Positions 1 through 54,380 of a stretch of 54,380 nucleotides of DNA are shown here, piece after piece. The position numbers were made by a program, and so were the translations under genes. This DNA is from a virus. A model generated the notes under the pieces. The model had not been told where the DNA came from. It worked only from the letters and a program-made list of their open reading frames with translations, and searched no databases. Within the stretch, counting starts at the first letter, position 1. Every line of letters begins with the position of its first letter. Location: IMG/VR virus record IMGVR_UViG_3300038479_000056, positions 1 to 54,380 of that record; one strand, written 5' to 3'.

Positions 1-1
1 T

Positions 2-61
2 CGGATTCATCACCGGGACCAACAGTTCAAGGAATCCAAGAAAAAGATCGTCTGTGCCTGA
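2..61 (+). CDS. 3' end of an unidentified gene upstream of terL
   Basis: Only the last 19 codons are present (ending KESKKKIVCA, stop TGA at 59-61). The frame overlaps the GTG start of terL by 8 bases, a normal phage gene junction, so this is probably the C-terminus of the gene that precedes terL in one version of the genome. A small terminase subunit would fit the position, but the sequence is too short to show it. The other version, reached from the right end of the window, has a TnpB element here instead. Confidence 0.35.
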   Translation, partial: RIHHRDQQFKESKKKIVCA

Positions 62-1856
62 CCTCATCTTTAAATATAACGTGTGGTGGCCGGAGGGCGC
101 GTCTGCCCTTGAGATCGAGCGCGAGTGCATTCGGCAGGGAGGCCGCTGGACGGTCAAAGGCAAGGAGCGCGGGGCGGGGTTGTTCGAGCATTTCAAGGCT
201 TTTTTTGATTTGTGCTGGCCGGAAGATCATCACAACCGCTGGAGCGATTTAATCTTGAGCAATCTGGTCACAAACCGGTTGACGGTCGTGGCTGGGCCGA
301 AAAACAGTCAAAAAACGAGGACGGGGGCGAAGTGGGCGCTGACCAAGTATTGGGCTTCGCCGTCGGACACGCAGGTTTTGCTCACCAGCACCGACCGGCG
401 CGGATTGCAGCAACGCATTCTGGGCGACATCAAAAGTCTTTTCGAGCGGGCCAGGAGAATTCATTCGCAGTTAGAGGGAAATTTCGTAGAGGCGCACGAC
501 GCCATTTTTACCGACGCCCTTTCGACCGGGGAAGGAACAAGGGACTGGCGGCGCGGCATCATCGGCGTGCCCATCCTGAGCAGCACCGGGGATTTTCAAG
601 GGCTGGCCATCAAGAATTTTGCCGGGATTAAGCAGGAACATCGCGTTTTGCTGGCGGACGAGATTCAGTTCGTGCCCGTTGAATACTTGAAAGTTCTTGA
701 CAGTCTTGACGATGGCGATTTCGCCGCGTGTATGCTGCTCAACCCGATAGCGGGCAACGGCAAGGCCGGGGACATGGTCAGCGAACCCATCCACGGTTGG
801 GGTAGTATCGGTGAAGTGACTAAGACCACGACCTGGAAGAACAAGTATGGCGGCGTTACCGTGCAGTTGGTGGGGACGGACAGTCCCAATTTCGATATTC
901 CGCTGGTCCATTATTACAAGAATTTGATTGATCGCAAGATGGCCGACGCGGTGGCGAGCCGTCCCGGAGGGAAGGACAGCCGGGAATGGTGGAGTCTCAT
1001 CATGGGCGTGCGCAAGAGCGGCGTGTTGGATTATCGAGTGCTGACGGTGGAGTTGGTTGAGAGCAATCACGGGTTTGACGATTGCAAATGGGAGATGGAA
1101 CCGGAGATCAAGGTCATCGGGATAGACGCCGGGTTCGGGGGCGATCCGTGCATTCTGACCTGGGCCATGTGCGGCAAGGAAGTGGGCAAGGGTCAGGTGA
1201 TGCGGTTTGGGGATCAGGAAGAAATTCCGATTGTGATCAGCCCGGCTTTGACCCCGGAAAAACAAATTGCGCTTTACGTCAAGAAACGGTGCGATGAACT
1301 GGGCGTGGCGCCGGAAGGAGTGTTCGCCGAATGCGGTATGCGGGCCACACTGATGCAGGAAATGGCGCTGATAGTCGGTGTGGGTGTCAACGCGGTCAAC
1401 GCGGGCGGGCCGGCCACACAAAGGCCGGTTCACAACGAATTTTACATTGACGATGAAAAGACAGGTCAAAAACGGCTCAAGACCTGTTACGAGCATTACA
1501 GCAAATTCGTCACCGAATTAAGTTTCACCGTGCGGGAATTGGTCATTGGCGGGCAGGCGCGGAAATTCCCCATTGGAGCGGCGGAAGAATTCGAGCAGAG
1601 AGAATCCCGGGACGTGTACAACAACCGGATTGAGCTTGAGACCAAGCGGGAATACAAAGAGCGCATGGGCGCGGGCAGCCCGAATTTATCGGACTCGGCA
1701 GCTATAACGGTGGAGGGCGCGCGCCGGATGGGGTTTGTGTTGGAACGGGTCAGCGACGGGACGGGCCAGGGTAAGGCCCCGGAGCGGGACTGGCTGGGGG
1801 ACGCCGCGGACGAACAGGAAAAACTCGAATCAGAACGCGAATTGATCTACGATTAG
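54..1856 (+). CDS. terL: Terminase large subunit (packaging ATPase-nuclease)
   Basis: This is the motor that cuts the genome and drives it into the prohead through the portal. The N-terminal ATPase half has a Walker A-like GPKNSQKT at residues 81-88, where Gln replaces the usual last Gly, and a clear Walker B RVLLADEIQ at 197-205. The C-terminal half has the RNase H-like nuclease pattern: GIDAGFGGDP near 356, FAECG near 430 and a late acidic SPNLSDSA. Length (600 aa) fits the family. The GTG at 54 overlaps the end of an upstream gene. The frame is also open to the window edge, so a start farther upstream cannot be excluded. In the version joined to the right end, a TTG at 54249 after AGGGAGGGG could serve as start. 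Head genes follow on the same strand. Confidence 0.9.
   Translation: MPDLIFKYNVWWPEGASALEIERECIRQGGRWTVKGKERGAGLFEHFKAFFDLCWPEDHHNRWSDLILSNLVTNRLTVVAGPKNSQKTRTGAKWALTKYWASPSDTQVLLTSTDRRGLQQRILGDIKSLFERARRIHSQLEGNFVEAHDAIFTDALSTGEGTRDWRRGIIGVPILSSTGDFQGLAIKNFAGIKQEHRVLLADEIQFVPVEYLKVLDSLDDGDFAACMLLNPIAGNGKAGDMVSEPIHGWGSIGEVTKTTTWKNKYGGVTVQLVGTDSPNFDIPLVHYYKNLIDRKMADAVASRPGGKDSREWWSLIMGVRKSGVLDYRVLTVELVESNHGFDDCKWEMEPEIKVIGIDAGFGGDPCILTWAMCGKEVGKGQVMRFGDQEEIPIVISPALTPEKQIALYVKKRCDELGVAPEGVFAECGMRATLMQEMALIVGVGVNAVNAGGPATQRPVHNEFYIDDEKTGQKRLKTCYEHYSKFVTELSFTVRELVIGGQARKFPIGAAEEFEQRESRDVYNNRIELETKREYKERMGAGSPNLSDSAAITVEGARRMGFVLERVSDGTGQGKAPERDWLGDAADEQEKLESERELIYD
68..194. repeat. Left copy of 127-bp terminal repeat
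   Basis: Bases 68-194 are identical to 54254-54380. A length of exactly 127 is a common assembler k-mer, so this is most simply the overlap that closes the contig into a circle rather than a biological terminal repeat. The copy lies inside terL. Confidence 0.85.
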
Positions 1857-1862
1857 CTGACT

Positions 1863-2516
1863 ATGAATAGAAACGAAACTCCTCCGGGCGGATTTCAATT
1901 CCATCAAGCGCAATCGGGCTGGTCCGCGCCAACACCAGTGGCCAGCACCTTTAACCAGACCGTTGAACTGATCATCCAGCATCGCCGGGCTAATCCGGCC
2001 ATGACCGCGCAGCACAAGCTCAGTCTGGACCCTGGCGCGGTCGGCACCGAGCTTGAGTCTTACACGGCGCGGAGATTGGGCCTGCCGGACCCAAAACCGG
2101 CTCCGGCACCGCCAACACGGCAGTCGATGTCGGGCAAGGTTGTTCAAGCTGTGGCAGACGTTAAAAAGCTGGCGGCGGGCGCGGCAGTCCTTTTTGAGTG
2201 GCAACAATCCGGCGACCCGCCAGTGGATCAGGAAGTGGCTAATCAGCGAGCAGTGATTTGTGCGACTTGTCCCAAGAATGAGGCAGCGGGATTCTCGCGT
2301 TATTTCACTGCGCCGGTGCAAGCTATCATTATGAAGCAGTTCGAGCGGTTGCATAAAATGAATCTAAAAACGCCTAGTGACGATAAGTTAAATGTTTGCC
2401 AGGCGTGTATCTGCCCGCTCAGGGGCAAGGTATGGGTTCCGTTGTCGTTGATTTTAAAACGGCTAAAACCGGAAGAACGCGCGGAGCTTGATCCTCGTTG
2501 CTGGATCACGAAATAG
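1863..2516 (+). CDS. Cysteine-rich hypothetical protein (zinc-ribbon-like)
   Basis: Function not recognised. The 217-aa protein has a Pro/Ala-rich linker around residues 75-90 and a C-terminal set of cysteines (CATCPKN, then CQACICPLRGK, then DPRCW) that looks like a treble-clef or zinc-ribbon site. It starts 7 bases after terL, and its stop touches the start of the next gene, so all three are probably co-transcribed. Similar Cys-rich proteins sit next to packaging genes in other phages, but the role is unknown. Confidence 0.7.
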   Translation: MNRNETPPGGFQFHQAQSGWSAPTPVASTFNQTVELIIQHRRANPAMTAQHKLSLDPGAVGTELESYTARRLGLPDPKPAPAPPTRQSMSGKVVQAVADVKKLAAGAAVLFEWQQSGDPPVDQEVANQRAVICATCPKNEAAGFSRYFTAPVQAIIMKQFERLHKMNLKTPSDDKLNVCQACICPLRGKVWVPLSLILKRLKPEERAELDPRCWITK

Positions 2517-2843
2517 ATGAGCGACAAGAAGAAATGGCCGCTGGAGCAGGCGAAAGCCGTGGCCGTTGAATTGCTTTCTTACTTGCACGGCTTTTGTGAG
2601 CGGGCGCAAATCGCGGGCAGCATCCGGCGCGGCAAGTCTCTGGTGGGAGATATTGAGATTCTTTACATCCCCAAGATGGAGATGCGGAAAACGGATATGT
2701 TTTCGGCCCATGAAGTTGACCTGGCTGAAATTAAGGAGGGAAACACACTGTTGGAAACATTTGCAAAGCGTGTCAGCGATGCAATTACAGTAAACAAAAT
2801 AAACCGATCATTGCCGTTGTTCCAAATGGTCAACGTCTCTTAA
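2517..2843 (+). CDS. Truncated polX/pol-beta-like nucleotidyltransferase
   Basis: Residues 33-49 carry the nucleotidyltransferase signature AGSIRRGK..VGDIEIL, matching the pol beta palm (GS motif followed by a D-x-E/D metal site, here D45 and E47). Full-length phage members are roughly 180-200 aa and continue into a second half with the third carboxylate. This one is 108 aa and ends in unrelated residues. It therefore looks C-terminally truncated, and activity is doubtful. The ATG directly follows the stop of the previous gene (TAGATG). The gene after it starts 5 bases downstream. Confidence 0.65.
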   Translation: MSDKKKWPLEQAKAVAVELLSYLHGFCERAQIAGSIRRGKSLVGDIEILYIPKMEMRKTDMFSAHEVDLAEIKEGNTLLETFAKRVSDAITVNKINRSLPLFQMVNVS

Positions 2844-2847
2844 TCTG

Positions 2848-3552
2848 ATGACCATTCTCTTGGCGTATATTTGCGTGACTGGTGGGCCAAAGACCCACGA
2901 ACTGGCCGCGCGATTCGTCGGGTCCTACTTAACTCACCCACCAGGAATTGAACACCAAACTGTGGTTGTCTGTAATGGCGGTCCACTTTCAACTGAAACG
3001 GCCCTGTTGTTCCTGCCGCTGGACGTAAAATTTTTTCCAAGGGAAAATGACGGCGGTTGGGATGTGAGCGGATTCCAAGATGTAGCCAAGAATTTCCAGT
3101 CAGATATGCAGGTAAATTTTGGTGAGAGTTGCTACCTGCACCGCCCCGGCTGGCTTCGGCAGCTTGCTCAAGCGTGGTCTGTTTTTGGCCCTGGGTTCTA
3201 TGGCGTGTTCTCAAGTCATGCCGTTCGCGCTCACCTGAACACGAACGCTTTTATGTGCGCGCCGAAGCACTTGACTGAATATCCAGCGGTGCGGACGCAT
3301 CGTGAGCGCTATGAGTTCGAGCACGGGCCGGACGCGCTGTGGCGGCGGCTGGACAGGAAAGGGGTGCCGGTGCGGTTGGTGACCTGGGACGGGACCTGGG
3401 CCAAGGGCGACTGGCGCAAGCCGGCCAACATCCTGTCCCGTGGCACGCAGGAAAATTCCCTCGTATTTTGCATTCATAACGAGAGATACTGGGCTGCTGA
3501 TCCGGCGACGAAGCGGAAATGGGCCAGTTACAGCGATGCGCCTTTCCATTGA
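2848..3552 (+). CDS. Putative glycosyltransferase-like protein
   Basis: A 234-aa protein with the feel of a GT-A type sugar transferase: an N-terminal hydrophobic strand (TILLAYICVTGG), a second strand ending VVVCNGG, and the segment FFPRENDGGWDVSG, which could hold the nucleotide-sugar and metal site. It is the first of three glycosyltransferase-like genes (others at 5917 and 6597), suggesting modification of virion or host glycans. The stop codon TGA lies inside the right-end sequence of the neighbouring TnpB element, so the insertion may have trimmed the natural C-terminus. Family assignment is tentative. Confidence 0.5.
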   Translation: MTILLAYICVTGGPKTHELAARFVGSYLTHPPGIEHQTVVVCNGGPLSTETALLFLPLDVKFFPRENDGGWDVSGFQDVAKNFQSDMQVNFGESCYLHRPGWLRQLAQAWSVFGPGFYGVFSSHAVRAHLNTNAFMCAPKHLTEYPAVRTHRERYEFEHGPDALWRRLDRKGVPVRLVTWDGTWAKGDWRKPANILSRGTQENSLVFCIHNERYWAADPATKRKWASYSDAPFH

Positions 3553-4800
3553 CATCCTCCCCGGCCTGAAGGCGCGGGGATTCCTTGAATACAAATATGC
3601 TAGACATTTGCAGAGCTAGGTTGGTTGACACTTCGACGAGCATGGCGCGCCGAGGCCGAAGCCTTGGCGTGACTGATATGCTCTCCATGTCCTTTAACCG
3701 GCTGTCCACCGGCAAATTGAAGAATGTTTTTCGCGGCATTCTGATCTCTGTCCAAATGCTCGCCGCAGTTTTCGCATTTGAACTCGCGCACTTCCAAACC
3801 AAGGCTGCTGTGTATGTATCCGCAGGAATTGCACCGCCTGCTGCTTGGGAAGAATCTGTCTGCTACGCGCAACTCGCGGCCATACCAGGCACACTTGTAA
3901 GTCAGCATCGAACGGAACTGCCCAAAGCTGGCGCAACTGATATGCTTTGCGAGTTTGTGGTTCTTGACCATGCCGCGCACGTTCAAGTCCTCGATGGCCA
4001 GAACATCGAACCGGCGCACCAAATCTGTGGTGAGCTTGTCCAGTGTGTCCTTCCGGCAGTTGGCGATCTTGGCGTGCAAACGAGCCACTTTCAACCGCTG
4101 CTGATTCCAACGGCCACTGCCCTTGATGCGACGGGCGAGAACCCGTTGCAATCTCGCCAGCCTTGCGGCGTGGCGGGCAGTGTGGCGTGGGTTTGCCATC
4201 CGCTCGCCGTTACTCAAGGTTGCGAGCCGACTGATTCCAAGGTCAATCCCGACCATGCTTCCTGTCTTTGGGAGCGCGGCCTTGGCTGGTTCGTCCAGAC
4301 AAAGACTCACGAAATAGCGTCCATCCCTGCCCTTGGTTATCGTGCAGGTAGTAGGCTCGCTCGCGAAACCGCGACTCCATTTGACATGAAGCCGACCGAC
4401 TTTGGAAATTGTGAGGTTGCGGTTTGCCGCATCCCATTTGAAACCGCCAGAATGGTATTCGGCGGATTGCTTGTCGTGCTTGGAAGCAAACCTTGGATAG
4501 GCTGTCCGCTTGGCAAAGAAATTGGAGAACGCAGTTTGCAAGTGCCGCAATGCCTGCTGCTGTGGGATGCTGGACGATTCACGCAGAAAAGCAAACTCGC
4601 CGGTATTACGATGTTTAGTCCAAGCCGCGCTGCTGGCGTTGTAATTGACCGGCTTGCCGTCTTTGAAGCTGTCCGTGCGGAGGCGCAAGGCAAAATTGTA
4701 GGCGTGCCTGACACAGCCGAACTCCCGCGCCAGTTGCCGCGCTTGGCGGTCTGTCGGGTAGCATCGGAATGTCATGCGAACTTTCACTTGCAAGAATCTA
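3549..4800 (-). mobile_element. IS200/IS605-type TnpB element 1 (no TnpA)
   Basis: The element is read on the minus strand. Its right end is the typical hairpin CCCCG..CTTCAGG..CGGGG followed by GGATGTCAA (bases 3549-3581), the classic end of IS605-group tnpB elements and the 3' part of the presumed guide RNA. The left end, near 4800-4890, could not be placed. No TTGAC is visible there, and a second right-end-like hairpin (4840-4880) complicates the boundary. There is no transposase gene, so mobility would need TnpA in trans. Confidence 0.7.
3600..4793 (-). CDS. tnpB: TnpB RNA-guided nuclease (copy 1)
   Basis: TnpB proteins use an RNA made from the element's right end to cut DNA beside a short target motif; they are the ancestors of Cas12. 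This 397-aa copy has the RuvC triad in place: GIDLGIS (D184), AIEDLN (E268) and DRDQNAAKNI (D348/D350). It also has an intact zinc finger, C321-x2-C324 and C340-x2-C343. The N-terminal CYPTDRQ motif is typical. The start is a TTG; GTG at 4787 or ATG at 4775 are alternatives. It belongs to a different subgroup from the other three TnpBs here (shorter wedge region, QPVKGHG tail). It is transcribed against the surrounding head genes. Confidence 0.92.
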   Translation of the reverse strand: MQVKVRMTFRCYPTDRQARQLAREFGCVRHAYNFALRLRTDSFKDGKPVNYNASSAAWTKHRNTGEFAFLRESSSIPQQQALRHLQTAFSNFFAKRTAYPRFASKHDKQSAEYHSGGFKWDAANRNLTISKVGRLHVKWSRGFASEPTTCTITKGRDGRYFVSLCLDEPAKAALPKTGSMVGIDLGISRLATLSNGERMANPRHTARHAARLARLQRVLARRIKGSGRWNQQRLKVARLHAKIANCRKDTLDKLTTDLVRRFDVLAIEDLNVRGMVKNHKLAKHISCASFGQFRSMLTYKCAWYGRELRVADRFFPSSRRCNSCGYIHSSLGLEVREFKCENCGEHLDRDQNAAKNILQFAGGQPVKGHGEHISHAKASASARHARRSVNQPSSANV

Positions 4801-4839
4801 CTCCGTCTTGTAAGGTTTGTCCAATGCTAATTTCAACAA

Positions 4840-4882
4840 CTGAAAAAGCCGGGCTAAAGCCACGGGGTTTTCAACCCATAAG
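4840..4882 (-). repeat. Right-end-like hairpin relic beside TnpB element 1
   Basis: Read on the minus strand, TTGAAAACCCCG followed by TGGCTTTAGCCCGG resembles the right-end hairpins of the TnpB elements here (compare CCCCGTGCCTTTAGGCCGGGG of element 2). It lies upstream of tnpB copy 1, where a right end is not expected. It may be a solo end left by an earlier element, or part of an unusual left end. Confidence 0.35.
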
Positions 4883-4891
4883 GAATGGATA

Positions 4892-5920
4892 ATGAACGAG
4901 CCTATCCACATCATCAGCCTTGGGGCTGGAGTTCAATCGTCAACCGATGCGCTCATGGTTTCAGAGGGTGAACGCGGCCCTATGGTGTTGTGTGCGATCT
5001 GTGCAGACACCAAAAGAGAGCCTGGCAGCGTGTATTTGTGGCTCGCTAAACTTTGCGGGTGCGTTGTTCAGTTTCACGCAGACGGCAGGCCGTTTGTTGA
5101 ACCTGGAATTTATTCATCCGGGATGCTCAAGTTTCCGGTTCACATCGTAACTGCCGGGGATATTGTAGAGGATGCCCTGCGCGTCCGGCAACGGCTCGAT
5201 GGCAAAGGTTCATGGGTGCCTAGTGGCGTGCCTCATTATTCGATTAACGCGGACGGAACGCACGGCCACGGGCCAAGGCAATGCACGCATGATTTCAAAA
5301 TAGTTCCCATCGAAAGAGAATTGCGCCGCTTGATCGGGCGAGAGAAAATGTCGGCATGGAGGAAAGTTCACAAAACCGCCCTCAAAGAGATTTCAAAATA
5401 TCAGAAAGCCTTGGCCATTTGGAAACGCAATAGGAAACTAGACCCACTGCTTTTGCCTCCGACGTTTCCAAGTCGTGAATTCGATGAGTGCCAAGCTGAC
5501 CCGTTAGCTATACAGCGCATTGGCATCAGCACCGATGAGGCGTCCAGAGCGAAACCTTCGCGTGTTCCTTACTTGGTTCATATCTGGCCCCACCTTGACC
5601 ACGGCACAAATAGGGATGGCTGCATTGAATGGCTGGCGAAGCGTGGATTGGAAGCTCCTAAATCCGCCTGCGAATTTTGCCCCTACCATGATGACGATGA
5701 ATGGATTTGGTTGCGGGACATGGAGCCGGAAAGTTTTGAGAGGGCGGTAAAATTTGATTACGCTTACCGAGCCGCCAAAATACAGACGGTTTCAATCAAA
5801 GGCTTTGAACCCTTCATCCACCCCAGCCGACTGCCCTTGGACAAAGTCAAATTCAAAAAGTCGCACGGCAAACAACTAACCATGTTTAACAACGAGTGCG
5901 AAGGGATGTGCGGGGTATGA
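4892..5920 (+). CDS. PAPS reductase-like PP-loop ATPase
   Basis: Member of the adenine-nucleotide alpha-hydrolase (PP-loop) superfamily that includes PAPS reductases and DndC. The N-terminus has the loop SLGAGVQSSTDALM at residues 9-22, then CADTKREP, then the arginine-bearing RQCTHDFKI near 130, and a late CEFCPYHDDDEW with paired cysteines. Such proteins are common in phages, often as PAPS reductase-like proteins of unknown substrate. Roles in base modification or sulfur transfer are possible but not shown. AAGGAATGG gives a good ribosome site for the ATG. The end overlaps the next gene by 4 bases. Confidence 0.8.
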   Translation: MNEPIHIISLGAGVQSSTDALMVSEGERGPMVLCAICADTKREPGSVYLWLAKLCGCVVQFHADGRPFVEPGIYSSGMLKFPVHIVTAGDIVEDALRVRQRLDGKGSWVPSGVPHYSINADGTHGHGPRQCTHDFKIVPIERELRRLIGREKMSAWRKVHKTALKEISKYQKALAIWKRNRKLDPLLLPPTFPSREFDECQADPLAIQRIGISTDEASRAKPSRVPYLVHIWPHLDHGTNRDGCIEWLAKRGLEAPKSACEFCPYHDDDEWIWLRDMEPESFERAVKFDYAYRAAKIQTVSIKGFEPFIHPSRLPLDKVKFKKSHGKQLTMFNNECEGMCGV

Positions 5921-6600
5921 AAACTGCCGTTTTTTTTCATACTCGGTTGAGCGGCGGTTACAATGTCGATTCGGGTGCGGCGGTGGAGCCCGGTTGGGGC
6001 CGGTCCCTTTTCTTGGAGCAAATGGCGGTTCTGGTCAAGAGCGGGTTGGCCGAGGCCGCCCAAGAATTCTTCATTGGTTTCAATGGGAGCCGCGGGGACT
6101 GGGCCTTTGTCTGTGACAATACTCCCGCCAAGGCCAAGATATTGCAGCACGGGGAGAACGCCCGGAGCTTGTTGCCGACGATGCGGTTTTTGCAGGACTG
6201 GTTGCCGGGCCACGAGGATTGGGCGGTGTTCTTTTCGCATGCCAAAGGAGCGTGTCATCCGAATGATCCTCTTACGACCCGGTGGCGGAATTGCATGACG
6301 CGGCATTGCATCACGAACTGGCGGCGGTGCGTGGCCGATTTGGAGGCCGGTTACGACGCGGTAGGTTGCCACTGGCTTCACAACAGGCCGAATGACCCAA
6401 ACGCGGACAGGTGGGGGGCCAACAGCTACTTTGGCGGGGTGTTCTGGGGCAGCAAGGCCAGGTATCTATTGACTCTGCCGCCGTTGCCGGACCTGGCGAC
6501 GGATCGGCACTCGTTTTATCTGCCCGAATTGTGGCTGGGCAATGGCAAGCCCAAGGTAAAGGACTACGCCCAAGGGCACGCGATTGGAGCCTGTCCGTGA
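5917..6600 (+). CDS. Putative glycosyltransferase
   Basis: The 227-aa protein starts at an ATG overlapping the previous stop (ATGA). The central segment, FFSHAKGACHPNDPLTTRWR, and later AGYDAVGCHW and NSYFGGVFWGSKARYL, match the pattern of bacterial capsule-type glycosyltransferases with an xHTKG-like motif and a late aromatic FxGxFWW-like motif. It is followed, with a GTGA overlap, by a GT2-type gene, so the two probably act together on a surface or virion glycan. The exact sugar and acceptor are unknown. Confidence 0.55.
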   Translation: MKTAVFFHTRLSGGYNVDSGAAVEPGWGRSLFLEQMAVLVKSGLAEAAQEFFIGFNGSRGDWAFVCDNTPAKAKILQHGENARSLLPTMRFLQDWLPGHEDWAVFFSHAKGACHPNDPLTTRWRNCMTRHCITNWRRCVADLEAGYDAVGCHWLHNRPNDPNADRWGANSYFGGVFWGSKARYLLTLPPLPDLATDRHSFYLPELWLGNGKPKVKDYAQGHAIGACP

Positions 6601-7187
6601 ATGTGACCATCATTATGCCATTCTCGCGCGCGCACAATGCCGAGGCGATCAAGGCGTCCTTTGTTTCCGCCTGTGACGGGTTCAACGGCAAAGCCAGGCT
6701 GATTGCCGTTTGTTCCGATGAGGCGCACGTCGGTTTATTTGACGAATCGGTGCTGACTTTTTTGCCGCCGGGTCTGGACTGGTGCTATTTCAAATGCAAT
6801 CAAGCCTTGGAAAATTTGCAGCCGTCCAGCCCCGAAGATTATTTCGGTTTTGTGTGCGACGACGATCTTTATGAGCCGGGCTTTTTCGCGTCCCTGGAAC
6901 AACTGATCGGGGCCAGCCGCCCGCGAGTTATTGTCGTCAACATGAAGCGATGGTTTCACGAGGTCGCTGTGCGGGATGAATTGTCGGCCTGGCCGGATTC
7001 GATGCGGGTTGGGTTGGTGGGTTTGGAGCAATTCTACATTCGGGGCGACATCATGGGGCGGTGGCGGTTCAACCAAAATGTCTCGCACGGCGACGGAGAT
7101 TTGATGGCGCGACTGCACGCGGAGATGCCCCACGATTTCGTTTTCTTCCGGCACTTGTTCGTCCACTGGAACAAACTTCCCGCATGA
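6597..7187 (+). CDS. GT2-like (GT-A fold) glycosyltransferase
   Basis: The 196-aa protein starts at GTG 6597 inside the stop of the previous gene. Residues 3-10 (VTIIMPFS) form the usual first strand of GT-A enzymes. The segment YFGFVCDDDLYEPGF carries the DxD-type metal site, and GLEQFYIRGDIMGRW followed by SHGDGDLMARL resembles the later GT2 acceptor motifs. It is short for the family and has no membrane segment, so it is a soluble catalytic domain. The stop overlaps the ATG of portal (ATGA), tying it into the head operon. Confidence 0.6.
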   Translation: MNVTIIMPFSRAHNAEAIKASFVSACDGFNGKARLIAVCSDEAHVGLFDESVLTFLPPGLDWCYFKCNQALENLQPSSPEDYFGFVCDDDLYEPGFFASLEQLIGASRPRVIVVNMKRWFHEVAVRDELSAWPDSMRVGLVGLEQFYIRGDIMGRWRFNQNVSHGDGDLMARLHAEMPHDFVFFRHLFVHWNKLPA

Positions 7188-9586
7188 CAACCGCACCCAA
7201 CAAGAGTAAGAGTCAATTTATGAAATGGGACAAAGTTGGTGATGTAGAAGAAATTGTCTGGTTCTTAAGAACGAATGATTTAACCCGCGGGGCAAACCGG
7301 GAGAAGATCAACCGACTCTTTAATGGGGGACTTCCGTACAGTAAAGCGCAAGAAGCTGAAAATTCAGTTAGTGTCAACCGCAATTTCCTGACTGGCCCAA
7401 ACATTCTCACATCGGGGCGAGGTCAATGGAACAATGCTTTCCTCAAGCAAAAGACCTATTTCGGGGTCAGTCTTGATTCCGGTCCGGTCAACAAGCGGCA
7501 AGAGGCCGGGGCCATCATCACGCGCAACATCAATCGGCAGTTGAAGAAATGCCGGGCGCAGATGGAGCAAATCCGGGCCGAAGGCGCACAAGTTATTTTA
7601 CACGGTATCGCGCCTAGCGGATTTAAAGACCGGCGCTGTCCCATTCTAACGTCTTTGCCGGTTGCGAGTCTTCTTATTCCTGATGAAACTGATTTGGATT
7701 TTGAGAACCTAGAGTATTTCGCCGTATTCCGGGAATGGACGCCCTACCAACTTTACGCGCTAACGCACGGGCCGAAGGTTGATCCTGGTTGGAACATGGA
7801 AGCCGTCCAAGCTGAGTGGGATTATGTTAAAGAACAGACCCGAAAAGAATTGCCCGGTAGCAACACCTTGCAATTTATGCCTGAAAGAATAATGGAGCTT
7901 GAAAAACAGGCTGCTCTTTGGGGCACAACCGCCGTGCCGACGGTGGACGTGTGGGATTTCTACTTTCGCGAGGCTGAGGACGGGCAAGGTTGGTATCGGC
8001 GCATCATGCTGGATTGGGGCGCGGCTGAGGGCGGTCTGAACGCGAACAGCGCCCAGCCTGAGAGCCGAAACGGAGCAGGCGAAAAAGATTACGGCGGGTT
8101 TCTTTACACCAGCGGCCAGCGTAAGTACGCCAACAGCCTGAGCGAGATTTTACAGTGCCAATTTGGGGATTGCAGCGCTGTGGCGCCGTTCAAGTATCAT
8201 TCCGTGCGGAGCCTGGGCTGGCTGCTGTGGGGCGTGTGCGAGATCGAGAACCGGTTGCGCTGCCGATTCACCGAAAACATGTTTATGAACATGATGTGGT
8301 GGTTTAAGTGCGCCAGCGGCGGGGACATGGCGCGGGTCAAGAAAGCCATGTTCGAGCAGATCGGGGTCATTCCCGCCGGCATAACGATGATGACGGAGAA
8401 CGAACGGTTTAAGCCCGACGAAAAGTTGTGGGCGGTTATGGTGGAGCAGATTGAAAAAACCATGAATCAAAGCGCGGGATCGTTCATGGGCAACCCGGCT
8501 GACATTGGCAAGGAAGAGACAGCCACGGGCACAATGGCGCGCGTTCACAGCGTTGGCCAGATGATGGGGGGGATGCTGACACTGGCCTACGAATACAGCA
8601 AATACAAGTATCAGGAACAGAGCCGCCGGTTCTGCATCAAAAACAGCCCGTATCAGATGGTGAAAGATTTTCGGCTGGCTTGCCTCAAAGACGGCCTGGA
8701 CGCGGAAATGCTGGATTCGAGCCGGTGGAACATCGAGCCAGACCGGGCTTTGGGCGACGGCAATAAGATTTTGGAAATGGCCATCGCGCAAGGTCTGGAA
8801 AACATCAGGAAAAACGCGACACCGGACGGGCAACGGCTCATTGACCATCAGTACGTCGTGACGCTGACGGACCGGCCCGACCTGGCCGAGGCGCTTTTTC
8901 CATTGCAAGGCCAGAAGAAGCTCAGTCCGAGCAGTCACGACGCGCAACTGGCCGCCGACAGGATTCTGCGCGGGCTGCAATTCGCCATTCCGTCCGAGGC
9001 CGTGCCGGAAGATTACGTCATGGTCTGGCTGGGCGACATGGCGGCCGTCATCAAGCAGATTCAAGGGACGGGCAACGTCGGCACGATGCCGGAACTTTTG
9101 GGCCTGGCCAACCTGGGCCAGCACATCGGGCAAGCCATTGGCCTGATGGCGAGCGGGCATGGCAAGGAGCCGGGGCACGGCCAGAAACGGGGCGAGGCCG
9201 AGGACATGCACAAGATCAAGCAGTATAAGGACGCCCTGGGCAAGATGATGAACCTGGTCAAAGGCTTCGCGCAACGGCTCCAAGAGCAGCAGCAAAAGGG
9301 CAACGGGCACGGACTCGACCCGGAGAAGATGGCCAATATTCAGACCGATCAAATGAAGGTCAAGGCCAAAATTCAACTTGGTCAGGAGAGCCACGCGGCC
9401 AAGACCGCGCAGCGGCAGGCTGCATTTGAGCTTGAGCAACGGCGGAAAGACCGTGAAAGCGAGGCGGAAACCCGGCGCCAGAATCAGCGGACGGGCCAGG
9501 AGATCGCGCATAAACACCTGGACAAACTGCTGGACGCCCACCACCGAATGCTGGGCGAAGGCGACGAAAGGACTCAACAGGATTAA
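7184..9586 (+). CDS. Portal protein
   Basis: The 800-aa protein sits between the terminase region and the scaffold and has the look of podovirus portals (P22/T7-like). It has an N-terminal helical region with SVSVNRNFLTGPNI, a central wing with VASLLIPDETD and FAVFREWTPYQLYAL, a stem/clip region around WYRRIMLDWG, and a long Gln/Lys-rich helical C-terminus. Twelve copies would form the DNA entry channel at one capsid vertex and dock TerL. The ATG at 7184 overlaps the previous stop. The TAA stop lies directly against the right end of TnpB element 2, so the insertion left the gene intact. Confidence 0.8.
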   Translation: MTTAPNKSKSQFMKWDKVGDVEEIVWFLRTNDLTRGANREKINRLFNGGLPYSKAQEAENSVSVNRNFLTGPNILTSGRGQWNNAFLKQKTYFGVSLDSGPVNKRQEAGAIITRNINRQLKKCRAQMEQIRAEGAQVILHGIAPSGFKDRRCPILTSLPVASLLIPDETDLDFENLEYFAVFREWTPYQLYALTHGPKVDPGWNMEAVQAEWDYVKEQTRKELPGSNTLQFMPERIMELEKQAALWGTTAVPTVDVWDFYFREAEDGQGWYRRIMLDWGAAEGGLNANSAQPESRNGAGEKDYGGFLYTSGQRKYANSLSEILQCQFGDCSAVAPFKYHSVRSLGWLLWGVCEIENRLRCRFTENMFMNMMWWFKCASGGDMARVKKAMFEQIGVIPAGITMMTENERFKPDEKLWAVMVEQIEKTMNQSAGSFMGNPADIGKEETATGTMARVHSVGQMMGGMLTLAYEYSKYKYQEQSRRFCIKNSPYQMVKDFRLACLKDGLDAEMLDSSRWNIEPDRALGDGNKILEMAIAQGLENIRKNATPDGQRLIDHQYVVTLTDRPDLAEALFPLQGQKKLSPSSHDAQLAADRILRGLQFAIPSEAVPEDYVMVWLGDMAAVIKQIQGTGNVGTMPELLGLANLGQHIGQAIGLMASGHGKEPGHGQKRGEAEDMHKIKQYKDALGKMMNLVKGFAQRLQEQQQKGNGHGLDPEKMANIQTDQMKVKAKIQLGQESHAAKTAQRQAAFELEQRRKDRESEAETRRQNQRTGQEIAHKHLDKLLDAHHRMLGEGDERTQQD

Positions 9587-10845
9587 AGTTCCCCGGCCTA
9601 AAGGCACGGGGATTTAGCCGAGTCCTTCACCAACACCAAATCGCCATGCGGAACGCACGATTCAGAGTCAATATCGACAGACCCGATGCTTTTAGCGGCT
9701 TTAATGCTCGCCGTCTCCGAAGCGTTGCACGCTATGGAGACAGACCGCGCCCGGATGTTCTTCGAGGCTTGGCGGTCTGCGTCGTCCTTGTGGCCGCACT
9801 TCTGACAACAGAAGCGCAAGCCTTTCCGGTTCGATGCCGAGACATGGCCGCAGGCACTACACCCACGGCTTGTGTTGCGGGGGCTGACGGACTCCAATTC
9901 GATTCCGACAGCAGCAGCCTTATAGGCGATCTTGAATCGCATATCGGCATACGGCCAGCGGTGAACTTTGGAACGGAGGTCTTTCCCCTTGCTCAGAGAA
10001 CTGTCTCGAATGTTCTCCAAGTTCTCGACCACGATGCGCCTTGCTCCAACCTCAACCGCGTAGCTGACCAGTGCCTTACTTGCCGTGTGGAGCAAGTGCG
10101 CGGTTACGGCAGCCTCATGCCCGGACATCCTTCGCAGGAGCCTCCGGGCACTTCTGGTGCCAACCGACTGGACAGCGGCGCGGGTGCGCCGGATACAAGA
10201 ACGACGGTGATTCAACACCCCGCCGTGGAAGAAAAATGGTTTGGCGTTTGCCGAGTTGGTAGCGACCAGCATTCGCTTGATGCCGAAATCACAGCCGACA
10301 ATGCAGCCCTCGGACTTCGGTTCGGGAATCTCGACTTCGTGAGCCAAGCAGAGAAACCACTGGTTGCCTATACGCTTGATCTTGGAGTCTTTCCAGTCGC
10401 CCTCTGGCAGTGGGCGGGAATCCACGACGGTCAGAAGTTCCCCCCAAAGTGTGATGCCTTTTTTGGTGCGATTGAAATCCCGCTTCCATACCGTCGGGAT
10501 AACGGCACGGGAAAACTTCGCAAGCCTCCAACGCTTGTTCGCCTTGGCGGTCTTGTAGGTGGCGCAGACGGTTTTGCAGAGGGAGCAGGCAAGTTGGGAA
10601 GGCAGCCCCATCTCTCGGAGGTTGGCGTAGTGAGCTTTTGCCAGTCGATTCGAGTTCAACTCCTCGGTCTTGAAGGCAATATCGGAAAGCCAGTTTGCAG
10701 CTTTCAGCCAAACAGCAAGCAATCCGTCAGCTTTTGTGCTGCCGGAAATCTTGAGCTTGACTGTGCGGATTGCTTTCACTACATTGAAGGCTACTACAAA
10801 GAAAAAACAATGTCAACCGAATTGCGAAGCGTGAAAAACAAATAA
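9587..10845 (-). mobile_element. TnpB element 2 inserted at the 3' end of portal
   Basis: Minus-strand element. The right-end hairpin (CCCCGTGCC..GGCCGGGG, bases 9591-9611) is followed by AACTTTAA, which meets the portal stop codon. The left end is marked by TTGAC (10846-10850 on the minus strand) touching the start codon of the next phage gene; a second TTGAC lies at 10812-10816. Removing the element would bring the portal stop, a CAGGA ribosome site and the ATP-grasp start into normal spacing. The boundaries are therefore good to within a few bases. No TnpA is present. Confidence 0.75.
9598..10779 (-). CDS. tnpB: TnpB RNA-guided nuclease (copy 2)
   Basis: The 393-aa TnpB has a complete RuvC triad: GCDFGIKR (D164), IVVENLEN (E252) and DADRQASKNI (D335). 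The zinc finger is C307-x2-C310 and C325-x2-C328. The start is GTG 10779 (MKAIRTVKLK), the expected TnpB N-terminus. The stop lies inside the right-end hairpin, as usual where the guide RNA overlaps the 3' end of the gene. The presumed guide, immediately outside the right end, would match the last codons of portal, so the enzyme could cut portal genes that lack the element. Confidence 0.92.
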   Translation of the reverse strand: MKAIRTVKLKISGSTKADGLLAVWLKAANWLSDIAFKTEELNSNRLAKAHYANLREMGLPSQLACSLCKTVCATYKTAKANKRWRLAKFSRAVIPTVWKRDFNRTKKGITLWGELLTVVDSRPLPEGDWKDSKIKRIGNQWFLCLAHEVEIPEPKSEGCIVGCDFGIKRMLVATNSANAKPFFFHGGVLNHRRSCIRRTRAAVQSVGTRSARRLLRRMSGHEAAVTAHLLHTASKALVSYAVEVGARRIVVENLENIRDSSLSKGKDLRSKVHRWPYADMRFKIAYKAAAVGIELESVSPRNTSRGCSACGHVSASNRKGLRFCCQKCGHKDDADRQASKNIRARSVSIACNASETASIKAAKSIGSVDIDSESCVPHGDLVLVKDSAKSPCL

Positions 10846-10849
10846 GTCA

Positions 10850-12142
10850 ATGCAGGATATTTCTCAAATTACAGCGTGCTTGATTTCGTCGGGATTATTC
10901 CAGCCTATGGCGCATATTTTAGCCACGAAATGCAAAAGGGTTTTAATCTGGTCGCCGGATGAAAGAGATTTTCCGTCCGTGAAACAGGCCAGCATGGGCA
11001 GCGGCTTTCCCGACATCGAACGGGTGCGGGAGTTTTGGCCGTTGAAGAACGAAATAAGTTGCTTCGTTTTTCCCGATGTCTCCATGCCCGGCCTGCAACT
11101 CGAATTGGAGTCCCAAGGATACCCCGTTTGGGGAAGCCGCAACGGGGTTGATCTGGAATTGAAGCGGGAACGGTTCATGGAGGTCTTGGGCGAGATCGGT
11201 CTGGACGTGCCGCCGTTCCATGTCTGTGCTGGCATGGACGAACTCCGGGCCTATCTCCGGGACAATGAAGATCAATTCGTCAAGATCAGCCGTTTCCGGT
11301 TCGACATGGAAACGCACCATTGGCGGAACTGGGCGATGGACGAGAGCTGGTTGGATTGGCTTGCTTACAGCTTAGGGCCGGTCAAGGACGTGCTTCGGTT
11401 CCTGGTCTTTGCCAAGATCGAGACCGATCTTGAAATCGGTGGCGACACGTTCAATGTGCGCGGGCAATGGCCGGGGCTGATGCTGAACGCTTATGAGTAC
11501 AAGGATTCCACCTTGTTTTCGGCTGTGACCAAGCGCGAGGAAATGCCGGAACAGATTCAGGAAATAATGACGGCACTGACACCGTACTTGACCGAGTGCA
11601 ATTACCGGAACCAGATCAGTTTCGAGGACAGGGTCAAGGGCGACAAACATTACTTCATAGATGCCACGATGCGCGGAGGTATGCCGAGTTCTGGCAGTCA
11701 GCAGCTTCTTTGGGGCAACTTTCCTGAGATCGTTTGGGCCGGAGCAAATGGGGAACTGGTCGAGCCGGTGCCGTGGGCAAAGTTCAGCTTGGAGTGCATG
11801 GTGACGGCGGAAGCCGGGGACGCGCCGTGGATAAAATGCGAGTTTGACCAGGCACTTTTCCCGTGGCTTCGGCTTTCGGATTGCGCCCTTATCAATGGCA
11901 TTCACTGTTTCCCCCAAGAAGAATCGCATGGAGGGGAACTGGGTTGGTTGGTGGCTCTTGGGGATAGCCCGCAGGAAGTCTTAGACGAGGCAAAACGGCT
12001 GGCTGATTTGCTCCCGGACGGGTGCGATGCCAAGTTGGAAAATCTGGTCGGCCTCATCAAAGAAGTCGAAACCGGAGAGAAAGCGGGCGTGCCTTTTACC
12101 AGTTATCCAATTCCAACTCCCGGAGAAGTAGTTGCCGAATGA
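10850..12142 (+). CDS. ATP-grasp domain protein (PurD/carboxylate-amine ligase-like)
   Basis: The 430-aa protein resembles ATP-grasp ligases such as phosphoribosylamine-glycine ligase. It has an N-terminal Rossmann-like part (MAHILATKCKRVLIWSP), a linker with WGSRNGVDLELKRERFMEVL and GLDVPPFHVC, a lysine strand (QFVKISRF) and a late FIDATMRGGMPSSG segment that could hold the metal-binding residues. ATP-grasp genes occur in other phages within head operons. Their product (peptide tag, nucleotide or capsid modification) is unknown. The ATG lies against the left end of TnpB element 2. The stop overlaps the region of the next start. Confidence 0.65.
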   Translation: MQDISQITACLISSGLFQPMAHILATKCKRVLIWSPDERDFPSVKQASMGSGFPDIERVREFWPLKNEISCFVFPDVSMPGLQLELESQGYPVWGSRNGVDLELKRERFMEVLGEIGLDVPPFHVCAGMDELRAYLRDNEDQFVKISRFRFDMETHHWRNWAMDESWLDWLAYSLGPVKDVLRFLVFAKIETDLEIGGDTFNVRGQWPGLMLNAYEYKDSTLFSAVTKREEMPEQIQEIMTALTPYLTECNYRNQISFEDRVKGDKHYFIDATMRGGMPSSGSQQLLWGNFPEIVWAGANGELVEPVPWAKFSLECMVTAEAGDAPWIKCEFDQALFPWLRLSDCALINGIHCFPQEESHGGELGWLVALGDSPQEVLDEAKRLADLLPDGCDAKLENLVGLIKEVETGEKAGVPFTSYPIPTPGEVVAE

Positions 12143-12143
12143 T

Positions 12144-12374
12144 ATGAACCCGCTCCCAAACCTGCCGCCAGTTCAGTCCGCGCCCGCGCCAGCCCCGGCC
12201 CATGACCATACCGTGCGCGAGGGCCAGACCTGTCCGACCTGCAACCGGGTCAAGGAATACGCTACGACCAAGCCGGGCGTGATGCCGGGGAAAGGCACCA
12301 AAATCCGTGTCATGGCGACCAAGAGCCGGGGCCGGAAACAGGCTAAGGACGCACGAAAGGTGCGTTTCTATTAA
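12144..12374 (+). CDS. Small hypothetical protein with one CxxC
   Basis: The 76-aa protein is Pro-rich at the N-terminus and basic at the C-terminus (SRGRKQAKDARKVRF), with a single CPTC pair near residue 32. It lies between the ATP-grasp gene and the methylase, with 1-base gaps on both sides, so it belongs to the same operon. The ATG at 12144 is preferred; a TTG at 12132 is possible. No function recognised. Confidence 0.55.
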   Translation: MNPLPNLPPVQSAPAPAPAHDHTVREGQTCPTCNRVKEYATTKPGVMPGKGTKIRVMATKSRGRKQAKDARKVRFY

Positions 12375-12375
12375 C

Positions 12376-13302
12376 ATGAAAAGACGCAATTTTTTAACAG
12401 CAAGTATGGTTGCCGCTCCGTTCCCTTGGTTCGGGGGAAAGTCTCGCGCTGCGGAGCTTATCTGGAGCCGTCTTGGACCGGTCTCGAATTACGTCGAGCC
12501 TTTCGCGGGATCGTTGGCCGTGCTGCTAAATCGACCGCACCCTCCCAAGGCAGAAACCGTAAACGATCTGGACTGCTACCTTGCAAACTTTTGGCGTGCC
12601 GTCGCCGCCGTGCCCGAGGAAGTGGCGCGCTGGGCGGATTGGCCGGTAAATGAAGCCGACCTGCACGCCCGGCATACCGAGCTAATAGCCGCGAAAACCG
12701 CGCATCGAGAGCGGATGCTGACGGAGCCGGATTATTTTGACGCACGGCTTGCTGGGTGGTGGGTATGGGGGCAGTGCGCGTGGATCGGAACTGGGTGGAC
12801 TGTAGAGAAATCTAGGCAATTGCCGCACCTCGGGGACGCGGGGCGCGGTGTGAACCGGCAGTTGCCGCACCTTGGGGACGCGTGTCAGGAGTATTTCCTG
12901 ACTCTCTCACGCCGCCTGCGCCGCACGCGTGTGGCGTGTGGTCATTGGGACCGCGTGCTCGGTGATAGCGTGACTTGGAGGCATGGCATGACAGGGATTG
13001 TGCTAGACCCTCCTTACGACCAGGGTGAGATGGAATACGCCTCGCACACGGGCCTTTCGAGCGAAGTGCGTCACTGGTGTCTTGAGAACGGAAATCACGA
13101 ACTTTTGCGCATCGCGCTGTGCGGTTTGGAAGGGGAACACGATTTGCCAGGCTGGGATTGCGTCCCGTGGAAAGGTCGAGGCGGCTACGGCTCACAGCGA
13201 TCCGAAGGAAAGAACGAAAACCGAAAACTTGAACGCATCTGGTTCTCTCCAAATTGCGTGCCGGCCTATGACCTTTTTTTCAAAGTAGCCCACTACCAAT
13301 AA
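12376..13302 (+). CDS. D12-class DNA adenine-N6 methyltransferase
   Basis: The protein transfers a methyl group from SAM to adenine in DNA. It has the D12/Dam layout: PFPWFGGKSRAAE at residues 15-27 (N-terminal motif with SAM loop), NYVEPFAGSLAVLLNRP at 38-54, and the catalytic DPPY at 211-214. A short tandem duplication (RQLPHLGDA, residues 147-155 and 161-169) lies in the middle. The 308-aa length is slightly above Dam. The ATG at 12376 follows GAAAGG. An inner ATG at 12406 also fits the domain start. It probably protects phage DNA from host restriction or marks DNA for packaging; the recognition site is unknown. Confidence 0.88.
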   Translation: MKRRNFLTASMVAAPFPWFGGKSRAAELIWSRLGPVSNYVEPFAGSLAVLLNRPHPPKAETVNDLDCYLANFWRAVAAVPEEVARWADWPVNEADLHARHTELIAAKTAHRERMLTEPDYFDARLAGWWVWGQCAWIGTGWTVEKSRQLPHLGDAGRGVNRQLPHLGDACQEYFLTLSRRLRRTRVACGHWDRVLGDSVTWRHGMTGIVLDPPYDQGEMEYASHTGLSSEVRHWCLENGNHELLRIALCGLEGEHDLPGWDCVPWKGRGGYGSQRSEGKNENRKLERIWFSPNCVPAYDLFFKVAHYQ

Positions 13303-13303
13303 T

Positions 13304-13582
13304 ATGCTTCGTTCACCCCGCGTTAAATTTGTTACAGGCCCGCACAAGGCTGCGTTTGAAACCATCGTTGCCAGCCAAGCCTTTGAAGAAGCGACTCTGG
13401 CCGCCCTACTCGAGTACCAAGCCAGTCTGCCGCTGGATTGCGACTTGAATCAAGCTGTTGCAGCTCATAACCAGATGGTGGGCGCGCGCCGGTTCCTGGA
13501 CACGCTTTGTTCCATCCACAAACCCGAAACCGTCCATAAACAGGCCGAACAAACCGGCTTGGACGAAACAGCAGGAGTATAA
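13304..13582 (+). CDS. Hypothetical protein in the head operon
   Basis: The 92-aa mostly helical protein (contains FEEATLAALLEYQASL and LNQAVAAHNQMVGARRFLDTL) is not recognised. Similar short helical proteins often sit just upstream of scaffold genes. It is separated by one base from the methylase and by 3 bases from the scaffold start. Confidence 0.6.
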   Translation: MLRSPRVKFVTGPHKAAFETIVASQAFEEATLAALLEYQASLPLDCDLNQAVAAHNQMVGARRFLDTLCSIHKPETVHKQAEQTGLDETAGV

Positions 13583-13585
13583 CCT

Positions 13586-14854
13586 ATGTCAGCCGCATTA
13601 GCCCCGCCCCCAGCCGCCCCAGCGCCAGCAGCCGCCCCGCCCGCTTCGACGCCACCAACACCCTCTTCCGCGCCGCCAGCGCCTTCTCCTGAACGAAGAG
13701 GCGGTTCGCTCCGGGAAGAAATCGGCGCGGACTTTGACGAGGCGGATAAGCCGCGTGAACGCGGCCCGGATGGCAAGTTCAAGCCCGCCGACTCGAAACC
13801 GCCTGACCCAAAACCAGTCGAGCCGCCACCCGAACCGAAGCCCGGTGAAGTCACGCCGCCGGCTCCGGAAAAGCCCAAAGGCCAGGAACGGACGGCGGAT
13901 CTGCGCGCCAGCCGTGATAATTGGCAGCGCAAAGCGACTGAGCTTGAGCCGAAAGTGGCTGATCTTGAGCGGCAACTGGCCGAGTTTCGCGCCAAACCGC
14001 CCGTGGACCCCGGCCCGATCCAAGCGCAACTAAAGTCGTTGCAGGACGAAAACGCCCGGTTGCAGGAGACGGTCAGGTTCACGGCCTATAAAGAGTCCAG
14101 GGAATATCTGGAAACGGTTAGGAAACCGCTGGATGACGAATGGGCGGCGACGGCTGAGGACATCAATGGGTTCACGGTCGAATTGGCCGATGGCACCAGC
14201 CGCCCGGTGACGACCACCGACATCATGCGTCTGGGCGATGCCAACCTGAACGGCAAACAGCGCCAAGACCTCGCCCGGGAATGGTTTGGGGATTCTGCCG
14301 CGGCGATCCTTGCGCACGTCAATAATCTGCGCCATTTGTCCACCAAAGAAGCTCAAGCCGTGGCCAATGCCAAAACCAAGGCGGGCGAGCGCCAGACACA
14401 AATGACCACGGCCAGGACGCAGCAGGACGCGGCTTTGGGCAATGAATATGTCCAGTCGCAGACCGCGCTCGCTACGAAATATCCGAAATGGTTTGGGCCG
14501 GACCCGGCTGATGCGCCCGGAAACGAATTGCTCACCAAAGGCTTTCATTACGCCGATGCGGTGTTCAACAATGCGCCGGTCAAACAGGAGAACGGGACAA
14601 TGGCCCCGCTGACGCCGCAACAGCGCGTGCGCCGGCTGGCCGTCATCCGGGCCAAAGCCGCCAATCACGACCGGCTCGCGGCCAGGGTCAAGACCATGCA
14701 GCAAACCATAGCTGATCTAGAATCGGATTTGGCTGAATTCGGCAAGTCTGTCCCTGGTGGCGGCACCGCTTCCGCTCCGGGCGCGGCACCCAAGTACAAG
14801 AGCCTGACTGACGAAATCAACGCGGACTTCGAGGCCGCAGACAGGAAACGGTAA
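13586..14854 (+). CDS. Putative scaffold protein
   Basis: The 422-aa protein starts with a long Pro/Ala-rich disordered stretch (about 40 residues), then SLREEIGADFDEADKPRERG, a second Pro-rich region, and a coiled coil around residues 105-175 (heptad-like LEPKVADLERQLAEF). The C-terminus repeats the early motif (SLTDEINADFEAADRKR). Disorder plus coiled coil, high charge and a position immediately before the co-chaperonin and capsid gene are what is expected of a phage scaffold, which shapes the prohead and is later lost. The assignment rests on context and composition. The stop overlaps the next ATG (TAATG). Confidence 0.7.
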   Translation: MSAALAPPPAAPAPAAAPPASTPPTPSSAPPAPSPERRGGSLREEIGADFDEADKPRERGPDGKFKPADSKPPDPKPVEPPPEPKPGEVTPPAPEKPKGQERTADLRASRDNWQRKATELEPKVADLERQLAEFRAKPPVDPGPIQAQLKSLQDENARLQETVRFTAYKESREYLETVRKPLDDEWAATAEDINGFTVELADGTSRPVTTTDIMRLGDANLNGKQRQDLAREWFGDSAAAILAHVNNLRHLSTKEAQAVANAKTKAGERQTQMTTARTQQDAALGNEYVQSQTALATKYPKWFGPDPADAPGNELLTKGFHYADAVFNNAPVKQENGTMAPLTPQQRVRRLAVIRAKAANHDRLAARVKTMQQTIADLESDLAEFGKSVPGGGTASAPGAAPKYKSLTDEINADFEAADRKR

Positions 14855-15204
14855 TGACCGATCAGCCCTACATGGATTGCACCCGGCCCATCACCCAGGT
14901 GCGTCCTTTGCGCGGCCAGGTCTTGGTCGAACTGTTACCGGCCCCGTTCCAGATCGGGAGCATCTCGCTCCCGCCACAGACCAAACACCGGGCCGGGGCT
15001 GGGGGCGCGCTGGTCCGGGAAATGGAGAAATACCCACTTTTGGAAGGGTTGGTCAGAGCTGTAAATCCAACGCCGGGGGAAAAACCGGAAATTGTTCTTG
15101 GAGATCGAATCTTATGTCGCTTTTATGCCGGAAAGAATTTACGACACGCCGGAAAGGAGTGGAAGTTGCTTAAGCTGACTGACCTTGAAGGGGTTTTTGT
15201 TTGA
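14854..15204 (+). CDS. GroES-like co-chaperonin
   Basis: The 116-aa protein matches the Cpn10/GroES beta-barrel: ITQVRPLRGQVLVEL at the start, then SISLPP before a flexible loop, GLVRAVNP, a GDRILCRFYAGK strand, and a final WKLLKLTDLEGVF like the GroES C-terminus. GroES caps GroEL. Some phages (T4 gp31 is the known case) carry their own co-chaperonin so that the host GroEL can fold a large capsid protein. Its place between scaffold and capsid gene fits that role. The long insert RAGAGGALVREMEKYP replaces the usual mobile loop region. A strong terminator follows. Confidence 0.8.
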   Translation: MTDQPYMDCTRPITQVRPLRGQVLVELLPAPFQIGSISLPPQTKHRAGAGGALVREMEKYPLLEGLVRAVNPTPGEKPEIVLGDRILCRFYAGKNLRHAGKEWKLLKLTDLEGVFV

Positions 15205-15532
15205 CCCCGACCCGATCCTGGGCCAGATTTGAACCGTCAGAATTGTTTGTTCTGGTGTGTTTGCCCCGGCTGCTGAGTGGTAGCCGGGGTTTTTATTGTT
15301 TTGCTCATGGCGTCTTTGCCTGTGACTGGCGGCATAGGCGCGATTGTAGGCTGTGAATTTTTCAGGATTGCGCAGTCGTGCTCGACGTTTGTGTTCTCTC
15401 CAATACGTTCTTTTTTGGTCTGCCGCCGAGCTTTCCGTTGCGCCGGGCCGCTCTGATTTTGGCCATTGATTTTGATTTTCCACCGACACGCCCACCGCGT
15501 CGGCCAAGAATAACTGCGTGTTTGTTTGGCAT
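15139..15532 (-). pseudogene. Small basic protein gene with a frameshift at an A6 run
   Basis: From ATG 15532 the frame encodes a basic N-terminus (MPNKHAVILGRRGG..SMAKIRAARRNGKLGGRPKK) like that of the gene at 48966-49415, then ends at 15362. The family-like continuation (TYWREHKRRARLRNPEKF then TAYNRAYAASHRQRR) lies in the +1 frame and runs to 15139. The switch falls at a run of six A (minus strand, 15411-15416); five A would restore one protein. A real indel, transcriptional slippage or programmed shift are all possible. The 3' part crosses the terminator hairpin, so the true end is unclear. Confidence 0.5.
15264..15294 (+). terminator. Rho-independent terminator after the co-chaperonin gene
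   Basis: Stem CCCCGGCT / AGCCGGGG (15264-15271 and 15282-15289) with a 10-base loop, followed by TTTTTATTG. It would end the plus-strand head operon before the capsid gene, so the capsid gene needs its own promoter or readthrough. Confidence 0.8.
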
Positions 15533-15595
15533 ATCATTAACCCAAACAATACAGATTGCGCTTTGGGTTTGCCAGAAAAATCGTAAAAAAAGAAT

Positions 15596-15624
15596 TTGAC
15601 GAATCAAATCACCAGTTCTAAGTT
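15596..15624 (+). promoter_or_regulatory. Candidate promoter for the capsid gene
   Basis: TTGACG, 17-base spacer, TAAGTT, with an A-rich tract just upstream (15585-15593). The -10 is poor but the -35 and spacing are good, and a promoter is needed here because a terminator lies between the co-chaperonin gene and the capsid gene. A similar candidate (TTGACT, 17 bases, TAAGCT) lies before the minus-strand virion operon. Confidence 0.35.
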
Positions 15625-15631
15625 CGCATCA

Positions 15632-15875
15632 CAAAGTCCGCTGGTAGCAATACCTGGGCGGACAATGCCGAGTCCAATCTCGGAAGTCTGCGACGACTTC
15701 ATCTCGAAGCGCGGTTTCAGACAAATCCCAAAATGGCCGAGCAAGGATGCCGGCCAAAGCGGGCCGCAAACGCCGTAGCGGTTCGCCTTAAAATGCGGCC
15801 TGGGTTCCCAACTCAGGATGAGGGTTCGCTCCTCACGAACGGCATGTCCCAACGCAGAACGTGTGTCGTTGCGGT
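15632..15875 (+). other. Structured leader without a recognisable gene
   Basis: The stretch has no convincing coding frame but several hairpins: CCGAG/CTCGG (15668-15683), GAAGT/ACTTC (about 15681-15700), GGCC/GGCC near 15735-15755, and CCTG..CAGG and GAGG/CCTC around 15800-15835. It lies between a candidate promoter and the capsid gene. It may be a structured 5' leader, a second intron-like RNA, or a non-coding RNA. No known RNA family was recognised. Confidence 0.35.
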
Positions 15876-16083
15876 ATGTGCCGATTTCCGACCTGTCTGC
15901 AAAATTTAATTCCTGTTAAGAGAGAGAAGAAGCATATCGATTGCCGAGCGTTTAGTGATATTTTGAGCCGCCGCGCGGAACATTTGGATTCCGAAATTAT
16001 CGTTGACCTTCATCCCCAAGACGGTTGGATTGGGCATGTGGCGACCGGCAAATTTCCCGCTGAACAAGGCGTTCAGCACACCT
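15876..16083 (+). CDS. Major capsid protein, exon 1
   Basis: This exon encodes the N-terminal part (AFSDILSRRAEHLDSEI, then DLHPQDGWIGHVATGKFPAEQGVQHT), which reads like the start of a capsid protein and ends abruptly at the 5' splice site of a group I intron. Joined to exon 2 it gives QHT-F-DRFNQVWPDLSS without loss of frame. The start codon is uncertain. ATG 15876 and GTG 15861 are in frame but lack a good ribosome site. An AAGAGAGAGAAG stretch at 15918-15929 looks like a ribosome site but no standard start follows. The spliced gene would encode 553 aa from ATG 15876. Confidence 0.6.
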
Positions 16084-16355
16084 TAACGTAAGTCAGGGGT
16101 GCTTTTTGCGAGTAACGAACAAAATCGCAAGATGAAAAATCCAGGAAAATCGGTGAACGCTAAAGCCAATGGCCAAGCCAATACCGAGGCGAGCCGGGAC
16201 AACCCGGAAGCCGTAACGAGTCAGTGTGGCAGAGCGAGAGCCTGCCGCCGCGCTGGAAGCCGAATTACAGGCTAAGATGGACTCTGACCCTGCTGGAAAC
16301 AGCAGGAGCTTGGCAGAAATGACCAAGCCGCTCCGGGTGGAGTAGTAACAAATTG
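16084..16355 (+). ncRNA. Group I self-splicing intron in the capsid gene
   Basis: P1 pairs exon end CACCU (16079-16083) with GGGUG (16097-16101), with the required U-G at the splice site. P10 pairs exon 2 UUGAC (16356-16360) with GUCAG (16092-16096), directly next to P1. Other helices: P2 UUGCGA/UCGCAA (16106-16130), P3 CAGG/CCUG, P4 UCGGU/ACCGA, P5 GCU/AGC with GCC/GGC, P6 CCGGG/CCCGG, P7 CAGAG/CUCUG, P8 AGCC/GGCU, P9 CCUGCUG-GAAA-CAGCAGG and P9.1 GCUUGG/CCAAGC. The layout resembles small tRNA-type bacterial introns such as Azoarcus. The last base is G, as required. No homing endonuclease gene is inside. In the unspliced RNA, TAG TAA blocks the capsid frame. Confidence 0.85.
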
Positions 16356-17809
16356 TTGACCGTTTCAACCAGGTCTGGCCTGATTTGAGTTCGCCGTGGA
16401 CGCCGATTACGACGCAGGGTTGTGTCGGGAACCCGTGCGATCCGCCGTTGACCAAGATCGGGATGGGGTTCACGCGGTACAGCTACCAATTGTTCCAGAG
16501 GACGTATGGGACGGACCTGTTTTGTTTCCCGCAGATATTGAGTGCGGACCGGGCCAAGGAACAATTCGCGCACGTCGTCGAGACATTGCGCCGTAGCACG
16601 AGCATCATCCACAGTCATCGCGCGCGGTTGCAGGCGTTGCAATGGGCCGGGCAACAGTGGAGTTGTGCCGCTAACGGTTTGCAACCGATTGGCCAACTGG
16701 GCGTGGCGGCGGGTTATTGGGACCCGACGCAGACCGTATACAATTTGCCGACGTTGCCCACGAGCAAGATCACGGCGAAACATTTGATGCGCCGGGTGCA
16801 TCCGCAGATATTGTTGGGGGCATTGCGGAGGAAGATCGTTGGGAACAAGTATCAGAGCGATTCCAAAGACTACGGGAGCCAGCCGATGTTGGAATTCGCG
16901 TATGACATGGAAGGGATTTGGGAAATTACGGAGGGCAACCCGGAACTGACCGATCATTGGCGGTACAGTGAGTTTAACAGCACCGACGCCAAGGCGTATT
17001 ACAAGTACGGCTGGCAGGGGAGCGTGGGCAATTACGGGATTCGGCCCGATGTCATGCCGTTGCGGTTCACGAACCTGCAAACGCAGAACGCGGACGGGAC
17101 GCATCAGTTGCAACTCATTTTCCCCTATACCAACGTCAACGCGACCGAGGGCATCAAGGAACAGCCGCAGCAGATTTATCAGGATGCGCCCATTCAGGTG
17201 AACTTCATCTGGCACCGGATGGTGATGATCAAGCTGACGCGGGAGAGCACCAGCATCAATCCCGAAATGCCGTTTGCCATGTTGGATTTTGGCGGCAAAT
17301 GGATGTTCGCGATGAATAACCTGGGTGATTGCCTGCAAAGCGACGGCCTCTATCACGCCATCGACAATTCCTGGGGCAACAAGGGCCGGTTCCAAAGCTG
17401 GTTCAGCGACGCTTACAAGGTGGAATATCCCGAATTGGCGGAAGTGTTCTGGTGCCTGCGCGAACCGGCCTGCATCGTGGACTCGCCCCGGTGCGCTCCT
17501 GACCCTGGCTACCCTGCCGTCAGCTATGCCAGCGCCAACGCGCCTTGCGCGCCGTCGCCTATCGTCATTACCGAGTTGCCAGTGCTCAATCCGGGGACTT
17601 CAACCTACGAAATTGCGATGAACACAATCACTTGCAATGGCTTGCAGGTGGTTCATGCGCCAATTACTGGGACGGCTACGCTGGCGGCTCTTGTCGCTCA
17701 GATGAACACCGTGCTCTCGGCCCTCGGGACATGGGCGGTGTCGGGTGCGAACATCACGTTGACCACTTCGGCTTGCGCCAATATCGGCTTGCCGTTCACG
17801 GTAACATAA
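16356..17809 (+). CDS. Major capsid protein, exon 2
   Basis: This is the bulk of the capsid protein: FDRFNQVWPDLSSPWTPI at the junction, a long HK97-type-like body (YSYQLFQRTYGTDLFCFP, PQILLGALRRKI, YDMEGIWEITEGNPEL, MLDFGGKWMFAMNNLGD), and a C-terminal beta-rich domain after about residue 390 (VITELPVLNPGTSTYEI to FTVT) that may be an added surface domain. Position after scaffold and co-chaperonin, length and composition support capsid identity. A plain reading would start at TTG 16385, which drops the first residues of this exon; the intron explains the missing start. Confidence 0.75.
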
Positions 17810-17826
17810 TTGCGGTGTGGGTTGAC

Positions 17827-17854
17827 GGGGCCGGGTTGTTGTTGGCCCGGCTCC
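17827..17854 (+). terminator. Hairpin after the capsid gene, possible partial terminator
   Basis: Stem GGGGCCGGG / CCCGGCTCC (one G-T pair) with a 10-base loop, 17 bases after the capsid stop. Only a short GTTTCCC follows, so it may slow polymerase or protect the 3' end of capsid RNA rather than stop transcription fully. Confidence 0.4.
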
Positions 17855-17874
17855 GTTTCCCGTAAAGGCTACTT

Positions 17875-18186
17875 ATGAACGAAAATGCGGACATGGACGC
17901 GCTTTACAGCGAGACCAAGCCAGTGGCACGGCCCGGTGAGCGGCCCAAACCCAAGTCGATTGATGAGCAGGAAGCTCAAGACATGGCGAAAACGGCTCTG
18001 GTCCCGCTGAAAGCTTTCAAAAATGGATGCGAAGTTGGCCAGAAATACACAATCGAAGTCGTGGCTGACCACGGCGAGGAGGTTGAGGTTAAGGTAGTGG
18101 AAGGCGAAACCGAGCCCAAACCCGAAATGGCGATGGCCAAAGCCGATGACGGCGGGGATGGTTATGCCGAAATGCTAAAAGAATGA
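17875..18186 (+). CDS. Hypothetical acidic protein after capsid
   Basis: The 103-aa protein has a charged N-terminus, a short beta region (EVGQKYTIEVVADHGEEVEVKVVEG) and an acidic tail. It lies immediately after the capsid gene, where head decoration or head-tail joining proteins are often found. No family recognised. Confidence 0.65.
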   Translation: MNENADMDALYSETKPVARPGERPKPKSIDEQEAQDMAKTALVPLKAFKNGCEVGQKYTIEVVADHGEEVEVKVVEGETEPKPEMAMAKADDGGDGYAEMLKE

Positions 18187-18190
18187 TTTT

Positions 18191-18562
18191 ATGGCACTAA
18201 ATTTAAATGCTCTGCTGAATAATTTGGTTCAAAACGCGACCTGTTGGGATTGTCTGAGCAAGACCGAGAAGAAGGAAGTGGAGGTTTATTTCCTGGCCTT
18301 GGCCTTGAAAGCCTTGGGTGGAGAAGACTACACCAACATCAACACGTTACGGCAGGGTGTAGCGTGTTACTGCGTGCCGGACGCGCGGCTGGACAGCTTC
18401 GACGTGGTGGTGGCCCAAACCCTGTGCGCGGCGGTGGGCGGGCCGACCCTGACCGTGACCGCGGCCAAGGCGGCCGTAACGTGCTGGTGCAATTTGGAAG
18501 AGCGGGAACTGCACGCGATGGAAATGAAGCTGAGAGCGCATTTGACCGCCTACAGCGCGTAA
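18191..18562 (+). CDS. Hypothetical cysteine-containing virion-region protein
   Basis: The 123-aa protein is largely helical with three short Cys/Trp motifs (CWDC near residue 18, CYC near 60, CWC near 97). It is 5 bases downstream of the previous gene and in the head-tail region. A structural role is likely from context only. The spacing of the Cys pairs suggests disulfides or metal binding. Confidence 0.6.
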   Translation: MALNLNALLNNLVQNATCWDCLSKTEKKEVEVYFLALALKALGGEDYTNINTLRQGVACYCVPDARLDSFDVVVAQTLCAAVGGPTLTVTAAKAAVTCWCNLEERELHAMEMKLRAHLTAYSA

Positions 18563-18616
18563 CGCCAGAAAATTTGACCATGAAAAACCTGCATCCTGTT
18601 TATCGGGAGGTTCCAA

Positions 18617-18976
18617 GTGGCCTGTGATCCAGCAAGCCTAGTGGCGGAAAGCGACTGCATCAATTGTAGTCTCAGCCACAAACAAATCCTGGCCGCGTTG
18701 CTGTACGTGGCCGCAACCGCAGCAAGTATGAGCACAAACCCGTCAACTTTGGTGGCTGAATCGGCCTGTATCCGATGCGCCATGACCGAGAAACAAATCC
18801 TGGCCGCGCTGCTCTATGTCACGTGCGCCGGGGGCGGGAGCGGAGGCGGGGGCAGTGCCGCCCCAGATTCCATTAGTTACGCCGGGCCTCCCATCGTGAA
18901 TCCGCCCGCTCTAGCTTATGTGGTCGTCGATTCTAATTACGTGCAGTGGCAATATGGGCCTAACGGTTGGCAATAA
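18617..18976 (+). CDS. Small protein with an internal duplicated Cys motif
   Basis: The 119-aa protein contains two copies of a roughly 28-residue unit: SLVAESDCINC then KQILAALLYVA, and TLVAESACIRC then KQILAALLYVT. A Gly/Ser linker (GGGSGGGGS) and a C-terminal tail follow. Translation starts at GTG 18617 after GGGAGG. A 15-codon reading frame (ATG 18580) overlaps this site and could couple translation. Such Cys-x2-Cys modules followed by ILAALL are seen in phage tail regions. The function is unknown. Confidence 0.6.
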   Translation: MACDPASLVAESDCINCSLSHKQILAALLYVAATAASMSTNPSTLVAESACIRCAMTEKQILAALLYVTCAGGGSGGGGSAAPDSISYAGPPIVNPPALAYVVVDSNYVQWQYGPNGWQ

Positions 18977-18994
18977 TTCTAGGACTAGTACAGT

Positions 18995-20095
18995 ATGAAA
19001 AAATCAAGCCCAATAATTTTCGTCTCTGCGTTGTTCGTGATGGCGATTGTTGTTTCCGTGCTCGCGGCGAGCTACAATTATTACGCGGGAGACTTTCAGG
19101 GTGGAGCGCGGCCATCGACCGTTTCGGAATTGGGTTCAGATGGTGGCTTATCTCTTGGAACGACTGGGCTTGTAGGCGCGGGAAACGCCCACATCAATGG
19201 CGCGGTTAATATTGGCGGGGTTACTTCACTGACTAACGGTTTGAATTTCATCACTGACGGCTTTTCTGATGGCATAAATTTTCCGCAAACGAGTCACGTT
19301 TACGAGGCCACTCTCGGTGGTGGGGTGCTGAACATTTTCGGCAATAACGGGATCATCCAATCTGGCGACGGAGGCGGCACAACCTTCCAAGACTTCATGC
19401 AAATGTCCACCAGCCCGTTCAGAGTTTCGGTTGGGGGACTGGTTTTTGCCAACGGCATCAGTAATGCGCCGACGCAAGGAACAACCAACAACGGCGTCGG
19501 GTTCTACGGCAACGGGGCTGGTATCACCAACACGCCGCTCCCGCCACAGGCCCTGACGAATGGACAACTGAATCAAGTCAACCTTCAAGGGCCGGTCTGG
19601 AACACCAACTCCGAGAATTTTTGGACGGCCAACCAAGGTTTAAATTTTTACAACTACGGCAATAACTCATGCACTATATCCGAAAACAACAACAGCCAAC
19701 TCAAGATAAGCTCCTACGCCCAGATGCAATTGTCAGCAGGCGGGGCTGGCGTCAATGTTAATACTGAGGACACTTTTACGGCGACAACTATACAGTGCAA
19801 CCCCACCAGCGGCAATGGAGGCATTGGCTCCTTTTGCACCATAGCCAACATTAGCTCTGTCAACGCCGCCGGCGTGACCAACACCAGCGGCATTAACTGG
19901 ATCGGAAACATCACCGGAACCAGCGGAACGTATGTGCTGTACAACCGCGGAGGGGCGTCGGGTGGGACGGCGGCGGCGACCGCCGTTTGGACGAACACCA
20001 TCCTGCCCACCGGCGCGTCTTTCATTTTGCCAGCTAATTGTGGCCTCCAAGTTGTGACGGGCGTGGGTGTGACAATTCAATACATCGCTTTTTAA
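18995..20095 (+). CDS. Putative tail fibre/appendage protein with N-terminal membrane segment
   Basis: The 366-aa protein has an N-terminal hydrophobic helix (IIFVSALFVMAIVVSVLAA, residues 7-25) like a signal anchor, then long Gly/Asn/Thr-rich repeats (for example NAHINGAVNIGGVTSL, NGVGFYGNGAGITNT) typical of beta-solenoid fibre shafts, and a Gly-rich C-terminal beta region. A signal-like helix on a fibre is unusual. It may instead be exported to the host surface. It starts a run of secreted or membrane proteins. Confidence 0.55.
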   Translation: MKKSSPIIFVSALFVMAIVVSVLAASYNYYAGDFQGGARPSTVSELGSDGGLSLGTTGLVGAGNAHINGAVNIGGVTSLTNGLNFITDGFSDGINFPQTSHVYEATLGGGVLNIFGNNGIIQSGDGGGTTFQDFMQMSTSPFRVSVGGLVFANGISNAPTQGTTNNGVGFYGNGAGITNTPLPPQALTNGQLNQVNLQGPVWNTNSENFWTANQGLNFYNYGNNSCTISENNNSQLKISSYAQMQLSAGGAGVNVNTEDTFTATTIQCNPTSGNGGIGSFCTIANISSVNAAGVTNTSGINWIGNITGTSGTYVLYNRGGASGGTAAATAVWTNTILPTGASFILPANCGLQVVTGVGVTIQYIAF

Positions 20096-20098
20096 TTT

Positions 20099-20506
20099 AT
20101 GAAAAAAAAACTCATTCTGTTGCTGTTGCTGGCTTGTTCTGCGCGCGCGCAAACGAACACGCCAGCCCCGCTCTCGCGCACCAACACCCTCAAACTGACC
20201 TGGCAATATCCCTACTCCGGGCTGACGACCAATCTCGGCTTTATCATTTACGGGACCACGAACCTGACGCTGCCGCAGACCAATTGGCCGGTCTATATGA
20301 CGGTGGGTGTGATCAACAATTATCAGCAGGCCGGGCCATTCGCCAATTTCGCGGTGCCCATTGCCCCCACCAACACGGCCCTGTTTCTGACGATAGCGGC
20401 CTCCAACCAGACCGGGGTGACGGTGTTTATGACGGGCACCAATTACCCGGCGCTGGATCCGCAACTGCTGGACTTTGCCGGTTTAAACATTACCGTTACT
20501 CCGTGA
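20099..20506 (+). CDS. Secreted protein with signal peptide and beta-sandwich-like domain
   Basis: The 135-aa protein starts with a clear signal peptide (KKKLILLLLLACSARA, cleavage likely after ARA). The mature part (LKLTWQYPYS, FIIYGTTNLTLPQTNWPVY, LFLTIAASNQTG) resembles a fibronectin-like fold, with TNL..W motifs common in Verrucomicrobiota secreted proteins. The stop overlaps the next start (GTGA). It may act at the host envelope. Confidence 0.55.
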   Translation: MKKKLILLLLLACSARAQTNTPAPLSRTNTLKLTWQYPYSGLTTNLGFIIYGTTNLTLPQTNWPVYMTVGVINNYQQAGPFANFAVPIAPTNTALFLTIAASNQTGVTVFMTGTNYPALDPQLLDFAGLNITVTP

Positions 20507-20889
20507 GCGATGCGGACCCGACAACGAGGGAACTGGCGATTGAGATTGAGCACGGGAAAGAAGTGGTGAATCTGCGGGTGAACGCTCTGACGGCCAGGCT
20601 GGACGCTTCCGACAAGGCCATTCGGGTGTACGAAACGTCGATGCAGGAGTGGAAAGCCAGCCATAACGAATGGAGGAAGTCACTGGAAGATTCCCGGAAG
20701 GACACTTTGAGCCGGTCCGAGGTCAATGCGAGATTTGAAATAATCATGGCCCGTGTGGACTCGCAAGAGAAATCCATCAATGAAAACCGGGGCCGGGCCA
20801 CCGGCTACAACGCCAGTTGGGGAATTTTAATAGCCATTCTAAGCTTGCTCTTTGCAGCTTGGCTTGTAGTGGTTGAAATGAAGAAGTAA
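20503..20889 (+). CDS. Coiled-coil protein with C-terminal membrane segment (XhlA-like)
   Basis: The 128-aa protein has a long charged helix (residues about 10-95, with heptads such as VNLRVNALTARLDASDKAI) and one C-terminal transmembrane helix (SWGILIAILSLLFAAWLVVV). This layout matches XhlA/hemolysin-type and other holin-associated phage proteins, so a role in lysis or membrane anchoring is likely. The GTG start at 20503 lies within the preceding stop. It is followed by another small membrane protein. Confidence 0.55.
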   Translation: MSDADPTTRELAIEIEHGKEVVNLRVNALTARLDASDKAIRVYETSMQEWKASHNEWRKSLEDSRKDTLSRSEVNARFEIIMARVDSQEKSINENRGRATGYNASWGILIAILSLLFAAWLVVVEMKK

Positions 20890-20904
20890 ACGAAAGGAAA
20901 AATT

Positions 20905-21147
20905 ATGAATTACCTGATGCTGGCGGAAGTAGGCGGCGGTGGAGTAGTCAAGCAACTGCTCTATTTGCTCTTGGTGATTGTGTGCTGCTTGATCGTATGG
21001 TTTCTCGGCAAATACGCCTTTCAGGTCTTTGAAGCGCCCCCGGTGTTTCTCAAGATTTGGACGTTTTTGTTCGTGCTCATCGCCGCGATTGTGCTGATCA
21101 ATTTTCTGCTGGGGCTGGGTGGGCATCCATTCCTGCCGACATGGTGA
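20905..21147 (+). CDS. Small two-helix membrane protein, holin candidate
   Basis: The 80-aa protein has two strongly hydrophobic segments (QLLYLLLVIVCCLIVWFLG and IWTFLFVLIAAIVLINFLLG). Size and topology fit a class II holin, which would open the inner membrane at lysis. The ATG follows AAAGGA. No endolysin is recognisable next to it, so the assignment rests on topology and on neighbouring envelope proteins. Confidence 0.5.
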   Translation: MNYLMLAEVGGGGVVKQLLYLLLVIVCCLIVWFLGKYAFQVFEAPPVFLKIWTFLFVLIAAIVLINFLLGLGGHPFLPTW

Positions 21148-21299
21148 TGCGCGCGCGCCCCACAGTCAAAGACGTGATGCGCGACCTGGCCTTGTTGCGG
21201 CGGCTGCCCCCGGTCCGGCCCAGCCCGCGCGCCAAACCGCGCCCCGTAGAACACCGGGGGTTGACAAAGACCGGGCCAAGAGGAAAAGTAACGGGATGA
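21141..21299 (+). CDS. Short basic protein overlapping its neighbours
   Basis: The 52-aa Arg/Pro-rich frame (VKDVMRDLALLRRLPPVRPS near the start) has its ATG overlapping the stop of the holin candidate and its TGA overlapping the ATG of the lipoprotein gene. This tight coupling supports translation. No function recognised. Embedded small genes are common in lysis cassettes. Confidence 0.45.
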   Translation: MVMRARPTVKDVMRDLALLRRLPPVRPSPRAKPRPVEHRGLTKTGPRGKVTG

Positions 21300-21691
21300 A
21301 GAAATTTCTCCATGATCTGGCCGTGTGCGGGGCGGTCTGTGCGGCCACGGTGGGTTTGATGGCCGGGTTTGAAGGTTGTTCCACCAATACCGTTACCACC
21401 GCTTCGACCGTCAACGGCGTCCTTGTCTTGGGCGTGGACGGATCCATGCAAGGTTGGGCACTCTACGTTAATGGCAATACCAACGTGCCTGACTCTGAAA
21501 TTCTGGCCGTCTCCAATCTTTACAGTGCCTATTACTCCGGGGAAGTGGCCCTGTCCAATGCCTTTACCGCGTATGCGGCCAGTCCCGGCACCAACACTCA
21601 GGCGGTGGTCACAGCCGCCAGTTCGACTGTCGGAACGGTCGGAACCAACTTGATCAGCGCCATCAAGGCCTACAGCGTCACGACTAAATAA
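21297..21691 (+). CDS. Lipoprotein, possible spanin-like or surface protein
   Basis: The 131-aa protein has a lipoprotein signal: basic N-terminus, hydrophobic AVCGAVCAATVGLMAGF, then lipobox GFEGC at about residue 25, followed by STNTVTT. The mature part is Ser/Thr/Ala-rich and likely helical. Phage lipoproteins near holins are often outer spanins or superinfection-exclusion proteins. Either would fit, but the sequence does not decide. Confidence 0.6.
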
Positions 21692-21695
21692 TCTT

Positions 21696-21920
21696 ATGGG
21701 AGCACTCGCACTTACAGTTTTGCAGTTGATCGAACAATACGGCCCGGAAGCGGTCACGGGGATTCAATCGCTGGTGGCCACGCTCGAAAGCGGTAGCACG
21801 TTGACAATCGCTGACGTGGAATCGGCCTTCGCGCCGCTCAAGCCTTACGCGGGTTACAACATTCGACTGGTCAAGGCCACGCCGCCCGCCACTCCCGCGC
21901 CCGCCGCCAAAGCAGCGTAA
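21696..21920 (+). CDS. Small hypothetical protein
   Basis: The 74-aa protein is helical (LTVLQLIEQYGPEAVTGIQ, LTIADVESAFAPLKPY) with an Ala/Pro-rich tail. It lies 5 bases after the lipoprotein gene. Similar short proteins occur in phage lysis and tail regions without a known function. Confidence 0.6.
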   Translation: MGALALTVLQLIEQYGPEAVTGIQSLVATLESGSTLTIADVESAFAPLKPYAGYNIRLVKATPPATPAPAAKAA

Positions 21921-21961
21921 GTTATAAATTCAGGTGAATTTGAACAAGTGGAAGAATATTG

Positions 21962-22282
21962 ATGACAAATTCCTCGTTCATTTTCGATCCGCAAGCGTTG
22001 CAAACGCAAGTCAACGCCCTTCCTCCAGCCTGGCAGCATTACGTCGTCATGGGCATCATGGCCCTGATGGTGCTGGGGCGCATCCTGTCCTCCCCCACCA
22101 GCCCCGTAACGGCCCTTAAGAGCGTGTTCCTAGGAAGCGTTCACTCGATTTTGCCCAAGGGCACTACGACCACCACGCCGTTGCAACTGCCGACTCAGAC
22201 CGTCGTGGCCGCTACCACCACAAAGGCGGCAGTACTCCCGGTGACTGTCACTCCCAGCGGGCCAGCGCAGATTTCTAAGTAG
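21962..22282 (+). CDS. Small protein with one membrane helix
   Basis: The 106-aa protein has one transmembrane segment (WQHYVVMGIMALMVLGRILSS, broken here by a Gly) and a Thr/Pro-rich tail. The TTG at 21959 is an alternative start. It adds to the set of small envelope proteins between 20099 and 22282. One of them is likely the holin. Confidence 0.55.
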   Translation: MTNSSFIFDPQALQTQVNALPPAWQHYVVMGIMALMVLGRILSSPTSPVTALKSVFLGSVHSILPKGTTTTTPLQLPTQTVVAATTTKAAVLPVTVTPSGPAQISK

Positions 22283-22286
22283 GCCC

Positions 22287-22826
22287 ATGACCCATTTTAA
22301 TATCACCGTTAACGTAACCCCGAAAGAAATTGAAAAACTTATGACTTCGCTCCAAAGCCTTACAGTGGCTATCAATGGCCTTCAAACCGCCGTAGCCCTC
22401 ATTCCCGCTGGCGCACCTGTCGCTGGCGATCCCGGCGCCACCGCCGCGCAAGTCACGGCAGCGGCCACGGCCATTGCCGCGCAGACTGCGATTTTGACGG
22501 CGGATGTCGCTGGCTCGACTACGCCGCCTGGAGTGCCGCTTGCGCCGACCGGAGTCGCTGCGGTTTCCAACGGTGGAGGTTCCGTTACGTTAAGTTGGAC
22601 ACCAGTGAGCGGGGCCACGAGCTATATCATCGAACAGAGTTTAACCTCCGGGGCAGGGTTTGTCCCCGGCACCAGCATCCCCGCGCCAGCTGCGACCACG
22701 CCGCCATCACTAGTGTCGGCTACCGTTTCCGGCTTAACCGTTGGCACGCCCATTTTCTTCGACGTTTTTGCGGTTTCGGCTGCCGGAACCAGCGTGTCGT
22801 CTGCGGAAGTTACCATTGTGCCTTAA
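22287..22826 (+). CDS. Fibronectin type III domain protein
   Basis: The 179-aa protein has an N-terminal helical part (TPKEIEKLMTSLQSLTVAI, then an Ala-rich stretch) and a C-terminal fibronectin III-like domain from about residue 85: PLAPTGVAAV, SVTLSWTPVSGATSYIIEQ, then VSGLTVGTPIFFDVFAVSA. FN3 domains on virions usually mediate weak binding to surface carbohydrate. It lies directly before the lipase gene. Confidence 0.7.
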   Translation: MTHFNITVNVTPKEIEKLMTSLQSLTVAINGLQTAVALIPAGAPVAGDPGATAAQVTAAATAIAAQTAILTADVAGSTTPPGVPLAPTGVAAVSNGGGSVTLSWTPVSGATSYIIEQSLTSGAGFVPGTSIPAPAATTPPSLVSATVSGLTVGTPIFFDVFAVSAAGTSVSSAEVTIVP

Positions 22827-22839
22827 GCAATTTGCGTTG

Positions 22840-23646
22840 ATGACCCCGCTTTTAACGGCGGCGGATTTGGAATTGGCCCGTGAGATGGCCTACTATTCCG
22901 CCGCCGCTTATCCCACCGCGCCGTATGCGGATGGGGCGCATCTGACCCTCCTGGGCGGTGTGGATGCGGTCTGGATGGTCAACGGCCAGTTTTCCGCGTT
23001 AGTTATCACCGATCACAGCATCGTGCTCGGCGGGCGCACGACCTTGGCGGTAACGGGTACGCGCAACCTCGCCAATTTCATCACGGACGATAAGTGCGTC
23101 CAGACGCCCATTGACTACGCCCGCAAGCTCAAGGTACAGGTGGGGTTCAACGAAGGCTTGGAGGCACTCTGGCCGCGCGTGGAGACCCTTTTAAAACGTC
23201 TCAACACCGCGCAATTTTGCCTGACCGGGCACAGTTTGGGCGGCGCTATCGTCCGGATGATCTCAGCCAAGATGGCCCTCAACGATTATCCGCGGCCTGA
23301 CGCGATTGTGACCATAGGCGAGCCGCGCAGCCTGAACCAATACGGGGCGGATTTGATGGATGACTTGGGACTGTACTCCCGCCGCTGGGTCAACAAGCTG
23401 GACATTGTGCCGCGCCTGCCGTTAATCACGCTGCTGCCGCCCCGCCACCTGTTCTGGCACTGCGCTCATAGCATCTGGATGGAGCCTACGGGCGGGTTGG
23501 AAGTGGACCGGCCTTGGTGGAAGAAGATCAAGTCGGACTTGGCCGGGTTACGGATGGAATGGGCATTGCGGAATTTGTCGCCTTTGACGGGGGACCATTC
23601 ATCGGCCCGATACGTGGCGGCACTGGCGTCGGCGGTGCTGGTTTAA
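22840..23646 (+). CDS. Class 3 lipase-like alpha/beta hydrolase
   Basis: The 268-aa protein shows the lipase class 3 pattern: a nucleophile elbow GHSLGG at residues 130-135 (Ser132), NKLDIVPRLP with Asp188, and GDHSSARY with His253, which together give a complete catalytic triad. There is no signal peptide. Lying among fibre, FN3 and lysis genes, it could be a virion enzyme that hydrolyses envelope lipids or lipid-like surface material at entry, or a lysis factor. ATG 22840 is preferred; TTG 22837 is possible. Lipases are rare among phage virion proteins. Confidence 0.8.
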   Translation: MTPLLTAADLELAREMAYYSAAAYPTAPYADGAHLTLLGGVDAVWMVNGQFSALVITDHSIVLGGRTTLAVTGTRNLANFITDDKCVQTPIDYARKLKVQVGFNEGLEALWPRVETLLKRLNTAQFCLTGHSLGGAIVRMISAKMALNDYPRPDAIVTIGEPRSLNQYGADLMDDLGLYSRRWVNKLDIVPRLPLITLLPPRHLFWHCAHSIWMEPTGGLEVDRPWWKKIKSDLAGLRMEWALRNLSPLTGDHSSARYVAALASAVLV

Positions 23647-23688
23647 GACCGCGTTGACAAAGGGTCTCTGCAAGAGCAGGTTCACGTT

Positions 23689-24387
23689 ATGAGTGCTCGA
23701 TTATGCCGCGATGCCGTGCCGCTGAACACGCAATGTCCTTCACAAAATCCTTTTTCCAATTTAAGTTCCGAAGCAGAGGACGACCTGGATTATTTGAGCA
23801 CGTATTGGGCTTATGGCCCTGATGGCGGTGTGCCGCCATTTGGCCAGCCCTGGACGGCCCTCTCTTGCGGCGTCACCTACATTTCTCAGATTTCCCAACT
23901 TGACGCGAATTTGCAGGCGGCGGCGGCGGCGATGAATTGCGCGGGTAATAAGACAACTCCGATTCCGCCCGCGACGCCGAGCAATCCAAGCGGTCAGTTG
24001 TTCTTCAACGAACCTCAAACCTATTGTGTGTCGTGCCCGTTTCCGCCTGGCGGATTAAGTTGTTTTACCGTGCTGGCTGGGCTGTTTCAGGGCATCAATC
24101 AAGCTCAGGCGAACGCCTTTGCTTATGTGCAGGCTCAAATATGGGCGGTGCAATACATGTTCTGTTTTGGGGCGTGCCCGCCACCGGGAGAGGTCGGAGT
24201 GCCGTATTTGTTCCAACTGACAGCCAGCGGCGGAACCCCTCCGTACACGTTTTCCATCGCGGACGAAGGCGGAACGCTGCCAGACGGCCTGAGCTTGAGT
24301 TCGAGTGGGCTTATTTCGGGCACGCCGACAACGGCAATGGCGTTGAACGAAATCACTTTTAGCGTTAGCGATTCAGGATTGTTCTGA
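23689..24387 (+). CDS. Cys-rich protein with putative Ig (He_PIG-like) domain
   Basis: The 232-aa protein has a helical, Cys-containing N-terminal part (residues 1-160) and a C-terminal putative Ig domain of the He_PIG type: GEVGVPYLFQLTASGGTPP, YTFSI, LPDGLSLSSSGLISGTPT. Such domains occur in fibre and surface-binding proteins. It precedes two beta-propeller genes, and all three may form one appendage. Confidence 0.6.
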   Translation: MSARLCRDAVPLNTQCPSQNPFSNLSSEAEDDLDYLSTYWAYGPDGGVPPFGQPWTALSCGVTYISQISQLDANLQAAAAAMNCAGNKTTPIPPATPSNPSGQLFFNEPQTYCVSCPFPPGGLSCFTVLAGLFQGINQAQANAFAYVQAQIWAVQYMFCFGACPPPGEVGVPYLFQLTASGGTPPYTFSIADEGGTLPDGLSLSSSGLISGTPTTAMALNEITFSVSDSGLF

Positions 24388-24400
24388 CCCAAAATTCATC

Positions 24401-25549
24401 ATGTTGACGGCCACTCTGCAATGTAATTTGCCTGTTTTGGCGGCGCCGCTGTCACAAAACGACACCGGGATCGACCAGGCTGTTTATGTTCCGGCGGCGG
24501 GGGCGCACCCGGCTTTCATCGCGGGCGTGCGCGGCGGTTACGTGTTAAAATTCGATCCGGGCACTGGCGCATATCAAAGTGCGGCCCGGTTCTGTTCGCC
24601 CAATTTCGGGGACGGCGCCATCTGCTACGACTCGGACCACGACAAGTTGATTGCGAGCTTTTGGAATGAGCAAAGTGCAAAATCTGAGTCGCATGACGCG
24701 CGGGGGCTATACAAGATCAATCCCGCGACTCTCGCGGTGGAATTGTTTACTTCCAGCGCCTCTTTGGGAACGAACATTCCAGAGGCCATTCACAATCTGC
24801 TTTATTTCAACGCCACGGCAGCCGCCGCTTCGAGTAATCCCACCAGTGCCGGGCTTTGGGCGGCTGCGCCTAATTTGCGGCAGTTCGATCCGGTGACATT
24901 CCTTCCCGGCACAGTTGATCCTGGGCCGGTTGCGGCTGGGGCTTATTATCCGATTTGGACTGATTTGGCGATGGACCTGAACCATGGCAACGCTTTCCAA
25001 ACCGAGCCGATCACGCAAAGGGTTTTGCAGCAGCCTGGCGCCCAGCAATGGTACACGAACACGGCCGGTTCTCCTCACGCCAACACTAGTGGCAATTTCG
25101 ACGCTTACGGCGTATGTGTATTTCTGCCTCCGGCATCTTCTCAATCATTACTCAACTTCTTCTATTACTACTCCATCCTTTACATCACGACCAGAGACGG
25201 GAAAGTGTATTATTACGCTACCAACACGCCTTATTTGACGCCCACATTCGATGCATGGAACCCAATAACTTTGCCGACTTCGACTGTGACGCCGGTGGCG
25301 TACCACATACGTTACAACCCGTTCAACGGTAAGATTTATGTGCCCGATGTCGCGGGCAACCAGGTGTACGTCATCGCGCCGAATTGGGACATTGCATCAA
25401 TCGTGCCGTCTCCTTACTACACGCTCACAGTCACTAACCCGATTACGGCCACCTATACAGGGTTTGATTCGCCGATAGACGTGGTTTTCACTCCATCGGG
25501 TTCTTTTGCCGTGCAACAGGGTTTGGTGGGCTTGAAACAATTTGAATAG
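24401..25549 (+). CDS. Beta-propeller-like protein (copy A of a tandem pair)
   Basis: The 382-aa protein has repeated blade-like strands: FIAGVRGGYVLKFDPGTGAY, ARFCSPNFGDGAICYD, LIASFWNEQS, RGLYKINPATLAVELF, YHIRYNPFNGKIYVPDVAG, NQVYVIAP, DSPIDVVFTPSG. This resembles YVTN/NHL-type propellers. The next gene is a clear paralogue. Propellers in phage tails act as receptor-binding or baseplate parts. It has no signal peptide, so it is probably a virion component. Confidence 0.6.
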   Translation: MLTATLQCNLPVLAAPLSQNDTGIDQAVYVPAAGAHPAFIAGVRGGYVLKFDPGTGAYQSAARFCSPNFGDGAICYDSDHDKLIASFWNEQSAKSESHDARGLYKINPATLAVELFTSSASLGTNIPEAIHNLLYFNATAAAASSNPTSAGLWAAAPNLRQFDPVTFLPGTVDPGPVAAGAYYPIWTDLAMDLNHGNAFQTEPITQRVLQQPGAQQWYTNTAGSPHANTSGNFDAYGVCVFLPPASSQSLLNFFYYYSILYITTRDGKVYYYATNTPYLTPTFDAWNPITLPTSTVTPVAYHIRYNPFNGKIYVPDVAGNQVYVIAPNWDIASIVPSPYYTLTVTNPITATYTGFDSPIDVVFTPSGSFAVQQGLVGLKQFE

Positions 25550-25557
25550 GAAATCAA

Positions 25558-26544
25558 ATGCTAGACAGTGCTGTTTATATCCCGCCAGACGACTTCGGCA
25601 ATCCCGCTTTCATTGTGGGTGTGCGCGGCGGCTACATATTCAGATTTGACCCGGCTACTTTCGCGTTACTGAGTTCGGCTCGGTTTTGTTCTCCCAGTTT
25701 CGGAGATTCCGCCATCTGCTGGGATTCGCTCAACAACAAGGTCATTGTCAGCTTTTGGAATGAGCAAAGTTCGGCGACTGGCCGTGGTCAAACGCCTTCC
25801 ACTGATACTCAGGATGCGCGGGGTCTGTATAGGATTAATCCCACCAGCCTTGTGACGGAACTATTTGCTTCGAGCGCCTCTTTGGGAGCGACCCCGCCCC
25901 AGGGCATTCACAATCTGGTTTACTCTCATCCTCTTGGCGACAACGTTTATTCAGGTTCGCCTCAAATATCGGTGTTTGATTCACACCTGCTTACCGGCAC
26001 CTGTTCGGCTCCTTTGGCTTATTATCCGATTTGGACTGATGTGGCAGTGGACGAGGTTAATGGCTTTGCTTATGCAACTGATCCTATTGGTCAGGCGATT
26101 AACGTCATTGCGACCACTCCTCCTGGCGCCCTTTCTCCCATCAGCACCGCGGGTTTCAACCCTTACGGAATATGCGTGGTTCCAAACCCAGTCCCGGCTT
26201 TTTCCGCGCAACCTTGGCTCTACGTCACGTCCAGGAGCGGAACGGTTTATTGGTGGCAGATAGGGGTCAGCAGCGCGTGGACCGGAATATCTTTGGGAGT
26301 AACGTACCCCATGCCGACACCGTTGCCGTATCATATTCGTTACAACCCGGTGGACGGGCTTGTTTATGTGCCCGATGTCCAAGGCAACGAGGTGTTCGTC
26401 ATCAACCCGGCCACTAAAACGGTTGTAGCCACCTATCCGACGCCGTACACCGCGCCGCTGGACTCGCCCATAGACGTGCTTTTCACCCCGACCAACGTCA
26501 TGGCCGTGCAACAGGGAATAAATGGTTTGGTGCTAATAAAATGA
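25558..26544 (+). CDS. Beta-propeller-like protein (copy B of a tandem pair)
   Basis: The 328-aa paralogue of the preceding gene shares FIVGVRGGYIFRFDPATFA, ARFCSPSFGDSAICWD, SFWNEQSS, DARGLYRINP, YYPIWTD, YHIRYNPVDGLVYVPDVQG and DSPIDVLFTPTN. It lacks the first about 25 residues of copy A. The pair arose by tandem duplication. Divergence is concentrated between the shared blades, as expected if the two bind different partners or receptors. The end overlaps the next ATG by 4 bases. Confidence 0.6.
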   Translation: MLDSAVYIPPDDFGNPAFIVGVRGGYIFRFDPATFALLSSARFCSPSFGDSAICWDSLNNKVIVSFWNEQSSATGRGQTPSTDTQDARGLYRINPTSLVTELFASSASLGATPPQGIHNLVYSHPLGDNVYSGSPQISVFDSHLLTGTCSAPLAYYPIWTDVAVDEVNGFAYATDPIGQAINVIATTPPGALSPISTAGFNPYGICVVPNPVPAFSAQPWLYVTSRSGTVYWWQIGVSSAWTGISLGVTYPMPTPLPYHIRYNPVDGLVYVPDVQGNEVFVINPATKTVVATYPTPYTAPLDSPIDVLFTPTNVMAVQQGINGLVLIK

Positions 26545-26996
26545 TTATCAATGGCAATGATTTAATCTTCCAGGCTTTGGATCAAGTGCAGCGCAAGTTG
26601 AAATTGACTGGCGGCACCAACGGCACGAATGGAACCAACGGCACCAACGGCACCAACGGCATCGGGGCGGTGACAACCGTGGTGGCCATGTCCAACATCG
26701 CGGCTTTCTCCGTTGTGACTTCGGACGGCGTGCCAGCCAACAGCGGCACGGTGGGGCAAATCGGAACGGTGATTGGGATTGCGTTGGCGGCCATTGCGAC
26801 GGGTTTTTCAGGCCCCGTCCAGACGGCGGGCGCGGTCACAAATTTAAGTTGGACATGGGTGGCGGGAGACGTATTGTTTCTCAATGGGACAAGCCTTTCA
26901 ACGATTGCGCCTAGTGCCGGATTCGTGCAGGCCATCGGCACGGCGCAGAATTCATCGACCGTGGTGCTTGATCTTGGCATCCCAATTTTACTCTGA
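26541..26996 (+). CDS. Short fibre-like protein with collagen-like Gly-Thr-Asn repeats
   Basis: The 151-aa protein has GGTNGTNGTNGTNGTNG at residues 24-40, a collagen-type Gly-x-y repeat that trimerises fibres, encoded by 9-bp DNA repeats. The rest is a beta-rich domain ending VVLDLGIPILL, similar in form to the end of the next gene (LLINISPPILL). It probably forms a trimeric tail fibre or spike tip. Confidence 0.6.
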   Translation: MIINGNDLIFQALDQVQRKLKLTGGTNGTNGTNGTNGTNGIGAVTTVVAMSNIAAFSVVTSDGVPANSGTVGQIGTVIGIALAAIATGFSGPVQTAGAVTNLSWTWVAGDVLFLNGTSLSTIAPSAGFVQAIGTAQNSSTVVLDLGIPILL

Positions 26997-27003
26997 ATAA
27001 TTT

Positions 27004-27489
27004 ATGGCGATTCGCGCTCCACTCGTTCTAAATGCCGGCCAAATTCAACAGCTGCAAAGTTCGGATACGCTCAACGTGCCGATCTATTCCGGCGGCGATG
27101 TCATTGTTCAGACCAACAGCAGCGGTTCGCCGATTGTCTGCGGCACGCCGGTCTATACCAGCAGCGCCGACAATGTGGCCCCCGCTGAAGCCAATGCCGT
27201 GGGCACCACTTTCGTCATGGGTTTGGTTCAGGCTACGAGTATTGCAGGTTCGGCTTCGGGCAACATCCAGGTCAACGGCATCTTGACGCTGACCACGACC
27301 CAGTGGAACACGGCTTTTGGCACGGCGTCCGGTTTGACGCCGGGCACAACTTACTTTCTGTCGGCTACGACTGCGGGGCTGGGAACGGCCACGGCACCTT
27401 CGACGACGGGCCAGTACGTCACTCGGCTCGGCATCGCGCTCTCCACCACGGAGTTGCTCATCAACATCTCGCCACCTATTCTGCTATGA
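27004..27489 (+). CDS. Putative tail fibre/decoration domain protein
   Basis: The 161-aa beta-rich protein has the segments LTTTQWNTAFGTASGLTPGT, TYFLSATTAGLGTAT and GQYVTRLGIALSTTELLI, a pattern seen in many phage fibre proteins. It appears related in its C-terminal half to the product of 26541-26996. The stop overlaps the next ATG (ATGA). Confidence 0.6.
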   Translation: MAIRAPLVLNAGQIQQLQSSDTLNVPIYSGGDVIVQTNSSGSPIVCGTPVYTSSADNVAPAEANAVGTTFVMGLVQATSIAGSASGNIQVNGILTLTTTQWNTAFGTASGLTPGTTYFLSATTAGLGTATAPSTTGQYVTRLGIALSTTELLINISPPILL

Positions 27490-27680
27490 CGCGCACCGTA
27501 TTAGTGCTGGACAGCTTGGGCAACACGCAACAGTTGCAGAGCAATGATTGGACCCGGCAAGACGTGAGAATGGACGAGCTTGAGGCTAACTTGTCCGCGC
27601 TGGGGATGTTTCTCATGCTGCAAGGGTTTGAAATCCCGGAAGAACTGGCTAATAACTTGGAATTAACAGATACCGTTTAA
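27486..27680 (+). CDS. Small hypothetical protein
   Basis: The 64-aa protein (contains VLDSLGNTQQLQSNDWTRQD, then an acidic helical end ELEANLSALGMFLMLQGF) starts at an ATG inside the previous stop and ends 4 bases before the next gene. Its size and place suggest a chaperone or minor tail component. No family recognised. Confidence 0.55.
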   Translation: MTRTVLVLDSLGNTQQLQSNDWTRQDVRMDELEANLSALGMFLMLQGFEIPEELANNLELTDTV

Positions 27681-27684
27681 TTTT

Positions 27685-28332
27685 ATGAATGTCGCCATTC
27701 TTGGACAAGTCGGCCCGCAGATTTTGTCGGACGGAACCATGCCGGTTCTACGCGCGTCGAAAACGGGCGAACTGGTCGTCGCGGAACTGCACGGCAAATA
27801 CGCGGAGCAGACTTATCGCGGCAACGTGTTTTGGGCGACCATGAGCGTGGGCGTTATTTTCCCCGCGCCCGGTGCGTTCTTCGCCCTTCCCATGACCCTT
27901 ACCAACCCCGCCGGGAGCGGCAAGAACCTGAATTTGATTTCATTTGACATGGTTTTCACCGCCATTCCCGGCACGCCGTTGACCGGCCTCTACGGCCTCT
28001 ATGTCAACAGTCTGCCCACGGCGGCCGCCGTCACCGGCACGGCCATACCCGTCCAGCCGGGCTTGATCGGCTCTGGTTACCAACCCGTTGGACGCGCCTG
28101 GTCAACGTCCACCTTGCCATCCGCCGCGACTTTATTGCTTCCATTCGCCACCAAAGTAACGGGCGAAGTTGCGGCGGTGGTTCCGATTTTAGGCGAATCT
28201 TCTTATCACATTGATTTTGACGGGCGAGTTGCGCTGGCCCCTGGCACCTCCATCACGCCGCAAATGACCGCAGCCGATACCACCAACGCCTCGGTGCTCT
28301 GCGCGTTTTGCTGGGAGGAAGTCTTAATTTAA
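27685..28332 (+). CDS. Putative virion structural protein
   Basis: The 215-aa protein is beta-rich with the segments VVAELHGKYAEQTYRGNVFW, FFALPMTLTNPAGSGKNLN, ATKVTGEVAAVVPILGES and YHIDFDGRVALAPGTSI. This pattern is common in metagenomic phages next to tail genes. Its exact position in the virion is unknown. Confidence 0.6.
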   Translation: MNVAILGQVGPQILSDGTMPVLRASKTGELVVAELHGKYAEQTYRGNVFWATMSVGVIFPAPGAFFALPMTLTNPAGSGKNLNLISFDMVFTAIPGTPLTGLYGLYVNSLPTAAAVTGTAIPVQPGLIGSGYQPVGRAWSTSTLPSAATLLLPFATKVTGEVAAVVPILGESSYHIDFDGRVALAPGTSITPQMTAADTTNASVLCAFCWEEVLI

Positions 28333-28336
28333 TTGT

Positions 28337-30157
28337 GTGGCCAGTGATTCCAGAATAACCACGGGCCAGCTTGAATTTTCGCAAGGGATCGACAGCAGCA
28401 AGGTGCCGCTGATCCAATCCCAGGCCAATCCCAACGGTCTGCCCCGGAATATGCTCAGTTGGCTGACCAACGGCTCCTGCAGGGGAGGGGGCGTGACTCC
28501 GCGCGGCGGTTTCGAGCCTTTGGTCAAGGTCGCCCCGGCCAGCGCGGGGTTGTATCAGGGCGGTTTCCTTTACGACCAAAGCTCGCTCGGCGCGGGCGGG
28601 CATCCCTACCTGATGCTGTCCATCGGCGGGCGCATGATTCAGGTGCGGGTGGACACGGACAATTCGGTCAACGACGTGACCGGCGCTTTCGCTGACCCGG
28701 CGACCGTGGCCAAGGCTTATTTCGTTCAGGGCGTGCAATTTCTCGTGAAGCAGGCCGGGGACGGCCAGACGTTGCCGCTGTTTTGGGATGGGGCAACATT
28801 GCGCCGGTCCGTTGGTATTGGCGGGTCGCCCACCTCTGAACTGCCCGCGGCCACGGCGATGGCCTATTACCAGGGCCAATTCTGGTACGCGCAGAACAAC
28901 TCCTACTGCGCCGGGGACGTGATATTCGACAGCAGTTCAGGCACGGCACCCTACGAGTTTGCCGATTCGATCTTGAAAGTAACGGAGAACCCGGTGGCCT
29001 TTGGTGGGGATGGTTTTGCCATTCCGGCCGGGGCCGGGAACATTACGGGCTTTGGCATCCCGATCAGTCTGGACATGACTTTGGGTCAGGGACCGATTTT
29101 CATTTTCACCAGCAAACAGATTTACGCTTTGACCGTGCCCACGACGCGCGCGGACTGGATTGCGGCCACGTCCACCAACCAGCCGTTGCAGGTCATGGTG
29201 ATGAACGGGCAGGGCGCGACTTCCGACCGCAGCATTGTGGCGGTCAACGGCGACCTCTTTTTTCAGACCTTGGTGCCGGGAATAATGAGCTTTTTCATGG
29301 CCTTGCGCTATTTCGAGACTTGGGGCAACAGCCCGATCAGCAACAACATCAACCGGGTCATGCAGTTCAACAACCGGGCTTTGATGAACGTCGCTACCGG
29401 CATTTCCTTCAATAACCGGCTCTTGCAAGGCATTTTGCCCGTGCAAACGCCGGTGGGCATCGGCTACCAAGCTCTGGCCGTGCTGGACACCGACCCTGTC
29501 TCGACGCTCCAAAACCAGAATGACCCGGCCTGGGACGGCATGTACGAGGGCTTAGATTTCCTGCAATTGTTCGAGGGCGATTACGGCGGGTTGCAGCGGG
29601 CCTTTGCCGTCGTTCACAGCCGCCTCGATGACAGCATCGAAGTTTGGGAACTGAGCCTGGCCGACATTGCGGACCGGGCCAACACCACCGACCCGGAACG
29701 AATCACGATGTGGCTGGAAACACCCGCTTTTGACTGGTCCGAGTTCCCGCGCGCCGCCGGGGGCGGGCCGTTTGCCTGTAAACGCCTCGACGGAATTGAT
29801 GCGTGGTTTGACCAGGTACTAGGCACGGTACTCATCACAATTCAATTTCGGCCCGATCAAAATTCGTGTTGGTATGATTGGGGCACCACTGAAATCTGTT
29901 CGGCAGAAAATACCTGTGCGGACGTAGTTAATCCGCAGTGTTACCCTACACAGCCGAATAATCCCGGCTACCGGATGCCGATTTGCTTTGGGCCACCCAC
30001 GAATCCAGATTGTCAGCCCGGAAATAAGAGGCCAGTGACCGTCGGTTATTCTTTTCAGGTAAAGATCACCGTGAAAGGATACTGTCGATTGCGAGGTTTT
30101 CATTTGCACGCAGTTCCATTTCAGACTGCACCATTTTACCACATGATAAAGTGCTGA
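28337..30157 (+). CDS. Large tail (nozzle/hub-like) protein
   Basis: The 606-aa protein starts at GTG 28337. The N-terminus (TGQLEFSQGIDSSKVPLI, then GGGVTPRGGFEPLV) resembles podovirus tail nozzle/tubular proteins that begin with a FxGGxDxxxxP-type motif and an RPGF-type strand. Repeated beta segments (GGFLYDQSS, YLMLSIGGRMIQVRV, FWYAQNNSYCAGDVIF, FIFTSKQIYALTVPT) suggest a propeller-like fold. It closes the plus-strand virion operon and converges with minus-strand genes. Confidence 0.6.
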   Translation: MASDSRITTGQLEFSQGIDSSKVPLIQSQANPNGLPRNMLSWLTNGSCRGGGVTPRGGFEPLVKVAPASAGLYQGGFLYDQSSLGAGGHPYLMLSIGGRMIQVRVDTDNSVNDVTGAFADPATVAKAYFVQGVQFLVKQAGDGQTLPLFWDGATLRRSVGIGGSPTSELPAATAMAYYQGQFWYAQNNSYCAGDVIFDSSSGTAPYEFADSILKVTENPVAFGGDGFAIPAGAGNITGFGIPISLDMTLGQGPIFIFTSKQIYALTVPTTRADWIAATSTNQPLQVMVMNGQGATSDRSIVAVNGDLFFQTLVPGIMSFFMALRYFETWGNSPISNNINRVMQFNNRALMNVATGISFNNRLLQGILPVQTPVGIGYQALAVLDTDPVSTLQNQNDPAWDGMYEGLDFLQLFEGDYGGLQRAFAVVHSRLDDSIEVWELSLADIADRANTTDPERITMWLETPAFDWSEFPRAAGGGPFACKRLDGIDAWFDQVLGTVLITIQFRPDQNSCWYDWGTTEICSAENTCADVVNPQCYPTQPNNPGYRMPICFGPPTNPDCQPGNKRPVTVGYSFQVKITVKGYCRLRGFHLHAVPFQTAPFYHMIKC

Positions 30158-30251
30158 GGTGTTTCCAAGATTTTCGTCTCACGATGGAATGAATACAAGC
30201 GATGCTGACGTGGAATTCATTAGCTAATTGGGTTTGTTCTACATGTCCCAC
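30066..30251 (-). pseudogene. Remnant with HTH, probably from an HNH-type endonuclease
   Basis: From GTG 30251 the frame gives VEQTQLANEFHVSIACIHSI and VRRKSWKHL, matching the C-terminal helix-turn-helix found after HNH homing endonucleases (...LAxxFGVSxxxIxxIxxxKxWKHL). No HNH core is present. An in-frame TAG lies about 17 codons upstream, and the 3' part overlaps the tail gene on the other strand. This is most likely the relic of an endonuclease once inserted between the converging operons. Confidence 0.4.
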
Positions 30252-30337
30252 TGTTGGCCTCAGAACGGGGTTTTGAGCGTACCGGCACTATGTCAGGCCC
30301 GGTGGCAGAACGCGCGGTGGCGGGGCCGTGGTGTGGC

Positions 30338-30505
30338 TCAGGAACGGGTATTAGAGCAACGGGCGCGGCACCAATCCCATATTTCCTTTTGTTTAGATTT
30401 GCTCAGTTTGCGAAAATCGCCCGTCCACATTCCGGCTCGTTTGGCTTCACGATATGGGGTCAGGAATGGGCGGCGGAGACCGGTGCTTTTAAGTCGGATG
30501 CTCAT
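30338..30505 (-). CDS. Small hypothetical protein, last gene of the replication operon
   Basis: The 55-aa basic protein (contains PYREAKRAGMWTGDFRKLSK and EIWDWCRARC) starts at an ATG overlapping the stop of the RusA-like gene (ATGA), which supports translation. No family recognised. Confidence 0.5.
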   Translation of the reverse strand: MSIRLKSTGLRRPFLTPYREAKRAGMWTGDFRKLSKSKQKEIWDWCRARCSNTRS

Positions 30506-30870
30506 AGAATTTCAATCTTGACCAGGACGCCGGGGCTGCCGCTGGATTTAATCTGCAAGTATTCCCATTCCAGACGCGGATCGGCGTCATCCACGCCCAG
30601 GCTGGCCGCTATGGCGTCCCGGAGCGGTTTTGCTGCGTAAGTTGCATTATCCGAGTCAAGGAGGCGCGGGCCGATTCGGATGATTGCAATGCGGACTTCC
30701 AGGCGGCGTGGACTTCGGCTGAGTACTTTCGGCTCACGCTCCAATGCTGATACCGGGTCTGGTTTGCGCTCTTGAGCTTGACCGGCACCCACACTACTAA
30801 GATCGAGGTTGCGGCGGATGGTGGATTGGCTGGCATGGGGAAAAAGTTTTTTGATTGTGGCAACATCCAT
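30502..30870 (-). CDS. RusA-like Holliday junction resolvase
   Basis: The 122-aa protein has a conserved C-terminal domain (SPRRLEVRIAIIRIGPRLLD, SDNATYAAKPLRDAIAASLG, DDADPRLEWEY, GVLVKIEI). It matches the RusA-like phage pattern of a basic strand, D-(x)-DN, then KPLxDAL and a late DDxxxxxxxxY. RusA enzymes cut four-way junctions that arise in recombination-dependent replication and packaging. The N-terminal FPHASQSTIRRNLDL looks like a small added helix. ATG 30870 is preferred over the frame start at 30894. Confidence 0.6.
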   Translation of the reverse strand: MDVATIKKLFPHASQSTIRRNLDLSSVGAGQAQERKPDPVSALEREPKVLSRSPRRLEVRIAIIRIGPRLLDSDNATYAAKPLRDAIAASLGVDDADPRLEWEYLQIKSSGSPGVLVKIEIL

Positions 30871-30872
30871 AA

Positions 30873-31181
30873 TCAGAACGGAGGATTTTCCCAATTACTT
30901 CGGGTCATTTTCGGGTTCTCTTGCTGGCTCCGTTGCTGGATAAGCCGCTGTGCGACCGCTATGGCCAGGAACCGGCGCGCGGCGGCGATATGTTTGCACT
31001 CGCGCCAGTCGGTGACAGGCTTGGTCTTGATCCGCTTCTGATGCTTGAATTGAAACGCCTCACATTGGCAGGCGCCGAAGCCGCTGAACGCGGCCAGATC
31101 GACGCGATGATGAATACCGGGCCGGGAATCGGACTCGACGGAGAACACCAGGTTCTCTCCGGTCGGCCTGACTCCCGGCAC
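30873..31181 (-). CDS. SWIM-type zinc-binding protein
   Basis: The protein has the pattern HHRVDLAAFSGFGACQCEAF then RECKHIAAARRFL, i.e. C-x-C followed by C-x-H, the SWIM zinc-finger arrangement. Phage copies of this type are common near replication genes. The role (DNA or protein binding) is unknown. The frame opens earlier (31250), but GTG 31181 gives the usual N-terminus (GVRPTGENLVFSVES), so the start is uncertain. The length is about 102 aa. Confidence 0.55.
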   Translation of the reverse strand: MPGVRPTGENLVFSVESDSRPGIHHRVDLAAFSGFGACQCEAFQFKHQKRIKTKPVTDWRECKHIAAARRFLAIAVAQRLIQQRSQQENPKMTRSNWENPPF

Positions 31182-31227
31182 CAGTAGAGCGAGTGCGATC
31201 AAGCGGCCTTCGGTTCCGGGGCGGTGT

Positions 31228-31539
31228 TCATTCGGCCACCTCCGGGGCATCCACGTCTTTGACTGTGATTTTATCTTTGCCCGGTTCCAATCTTAGCAAG
31301 TGTCCGTCCCACTGGTAAACCAGCGTGTTGCTGTTTCGCATCTGGCTCGCCAGAGATTCGGCGGCGGTTTTGACCGCTTCTTTGGCGTTGTCGGCGGCTT
31401 CCTTGGCGTCAATCCAATCGACGGCAAGTCGTTCCAGAGTTGGATTGCGAACTGGTGCCACTCCCTGCCCTTTCATCTCGGGCAAGTCCGGTTGCTTGAC
31501 CGTGCCCCGTCCTTTTCTGTTCATCGTTGCTTTTGGCAT
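31228..31539 (-). CDS. Hypothetical helical protein
   Basis: The 103-aa protein has a basic N-terminus, a central amphipathic helix (RLAVDWIDAKEAADNAKEAV) and a short C-terminal beta part (HLLRLEPGKDKITVKDV). Similar small proteins lie near SSB and recombination genes in other phages. The 109 bases upstream (31540-31648) hold no gene; a weak TTGACC-N17-TGAAAA on the minus strand is not convincing. Confidence 0.6.
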   Translation of the reverse strand: MPKATMNRKGRGTVKQPDLPEMKGQGVAPVRNPTLERLAVDWIDAKEAADNAKEAVKTAAESLASQMRNSNTLVYQWDGHLLRLEPGKDKITVKDVDAPEVAE

Positions 31540-31648
31540 TTGTTTTGTCCTTTATTTTGGGGTTTCTATGGGTTGACTAAAGACCGGACTTTTCAGCAAA
31601 CCAATCAGTCACGGTCAAGTGATGTTCTCCGGTCGGGAATTTAGATTT

Positions 31649-31966
31649 TCATAGATCCCAATCCCCTTCCTTTTCTGCTACTCCAAACTCACCAAATCGA
31701 CAACGGCAACCATTCGGGTTCCAGAGACAATGAACACAGCATCCAACTAAGCCACCGGAATCGGTGTAAGTACGTTTTACGATTGCTTCACAACGCGGGC
31801 AGCGCGTCCTCCGGAACATGATATGCAGTGGTAAACATGGAACGAAACAAATCCAGACATCGGAATTCAACTCGCCTTTGCGCCAAAAAATCCCAATCCA
31901 GAAATCTTCCAGTTTCCACTCAAATCGGGCTGTGACAATCCAGTTCAAATCAGGAGTGGTAATCAT
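31649..31966 (-). CDS. Hypothetical protein with zinc-ribbon-like cysteines
   Basis: The 105-aa protein has an aromatic-rich N-terminal half (FEWKLEDFWIGIFWRK, DVWICFVPCLPLHI) and a Cys-rich C-terminal half with CPRC, then CCVHC and CRC. The N-terminal motif recurs in small phage proteins. The zinc-site reading is inferred from spacing. It lies 3 bases downstream of the helicase-loader gene. Confidence 0.6.
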   Translation of the reverse strand: MITTPDLNWIVTARFEWKLEDFWIGIFWRKGELNSDVWICFVPCLPLHIMFRRTRCPRCEAIVKRTYTDSGGLVGCCVHCLWNPNGCRCRFGEFGVAEKEGDWDL

Positions 31967-31969
31967 ACT

Positions 31970-32698
31970 TTAAAATTCGATCAAATCGACTCTTTCTAGA
32001 ATGCGCCGGAGAATTCCTCTGCTGTATTCATCAGAAAACCCGGCCTCGATCCGTTCCACGGCGAGGTCGGTCGTGAACAGCGTCGGCAGGCACTTGACCA
32101 GGCGGACGTTGAGCAATTCAAAAAATGCTTCCTCGCTGGCCGGCGTGGACCGGCCTTTGCCGAGATCGTCCAGGAATAGAATCTGGACCTTGCCCAACGC
32201 CGAAACGTACTCAAGCATCTGCCGTTGTTCCGAAGCGGCTAGGGCCGTGACGGTCGCCCGGAAGTCAACATGGGTCAGAGCGTTCATGGTCCGGCCCAGG
32301 TTCCACTCCCGTTGCAGCAGTTTCCACATAAACCGCGTCTTGCAATGGCCATTGTCGCCCGACACGAGCAAACCGCGCTCGCCATACTTCCAGTTGATGA
32401 GTTTGGCCAGGTTCTCGCTCTTAGACCATTTCCGACCCCATTCAATGTCCTTCTGGTACTCTGGCGGGCATAAGGTCTGCCAGCTTGTCAGCCGGGCATT
32501 TTCCGAAGCCATGATCTGCGCGGCCTTAATCTTGCCAGCCACGGCATCGGCACAGGTGTTGCACCTAACCTTGCCGGAACGGGCCATACGCTCCATTGCG
32601 CCGTGGTATGGCGCGTCCTCGGATGGTATCTCGACGGCGAACATGGCGCCGCACTCACAGCAGCGGACGGGAATTAGATCGTTGGCGGGCGCGGTCAT
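31970..32698 (-). CDS. DnaC-like AAA+ helicase loader
   Basis: The 242-aa protein loads the replicative helicase on DNA in related systems. The N-terminal part has two cysteine pairs (C13-x2-C16 and C46-x2-C49). The ATPase domain has a P-loop GDNGHCKT at 114-121, where Cys replaces the usual Gly before Lys, Walker B ILFLDDLG (D177, D178), a sensor-like LFTTDL and an arginine-rich GILRRILERV end. The odd P-loop may alter ATP use. No helicase of the DnaB type was found, so it may load a host helicase or work with the SNF2 protein. The stop of the beta-helix protein lies downstream of the start of this gene by a 4-base overlap. Confidence 0.75.
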   Translation of the reverse strand: MTAPANDLIPVRCCECGAMFAVEIPSEDAPYHGAMERMARSGKVRCNTCADAVAGKIKAAQIMASENARLTSWQTLCPPEYQKDIEWGRKWSKSENLAKLINWKYGERGLLVSGDNGHCKTRFMWKLLQREWNLGRTMNALTHVDFRATVTALAASEQRQMLEYVSALGKVQILFLDDLGKGRSTPASEEAFFELLNVRLVKCLPTLFTTDLAVERIEAGFSDEYSRGILRRILERVDLIEF

Positions 32699-33495
32699 GG
32701 TTTGATAGCGAATTTAGCCCGCACATAATCCAGCGCGGCCAGATATTCTTTTTCATGTCGGGTTCCGGCATGGACTTCTTTGACTTGTGACTCAAATTTT
32801 TCGATTGAATCCAAAAAACAGCCCGCACCGATTTGGATTATTTCATTGAGAACATAGGCGGTCATCATGGCCGATCTCGAACCAAGCGGCCCAAGCACAA
32901 TACACTCGTATGTCATTGTGATGCTGGCCCCCTTACCGATGTTGGCCAGCGCACCGATGCTGGCCTCCTCACCGATGCTGGCCCGCTCACCGATGCTGGC
33001 CCGCTCACCGATGCTGGCCCGCTCACCGATGCTGGCCCCCTCACCGATGTTGACCCCCTCACCGATTCTGACCCCCTTACCGATTCTGGCCTCCTCACCG
33101 ATGCTGACCCCCTCACCGATGATGGCCCACTCACCGATTCTGGCCCCCTTACCGATGTTGGCCAGCGCACCGATTCTGGCCTCCTCCCCGATGTTGGCCA
33201 GCGCACCGATTCTGGCCCACTCACCGATGATGACCCCCTCACCGATTCTGACCCCCTCACCGATTCTGGCCAGCGCACCGATGTTGGCCCCCTCACCGAT
33301 GCTGGCCCGCTCACCGATTCTGGCCTCCTCACCGATGCTGACCCCCTCACCGATGTTGGCCAGCGCACCGATGTTGGCCTCCTCCCCGATGCTGGCCCCC
33401 TCACCGATGATGATTTGGCGTTGTTTTAGTTCGGCAGTTAAATCTCCTTCAAACAATTTTAACAGACCATTTTTTTCCTTGAGATATATTTTCAT
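32695..33495 (-). CDS. Left-handed beta-helix (hexapeptide repeat) protein
   Basis: The 266-aa protein has 27 consecutive six-residue units of the form I-G-[EAK]-x-[AV]-x (residues about 30-191). Three units make one coil, so about 9 coils of a left-handed parallel beta-helix are expected, as in LpxA-type acyltransferases. No catalytic His typical of acyltransferases is seen in the helix. The ends are different: a short N-terminal strand region, and a C-terminal domain with LGPLGSRSAMMTAYVLNE, GAGCFLDSIEKFESQV and HEKEYLAALDYV, seen in other phage hexapeptide proteins. It overlaps the DnaC-like gene by 4 bases. The function is unknown; a binding scaffold or nucleic-acid mimic is possible. Confidence 0.75.
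   Translation of the reverse strand: MKIYLKEKNGLLKLFEGDLTAELKQRQIIIGEGASIGEEANIGALANIGEGVSIGEEARIGERASIGEGANIGALARIGEGVRIGEGVIIGEWARIGALANIGEEARIGALANIGKGARIGEWAIIGEGVSIGEEARIGKGVRIGEGVNIGEGASIGERASIGERASIGERASIGEEASIGALANIGKGASITMTYECIVLGPLGSRSAMMTAYVLNEIIQIGAGCFLDSIEKFESQVKEVHAGTRHEKEYLAALDYVRAKFAIKP
32923..33408. repeat. 18-bp tandem repeat array encoding the beta-helix
   Basis: About 27 units of 18 bp, each encoding one hexapeptide. On the plus strand units read like CTCACCGATGCTGGCCCG with variation at a few positions. The regular composition keeps other frames on both strands open, producing false long frames. Unit number can change by slippage or recombination, so strains may differ in length. 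Confidence 0.9.
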
Positions 33496-33839
33496 TTCTT
33501 ATTTTCCTCAAGCCACCGTGTCGTGTAGGACTGGCGTTTAGGCTTTGTCGTTTCCGCGCCAAAAAAAGCCCGGATTTTAGGCAGATTTTCGGCTATATCT
33601 TTGAATGTGGCCACCCATTGGTGCCGGTACTTGTCCCGGCCCAGTCCAAGAATCATTCCTTTCAAAAATCCTTCCACTTCACATTTCAACAACGCCTCCA
33701 ATTCCGCCAAATCCTTGGCTTGGCGCGCGGCCCCAACCGGTTTCATCCTCGGGAACTGTTCCCAAAGCCGAACGGCGGCGGCGCGGGTCGCGTCAGAGAT
33801 CGGGTTAGGAACGGATTTCTTCATGAGCATCATTCGCAT
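33492..33839 (-). CDS. Hypothetical protein between SbcC-like and beta-helix genes
   Basis: The protein (about 115 aa) is mostly helical (ATRAAAVRLWEQFPRMKPVG, LAELEALLKCEVEGFLKGMI, HQWVATFKDIAENLPKIRAF) with a basic C-terminus. ATG 33839 follows GGAG at good spacing; ATG 33824 is possible. The stop overlaps the start of the beta-helix gene. Function unknown. Confidence 0.6.
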   Translation of the reverse strand: MRMMLMKKSVPNPISDATRAAAVRLWEQFPRMKPVGAARQAKDLAELEALLKCEVEGFLKGMILGLGRDKYRHQWVATFKDIAENLPKIRAFFGAETTKPKRQSYTTRWLEENKK

Positions 33840-33954
33840 CCAGATCTCCGACCGCGCCCTTCCGGGCATGAAACAGGTTCCGGCGCGGCGGGTTCAGTTT
33901 CTGTTCCAAGTCCGCAATCTGATCATGTCTTTGAAGCGGTTTCCTGCCATAACA

Positions 33955-35874
33955 TTAGAGTTGGATAAATTTTACTTCTTTGACGTTTTTAAAACCGGCA
34001 TACGCGGTTGCGTCTGGCTCAAGACAAATCGCTTGGTCAATAATGTTTTTTCGGACAAGCTGAATCAAGCGATCAACAACGATGACTTTTTTATCAGGCT
34101 GGAAAGTTGCAAGTTCATCAAGAATTATTAGCCGAATAGGTGCTAACGATGCGAGAGCGCAAGCAAAGGCCACATACGATAATTTTTGTTCGCTGTCGGA
34201 AAAGCATTCGTGCGTTATCCAGCTACCGAGCGGGGCCGTGAATCCCGGCCTGGCCATGTCCAGCTTGGACACGCGCCGGCCCAGGTCGCCCTCGACGAAT
34301 TCCAGCGGGCTATTGAGCATCCCGTCCGTGAAATGGCGGGCGGTGGCCAGGACGGTGCTAAAGGCAGTCTCTGTCGCTCTTTGCTGCTCATCCACAACAA
34401 GTTTTACGACCGACTTTAACACATCCGCCCTGGCTTGATTGGTGACAAGCTCGGCCTCAAGTTCCTCGCGCTTGGCCATGTCCCGCTCGTAAGTTTGTCG
34501 CAGACCTTGTTGCGACTGCAAGGTCGCGATTTTGGCTTTGAGATCGCGCCGATCCAAGTCCGTATTCGGCTCCGGAGCGGCAGCCGCGCTCAATTCCGCT
34601 GCTAGACTGTCCCGCGCCGCAATAGCATCGGCAATGGCTTCCTTGTCCGCTTCGAGCGCGGTCTTGGTATCGGCCCATTCCTGACTTTGTAGCCGATTCT
34701 CTGATTCGGTTTTGCGCATCTGGATGACAAAGCCTTTGAGGCTGGTCGCGTTCGCGCCGGCGTCGGTGTGAATGGTGGTGAGCGTGGCCAGCTTCGCTTG
34801 CAAATTCGCTATTTGCGCGCCGGCGGTCTTGACCGCCCGGTCTTGCCAGCCTTTCGCGGCCGATAGACATTTCGGGCAATGCGCGGCCACCCGCAAATCG
34901 CCGATCTCCGTTTGCAGCGCGTTAATGGTCGCGGTCAGATGCTCAATCCGGTTTGCGGCGTTTCCCTTCATTTCTAGCACCGTTTGCAATTCTTCTTCGA
35001 TATCATCAAGGGGCTGCGTCGGTTTGAGCTTGGCCATATCGGTAGCCACCGTCGCTAATTCGTTCCCGATGAAATCCAGCAGAGACAACACCGGCGTTTG
35101 CTGGTATTTGCGCGAGTAAGCCGCGAGCACGTTATTAACATTGTCCAGGCTCCGTTGCTTCGTGGCCCGGTCGGTCTGGTTTCCGACCTGGATTTGGGCC
35201 AGGGCTTGCCGGGCCTGCTCAAGTTCGCCGGCAACATCAGCGGGCTTGGAAGCGGGCAGCGTGAAACCATTGACCTTGCCCGCGGCGATCTTGGCTGTGT
35301 CGGCGGCGATCTTGGCCTCGACCTTGCAGCGATCAACCAACTGGGCAGAGCCGGTCATGGTATCAACCCATTCCGTCACTTCCTCGAGTACGGCCGCGCG
35401 CACTTTGGCCGGCATAACCTGTATCTCGTTCAGTCGGGTCTTGATCTTGGCGGGCAAATCCTTGCCCGCGCCGGGACATGACGCAAATATCGTCGCAATC
35501 CGTTCCGCGCCCGTCAACGCGAAGAAGCTCCTTGGCTCAAGTAGCAACGGCGGCATGGCCAAGTCCGGCGGCACCCCGCCCTCGACGCTGATCTTGCCCT
35601 TGGCGTCCCGGCTCCATTTCCAGTCCACCTTCCGGCCTTGCTCAAGCCCAAGATGAAGGCTCATTTCCCCGGCGCTATCCGGGTTCCCGGCCAAACACCA
35701 GATGCCTTTGGTGCCAATCGGCGGCGGGAGCGAACCGGCCAGAGCGAGGCGGATAGCTTTGGCGACACGAGTTTTTCCCATGTAATTCCCGCCTAAAATT
35801 AAGGTCACGGCTCCAAGTTCGTAATCGAAATCCGAGCCTTGGAAGTTCCGACCTTGGACAGATAGGATTTTCAT
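33955..35874 (-). CDS. SbcC/Rad50-like recombination ATPase
   Basis: The 639-aa SMC-type protein has an N-terminal Walker A GGNYMGKT (residues 28-35), two long coiled-coil stretches separated by a zinc-hook-like CPKC (C333, C336), an ABC-type signature region FSDSEQKLSYVAFACAL near 555 and Walker B LIILDEL near 583-589. It is shorter than cellular SbcC, as in phages such as T4 (gp46) and T5. These ATPases work with an Mre11/SbcD nuclease to process DNA ends for recombination-dependent replication. No SbcD-like gene is visible in the window, so the partner may be host-derived or unrecognised. Confidence 0.78.
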   Translation of the reverse strand: MKILSVQGRNFQGSDFDYELGAVTLILGGNYMGKTRVAKAIRLALAGSLPPPIGTKGIWCLAGNPDSAGEMSLHLGLEQGRKVDWKWSRDAKGKISVEGGVPPDLAMPPLLLEPRSFFALTGAERIATIFASCPGAGKDLPAKIKTRLNEIQVMPAKVRAAVLEEVTEWVDTMTGSAQLVDRCKVEAKIAADTAKIAAGKVNGFTLPASKPADVAGELEQARQALAQIQVGNQTDRATKQRSLDNVNNVLAAYSRKYQQTPVLSLLDFIGNELATVATDMAKLKPTQPLDDIEEELQTVLEMKGNAANRIEHLTATINALQTEIGDLRVAAHCPKCLSAAKGWQDRAVKTAGAQIANLQAKLATLTTIHTDAGANATSLKGFVIQMRKTESENRLQSQEWADTKTALEADKEAIADAIAARDSLAAELSAAAAPEPNTDLDRRDLKAKIATLQSQQGLRQTYERDMAKREELEAELVTNQARADVLKSVVKLVVDEQQRATETAFSTVLATARHFTDGMLNSPLEFVEGDLGRRVSKLDMARPGFTAPLGSWITHECFSDSEQKLSYVAFACALASLAPIRLIILDELATFQPDKKVIVVDRLIQLVRKNIIDQAICLEPDATAYAGFKNVKEVKFIQL

Positions 35875-35877
35875 GGC

Positions 35878-36315
35878 TTAATATGGGATTGAATCATCTT
35901 CTTCCACCGGCGGCGGCGCGGGCTTGCCACCGGGCCGGGGCGGGGCTGCGGCAGAGGCAGGGGCAGGGGCAGGGGCAGGGGCGGCAGCGGCTTGGGGGCG
36001 GGGCGCGCGTACACGAATGCCGCCAGTGATCCTGCCGCCGTACACGATGTTCGGGTCATCGTACAGCACGATTTTGCGCCCCGGCCAATGCTCGGTTTCG
36101 CGCGAGCCAACAATGTTGGCGATCATTTCACGGTTAACCTTGTTGCAGGCCAGCCCCTTATCCACCTCGGCGAAGAAAATCACCGGCTTATTTTCCGGTG
36201 AATCATCTTGGCGGGCCACGTTTTGGACTTCGATTTTTGTGATGGTGACAAGGATGCCACGGCCACAGTCTTGTTTCGTTAAGTATCTGCTTTCGCTGAA
36301 TTGGTCTATGTTCAT
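35878..36315 (-). CDS. SSB-like single-stranded DNA-binding protein
   Basis: The 145-aa protein has a beta-rich N-terminal part (GILVTITKIEVQNVA, PVIFFAEVDKGLACNK, TEHWPGRKIVLYDDP, GRITGGIRVRAP) consistent with an OB fold, a Pro/Ala-rich linker, and an acidic end DDSIPY like the SSB tail DDDIPF that recruits replication proteins. It sits just before the SbcC-like gene, a usual pairing in phage recombination modules. Confidence 0.6.
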   Translation of the reverse strand: MNIDQFSESRYLTKQDCGRGILVTITKIEVQNVARQDDSPENKPVIFFAEVDKGLACNKVNREMIANIVGSRETEHWPGRKIVLYDDPNIVYGGRITGGIRVRAPRPQAAAAPAPAPAPASAAAPPRPGGKPAPPPVEEDDSIPY

Positions 36316-36378
36316 ATTAAGTTCAGGTTCATGTTTTGTTTATCCCCGCACCCGCCACAACGGCGGATCAGGAAAGGG

Positions 36379-37107
36379 TTAAATCTTCTCTCTCAGCACG
36401 GCCTCGAACACGGCCCGCGTCGCGGCGTGAACGCCTTCCGGGGCCATCAAGAAGCCGCTGTTGTCCGCTGTATTTGGCGCTACGCCGGTCAGCACTGCGG
36501 CCAGGCAACGGTCGTAAAGCAGCACCAAAGCCATTATTCGCGCGGCATCGGAATTGGGAATGGAACCGGGAGCGACGAGCGGCGCAACTGCCGCTTTTGG
36601 TCCGCGGTCAGTTGTCGGGCCGGGTTCACCGCTCCCGGAAATGGGACCTGGAGCGATGAGCGGCGCAGCTTGCGCTTTTGCCCCGCCCTCAGTTGCCGAA
36701 GGGCTGGTTCGAAGTTCATCGCTCCCGGAAATTGGTTTCGGCTCTGGCTGTTTCACTTCCGCCTCGACCCAGTGCAGTTCGCCTTTAGCCGTGAGCCGGA
36801 GCAGCTCCTTGGCATCTACCTTGACCCCGAACAGCCGTTTGTGCTCGTTCTCGGTCGAGAGCAGGCACAGGCCCTTGCCAACGGCGCTGGCGGGCACGGC
36901 GGGCTTGTTGACAATCTCCACCGCGACTTCGGCCCCGGCCTTGTCAGTCAGAATAAGCGTCTGGACGCTCCAAGGCCGCTTCGTGCCGTCCGGGTTGACG
37001 GCGATGTCGGCATAATGTTCGCCCACGGCTTTGACCACGCCCCGGACACCGGCCAGAACCGTGCCGGGCGCGAGCGTGGGAATGACGGAGATGGGAGTTA
37101 GGGTCAT
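36379..37107 (-). CDS. OB-fold-like protein with Pro-rich repeats
   Basis: The 242-aa protein has an N-terminal beta region (GTVLAGVRGVVKAVGEHY, WSVQTLILTDKAGAEVAVEI) that looks like an OB fold, a middle Pro/Gly/Ser region with repeats (APLIAPGPISGSGEPGP, APLVAPGSIPNS) and a helical C-terminus. It may be a nucleic-acid-binding partner of the SSB-like protein. The fold call is from strand pattern only. Confidence 0.55.
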   Translation of the reverse strand: MTLTPISVIPTLAPGTVLAGVRGVVKAVGEHYADIAVNPDGTKRPWSVQTLILTDKAGAEVAVEIVNKPAVPASAVGKGLCLLSTENEHKRLFGVKVDAKELLRLTAKGELHWVEAEVKQPEPKPISGSDELRTSPSATEGGAKAQAAPLIAPGPISGSGEPGPTTDRGPKAAVAPLVAPGSIPNSDAARIMALVLLYDRCLAAVLTGVAPNTADNSGFLMAPEGVHAATRAVFEAVLREKI

Positions 37108-37111
37108 AGGG

Positions 37112-37420
37112 TTATTTTTCTATTGTCAGCAAAGCTAGCACTTCCCGACGCCAATATCTCTGAGCACCAACTTTGGCGGCGGCGAGTGTTTTGAATCGGT
37201 GCCTTTTTTTTGTCAAAGAATTGAAAATTTCTCCGCAGTGACCGCATCTGTCAGGGTTTGCTCCCCAGTACTGATACACTCCCCATTTGAACGGACGCCT
37301 CGGAAAGCATCTACCGGGTTCATACACACAAACAACTCTGGCTTCTGAGCATGTCTCACCAAACCAGCAGCCGGATGAAGCAAGCACCCATCGCAGAGGT
37401 TTGACTGTAATTTTGCTCAC
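37112..37420 (-). CDS. Hypothetical protein with CxxC
   Basis: The 102-aa protein (GTG start 37420 overlapping the stop of the RHH-like gene) contains RCGHCGEIF near residue 60 and a basic helical end (RHRFKTLAAAKVGAQRYWRR). A single visible CxxC plus earlier cysteines could bind zinc. No family recognised. Confidence 0.5.
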   Translation of the reverse strand: MSKITVKPLRWVLASSGCWFGETCSEARVVCVYEPGRCFPRRPFKWGVYQYWGANPDRCGHCGEIFNSLTKKRHRFKTLAAAKVGAQRYWRREVLALLTIEK

Positions 37421-37560
37421 TTGGAACCTTCTTGTTGCAGGGCCAAAGCAATGAGGCGGCGAATCCAATTTTGTACGTTCAACCCTTCTTTTTTTGCCTC
37501 GATGCGGACCAGCGCCAGCGTTTGCGATTCAAGTTTCAAATGAACTTGTTTTATCTTCAT
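37417..37560 (-). CDS. Ribbon-helix-helix-like small regulator
   Basis: The 47-aa protein MKIKQVHLKLESQTLALVRI.. has an N-terminal strand with alternating basic residues, then two helices (TLALVRIEAKKEGLNVQNWI and RRLIALALQQ). This is the Arc/MetJ ribbon-helix-helix plan in which a dimer binds DNA through the strand. It could regulate the operon in which it lies. The start at ATG 37560 fits the fold; the frame also opens 20 codons earlier. Confidence 0.6.
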   Translation of the reverse strand: MKIKQVHLKLESQTLALVRIEAKKEGLNVQNWIRRLIALALQQEGSK

Positions 37561-37667
37561 GCACCCGAAGATACCGAACGTCACAAATAACGCAAGAACT
37601 ATTTTTCGCTTTTTTAGCATCCCCTCTCAAATCCCGTTCCCGTAACGGCTTGCGACTGGAAATAATT

Positions 37668-37808
37668 TCAATAAAAGCCTGCCTTGTTTGGCCCTGGTAC
37701 AATTCGTTTCTTTTTCTTGTGTTTGTGCTTCCCCTTGTCGATGTGCTCGGTTTTGCGACTCATGTAGTCCGCGTATGATTTCTTCGGGCCGTCTGATTTG
37801 GCTGGCAT
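37668..37808 (-). CDS. Small Lys/His-rich protein
   Basis: The 46-aa protein (MPAKSDGPKKSYADYMSRK.., KGKHKHKKKKRIVPGPN) is strongly basic and likely binds nucleic acid or is packaged with DNA. It starts 3 bases after the stop of the 1,490-aa virion protein. That spacing supports it as a real gene although it is short. Confidence 0.55.
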   Translation of the reverse strand: MPAKSDGPKKSYADYMSRKTEHIDKGKHKHKKKKRIVPGPNKAGFY

Positions 37809-37811
37809 GAT

Positions 37812-40800
37812 TTATTTCCTTTTGAGGGACAGGTAATTGTCCCGGATTTTGTGTCGTTCCGCCACCGCCGCCTCATAGACCTTCAACTGTGCGTGGTCGA
37901 GGCTGTCCATGAACTTGCGTTCATTGGCTTTGCTGCCCGTGAACCTGGGCGGGGACGGGTGACCTTCGCGGTCAAGTGGGTTCAACACCTTGTCAACTTC
38001 CTTTTTGGTCCGGGTCAGGCGCAACTTATCGTAGGCGGCCTGGGCCTTCTTGAGGTCTGCGCCTCCAAGGGCGTCCCGGAGCGGGTTATACACGGACGGG
38101 GCAAACGTGGATTGCAATTCCCGTTCGTATTCTTCCTTGATTTTCGGATCATCACTCTTGCTGGCCCAAGTCTTGGCCATGTCCCGCGCCTGCATGGCCG
38201 CCGTCTTGGCCGGTTCGGTCTTGAATCCGAGCGAGCTTGTGATCTGACGTTGCACCGCGCCCGGTTTAGGCGGGTCAATTAAGCCGGGCGCAATTTTGCT
38301 GCCGATAGCCCTGGACCCCTGGCTGACTGAGATTGGGACCGGCACAAGTTGAGTGGCGGCTTTGACGGCGCGCGCCGCCGTGCCCACCAGCTTTTGGTTC
38401 GTCACCGGGTCTTTGCCGGTGCCCATCACCATCATGGCCCGGCCAAGGTTGCCCAGTTTGTTCTCCGCAATCTGAGTGGCGGCATCGGCCACGGACGGTT
38501 TTTCGCGGCTATACCGCAATACGTCATGCGTGATCTCCGCAAAAACCGACAGCGGCGAAATAAAGAAGCCCGGCGGTTTACCGGTAATATCCGGTATCCA
38601 GGCGTCCAGTTTGTGACCTTCCTCCTTGTTTTGGAAAGTCAACTGGTGGCGGGTGGCCAGGTTCAAAAGTTGTGTGCCAATGAAGTAAGCGGCCAGCCCC
38701 GTGCCCACACTTTTGCCCGCCGTGCCGATGTTGAATCCCTTTCCCGTCGCGGCGCCATAAGCGGCCTGCCCGATTTGTTTGGCCCCGCGCATTTCGCCCC
38801 GCGCCAATCCTTCCACCCATTGCGGAGCCAGAAAGAGAATCTGATTAACCGAACGCACAGACGGATTCTTGAAGATGGACTCCTTTTGCAGATTGCCAAA
38901 CAGCACGTTCAAGTCACTGGCCACTTTCCGGGCCACGGCGGTTCGGTCCAGGTCCGGGTTTGCTTTGGCCACGCGCTCAAATTCGACCAGATACGATTGT
39001 GTTATCGCGCTGCGCGTCATTTTGTCGAACACCCACTTTTGCACCGCGCCCGTCACCGGGAAATCCTGCAACCATTGGCGATAGATCACGTCCGCCACCC
39101 GGCCGGCGTTCAAGCCGTTCTTGACCCCGAATTTGACCGTGACAATCCGGCTCTCGGTCAATGGCCGGCCCTGGACCTCAATCGTGCGCGGTCGCGCCGC
39201 CCAATCGGCCATGTCCTGCGTAATGACGCCGTTCTGGACGGCCTGCGGCAGATCGCGCGTTTGATACTCCACCAAAGCCAGACCACGCTTGAGCGTGTCG
39301 CCCAGGATGGCTTGGTGCGTGATGGTAGCCGCCCGTTGGAGCGTGCGGCTGACATGGAAGGTGTCCAGGGCCAGCCCGATATGTTTCTCCACGGCGGCAA
39401 GGTCTTGCAGGGTGCCGACCACCGCCGATTCCGCTATCTGACTGGAAGCGGTCAGGGCATTGACCAGCCGATGGTAGCCGGAGTGCATGGCCACAGCCAT
39501 GCCCGGCATGATCTCCATGCGGTTGTAGCCAATCGGGACGCGCTCTTGCATGTCAGTTGTGCCATCGGGCCGTTGCACCTTGATTTTGGGTATATCCGTC
39601 ACCAACGGCTTGCCGTCCGCCGCGTCTTTCATGGCCCGCATCTGATCGAAAAACGCTTTGCGCTGGACGATCTTCTCACCCTGATACACTCGGTTCTCCA
39701 CCAAATCGGCAATGTTCAGCGTGCGCGGCACAAACTTGGCTTGGATGGCACTGGAATAATCATCAAATGACTTGCCTTTCTGGAATTGCGTCGAGACGCC
39801 GCCGCCCTTGGAATGGCCCAACACAACCGGCCCGGTCGAGGACGTGAGCAAATCAATGTCATGCCGCTGCGGGACGTACCAATCCTCGTAAGCCACATTG
39901 ACCCCGGCCCGAACATCGCGCTTGTATTGCGAATCCAACTGGTTCTTGGCCCGTTCCGCCAGCGGTTGCAACTCGGCAAAATGGGCAATGGCATACTTCA
40001 CCGACTGCGCGGCTTTAATGGCGGCATTGGCCTCGATTTGTTGCTTCTGGTTTCTGAACTGTTGCGCGGCGGTCTGCAAATCGGTCAGTTGCGCTTCGAG
40101 GTAAGCGCGTGGATCGCCCGGATAATACCGCGCGCCGCCGGGTTTGGGGACAAGCGGGGCGGGACCGCTCATCTTCATGGCCTGCATGACAAAGGTGGTC
40201 GCGTTCAACTGCTGTTCAGTGCCCCGCAGCCGGAGCGAGTTACCCGCCGCCTGACCAGTCATGCGCGGGATGTTATCGGCGGCATTGGCCAGTTTGGGCA
40301 AGTCAACCTTGATGGCGTGCCGGGAAAAGATTTGAGCGATGCCCCGGCCAAAATTGGTTGTGGCCCGCTGAATCCGGGCCAGCGTTTCGTTGCCGGGCTT
40401 CAAGCCAAGAGCTTCCTGGTCAACGCCAATGTCATGCGGACGGGCCGCACCGGGGCCGGTGGGCAACGGAGGTTCACCCGCGCTCATGGTGGAGCCGGGC
40501 GCAAGACCGGATTGCGGCTGGACAGGTTTTGGCTGACTGGGATTGGCCTCCGGTGCGGGAGCGGGTGCAGCCAATTCCTTTGATGGAGTGACAGGCGAAG
40601 TCTTAGCTTCTTTTGCCGTCAACTTTCCAACCGAATCTTCCAATGCCGACGCATATTTTTCATCTGTCCAGTTGAGTTTGTGCGCATTCAGTCGCAATCC
40701 ATTCAGAAATGACGAGTCTAGTCCACTCAGCGAAAACAATGCTGACTCAGCCTCTTGGATTCTATTATCAAGCGGCGTCATCTTTTTGGCGCGACGTGGG

Positions 40801-42284
40801 GCTTCCACCGAAATTGTTCCAATCGACGGACGTTCCTCCTTCCCCGTCCCAGCCTTCACAGCGGGCGGGGCTTCGGCGAGCTTGGCCTCCGGCGCGGGCG
40901 CGGCGGCAGGAGCGGCAATCTTTGGTTGCGTTCCGCCGTGCCGATTCTCCAAGACATAGATTTCCCTGCTGAGTCTCTCAAACTCTTGACCGGCGGCCTT
41001 GTCGCCGCTCAACCATCCCTGCTGGTATTTCAATTTTTCTTTGGTCAAGGCATTGCGTTTGTCGATTTCTTCTTGTGTCCAGCCTGATTGATCTCTGTCG
41101 TGCTTCGCTTTCCTCTCTAAAAGCAGCTGTTCTTCTTCTTCACGAGTCTGCCCAAGCGAATTGCGCGGTTCAGCAGAGGCGGGCGGTACAGACGCTGGAG
41201 GTTTGGCTGCGGGCGCAGGCGCGGCCTCGACCGGCTTTGAGGGTGTGACAGGCGCGTCCGAGGTTGTCACATTTTCGGGCTTGACCTCGACCGGCCCCGG
41301 AACGGCCCGTGGTGGAGCTATGGCGGCCACCGGCAAGGCTTCTGACCGGGGCGGGGCCAAGGCTGGCACTTGCGCCGTGGTCTCTGCTGGCACGGTGCCG
41401 GGCGCGGGTGGCGGGGCAATAGGCCGTGGCTGTGGCGGGGCTGGCGGCGACTCCGGGGCCGCGACGGGCGTAATGTCCTTCACCGGTGGTTTGGGCACTG
41501 TCTCCGCGGTGAACGGCACGGGTTGTGCCCGTTTCATCGTTTCCAGATTCGGTTCCGTCTTGGGCTTCAACACCTGCTCCATCTTGGCTTTGGCCGCCTG
41601 AATCTTTTCCGACGCGGCTCCCGTGGGCGCACTCAGGATGGCCAATGTGTCCACAATCGCGCTACCAACGTCCCCTGTCACCGCCGCGGCCATTTCGCCG
41701 GGTTGCCTTTGGGCTTTGGGTGTTCCAGCCACCGTGCCGGTCGCCGTGCCCAAATGCCGGATGTTCGCCGCTCCCGCAATTGGTATGGCCAGCCTGCTAA
41801 TGGCTCGGCCCGCCAATCCAGACTCGCCCAAAATCGGCCCAAGGACGCCTGCGCCGGTCAGAACAGGAGCGGCAACCTTCCCCACCGCTTCCGACACGCG
41901 CTCTGCCCCTTGCAGCCACGGCGAGATGCCTTTCATGTCTTTGGCATCAAGCTGAGGACGGATGGCTTCAAGGGACATTACATCACCCGCACTGCCAACC
42001 ATTCTACCACCAACGTCTTTGAGCGTTTCGCCAAAACCTGAAAGAGTTGGAAGTCTTTTGGGCGGGACAGCGCCAGCCGATTCTTGTTGGATTCTGGACT
42101 GGCCGAAAGGATCGTAGGGAGTTTTGACGCCGCCAAGCCTCGATATTTGCGCCGGAGTCAGCCCTTCCGGCGGCGGTGGAACAGGCGCGGCTTTGGGCGC
42201 CGGTGTGGCCACCACAGCGTCACCCCAATCATTTGTCGCTAGTTCGGCCACCGCAACATCGCCCCAATCGTTCGTGCTCGGCAT
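37812..42284 (-). CDS. Giant polyvalent virion protein (ejected/internal protein)
   Basis: The 1,490-aa protein starts with a duplicated TNDWGD motif, continues with a hydrophobic stretch at about 150-185 (VLTGAGVLGPILGESGLAGR, ISRLAIPIAGAA), a long Pro/Ala-rich disordered part to about residue 640, and a folded C-terminal half with YEDWYVPQRHDIDLLTSS, RTLQRAATITHQAILGDTLK, NQILFLAPQWVEGLARGEM and GFFISPLSVFAEITHDVLRY. The last part resembles the LPD38-type domain of large phage polyvalent proteins. Such proteins are packaged and ejected with DNA in podoviruses. Its ATG overlaps the previous stop (TAATG). Confidence 0.65.
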   Translation of the reverse strand: MPSTNDWGDVAVAELATNDWGDAVVATPAPKAAPVPPPPEGLTPAQISRLGGVKTPYDPFGQSRIQQESAGAVPPKRLPTLSGFGETLKDVGGRMVGSAGDVMSLEAIRPQLDAKDMKGISPWLQGAERVSEAVGKVAAPVLTGAGVLGPILGESGLAGRAISRLAIPIAGAANIRHLGTATGTVAGTPKAQRQPGEMAAAVTGDVGSAIVDTLAILSAPTGAASEKIQAAKAKMEQVLKPKTEPNLETMKRAQPVPFTAETVPKPPVKDITPVAAPESPPAPPQPRPIAPPPAPGTVPAETTAQVPALAPPRSEALPVAAIAPPRAVPGPVEVKPENVTTSDAPVTPSKPVEAAPAPAAKPPASVPPASAEPRNSLGQTREEEEQLLLERKAKHDRDQSGWTQEEIDKRNALTKEKLKYQQGWLSGDKAAGQEFERLSREIYVLENRHGGTQPKIAAPAAAPAPEAKLAEAPPAVKAGTGKEERPSIGTISVEAPRRAKKMTPLDNRIQEAESALFSLSGLDSSFLNGLRLNAHKLNWTDEKYASALEDSVGKLTAKEAKTSPVTPSKELAAPAPAPEANPSQPKPVQPQSGLAPGSTMSAGEPPLPTGPGAARPHDIGVDQEALGLKPGNETLARIQRATTNFGRGIAQIFSRHAIKVDLPKLANAADNIPRMTGQAAGNSLRLRGTEQQLNATTFVMQAMKMSGPAPLVPKPGGARYYPGDPRAYLEAQLTDLQTAAQQFRNQKQQIEANAAIKAAQSVKYAIAHFAELQPLAERAKNQLDSQYKRDVRAGVNVAYEDWYVPQRHDIDLLTSSTGPVVLGHSKGGGVSTQFQKGKSFDDYSSAIQAKFVPRTLNIADLVENRVYQGEKIVQRKAFFDQMRAMKDAADGKPLVTDIPKIKVQRPDGTTDMQERVPIGYNRMEIMPGMAVAMHSGYHRLVNALTASSQIAESAVVGTLQDLAAVEKHIGLALDTFHVSRTLQRAATITHQAILGDTLKRGLALVEYQTRDLPQAVQNGVITQDMADWAARPRTIEVQGRPLTESRIVTVKFGVKNGLNAGRVADVIYRQWLQDFPVTGAVQKWVFDKMTRSAITQSYLVEFERVAKANPDLDRTAVARKVASDLNVLFGNLQKESIFKNPSVRSVNQILFLAPQWVEGLARGEMRGAKQIGQAAYGAATGKGFNIGTAGKSVGTGLAAYFIGTQLLNLATRHQLTFQNKEEGHKLDAWIPDITGKPPGFFISPLSVFAEITHDVLRYSREKPSVADAATQIAENKLGNLGRAMMVMGTGKDPVTNQKLVGTAARAVKAATQLVPVPISVSQGSRAIGSKIAPGLIDPPKPGAVQRQITSSLGFKTEPAKTAAMQARDMAKTWASKSDDPKIKEEYERELQSTFAPSVYNPLRDALGGADLKKAQAAYDKLRLTRTKKEVDKVLNPLDREGHPSPPRFTGSKANERKFMDSLDHAQLKVYEAAVAERHKIRDNYLSLKRK

Positions 42285-43147
42285 TATTCGCCTTTGGTGT
42301 AAGTCTGGCCGTCCGGCCCGATATACTGCGTGCCCGGTTCGAGCGCGTCCCGTTCTTCCTTGCTCTTAACTTGAGGATGGTTCGGGTTAGCCCCCGGCGC
42401 GACGGCGGGCGCAGCCGGATTGGACAACGCCTCGATTTCATCATCAACACCCTTTAACTGGGCCAAACCTTCTTTGACAACTTCTTGCTGGTCAGCACTT
42501 TGCGGAGTTCGCTCTTCAAATTCCCCCGCCAATTCTTTGCGCTTGTCCAGTAAGGTTTTCAGCCTTCGTTTCGTGCCCGCCTCAGTTTCCCGAAACGATT
42601 CCTTCTTCGCGTTAGCCTGGTCTATTCGGCCCTGCCGTTCTTCTTCTCGCGTTGTGTGCGCTTCCTCGAATGTTTGATGCGGTGTCAGAGACGGCGGGGC
42701 CAGCAACTTTGTCGTCTCGGCCCGCGTGTGGGCCAGTTGCGCCTTCTGCAAGTCTGTCGGTTGCGCGGGCGGCTGTTGCAACTGCATCGCCTCGCTCATG
42801 CCCGTGCTGCTCTTGAACAGCAACGGCGCCCACTTCGTAAAGGCCGTGGCCGCCGACATCCCGCCCTGCAAATCGGTTTGGTAGCCGCGTTGTGCCATCC
42901 ATTGTTCGCTGGCCGCAATCGCTTTGAGGGCCTTCTCGACACCCACCTGTTGCATGGTCTGCTGATAAGCGTCGCCCATGTCGGGCAGAGTCGCCCCGCC
43001 GTAATTTATGGGCACGGGTGGCGGCGCAGGTGGTGCCGGCGGCGGCGCGATGACGGTTGTGCCCGAGGGCGGCGCGATGCCGGCCCCGGCCCCGGTCGCA
43101 AGCTGGCCCATGTCGGGAGACGGCGCCAATGAAGGGAAATCGGCCAT
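42284..43147 (-). CDS. Putative internal virion protein
   Basis: The 287-aa protein has a Pro/Ala-rich N-terminus, a helical middle (DAYQQTMQQVGVEKALKAIA, QWMAQRGYQTDLQGG) and a charged coiled coil (TREEERQGRIDQANAKKESF, LKTLLDKRKELAGEFEE). Order and composition resemble the middle of podovirus internal-protein cassettes. No specific family was recognised. Confidence 0.55.
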   Translation of the reverse strand: MADFPSLAPSPDMGQLATGAGAGIAPPSGTTVIAPPPAPPAPPPVPINYGGATLPDMGDAYQQTMQQVGVEKALKAIAASEQWMAQRGYQTDLQGGMSAATAFTKWAPLLFKSSTGMSEAMQLQQPPAQPTDLQKAQLAHTRAETTKLLAPPSLTPHQTFEEAHTTREEERQGRIDQANAKKESFRETEAGTKRRLKTLLDKRKELAGEFEERTPQSADQQEVVKEGLAQLKGVDDEIEALSNPAAPAVAPGANPNHPQVKSKEERDALEPGTQYIGPDGQTYTKGE

Positions 43148-43150
43148 AAC

Positions 43151-44125
43151 TCACAGTCCGCCGTACTGATTATACTGATCCTGCAAATCTTGCTGATCCT
43201 GCTCTTGTTGCATTTGATCCGTTACTGACGTTGGCCCCGTGCCAAGGGGATTATACAAATTTGACGGGTCCTGCGCTTGTGCTTGTGTGCCGACGTATTG
43301 TCCACTCTGGTCAACCGGAGAGTTTATTCCATAACCCTGTGGCACGCCTGGATTCGGGCCTGAAATCCAGTTTCCTTGCACGTCATAATAACCCGAAGCA
43401 TTCGGATCAGCCGGTGTCGGTGCCACCGGAGTTGGCGCCGCCGGAGTCGGTGCCGCCGGAGTCGGATTATAGAGCGTGGACGGCTGTGTGGCCGTTCCCG
43501 TCACCCCGCCCGGATTGGTGGGATTGATGAACAGGTTCGGGATGTTGCCTTGATTCCCAGTGGGCTGAACTTGAGGCTGGGCCGGGTTGGGCAGGTAATT
43601 GATCGGATTGATGGGAGTTGGATTGCCGACCGGAGCTATCCCCACTGGCGCCACCGGATTCGCCACCCGATTTGAGCTAATGGCCGCATTCAAGGCACTT
43701 TCGCCTTGACTGACTTGACTCAAACTGGTCAAACCTAGGGCTTGCATCAAGCTGGCCGTAGAATTCTGACCGCCCGGACTGCCCGTGGCCACGCCCCGCT
43801 GCGCCGCTTCCTGATCGAGCAAAGTCACCACGTCAGGCGGTAATTGGCCTTGAAGCGCACTGCTAATATCGGTGCTGGCTTGCGTTTGCAAACCGGCCTG
43901 GCCCGGAAGCGGTTGCGCCAGATTGGCTGCGGTCTGTCCCCCCAACGCCGCGGCATTGGCCGCTCCCTGCGCCGCCAAAGCCGTTTGGTCGGCTCCCGCC
44001 ATGCTGGTGTTCTGCTGCGTATTCAACAGCGTCCCAAAAGTGGTCAGTGGATTCGGCTCGTACGGAGAAGAGAGTACATTACCTTGAATGTCCGTGTAAG
44101 TTCCGGCGTTGAGTGCGGCTGACAT
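43151..44125 (-). CDS. Low-complexity Pro/Gln/Asn-rich virion protein
   Basis: The 324-aa protein has Ala/Gln-rich helical repeats in the first half (QTALAAQGAANAAALGGQTA), Pro/Asn-rich repeats in the middle (AAPTPAAPTPVAPTPADP) and a Gln/Asp-rich end (MQQEQDQQDLQDQYNQ). It is 3 bases from the next gene. Probably an ejected or structural protein of the tail-neck region. Function unknown. Confidence 0.55.
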   Translation of the reverse strand: MSAALNAGTYTDIQGNVLSSPYEPNPLTTFGTLLNTQQNTSMAGADQTALAAQGAANAAALGGQTAANLAQPLPGQAGLQTQASTDISSALQGQLPPDVVTLLDQEAAQRGVATGSPGGQNSTASLMQALGLTSLSQVSQGESALNAAISSNRVANPVAPVGIAPVGNPTPINPINYLPNPAQPQVQPTGNQGNIPNLFINPTNPGGVTGTATQPSTLYNPTPAAPTPAAPTPVAPTPADPNASGYYDVQGNWISGPNPGVPQGYGINSPVDQSGQYVGTQAQAQDPSNLYNPLGTGPTSVTDQMQQEQDQQDLQDQYNQYGGL

Positions 44126-44130
44126 AAAAT

Positions 44131-45177
44131 TTATTGAAACTGTCTTTCTAATGGGGCTGACCCGAACACACTCACGCTGATGGCCGGCCTTTCTCGTCCC
44201 ATAGCATGGTCGAGTTGACCGAATAAAAGCGCGATAGCTTTAGCGTGCTTTTGCGCCGCAAGCGCGGCTGATTTTGTGTTTTCCTGCGATTCCAAACGAA
44301 TCGCTTGCACTTCCTCAATGAGCGCGGGGATGTTTCCGATCAATAAATAATCTGAATCTGAACTTACTGGTGTGAACTCCAATTTGCACTGCGCCGTCAC
44401 CCGAATCGTGCCGTGCCCGGCTTGGCAATGCCGATCCAAGCCACCAACCAGGTATTGCCGGTAGGCCGCGCTGGTCTCGCTCGGTTCCATGAAGCTCAAC
44501 GGCGCGCTGGTCAGCGCCAGCGGATCCATTTGCATGATCGTTACCGGCCCGTAGGTGCCATCCTTTTCTATCCCGGTGATCTCGCTGAACTGGTTCAGGC
44601 TCAGAATGAAGGGCTGGGCCAAAATCAGGCTCTCCCCGGAAATGGTCCGGTTCGTCACCGGGTCGGTGCCGAGAATCACATTCCCGTTCTGATCTCGGCC
44701 TTGAACGATGATGGTCCTGCCCACGTCACGGGCATCGGTCGGGAACACCTGGATTTGCTGCGGAGTCCGGGCCAGCCGGCCAAGGGTCGGGACATAATCG
44801 CGGTCGTAGGCTTGCAACACGCCGCCATGCCTGTGCTCGTGGTGGTCTTGCAAACCACGCCCAAAATCAAGAAACTCGAAAAATCCATTTTGAATTGGCG
44901 TTGGATGATTGCTGACATCCATCACGATTGCGCGCGCCACACCGCGCGGGCAAGTCAAATAGGGCTTTTCTCGTGAGACGTTAAATCGAAATTTCGCCCA
45001 TGCTCCCCACCAACCTTCTTCCGGCGCCATTGGATCGTAAAGCAGTCTTTCCGTGGCCGCGTTCAAGATAGCCGCTTGGGCAGGGATGTCCGCGTTGCAG
45101 AGGCCGATCAGATTGCCGACACTTTCGGCGTAACCCGCCAGCCGGGTTCTGAAATCTCTGAAACAAACTCTATTCAT
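44131..45177 (-). CDS. Putative neck/tail structural protein
   Basis: The 348-aa protein starts MNRVCFRDFRTRLAGYAESV and contains AAILNAATERLLYDPMAPEE, WGAWAKFRFNVSREKPYLTC, NGFFEFLDFGRGLQ, repeated VxVxGxDxNGN-type strands (GRTIIVQGRDQNGNVI) and a C-terminal helix. Proteins of this type are widespread in podovirus-like metagenomic phages next to the internal-protein genes and probably form part of the neck or tail. ATG 45177 is preferred over 45219. It is the first gene of the minus-strand virion operon. Confidence 0.6.
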   Translation of the reverse strand: MNRVCFRDFRTRLAGYAESVGNLIGLCNADIPAQAAILNAATERLLYDPMAPEEGWWGAWAKFRFNVSREKPYLTCPRGVARAIVMDVSNHPTPIQNGFFEFLDFGRGLQDHHEHRHGGVLQAYDRDYVPTLGRLARTPQQIQVFPTDARDVGRTIIVQGRDQNGNVILGTDPVTNRTISGESLILAQPFILSLNQFSEITGIEKDGTYGPVTIMQMDPLALTSAPLSFMEPSETSAAYRQYLVGGLDRHCQAGHGTIRVTAQCKLEFTPVSSDSDYLLIGNIPALIEEVQAIRLESQENTKSAALAAQKHAKAIALLFGQLDHAMGRERPAISVSVFGSAPLERQFQ

Positions 45178-45226
45178 TTCTTGACTATTCCCTACGCCTT
45201 TTGGCAGGATTAGCAACAAGAAAGAT

Positions 45227-45255
45227 GCGCCGCCGGGCCTGTAACCCAGCGGCGC
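45227..45255. terminator. GC-rich hairpin upstream of the minus-strand virion operon
   Basis: Stem GCGCCGC / GCGGCGC enclosing GGG..CCC. Read on the minus strand it is followed by ATCTTTCTTGTT. It may end early transcription coming from 46582 or, if the promoter at 45276-45304 is real, form a 5' leader hairpin. Confidence 0.4.
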
Positions 45256-45275
45256 GAAACTAACTATGAGCTTCG

Positions 45276-45304
45276 AGCTTACGCCCGAGTACTTGGCCAG
45301 TCAA
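45276..45304 (-). promoter_or_regulatory. Candidate promoter for the minus-strand virion operon
   Basis: On the minus strand: TTGACT, 17-base spacer, TAAGCT, about 100 bases before ATG 45177. It has the same unusual -10 as the candidate at 15596-15624 before the capsid gene, so both may be late promoters. Weak evidence on its own. Confidence 0.3.
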
Positions 45305-45321
45305 CAAATAACGGCAGGGAA

Positions 45322-45353
45322 TCCCGCCATTGATGGTGGGAGGAATTGCCGCC
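45322..45353 (+). repeat. Right-end-like hairpin relic before TnpB element 3
   Basis: AATCCCGCC-ATTGAT-GGTGGGAGG closely resembles the right end of TnpB element 3 itself (AATCCCGCC-GTTCAC-GGTGGG at 46526-46545) but lies just upstream of its left end. A short in-frame stretch before it (ATG 45265, ending GNPAIDGGRNCRP) resembles a TnpB C-terminal tail. It is likely a solo end left by an older element. Confidence 0.45.
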
Positions 45354-45358
45354 CTTGA

Positions 45359-46553
45359 CAAACTGTGTTTTATTTTCTGTATTTGAATAATGACAGTGAC
45401 GGTCCAATTGAAACTGATGCCCGATGCGGCGACCGCCGCATCGATGGAGGCCACTTTGCGGGCGTGCAACGGGGCGGCTGACTGGCTTTCGGAGCGCGCC
45501 TGGGGCAACCGGAAATTCGGGCAGTTCGCTTTGCAATCCGCTTTCTACAAGGACATTCGGGCAATGTTTAACATCGGGGCGCAGGCATCCTGCTTGATCT
45601 GCGCTAAAGTGGCCGATGCCTACAAACTCGACACCGAAACGCAGCGGACCTTCCGACCTTTGGGCAGCATCGCCTACGATGTCCGTAATTTGAAAATTCA
45701 CATTGAGAAGCGCGTGGCCTCGATCTGGACCATTGACGCTCGGTGCAAGGTTCCATTTCAGTGCGGCGATTACCAGGTTGATCTGCTCCGCAAAGGTCTG
45801 ATAAAGCAATCCGACCTCGTGCGCCGCCGGGATGGCCGATGGTTCCTGATGGTTTCTGTGACGCTTCCAGACACCGAGGAGTTGAAAGTGACCGACATTT
45901 TGGGCGTGGACCTGGGCATCGCTGTCATAGCCGCCGATTCGGACGGCAACAAATACTCCGGCTCCAAGTTGAATAAAATCCGGCACAGGAACAAATCGTT
46001 GCGCCGGAAGTTGCAGCGCAAAGGGACCAAGTCGGCCAAGCGGCTGTTGAAAAAGAGGAGCGCAAAAGAGGCTCGCTTCGCCCGTGACTGCAATCATGTT
46101 ATTTCCAAGAAGCTCGTATCGCTGGCTAAACGCACCAACCGCGCCATTGCACTCGAAGAACTCGACGGCATTGGCCGGAGGATAAGGGTTAGAAAAAGTC
46201 AGCGATACGGGTTGCATAGCTGGGCTTTCGCGCAACTGGGCCAGTTCACCCGTTACAAGGCCGCGATAGCAGGAGTGCCGGTGATCTTCATTGACCCGCA
46301 CTATACATCCCAGCGATGCAGCCAATGCGGCCACACCTCCAGAGCCAACCGCAAAACGCGGTCGGAATTTCTCTGCCAGAAGTGCGGCCATGCGTCCCAT
46401 GCGGACACAAACGGTTCGCTGAACATTAGGGCCTTGGGCCTGGACGTTCTGCGAACGGGCGCTTTCATACGCCCATACGCGGAGGCCACTACCTATGCCA
46501 ACTGACATGGGCTTATCCATCTGCAATCCCGCCGTTCACGGTGGGTCTATGAA
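45359..46553 (+). mobile_element. TnpB element 3 (no TnpA)
   Basis: The left side is TTGAC (45354-45358). The right-end hairpin CCCGCC..GGTGGG (46528-46545) is followed by TCTATGAA. The element lies between two minus-strand operons and is transcribed against them, so it breaks no gene. An 11-base direct repeat (AAAACGAGGCT) follows the right end (46553-46578 region). Confidence 0.7.
45390..46505 (+). CDS. tnpB: TnpB RNA-guided nuclease (copy 3)
   Basis: The 371-aa TnpB has an intact RuvC triad, GVDLGIAV (D174), IALEELDG (E256/E257) and ADTNGSLNI (D339), and zinc finger C310-x2-C313, C329-x2-C332. It is clearly related to copy 4 (shared KVADAYKLD, TQRTFR, LHSWAFA and residue spacing). It differs in the N-terminal part and in its right-end hairpin. 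ATG 45390 lies 31 bases inside the left end. The presumed guide would match AACGAGGC.. outside the right end. Confidence 0.92.
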   Translation: MTVTVQLKLMPDAATAASMEATLRACNGAADWLSERAWGNRKFGQFALQSAFYKDIRAMFNIGAQASCLICAKVADAYKLDTETQRTFRPLGSIAYDVRNLKIHIEKRVASIWTIDARCKVPFQCGDYQVDLLRKGLIKQSDLVRRRDGRWFLMVSVTLPDTEELKVTDILGVDLGIAVIAADSDGNKYSGSKLNKIRHRNKSLRRKLQRKGTKSAKRLLKKRSAKEARFARDCNHVISKKLVSLAKRTNRAIALEELDGIGRRIRVRKSQRYGLHSWAFAQLGQFTRYKAAIAGVPVIFIDPHYTSQRCSQCGHTSRANRKTRSEFLCQKCGHASHADTNGSLNIRALGLDVLRTGAFIRPYAEATTYAN

Positions 46554-46581
46554 AACGAGGCTATCCCACCAAAACGAGGCT

Positions 46582-46848
46582 CTAGGATGGCTCAGGCCGT
46601 ATCTGGAGTGCCTGGGTAAGTGTCTCGTAAGCCATTCCTACCCTGCCCTGTTCCAGTTCCGACACCGCCTCGATGATGGCCCCGCGCAGCCTGTCCTCGG
46701 TTGTAATCCTGACCAGCGGCAGGCCCGCCGCAGCCAGATTTTCGTTCAGGCCGATGGTGGCCGCGAACCGTGGCCGGTCCTCTCGCGCGTCTTCCTGGTC
46801 CTGGGCCAGCACCGCCGCATCTAATTCCTCCCATTCTTTGGTGTTCAT
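46582..46848 (-). CDS. Hypothetical acidic protein
   Basis: The 88-aa acidic, mostly helical protein (EWEELDAAVLAQDQEDARED, AIIEAVSELEQGRVGMAYET) is the last gene of the early-type operon. Its ATG overlaps the end of the SNF2 helicase gene by 4 bases. Not recognised. Confidence 0.6.
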   Translation of the reverse strand: MNTKEWEELDAAVLAQDQEDAREDRPRFAATIGLNENLAAAGLPLVRITTEDRLRGAIIEAVSELEQGRVGMAYETLTQALQIRPEPS

Positions 46849-48797
46849 AGTTTGATTTCTCCTATCTGCCGTAAGCAGAGCCTTTTTGCGAGCACCGCTT
46901 GTTTTGCCGTCAGAACCGGCAATCCGGCCAAGGCCCGGCCAATGGCCGCGTCCACCTTCGAGAACCCGGATCCGGCCTCGTCCAACCGCTTTAATTCAGC
47001 GTGAATGGCCAGATTTTGCTCTGTCGTCATCAGCAGGGCTTCTTCGGCTATCTCTTTCCGTTTCCCAATCGGTTCATGGCGGGCCACCAAGACCGGCTCG
47101 GTCGCCCATTCGCCCGGATCCGTGTCCAGGGCTTTCTCGATGATTTCCTGTTTGGCCAAGATGGTTTGAATTATCCAGGCGTCGATGCTGCCTCTGACAA
47201 CCAGGTGTTTGATGAGCACGTTATCCCGTTGCCCGATGCGATGGATGCGATCGGAGGCTTGTTCCATCTTGGCCGGTGACCAGTCAATTTCGATGAACGA
47301 ACAAAGCCGCGCCGCCGTCAGCGTAATCCCCTCCCCACAAGCCCGAATGCTGCCGAAAAACGGCCCGCATCCAGGCTCGCTCTGGAATCGGTCAACAATG
47401 GCTTGCCTGTCCTCTGCCGGAGTTTCCCCAGTGATGGCCACGCTGCCTGGAAAAGCCGATCTTAAACCAGCAATTACGTCCGAATGGTGCGCAAAAATTA
47501 CCTGTTTTACCGAAAACTCATCCAAATCCTCTTTGATGGCTTCAATGGCCGCCGGCAGTTTGGCCAGCGCGGTTTGATGACGCACCTTGGCCATTTCCGT
47601 GAAGGGGATGTTGTGCGCCGCCGCCAGCGCCTTGACGGCCGCCTTGAATGCATCGTCGCTCTCCAATGCGCGCGCCAGTTCAATGCCGGCCTGGGCCTGC
47701 TCAAGCTCGGCTGCGTAGCGGCTGCTGACGGCGTTCTCTTGGGCCAGAGCCGCCCCCATTTCGTCCCCTTCCAATTCCACCACCACCCGCGTTTTGGCCG
47801 GGAGTTCTCGCAAAACTTCGGCTTTGAGCCGCCTGATGAGCACCCCGGTTTCTCTTAAAATTATTTGGAGTTCATTCAGGTTGCTCGCCCCGGAAACATC
47901 CATCCCCCACCCATTACTCACCATCCCGCAATACCGTTTTGCGTAACCCCAGTACGATCGCCACCGCGCCGGGTCCAGAAAGTTGAGCGTGGTAAAGAGT
48001 TCAATGGGCCGGTTCTCTATCGGAGTTCCAGAACAGCACAACCGATACCGGGCCCTCAACGGCGCCAGGCCAGCCTTTTTGTCGCCCATGATGGCCTTTG
48101 TCCGCTGGGCCTTGGGATTTTTACACGCCTGGCTTTCGTCCAGTATCACCAAATCCCAGTCCAGCATCCGCATCCGCTTCGCCCATTTAGCTGCTATATC
48201 GTAGTTGGCTATCACGATTTCCGTAGCCGGCCACCTCTGCCCGCTGGCCATGCCGATCTCCAATTTGCGCACGCTCCATCGCTTCATCTCTCGCGCCCAA
48301 AAATTCTTTAAACTCGCCTTGGTGAACACCAGCACCCGCTTGATTTCAGGGTTGCAATTCATCACCCCAACCGCCTGACATGATTTACCTAATCCAGGTT
48401 GATCACCGATCAAGACCCCGCCTTCGCCCCGGCTGAATTTCCTCACACAAAATTGAATGCCCGCCTTCTGAAATGGGTAGTATTTCAACCCCTCCGGACA
48501 GGGCGGCTCAAAGTCACCCACCGGCGCCGCCGCCCGGCTTAACTCCGCGCTGGCTTCTCGCTCCGCCTCAACCCCGGCCCCAAGCGGCGTCCACCACGAG
48601 GCCATGAAATTTTTTGATTCTTTGGGCCATGTGCCGATACTAATTCCAGCGGCTTTTAATTCTGTTTTGCGATCTCTCCACAGACACCAAAAAGCCTCTG
48701 TAACAGGGGCGCTGCGAACCTGGCGCCGCAAGTTTGGAATCTCCCGCGGCTCTGACCAGGGGAGAAGCGAAGAAATGTCAATGGCGGTTTGTGTCAT
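46845..48797 (-). CDS. SNF2-family helicase/ATPase
   Basis: The 650-aa superfamily 2 translocase has motif I GDQPGLGKS (about residues 131-139 from ATG 48797), motif II LDESQ, motif III CCSGTPIENRP, and in the second RecA domain ITGETPAEDRQ, then FIEIDWSPAKMEQASDRIHRIGQRD (motifs V-VI, broken here only by description). The SMARCAL1-like layout with a short N-terminus is common in phages, where such proteins remodel forks or anneal strands. With no phage DNA polymerase or DnaB seen, it is the main motor of the replication genes. ATG 48797 starts MTQTAIDISS and overlaps the previous gene by 20 bases. Confidence 0.88.
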   Translation of the reverse strand: MTQTAIDISSLLPWSEPREIPNLRRQVRSAPVTEAFWCLWRDRKTELKAAGISIGTWPKESKNFMASWWTPLGAGVEAEREASAELSRAAAPVGDFEPPCPEGLKYYPFQKAGIQFCVRKFSRGEGGVLIGDQPGLGKSCQAVGVMNCNPEIKRVLVFTKASLKNFWAREMKRWSVRKLEIGMASGQRWPATEIVIANYDIAAKWAKRMRMLDWDLVILDESQACKNPKAQRTKAIMGDKKAGLAPLRARYRLCCSGTPIENRPIELFTTLNFLDPARWRSYWGYAKRYCGMVSNGWGMDVSGASNLNELQIILRETGVLIRRLKAEVLRELPAKTRVVVELEGDEMGAALAQENAVSSRYAAELEQAQAGIELARALESDDAFKAAVKALAAAHNIPFTEMAKVRHQTALAKLPAAIEAIKEDLDEFSVKQVIFAHHSDVIAGLRSAFPGSVAITGETPAEDRQAIVDRFQSEPGCGPFFGSIRACGEGITLTAARLCSFIEIDWSPAKMEQASDRIHRIGQRDNVLIKHLVVRGSIDAWIIQTILAKQEIIEKALDTDPGEWATEPVLVARHEPIGKRKEIAEEALLMTTEQNLAIHAELKRLDEAGSGFSKVDAAIGRALAGLPVLTAKQAVLAKRLCLRQIGEIKL

Positions 48798-48969
48798 ACG
48801 CGCGGAAGGCAATCCTAAATCCATCGCCGTTGAGCCGCCTTCTAATCAGTTCGCGAATTTGCTTCACGTTGCATCCAGCGCGTAAGTAATCTGGCAGAGC
48901 TGCAAGAATGTCATCGCATTTCTGTAGTGCTTCCGCTTCGCCTTTTGACAATGGGGTGTAAACGCTCAT
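48778..48969 (-). CDS. Small hypothetical protein
   Basis: The 63-aa protein (MSVYTPLSKGEAEALQKCDD, then NVKQIRELIRRRLNGDGFRI) is helical and basic at the end. The ATG overlaps the previous stop (ATGA), and the 3' end overlaps the helicase start. Not recognised. Confidence 0.6.
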   Translation of the reverse strand: MSVYTPLSKGEAEALQKCDDILAALPDYLRAGCNVKQIRELIRRRLNGDGFRIAFRAYDTNRH

Positions 48970-49415
48970 ACGCCGGGATGATCTTTGGCCCAGTCGCGCA
49001 AGTAACGGCCAGCGATGATTTTTTGCATGTATCCGCCGTTGACCGCCAGCCATTCAAGTTGCGGCTTGCTGGCCGCTTCCCAATTAGCCGTAAACCAACC
49101 CGGCGTTGGATCCGGTGTTACGATTTGCGGCCCAAGAACCATGGACATTCTACCTTTGCCTTGACCCCACCTCGGGGGCCATTCCCCACGCCACCCACAG
49201 CCTTGCGTGTGGCAGCGCACGGTTCTTAGGATTTTCACTCCACCCAGGCCATCATCGGTGGTGTCGCGCCCAAAGTGCTCGCCTGAGCACAGAGGGCAAA
49301 CAAACGGCAGGCTTGGCCTTCCGCCGCGTTTTCCGTTCTCACGAACGGCCCGCGCCTTGGCGGCCGATTTCGCCACGCCGCCAAGGCGACCCAATGCTTG
49401 CGCGTGCTTGTTCAT
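48966..49415 (-). CDS. Basic-tail zinc-ribbon protein
   Basis: The 149-aa protein has an N-terminal basic motif HAQALGRLGGVAKSAAKARA, then RENGKRGGRPS, like the one in the frameshifted gene at 15362-15532, followed by a zinc-ribbon-like CPLC..C..C region (VCPLCSGEHFG, CHTQGCGWRGEW) and a helical end. The basic part may bind DNA or RNA. It is joined to both neighbours by ATGA overlaps. Confidence 0.6.
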   Translation of the reverse strand: MNKHAQALGRLGGVAKSAAKARAVRENGKRGGRPSLPFVCPLCSGEHFGRDTTDDGLGGVKILRTVRCHTQGCGWRGEWPPRWGQGKGRMSMVLGPQIVTPDPTPGWFTANWEAASKPQLEWLAVNGGYMQKIIAGRYLRDWAKDHPGV

Positions 49416-49678
49416 GGCGTCTCAGTGGCGCTTTCTTCGCCACGGATAATTTCTATGGTCAGTTCATTTTCGCGAGCCGCCGCCAACCCCCCTTCGTAGC
49501 CTCTCAGCCATTTTCGGAGAACTATGCGAGCAAGTTGCTCGACCGGGAGGGTAAATCTGGTGTGCTCCAACACATCCGCCATGCCGCACCCACCATCCGA
49601 GGTGACGGTGAGAGAGTTACCTGTCGCCGTCGCGTGCGCCCCTGTGCCAATGTCAGTTATAGAGATTTGTGTTTTCAT
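49412..49678 (-). CDS. Hypothetical protein
   Basis: The 88-aa protein has an N-terminal beta hairpin region (QISITDIGTGAHATATGNSL) and a helical part (VEQLARIVLRKWLRGYEGGL). The stop overlaps the next start. Function unknown; early-operon position. Confidence 0.55.
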   Translation of the reverse strand: MKTQISITDIGTGAHATATGNSLTVTSDGGCGMADVLEHTRFTLPVEQLARIVLRKWLRGYEGGLAAARENELTIEIIRGEESATETP

Positions 49679-49681
49679 AAT

Positions 49682-50017
49682 TTACCAATTTCCAGGCCCA
49701 TCTGGGCGGGTCGTATCCACGGTCGGGCGGGCGTCGGCAAATGTAGGCTCAAGCCCATATACATCCGGGCCAAGGTATTTATGGCCACGGAAGTAATCCG
49801 ATATATTCACGCCGTCATTACGATCTGGCCACCATCCTTGGTGGACGACCTCGACATACACCAGCGATGGGTCAATCCTTGCCACTTCCCGCGCCTTGGT
49901 GGCGGATATTTCATCTTGCGCCGCTTCAACCGGGTCAGCGTATTTTCGCAAGGTCAATCCGTCTCGCGCCGCCAGACGCATTGCGTTCTCGCCGTTTATT
50001 TTATAGATTTCGTTCAT
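49682..50017 (-). CDS. Hypothetical early protein
   Basis: The 111-aa protein from ATG 50017 (MNEIYKINGENAMRLAARDG) contains DEISATKAREVARIDPSLVY and a Gly/Asp-rich end. It overlaps the previous stop by 4 bases. Not recognised. Confidence 0.55.
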   Translation of the reverse strand: MNEIYKINGENAMRLAARDGLTLRKYADPVEAAQDEISATKAREVARIDPSLVYVEVVHQGWWPDRNDGVNISDYFRGHKYLGPDVYGLEPTFADARPTVDTTRPDGPGNW

Positions 50018-50484
50018 TCCGCGGCCTTTCGGCGCCAGGCCAGCCAAGCCTCACTGATTTCGTCGGAATCTCTATACTCGAGCGACTCCAACCCTTGCTT
50101 TCCTGTGGCAGGGTCTTGCGCCCACGTGTCGGTAATCCGGTACCGTCCGCAGTAGCAGCATACCTCAGTGATTTTGAACCCGCCTCCATGCCCCTGCACG
50201 CCGGGACTCTCTGCACAACCTCCTACCACACTCAGCGGCGAGACCCAATCATGCTCGCCAGCCCAGCAGTCCGCTACCGTGGGCGGCACCTCAATCGTAT
50301 GTCTCTCGGGTCCTCCCTCTGCACTCCCTTCCTCATCCTTATCCTGCCGCACCACGCAAGTTACCCATGTTGTCTTGTCCCCACTGCCCCAATCCCCTGT
50401 ATCTACCCATTTTTGGCACGCCGCTCGCGCCGATTCAGCCTCAATTTCTTTTTCTCCATTCCCGTCCGTCACTCTGTATGTCAT
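50014..50484 (-). CDS. Hypothetical Cys-containing early protein
   Basis: The 156-aa protein from ATG 50484 (MTYRVTDGNGEKEIEAESAR) has a small beta domain, then CWAGEHDW and CCYCGRYRIT. The cysteines and histidine could bind zinc. It is followed with ATGA overlap by the next gene. Function unknown. Confidence 0.55.
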   Translation of the reverse strand: MTYRVTDGNGEKEIEAESARAACQKWVDTGDWGSGDKTTWVTCVVRQDKDEEGSAEGGPERHTIEVPPTVADCWAGEHDWVSPLSVVGGCAESPGVQGHGGGFKITEVCCYCGRYRITDTWAQDPATGKQGLESLEYRDSDEISEAWLAWRRKAAE

Positions 50485-50510
50485 ATATTTTCTTTCATTT
50501 CCGCTCAAAA

Positions 50511-50642
50511 TTACCATCTCCTAACCCACGCCACAAGCACCGGCCCCAGTACCAACGGTAACCAAAACCATTCCTCAGCCAGCGACCAAATAACTCCCCA
50601 TCTCGCTTCATGCTCATTGTCCACTTCTCGCTTCATGCTCAT
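50511..50642 (-). CDS. Very small membrane protein
   Basis: The 43-aa protein (MSMKREVDNEHEARWGVIWS, then WFWLPLVLGPVLVAWVRR) has one transmembrane helix and a basic end. The ATG overlaps the previous stop (ATGA). An 18-base direct repeat (CTCGCTTCATGCTCATT) lies in its first codons. Could be an early membrane-acting peptide. Function unknown. Confidence 0.45.
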   Translation of the reverse strand: MSMKREVDNEHEARWGVIWSLAEEWFWLPLVLGPVLVAWVRRW

Positions 50643-50851
50643 TCTCCCCCCCCCATTATTTGTTGCCGTATAATGTCAAATCCCTCTTCATGGTCCCACA
50701 CGGGATCCCCATTGGTTTCAATCACTTCACGTCCGTCCACTTCGTACAACGTCATCCGGTTGTCTCCTACACCACCGCTCCCAAGCTTTTTTATCCCGCG
50801 TCCTCCGCAGTACTTCCGAATCCCTATACTTGTTATTTTGTTAGTCTTCAT
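50639..50851 (-). CDS. First gene of the leftward early operon
   Basis: The 70-aa protein (MKTNKITSIGIRKYCGGRGI, then MTLYEVDGREVIETNGDPV) starts 15 bases after the predicted transcription start of a strong promoter. The Gly-rich start and acidic second half are not diagnostic. Likely the first early gene expressed after infection on this strand. Confidence 0.55.
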   Translation of the reverse strand: MKTNKITSIGIRKYCGGRGIKKLGSGGVGDNRMTLYEVDGREVIETNGDPVWDHEEGFDIIRQQIMGGGE

Positions 50852-50872
50852 TATGTTTTTATTCTTGGTCCA

Positions 50873-50900
50873 AATATATCATTGTAACCGACAACGTCAA
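50873..50900 (-). promoter_or_regulatory. Strong leftward promoter
   Basis: On the minus strand: TTGACG (50895-50900), 16-base spacer, TATATT (50873-50878). The first gene starts at 50851. This drives the early-type operon 50851-46582. Confidence 0.7.
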
Positions 50901-50939
50901 CCTTTTATATCGCTTTATTTTTAACCATTCCCTCCCGGT

Positions 50940-50968
50940 TTGGCCCTCTTCTTGCTCTGTACTATATA
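50940..50968 (+). promoter_or_regulatory. Rightward promoter divergent from the early operon
   Basis: TTGGCC (50940-50945), 17-base spacer, TATATA (50963-50968), about 48 bases before ATG 51016. Together with the leftward promoter it forms a divergent control region. Confidence 0.5.
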
Positions 50969-51015
50969 TATACCTTGTCTCTTGACCTTCTCTCTTCCCC
51001 TTGCTACCTTCCGTC

Positions 51016-51501
51016 ATGACTTGGTCATCTCAAGAGACTATCGCACGTAACCAGTCCACTCTCCATCGCGCTCTTGTCTCCGCAGGACAACTCCGCAGAC
51101 ATGCACGTAACCGTGCCCTGCGACAAGCCGAAAAAGATCGTCTTATAACCGAGCGTAACCGCCATTTAACCCTCCCAGAATCCGACGCCGGCCAAATCCT
51201 GGCCATGACCGGCCCAAACCCTACCCCAGCCATGCTCCAAGCTAGTGCCACCGCCCTGGCCAAACTGCGCTCAGGAAGGTCCGGTTCCAGGCCCGGTAGG
51301 CCCAAACCCGGGCCCGCTCCAAAGCTGGTCCTGACCTACGATGAGCCTGTACACGCTCCTGTTCCTGCCACTGCTCCTGTCCCTGCTCTTGCTCCTGTCC
51401 CTGTTCTTGCTCCTGTCCCTGTCCCTGTTCCTGTCCCTGTCCCTGTCCCTGCTCCTCTCATGCCCAGTCTCAAGCCTAGACCAGATCAGTGGGATGATTA
51501 G
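51016..51501 (+). CDS. Basic protein with Pro-Val repeat tail
   Basis: The 161-aa protein has a basic helical N-terminal half (LRRHARNRALRQAEKDRLIT, PAMLQASATALAKLRSGRSG) and a C-terminal Pro-Val/Ala repeat (VPALAPVPVLAPVPVPVPV) encoded by CCTGTC-type hexamers. Its place at a divergent early promoter suggests a DNA-binding or host-takeover role; the family is unknown. Confidence 0.55.
   Translation: MTWSSQETIARNQSTLHRALVSAGQLRRHARNRALRQAEKDRLITERNRHLTLPESDAGQILAMTGPNPTPAMLQASATALAKLRSGRSGSRPGRPKPGPAPKLVLTYDEPVHAPVPATAPVPALAPVPVLAPVPVPVPVPVPVPAPLMPSLKPRPDQWDD
51352..51456 (+). repeat. CCTGTC/CCTGCT hexamer repeat
   Basis: Runs of CCTGTC, CCTGTT and CCTGCT encode the Pro-Val/Ala tail of the gene at 51016. 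The reverse-oriented GGGACA/GGGACT array lies about 440 bases to the right. Confidence 0.75.
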
Positions 51502-52070
51502 AGCCTGACTCTTGCTCTGGTCTGTTCTGTTTTCCGCAGACCAGCTTCGCTGGACTGCGATGTTGATCGCTCCCGAGCTTCGCTCTCTCGCTCTCAACTG
51601 TTGTGTTGGTCTCTCTTACATTGTTCCATCATGAACATTCTAAGGAATCTCTTGTTTTCCAGCCCTGTCCCGGCCCCCGGCAGGGGGGGGACCGCGCGGG
51701 ACGCCGGCGGGACGGGGTATGAGCAGCCCTTTTACAGATAGGAAAGGAAACCGGATGAATTTGTTATCCTAAAAGCCAGGGGGTGCGGGGGGGCGTAGCC
51801 CCCCGCGTACCGGGGACAGGGCCGGGAGCAGGTTTTGTTTTGGGGGATTTGGGGGGAGAACGACTGTACTAAAAAAACCGGAAAAAAAAGCAGGAACAGG
51901 ACTGGGACAGGGACAGGGACTGGGACTGGTTTAGAACCTGGATTTGAATCTGAAGCTGGTTCTGTGTCAGGGTTAGAAGCGGGGCAAGAATCGGATCTGG
52001 GCATGGCACTATCCCCCGTGTGGAGGACAGCCAACTCATTACCGGCAGTTTATCTGCGCGGGCCGCGGGG
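51502..52070. other. GC-rich non-coding stretch
   Basis: No convincing gene. It holds a perfect-looking hairpin GCGGGGGG / GCCCCCCGC (51785-51806), a short AT-rich patch (51869-51892) and an AGGGACAGGGACTGGGACTGG array (51899-51930). The mix of stems, A-rich tract and repeats would fit a replication or control region; nothing proves it. Confidence 0.4.
51893..51930 (+). repeat. GGGACA/GGGACT hexamer repeat (inverse of 51352-51456)
   Basis: Four to six units (ACAGGGACAGGGACTGGGAC) complementary to the CCTGTC array in the neighbouring gene, so the two could pair as a large inverted repeat. Confidence 0.65.
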
Positions 52071-52655
52071 TTACGTGATCGCGGGAATTTGAGAAGAATC
52101 CTGGCTTACGCCACGCTCCGCAACAGGGTGACGTGTCCAATCCTGTGGTGGGACCAAGCTTTGGGCTTGGCAACGGTCGCTCGGCTCAACGTGTCTTTCT
52201 GTTGAGTCTTGATGAGCGCATCCTGGGTATTCGTTAACGAGTGGCCCCCCAACCTGCTCGGAATGGGGTACGTGGGCCGCGTTGGCCGATGGGCCTACTG
52301 TGCGCGGCGCCGGGTTTAACTCGCCGACCTTTGCTGACTTGATCGGATTATAGGCGGCGCCGACTTGGGCGCGGGCCTGTTGAGGGGAGATGCCCTCGTA
52401 CATGCCGGGGCGAAATTTTCGGATTCGATGAATTTCTTTGGGACTGAGCCTGAAATTGCCTGGGTTACGATCAGGGAGAGGGGTCAGGCCGGCATTGGAA
52501 CGGAGAGCGGGCGGGGCTTTCCAATGTTTGGCCATGTGAGGGTGTTGAGCGCGCCACGCTGCCAGGCGGGCTTTGCGCAATGAGAGGAACTCTCTTTGGG
52601 ATAAAGGTTTGCGGGTGCGGTTTTCGCGTCTTACTTTATCCCAATCGCGGGGCAT
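52071..52655 (-). CDS. Hypothetical basic protein
   Basis: The 194-aa protein has a basic helical N-terminus (DWDKVRRENRTRKPLSQREF, LSLRKARLAAWRAQHPHMAK) and FRLSPKEIHRIRKFRPGMYE in the middle; the C-terminal 60 residues look less protein-like. It may be a DNA-binding early protein. Support comes from a long single frame and basic helices. Function unknown. Confidence 0.45.
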   Translation of the reverse strand: MPRDWDKVRRENRTRKPLSQREFLSLRKARLAAWRAQHPHMAKHWKAPPALRSNAGLTPLPDRNPGNFRLSPKEIHRIRKFRPGMYEGISPQQARAQVGAAYNPIKSAKVGELNPAPRTVGPSANAAHVPHSEQVGGPLVNEYPGCAHQDSTERHVEPSDRCQAQSLVPPQDWTRHPVAERGVSQDSSQIPAIT

Positions 52656-52673
52656 CAGAAGGCCCTCCGAACA

Positions 52674-52743
52674 ATCAGAGTGCCAACCAGTGGTAGTTGC
52701 TTAGGCTTCCCCCCGTCACATGGGGTCTGGTTGGCACTCTGAT
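52674..52743. repeat. 17-bp perfect inverted repeat
   Basis: Arms ATCAGAGTGCCAACCAG (52674-52690) and its exact complement (52727-52743) flank a 36-base loop that itself contains CCCC..GGGG. A TTGTCCACA (DnaA-box-like, one mismatch) lies 50 bases away at 52794. It lies in non-coding DNA near strand switches; an origin, protein-binding or terminator-like cruciform is possible. Confidence 0.8.
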
Positions 52744-52850
52744 AGTTGAACTGTGACATTCCTAGCATGGTGCAAATTAGATTATGTCCTGAATTTTGTC
52801 CACAGGCGTTTATAGAACAGGTTGGGGCTGTGTGCAACAAAAATCTTCAA

Positions 52851-53045
52851 TTATTTTTCCTTGAACCAGACCTCGAAGTCTTTGAGGACGCGGCGGATTT
52901 GGCCGGCTTTGGCCAGCAATTCGCAATGGCTCTGGCAGATATTCTCCGGGATGCCGGAGATGCAGGCGATGTATTTGGGCTGGAAAGAGAGGCCGGCGGC
53001 GGCGGAATTGAGTATGGTCTGGATGGCGATGGAGTGTTGGTTCAT
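52851..53045 (-). CDS. Small winged-helix-like regulator candidate
   Basis: The 64-aa protein MNQHSIAIQTILNSAAAGLS.. continues with YIACISGIPENICQSHCELL, AKAGQIRRVLKDFEVW. The order helix, helix-turn-helix (SGIPENICQSHCELLAKAG), then a short wing-like strand, matches minimal winged-helix repressors. It lies divergently from TnpB copy 4 with an 8+8 palindrome between them, so it may regulate that promoter. The fold call is by pattern only. Confidence 0.5.
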   Translation of the reverse strand: MNQHSIAIQTILNSAAAGLSFQPKYIACISGIPENICQSHCELLAKAGQIRRVLKDFEVWFKEK

Positions 53046-53073
53046 ACACTGTGATTATTTCTACGAAGCTCGT

Positions 53074-53101
53074 TTGACATATTCAATCCTTTGAATATAT
53101 T
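53074..53101 (+). promoter_or_regulatory. Promoter with overlapping palindrome before TnpB copy 4
   Basis: TTGACA (53074-53079), 16-base spacer, TATATT (53096-53101): same form as the strong leftward promoter. The palindrome ATATTCAA-tcct-TTGAATAT (53079-53098) fills the spacer and would let a dimeric repressor block it; alternatively it is the left-end hairpin of the TnpB element. Confidence 0.6.
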
Positions 53102-54253
53102 AAGCGAGTGAAGTTGACTGTTCAAGTGAAACTTTTGCCGACGCCAGAACAATCGAAGGCGTTGCGCGAAACTCTGGAGTTGGCGAATCAAGCGGCATGT
53201 CGTCTGTCGGAACTGTGCTGGGAAAAGAAGGAGTTTCGCCAGTTCCCAATGCACCGTTTGTTCTACAAACAGATTCGCAGTGAGTTCGATTTGTCCTCTC
53301 AGGTTGTTGTCCGCCTTAACTCCAAGGTTGCTGACGCCTACAAGCTGGACGAGAAGACGCAACGCACTTTTCGCAAGCACGGCAGCATTTCCTACGACGC
53401 TCGCATTCTTGATTTCCAACTTCCTGCCTCGACCGTGAGCATCTGGACTGTGAGAGGAAGGTTGAAACATATTCAGTTTGTCTGTGGCGAGCGCCAGCGT
53501 AAGCTGCTGGAACTTCCGAAAGGCGAGAGCGATTTGGTTCTGCGTGACCGCAAGTGGTATCTCAACGTGACCGTGGACGTGCCAGAGGAACGCGAACAGG
53601 AAGTTGTTGGCTGGCTTGGCATCGACCTTGGACTGGTGAACCTCGCGCAGAGTTCCGACGGGCAGACATTCGGTGACGCTCGCAAGACAGCCGGTATTCG
53701 CGCTCGGCGATGGCGGCAGAGAAAGCGACTTCAAAAGAAAGGCACGCGCAAGGCCAAGCGCATCCTGCACCGGCTCAGTGGACGGGAACAAAGATTTATG
53801 CGGGACGTGAATCACGTCGTCGCCAAACAGATTTGCGGTGTTGCTAAACGCACGAATCGAGGGATTGCCTTGGAAGATTTGAAAGGTATTCGTTCGAGGA
53901 TCAGGGCTAACCGAAAGCAACGCCGCATCCTGCACTCGTGGGCCTTCGCGGATCTCCAAGCGAAGATTGCCTACAAGGGCAGGCTTATCGGAGTGCCGGT
54001 CAAACTCGTTGACCCTCGCAACACCAGCCGGACTTGTCCGGCCTGCGGCAGTGTCAGTAAGAAGAACCGGCCCACACGCGATAAGTTCGCGTGCCAGTCG
54101 TGCGGGTTTACCGCCGATGCCGATACCAACGCAGCGGGAAACATTTCTCGCCGGGGTGCCTTCAATCACCCGCACGTAACGGAAATTAGTTGTGGCAAAA
54201 TCCATGACCGTATCCAGTTACAATCCCCATCCCTTCAGGGAGGGGTAATTGAA
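53079..54253 (+). mobile_element. TnpB element 4 abutting terL
   Basis: The left side is TTGAC (53074-53078). The palindrome 53079-53098 probably forms the left-end hairpin. The right end is CCCATCCCTTCAGGGAGGGG then TAATTGAA, ending at 54253. Base 54254 is exactly where the sequence becomes identical to base 68 in terL, so the boundary is supported independently. No TnpA. Confidence 0.8.
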
Positions 54254-54259
54254 CTTTAA
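53108..54259 (+). CDS. tnpB: TnpB RNA-guided nuclease (copy 4)
   Basis: The 383-aa TnpB has an intact RuvC triad, GIDLGLVN (D173), IALEDLKG (E256) and ADTNAAGNI (D339), and zinc finger C310-x2-C313, C329-x2-C332. Close relative of copy 3. The GTG at 53108 lies at the predicted transcription start, so translation may be leaderless or start later. The C-terminus (QSPSLQGGVIEL) is encoded by the right-end hairpin and the stop uses the first bases of terL (TTTAA). The presumed guide matches the first terL codons (CTTTAAATATAACGTG..), so terL genes without the element would be its target. Confidence 0.92.
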   Translation: MKLTVQVKLLPTPEQSKALRETLELANQAACRLSELCWEKKEFRQFPMHRLFYKQIRSEFDLSSQVVVRLNSKVADAYKLDEKTQRTFRKHGSISYDARILDFQLPASTVSIWTVRGRLKHIQFVCGERQRKLLELPKGESDLVLRDRKWYLNVTVDVPEEREQEVVGWLGIDLGLVNLAQSSDGQTFGDARKTAGIRARRWRQRKRLQKKGTRKAKRILHRLSGREQRFMRDVNHVVAKQICGVAKRTNRGIALEDLKGIRSRIRANRKQRRILHSWAFADLQAKIAYKGRLIGVPVKLVDPRNTSRTCPACGSVSKKNRPTRDKFACQSCGFTADADTNAAGNISRRGAFNHPHVTEISCGKIHDRIQLQSPSLQGGVIEL

Positions 54260-54380
54260 ATATAACGTGTGGTGGCCGGAGGGCGCGTCTGCCCTTGAGA
54301 TCGAGCGCGAGTGCATTCGGCAGGGAGGCCGCTGGACGGTCAAAGGCAAGGAGCGCGGGGCGGGGTTGTTCGAGCATTTC
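54254..54380. repeat. Right copy of 127-bp terminal repeat
   Basis: Identical to 68-194. It joins the right end of the window to terL and supports a circular map of about 54,186 bp (68-54253). Confidence 0.85.

Follow-up and report, generated by a model that had tools for sequence, protein, structure and literature searches.

A group I intron without an endonuclease gene interrupts the capsid gene of an uncultured phage

The window analyzed here, the whole 54,380-nt stretch of IMG/VR virus record IMGVR_UViG_3300038479_000056, carries a major capsid gene in two pieces: the upstream frame ends in ...GVQHT and reads into LT-stop shortly inside a 272-nt insert (16084-16355), and the downstream frame, which has no start codon, takes up again at 16358 with DRFNQVWPD. 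What is this insert, and how might one capsid protein be made across it? A sequence-only reading had proposed a group I intron, and its statements on the two frames are all correct. The insert contains no gene. We conclude that 16084-16355 is a group I intron interrupting the capsid gene; the full explanation, that a mobile-type, IA-like group I intron without an endonuclease gene, of a sort widespread among phages, is spliced out of the capsid RNA, is very probably the right one. The gene is arranged as follows:

15930 to 16083, + strand: capsid exon 1, KHIDCRAFSD...GVQHT plus the first base of F; 60% identity to L005/L006 over 50 aa (tblastn)
16084 to 16355, + strand: group I intron, ending in omega-G 16355; matched by the covariance model R1 described below across 16134-16320 (86.9 bits, E 2e-22) and missing in 37 relatives
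16356 to 17809, + strand: capsid exon 2, TT plus DRFNQVWPD... to the stop; 46-64% identity to relatives

Joining 16083 to 16356 yields ...GVQHT-F-DRFNQ... and restores the frame exactly. Two joins could produce the F, and only 16083/16356 leaves G as the final intron base.

Relatives were collected by a terminase scan, which found related phages, two of them long enough to include the capsid gene, and then by capsid alignments, which brought in further loci. In both long relatives found through terminase the capsid gene is one open frame over exons 1 and 2, and in L005/L006 the tblastn match to exon 1 is contiguous with that to exon 2. Every locus that spans the site has an uninterrupted frame (37 of 37), 24 of them with HTF-DRF, and HT-F-DRF is nearly invariant among the close relatives. 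No other short stretch of the protein is as conserved as the one that holds the insertion, in which D, R and F are invariant. The splice product proposed from sequence, HT-F-DRF across 16083/16356, is thus exactly that of the uninterrupted relatives. The earlier reading had also named one observation that would speak against an intron, namely relatives that lack exon 1 and start at TTG 16385; this was examined and did not overturn the proposal, exon 1 being conserved in every close relative. As a separate observation, L004/G004 has, upstream of the capsid gene, another short gene that is similar to the capsid N-terminus and likewise contains HTFDRF (L008:6242-6544).

The following RNA elements were placed in the insert and its flanks:

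16079 to 16101, + strand: P1, CACCU (16079-16083) with GGGUG (16097-16101); its last pair, at the 5' splice site, is U-G
16092 to 16096, + strand: P10 guide, GUCAG pairing with UUGAC of the 3' exon (16356-16360)
16140 to 16257, + strand: P3, UCCAG (16140-16144) with CUGGA (16253-16257), from the MFE fold
16150 to 16187, + strand: P4, UCGGU (16150-16154) with ACCGA (16183-16187), enclosing P5 (16159-16178)
16188 to 16212, + strand: P6/P6a, GGC (16188-16190) with GCC (16210-16212) and CCGGG (16194-16198) with CCCGG (16203-16207)
16218 to 16284, + strand: P7, GAGUC (16218-16222) with GACUC (16280-16284); J8/7 AAGAU directly before the 3' strand
16228 to 16246, + strand: P7.1 hairpin, GGCAG/CUGCC between P7 and P3, IA-type-like, from the MFE fold
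16258 to 16273, + strand: P8, AGCC (16258-16261) with GGCU (16270-16273)
16289 to 16306, + strand: P9, CCUGCUG-GAAA-CAGCAGG
16308 to 16355, + strand: 3' domain, P9.1 GCUUGG/CCAAGC with loop CAGAAAUGA, P9.2 CUCC/GGAG, end GUAACAAAUUG

P1, P10, P4, P7, P9 with its GAAA loop, and the final G all lie where the sequence-only reading had drawn them; P2, P3, P5, P6/P6a, P7.1, P8, P9.1 and P9.2 could be placed in addition. The features by which group I introns are recognized are found together: a P4-P6 domain, a P3/P7 pseudoknot with P8, a guanosine-binding P7 with the conserved G16218-C16284 pair plus J8/7, a U-G P1 at the 5' splice site, P10, a terminal omega-G, and a host gene that is restored by excision and whose relatives carry the empty site. 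An extra hairpin between P7 and P3 (P7.1/P7.2), the mark of subgroup IA, is present as GGCAG/CUGCC at 16228-16246, and we provisionally assign the intron to subgroup IA, phage type. The MFE fold of the intron contains P1, P2, P4, P5, P6, P9 and P9.1, with P3 as UCCAG/CUGGA, and the folding energy of the intron with short flanks is -113.7 kcal/mol versus -89.1 +/- 4.5 for shuffles (z -5.4). P1 and P10 are formed through adjacent bases of one guide (16092-16101); given these exons, a P1 of at least 5 bp with U-G and an adjacent P10 of at least 5 bp occur together in 31 of 54,340 40-nt segments of the contig (about 6e-4 by chance).

The search with Rfam model RF00028 that had been suggested as a check was run and did not match the intron of the window, even at E<=10. 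Related introns score 48.3 (L012), 43.0 (Barba) and 40.4 bits (A9) with the same model, all below its gathering cut-off of 50, and we therefore attribute the miss to the sensitivity of the model and not to the intron; the gathering score is a database criterion and not a defining property of the ribozyme. An 18-base P4 pattern from the window's intron was used to gather at least 120 stretches from viral contigs, many of which bear a full group I core. From 22 aligned other phage introns, with the window excluded, covariance model R1 was built, and RNAalifold on the same 22 recovered P4, P5, P6, P7 and P9 with compensatory changes. In the window, R1 matches 16134-16320 at 86.9 bits (E 2.4e-22 for 363 kb searched), a score that is inflated in the P4 part because the training introns were selected with the window's own 18-base pattern; P6, P7, J8/7, P9 and the common 3' end are free of this bias. 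Elsewhere in the 54-kb window R1 finds nothing above noise, including with filters off around the capsid gene.

Compared with the common GACUA/UAGUC, the P7 of the window (GAGUC/GACUC) has two pairs changed, both compensated, and the conserved P7 G-C pair is present in 42 of 42 introns. Over these 42, 96.2% of the structure cells pair; the figure is 74% for shuffled sequences and does not exceed 39% in slid controls. The 3'-end motif makes a separate test, most of the 3' end lying outside R1: the motif GGCAGAAATGACC...GTAACAAATTG is present in 12 other viral contigs, and in nine of them an R1 match abuts it (the weakest with E 0.08). Matches to the intron by blastn against phages are weak, yet they lie in intron contexts (Barba, A511, A9). 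The identification as a group I intron is borne out by the covariance-model match, the compensatory P7 pairs, the P1/P10/omega-G arrangement, and the 3' domain held in common with the intron of phage A9.

We propose that the capsid RNA would fold so that the U-G pair of P1 defines the 5' splice site, free guanosine would attack after U16083, P10 would align the 3' splice site after omega-G 16355, and ligation of the exons would give ...GVQHT-F-DRFNQ... in a continuous capsid protein. We infer splicing in vivo, and its efficiency as well, from the DNA.

Other explanations can be offered for the split gene. It is very unlikely, though the least improbable of these, that the insert is a true group I intron by descent which has lost splicing, leaving a broken capsid or translation of the exon 2 frame alone, e.g. 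from TTG 16385. The relatives' ATG position has no start codon in the window, and the evidence is the DNA of a single metagenome contig; against this, the P7 G-C pair, J8/7, J4/5, P1, P10 and omega-G are all kept and both exons are open, with exon 2 46-64% identical to relatives and exon 1 conserved as described. That the ribosome would instead bypass the 272 bases, as in T4 gene 60, fits with the stop soon after exon 1 and with the structured insert; however, all parts of a group I core are found in the insert, and this core has homologues in introns of unrelated genes, while the established bypass crosses about 50 nt between take-off and landing codons that match, which makes this reading extremely improbable.

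The mechanical ORF listing, which offers TTG 16385 as a start, would permit a reading as two independent genes, the first for a short protein and the second for a capsid that starts inside exon 2. This carries scarcely any probability when both parts form one frame in all 37 site-spanning relatives and HT-F-DRF hardly varies among the close ones. An assembly chimera, in which the intron of another phage was placed in the contig, would be in keeping with a metagenome assembly whose ends are not simple, but in P1 and P10 the guide within the intron fits precisely the two exons that flank it, and both joins bring the frame back without a base too many or too few; we give it almost no credence. 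Splicing of a group I intron from the capsid RNA is the reading followed below.

The host gene had been called a capsid gene from sequence. By sequence the protein matches no PHROG or Pfam family. A first structure model, made from exon 2 of the window with 20 sequences, was poor (pLDDT 54) and was superseded by a model of L167, the nearest uninterrupted relative (64% identity), from an L167-led alignment of 30 sequences, which reached moderate confidence (pLDDT 62, pTM 0.54). The best Foldseek matches of this model in PDB are the capsids of phages N4, B2, DEV and Moo19, with N4 first and E down to 5e-6; the PDB list consists of tailed-phage capsids or heads only, and the viral library concurs. 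The gene also lies in a conserved neighborhood, with similar upstream genes in the relatives. The fold search, in which N4-type HK97-fold capsids rank first, together with the conserved position supports the modelled product as an HK97-fold major capsid protein, in agreement with the earlier call. A scan of bacterial genomes with the capsid for host assignment found no relatives.

The 5' end of the gene is less regular. Codon 15930 lines up with the start codon of the relatives (ATG; TTG in L020, GTG in L032) but is AAG in the window, where 15930-15938 is AAG CAT ATC behind an SD-like GAGAGAGAAG stretch; the in-frame NTG codons closest to it are ATG 15876 and GTG 15861. Translation may begin with an N-terminal extension at ATG 15876, or with ATC 15936 as a rare start codon; the AAG may also be a base error of the contig. 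It leaves the intron finding untouched, yet it bears on whether the assembled gene would work in full. Two features precede it:

15596 to 15624, + strand: promoter-like site for the capsid transcript, -35 TTGACG (15596-15601), 17-nt spacer, -10 TAAGTT (15619-15624), by consensus match only
15630 to 15929, + strand: capsid transcript, 5' leader of about 300 nt with high G+C and a structured look

Most relatives have TTGAC-N17-TAAAA-like sites in a comparable position ahead of the capsid gene. G+C-rich leaders of 150-300 nt with conserved patches precede most capsid genes of this phage group (window 15596-15929 and L012-L033), those of the relatives measuring 150-260 nt, and window 15755-15834 is 74% identical to the leader of L028. 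The capsid leaders are absent from Rfam and their alignment gave no consensus fold; they are possibly regulatory. A second intron in the 300-nt leader (15600-15930), suggested by the ATG-less exon 1, was considered and dropped, since R1 with filters off finds nothing there.

How the intron arrived is a further question. It may have come by homing, with the endonuclease encoded elsewhere or lost since. No homing endonuclease is present inside the 272-nt intron, and no such known domain was found among the Pfam-scanned proteins; with no room for an endonuclease in the intron and none recognized in the scanned proteins, the intron would be immobile alone or would move with outside help. The window does contain two TnpB-like genes (45390-46505 and 53108-54259, both +) with OrfB_IS605 and Cas12f1-like domains, 45% identical to each other and on the strand opposite to their neighbors. 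TnpB-guided homing was considered and rejected: the sequences after the apparent right ends (AACGAGGCTATCCC..., CTTTAAATATAACG...) are by eye unlike the capsid junction. Separately, the contig ends (68-194 and 54254-54380) have 127 bp in common; this stretch starts where the second TnpB element seems to have its right end, barely within the terminase gene, and suggests a closed genome with the element in part of the population only.

The sequence-only reading had stressed the lack of an endonuclease and the capsid host gene, and its novelty was overstated, since both endonuclease-free group I introns and capsid-gene introns of phages are already known. In mycobacteriophage LittleE (Cluster J) a group I-type capsid intron of about 819 bp includes a LAGLIDADG-type endonuclease gene, and its splicing was demonstrated by RT-PCR and N-terminal sequencing (PMC3706429). 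LittleE and the window are alike in the major capsid gene, the U before the 5' site, the G at the intron end and the intron-less relatives, whereas the intron described here is 272 nt, carries no gene and belongs to an unrelated uncultured phage group. Capsid-gene group I introns are also known from lactococcal phage Tuc2009 (cited in PMC3706429) and from Delta- and Zeta-group crAss-like phages (PMC7886860), in different phage lineages; the crAss-like introns, unlike that of the window, were recognized chiefly by their endonuclease domains, and one gene may hold several of them. Jug phages have abundant small group I introns (mean about 206 nt), with read-supported splicing in 37 of 76 (PMC12363816), and more than half of the viral group I introns are IA2 (PMC11835236). 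In L196, an 88-kb uncultured phage, six group I intron matches fall in 3.5 kb (852-4349) inside the major head protein gene, whose exons match phrog_9953; some of these introns have endonuclease-like reading frames, and the capsid gene is heavily split.

Outside capsid genes, the intron in the ribonucleotide reductase gene (nrd) of Brochothrix phage A9 (L010, NC_015253) is 78% identical to that of the window over the last 50 nt, the match stopping at the same final intron base, in a different host gene. The deposited A9 annotation lists the exons as separate genes, and the annotated ribonucleotide reductase CDS begins at the last three bases of the intron. The P4-P5-P6 core family of the window is also found in Rheinheimera Barba phages (L011; just upstream of terminase, R1 137 bits as a training member) and in Listeria phage A511 (L034; between two DNA polymerase reading frames, R1 63 bits), which differ from the window in host gene and, in some, by longer inserts between P7 and P3.

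The closest case is L012 (IMGVR_UViG_3300047322_000616), in which a group I intron (4560-4894; RF00028 E 1.5e-9) interrupts a capsid gene of the same family (61% identity). It belongs to the same intron family, has no intron-contained gene that we could see, and lies further upstream in exon 1 than that of the window, between ...LSRRS and HLDDE...; no U of the expected kind can be made out ahead of its 5' splice site, and its ends are approximate. With two phages and two sites, one might suppose that endonuclease-free group I introns, possibly spread by a trans-acting endonuclease, have repeatedly targeted the capsid gene in this uncultured phage group, and that the introns serve co-infection competition or tune late expression and are not passive; we consider this unlikely.

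The intron of the window is a new case of a kind already known, the capsid-gene group I intron of phages. Such introns are missed by the standard Rfam model and by ORF callers, and the capsid gene here would otherwise receive a truncated annotation and a wrong start; the R1 covariance model and the 3'-end motif detect further introns of this sort. The finding provides a well-supported example of an intron in a gene that is essential and highly expressed, from a phage group whose proteins are mostly without a family match.
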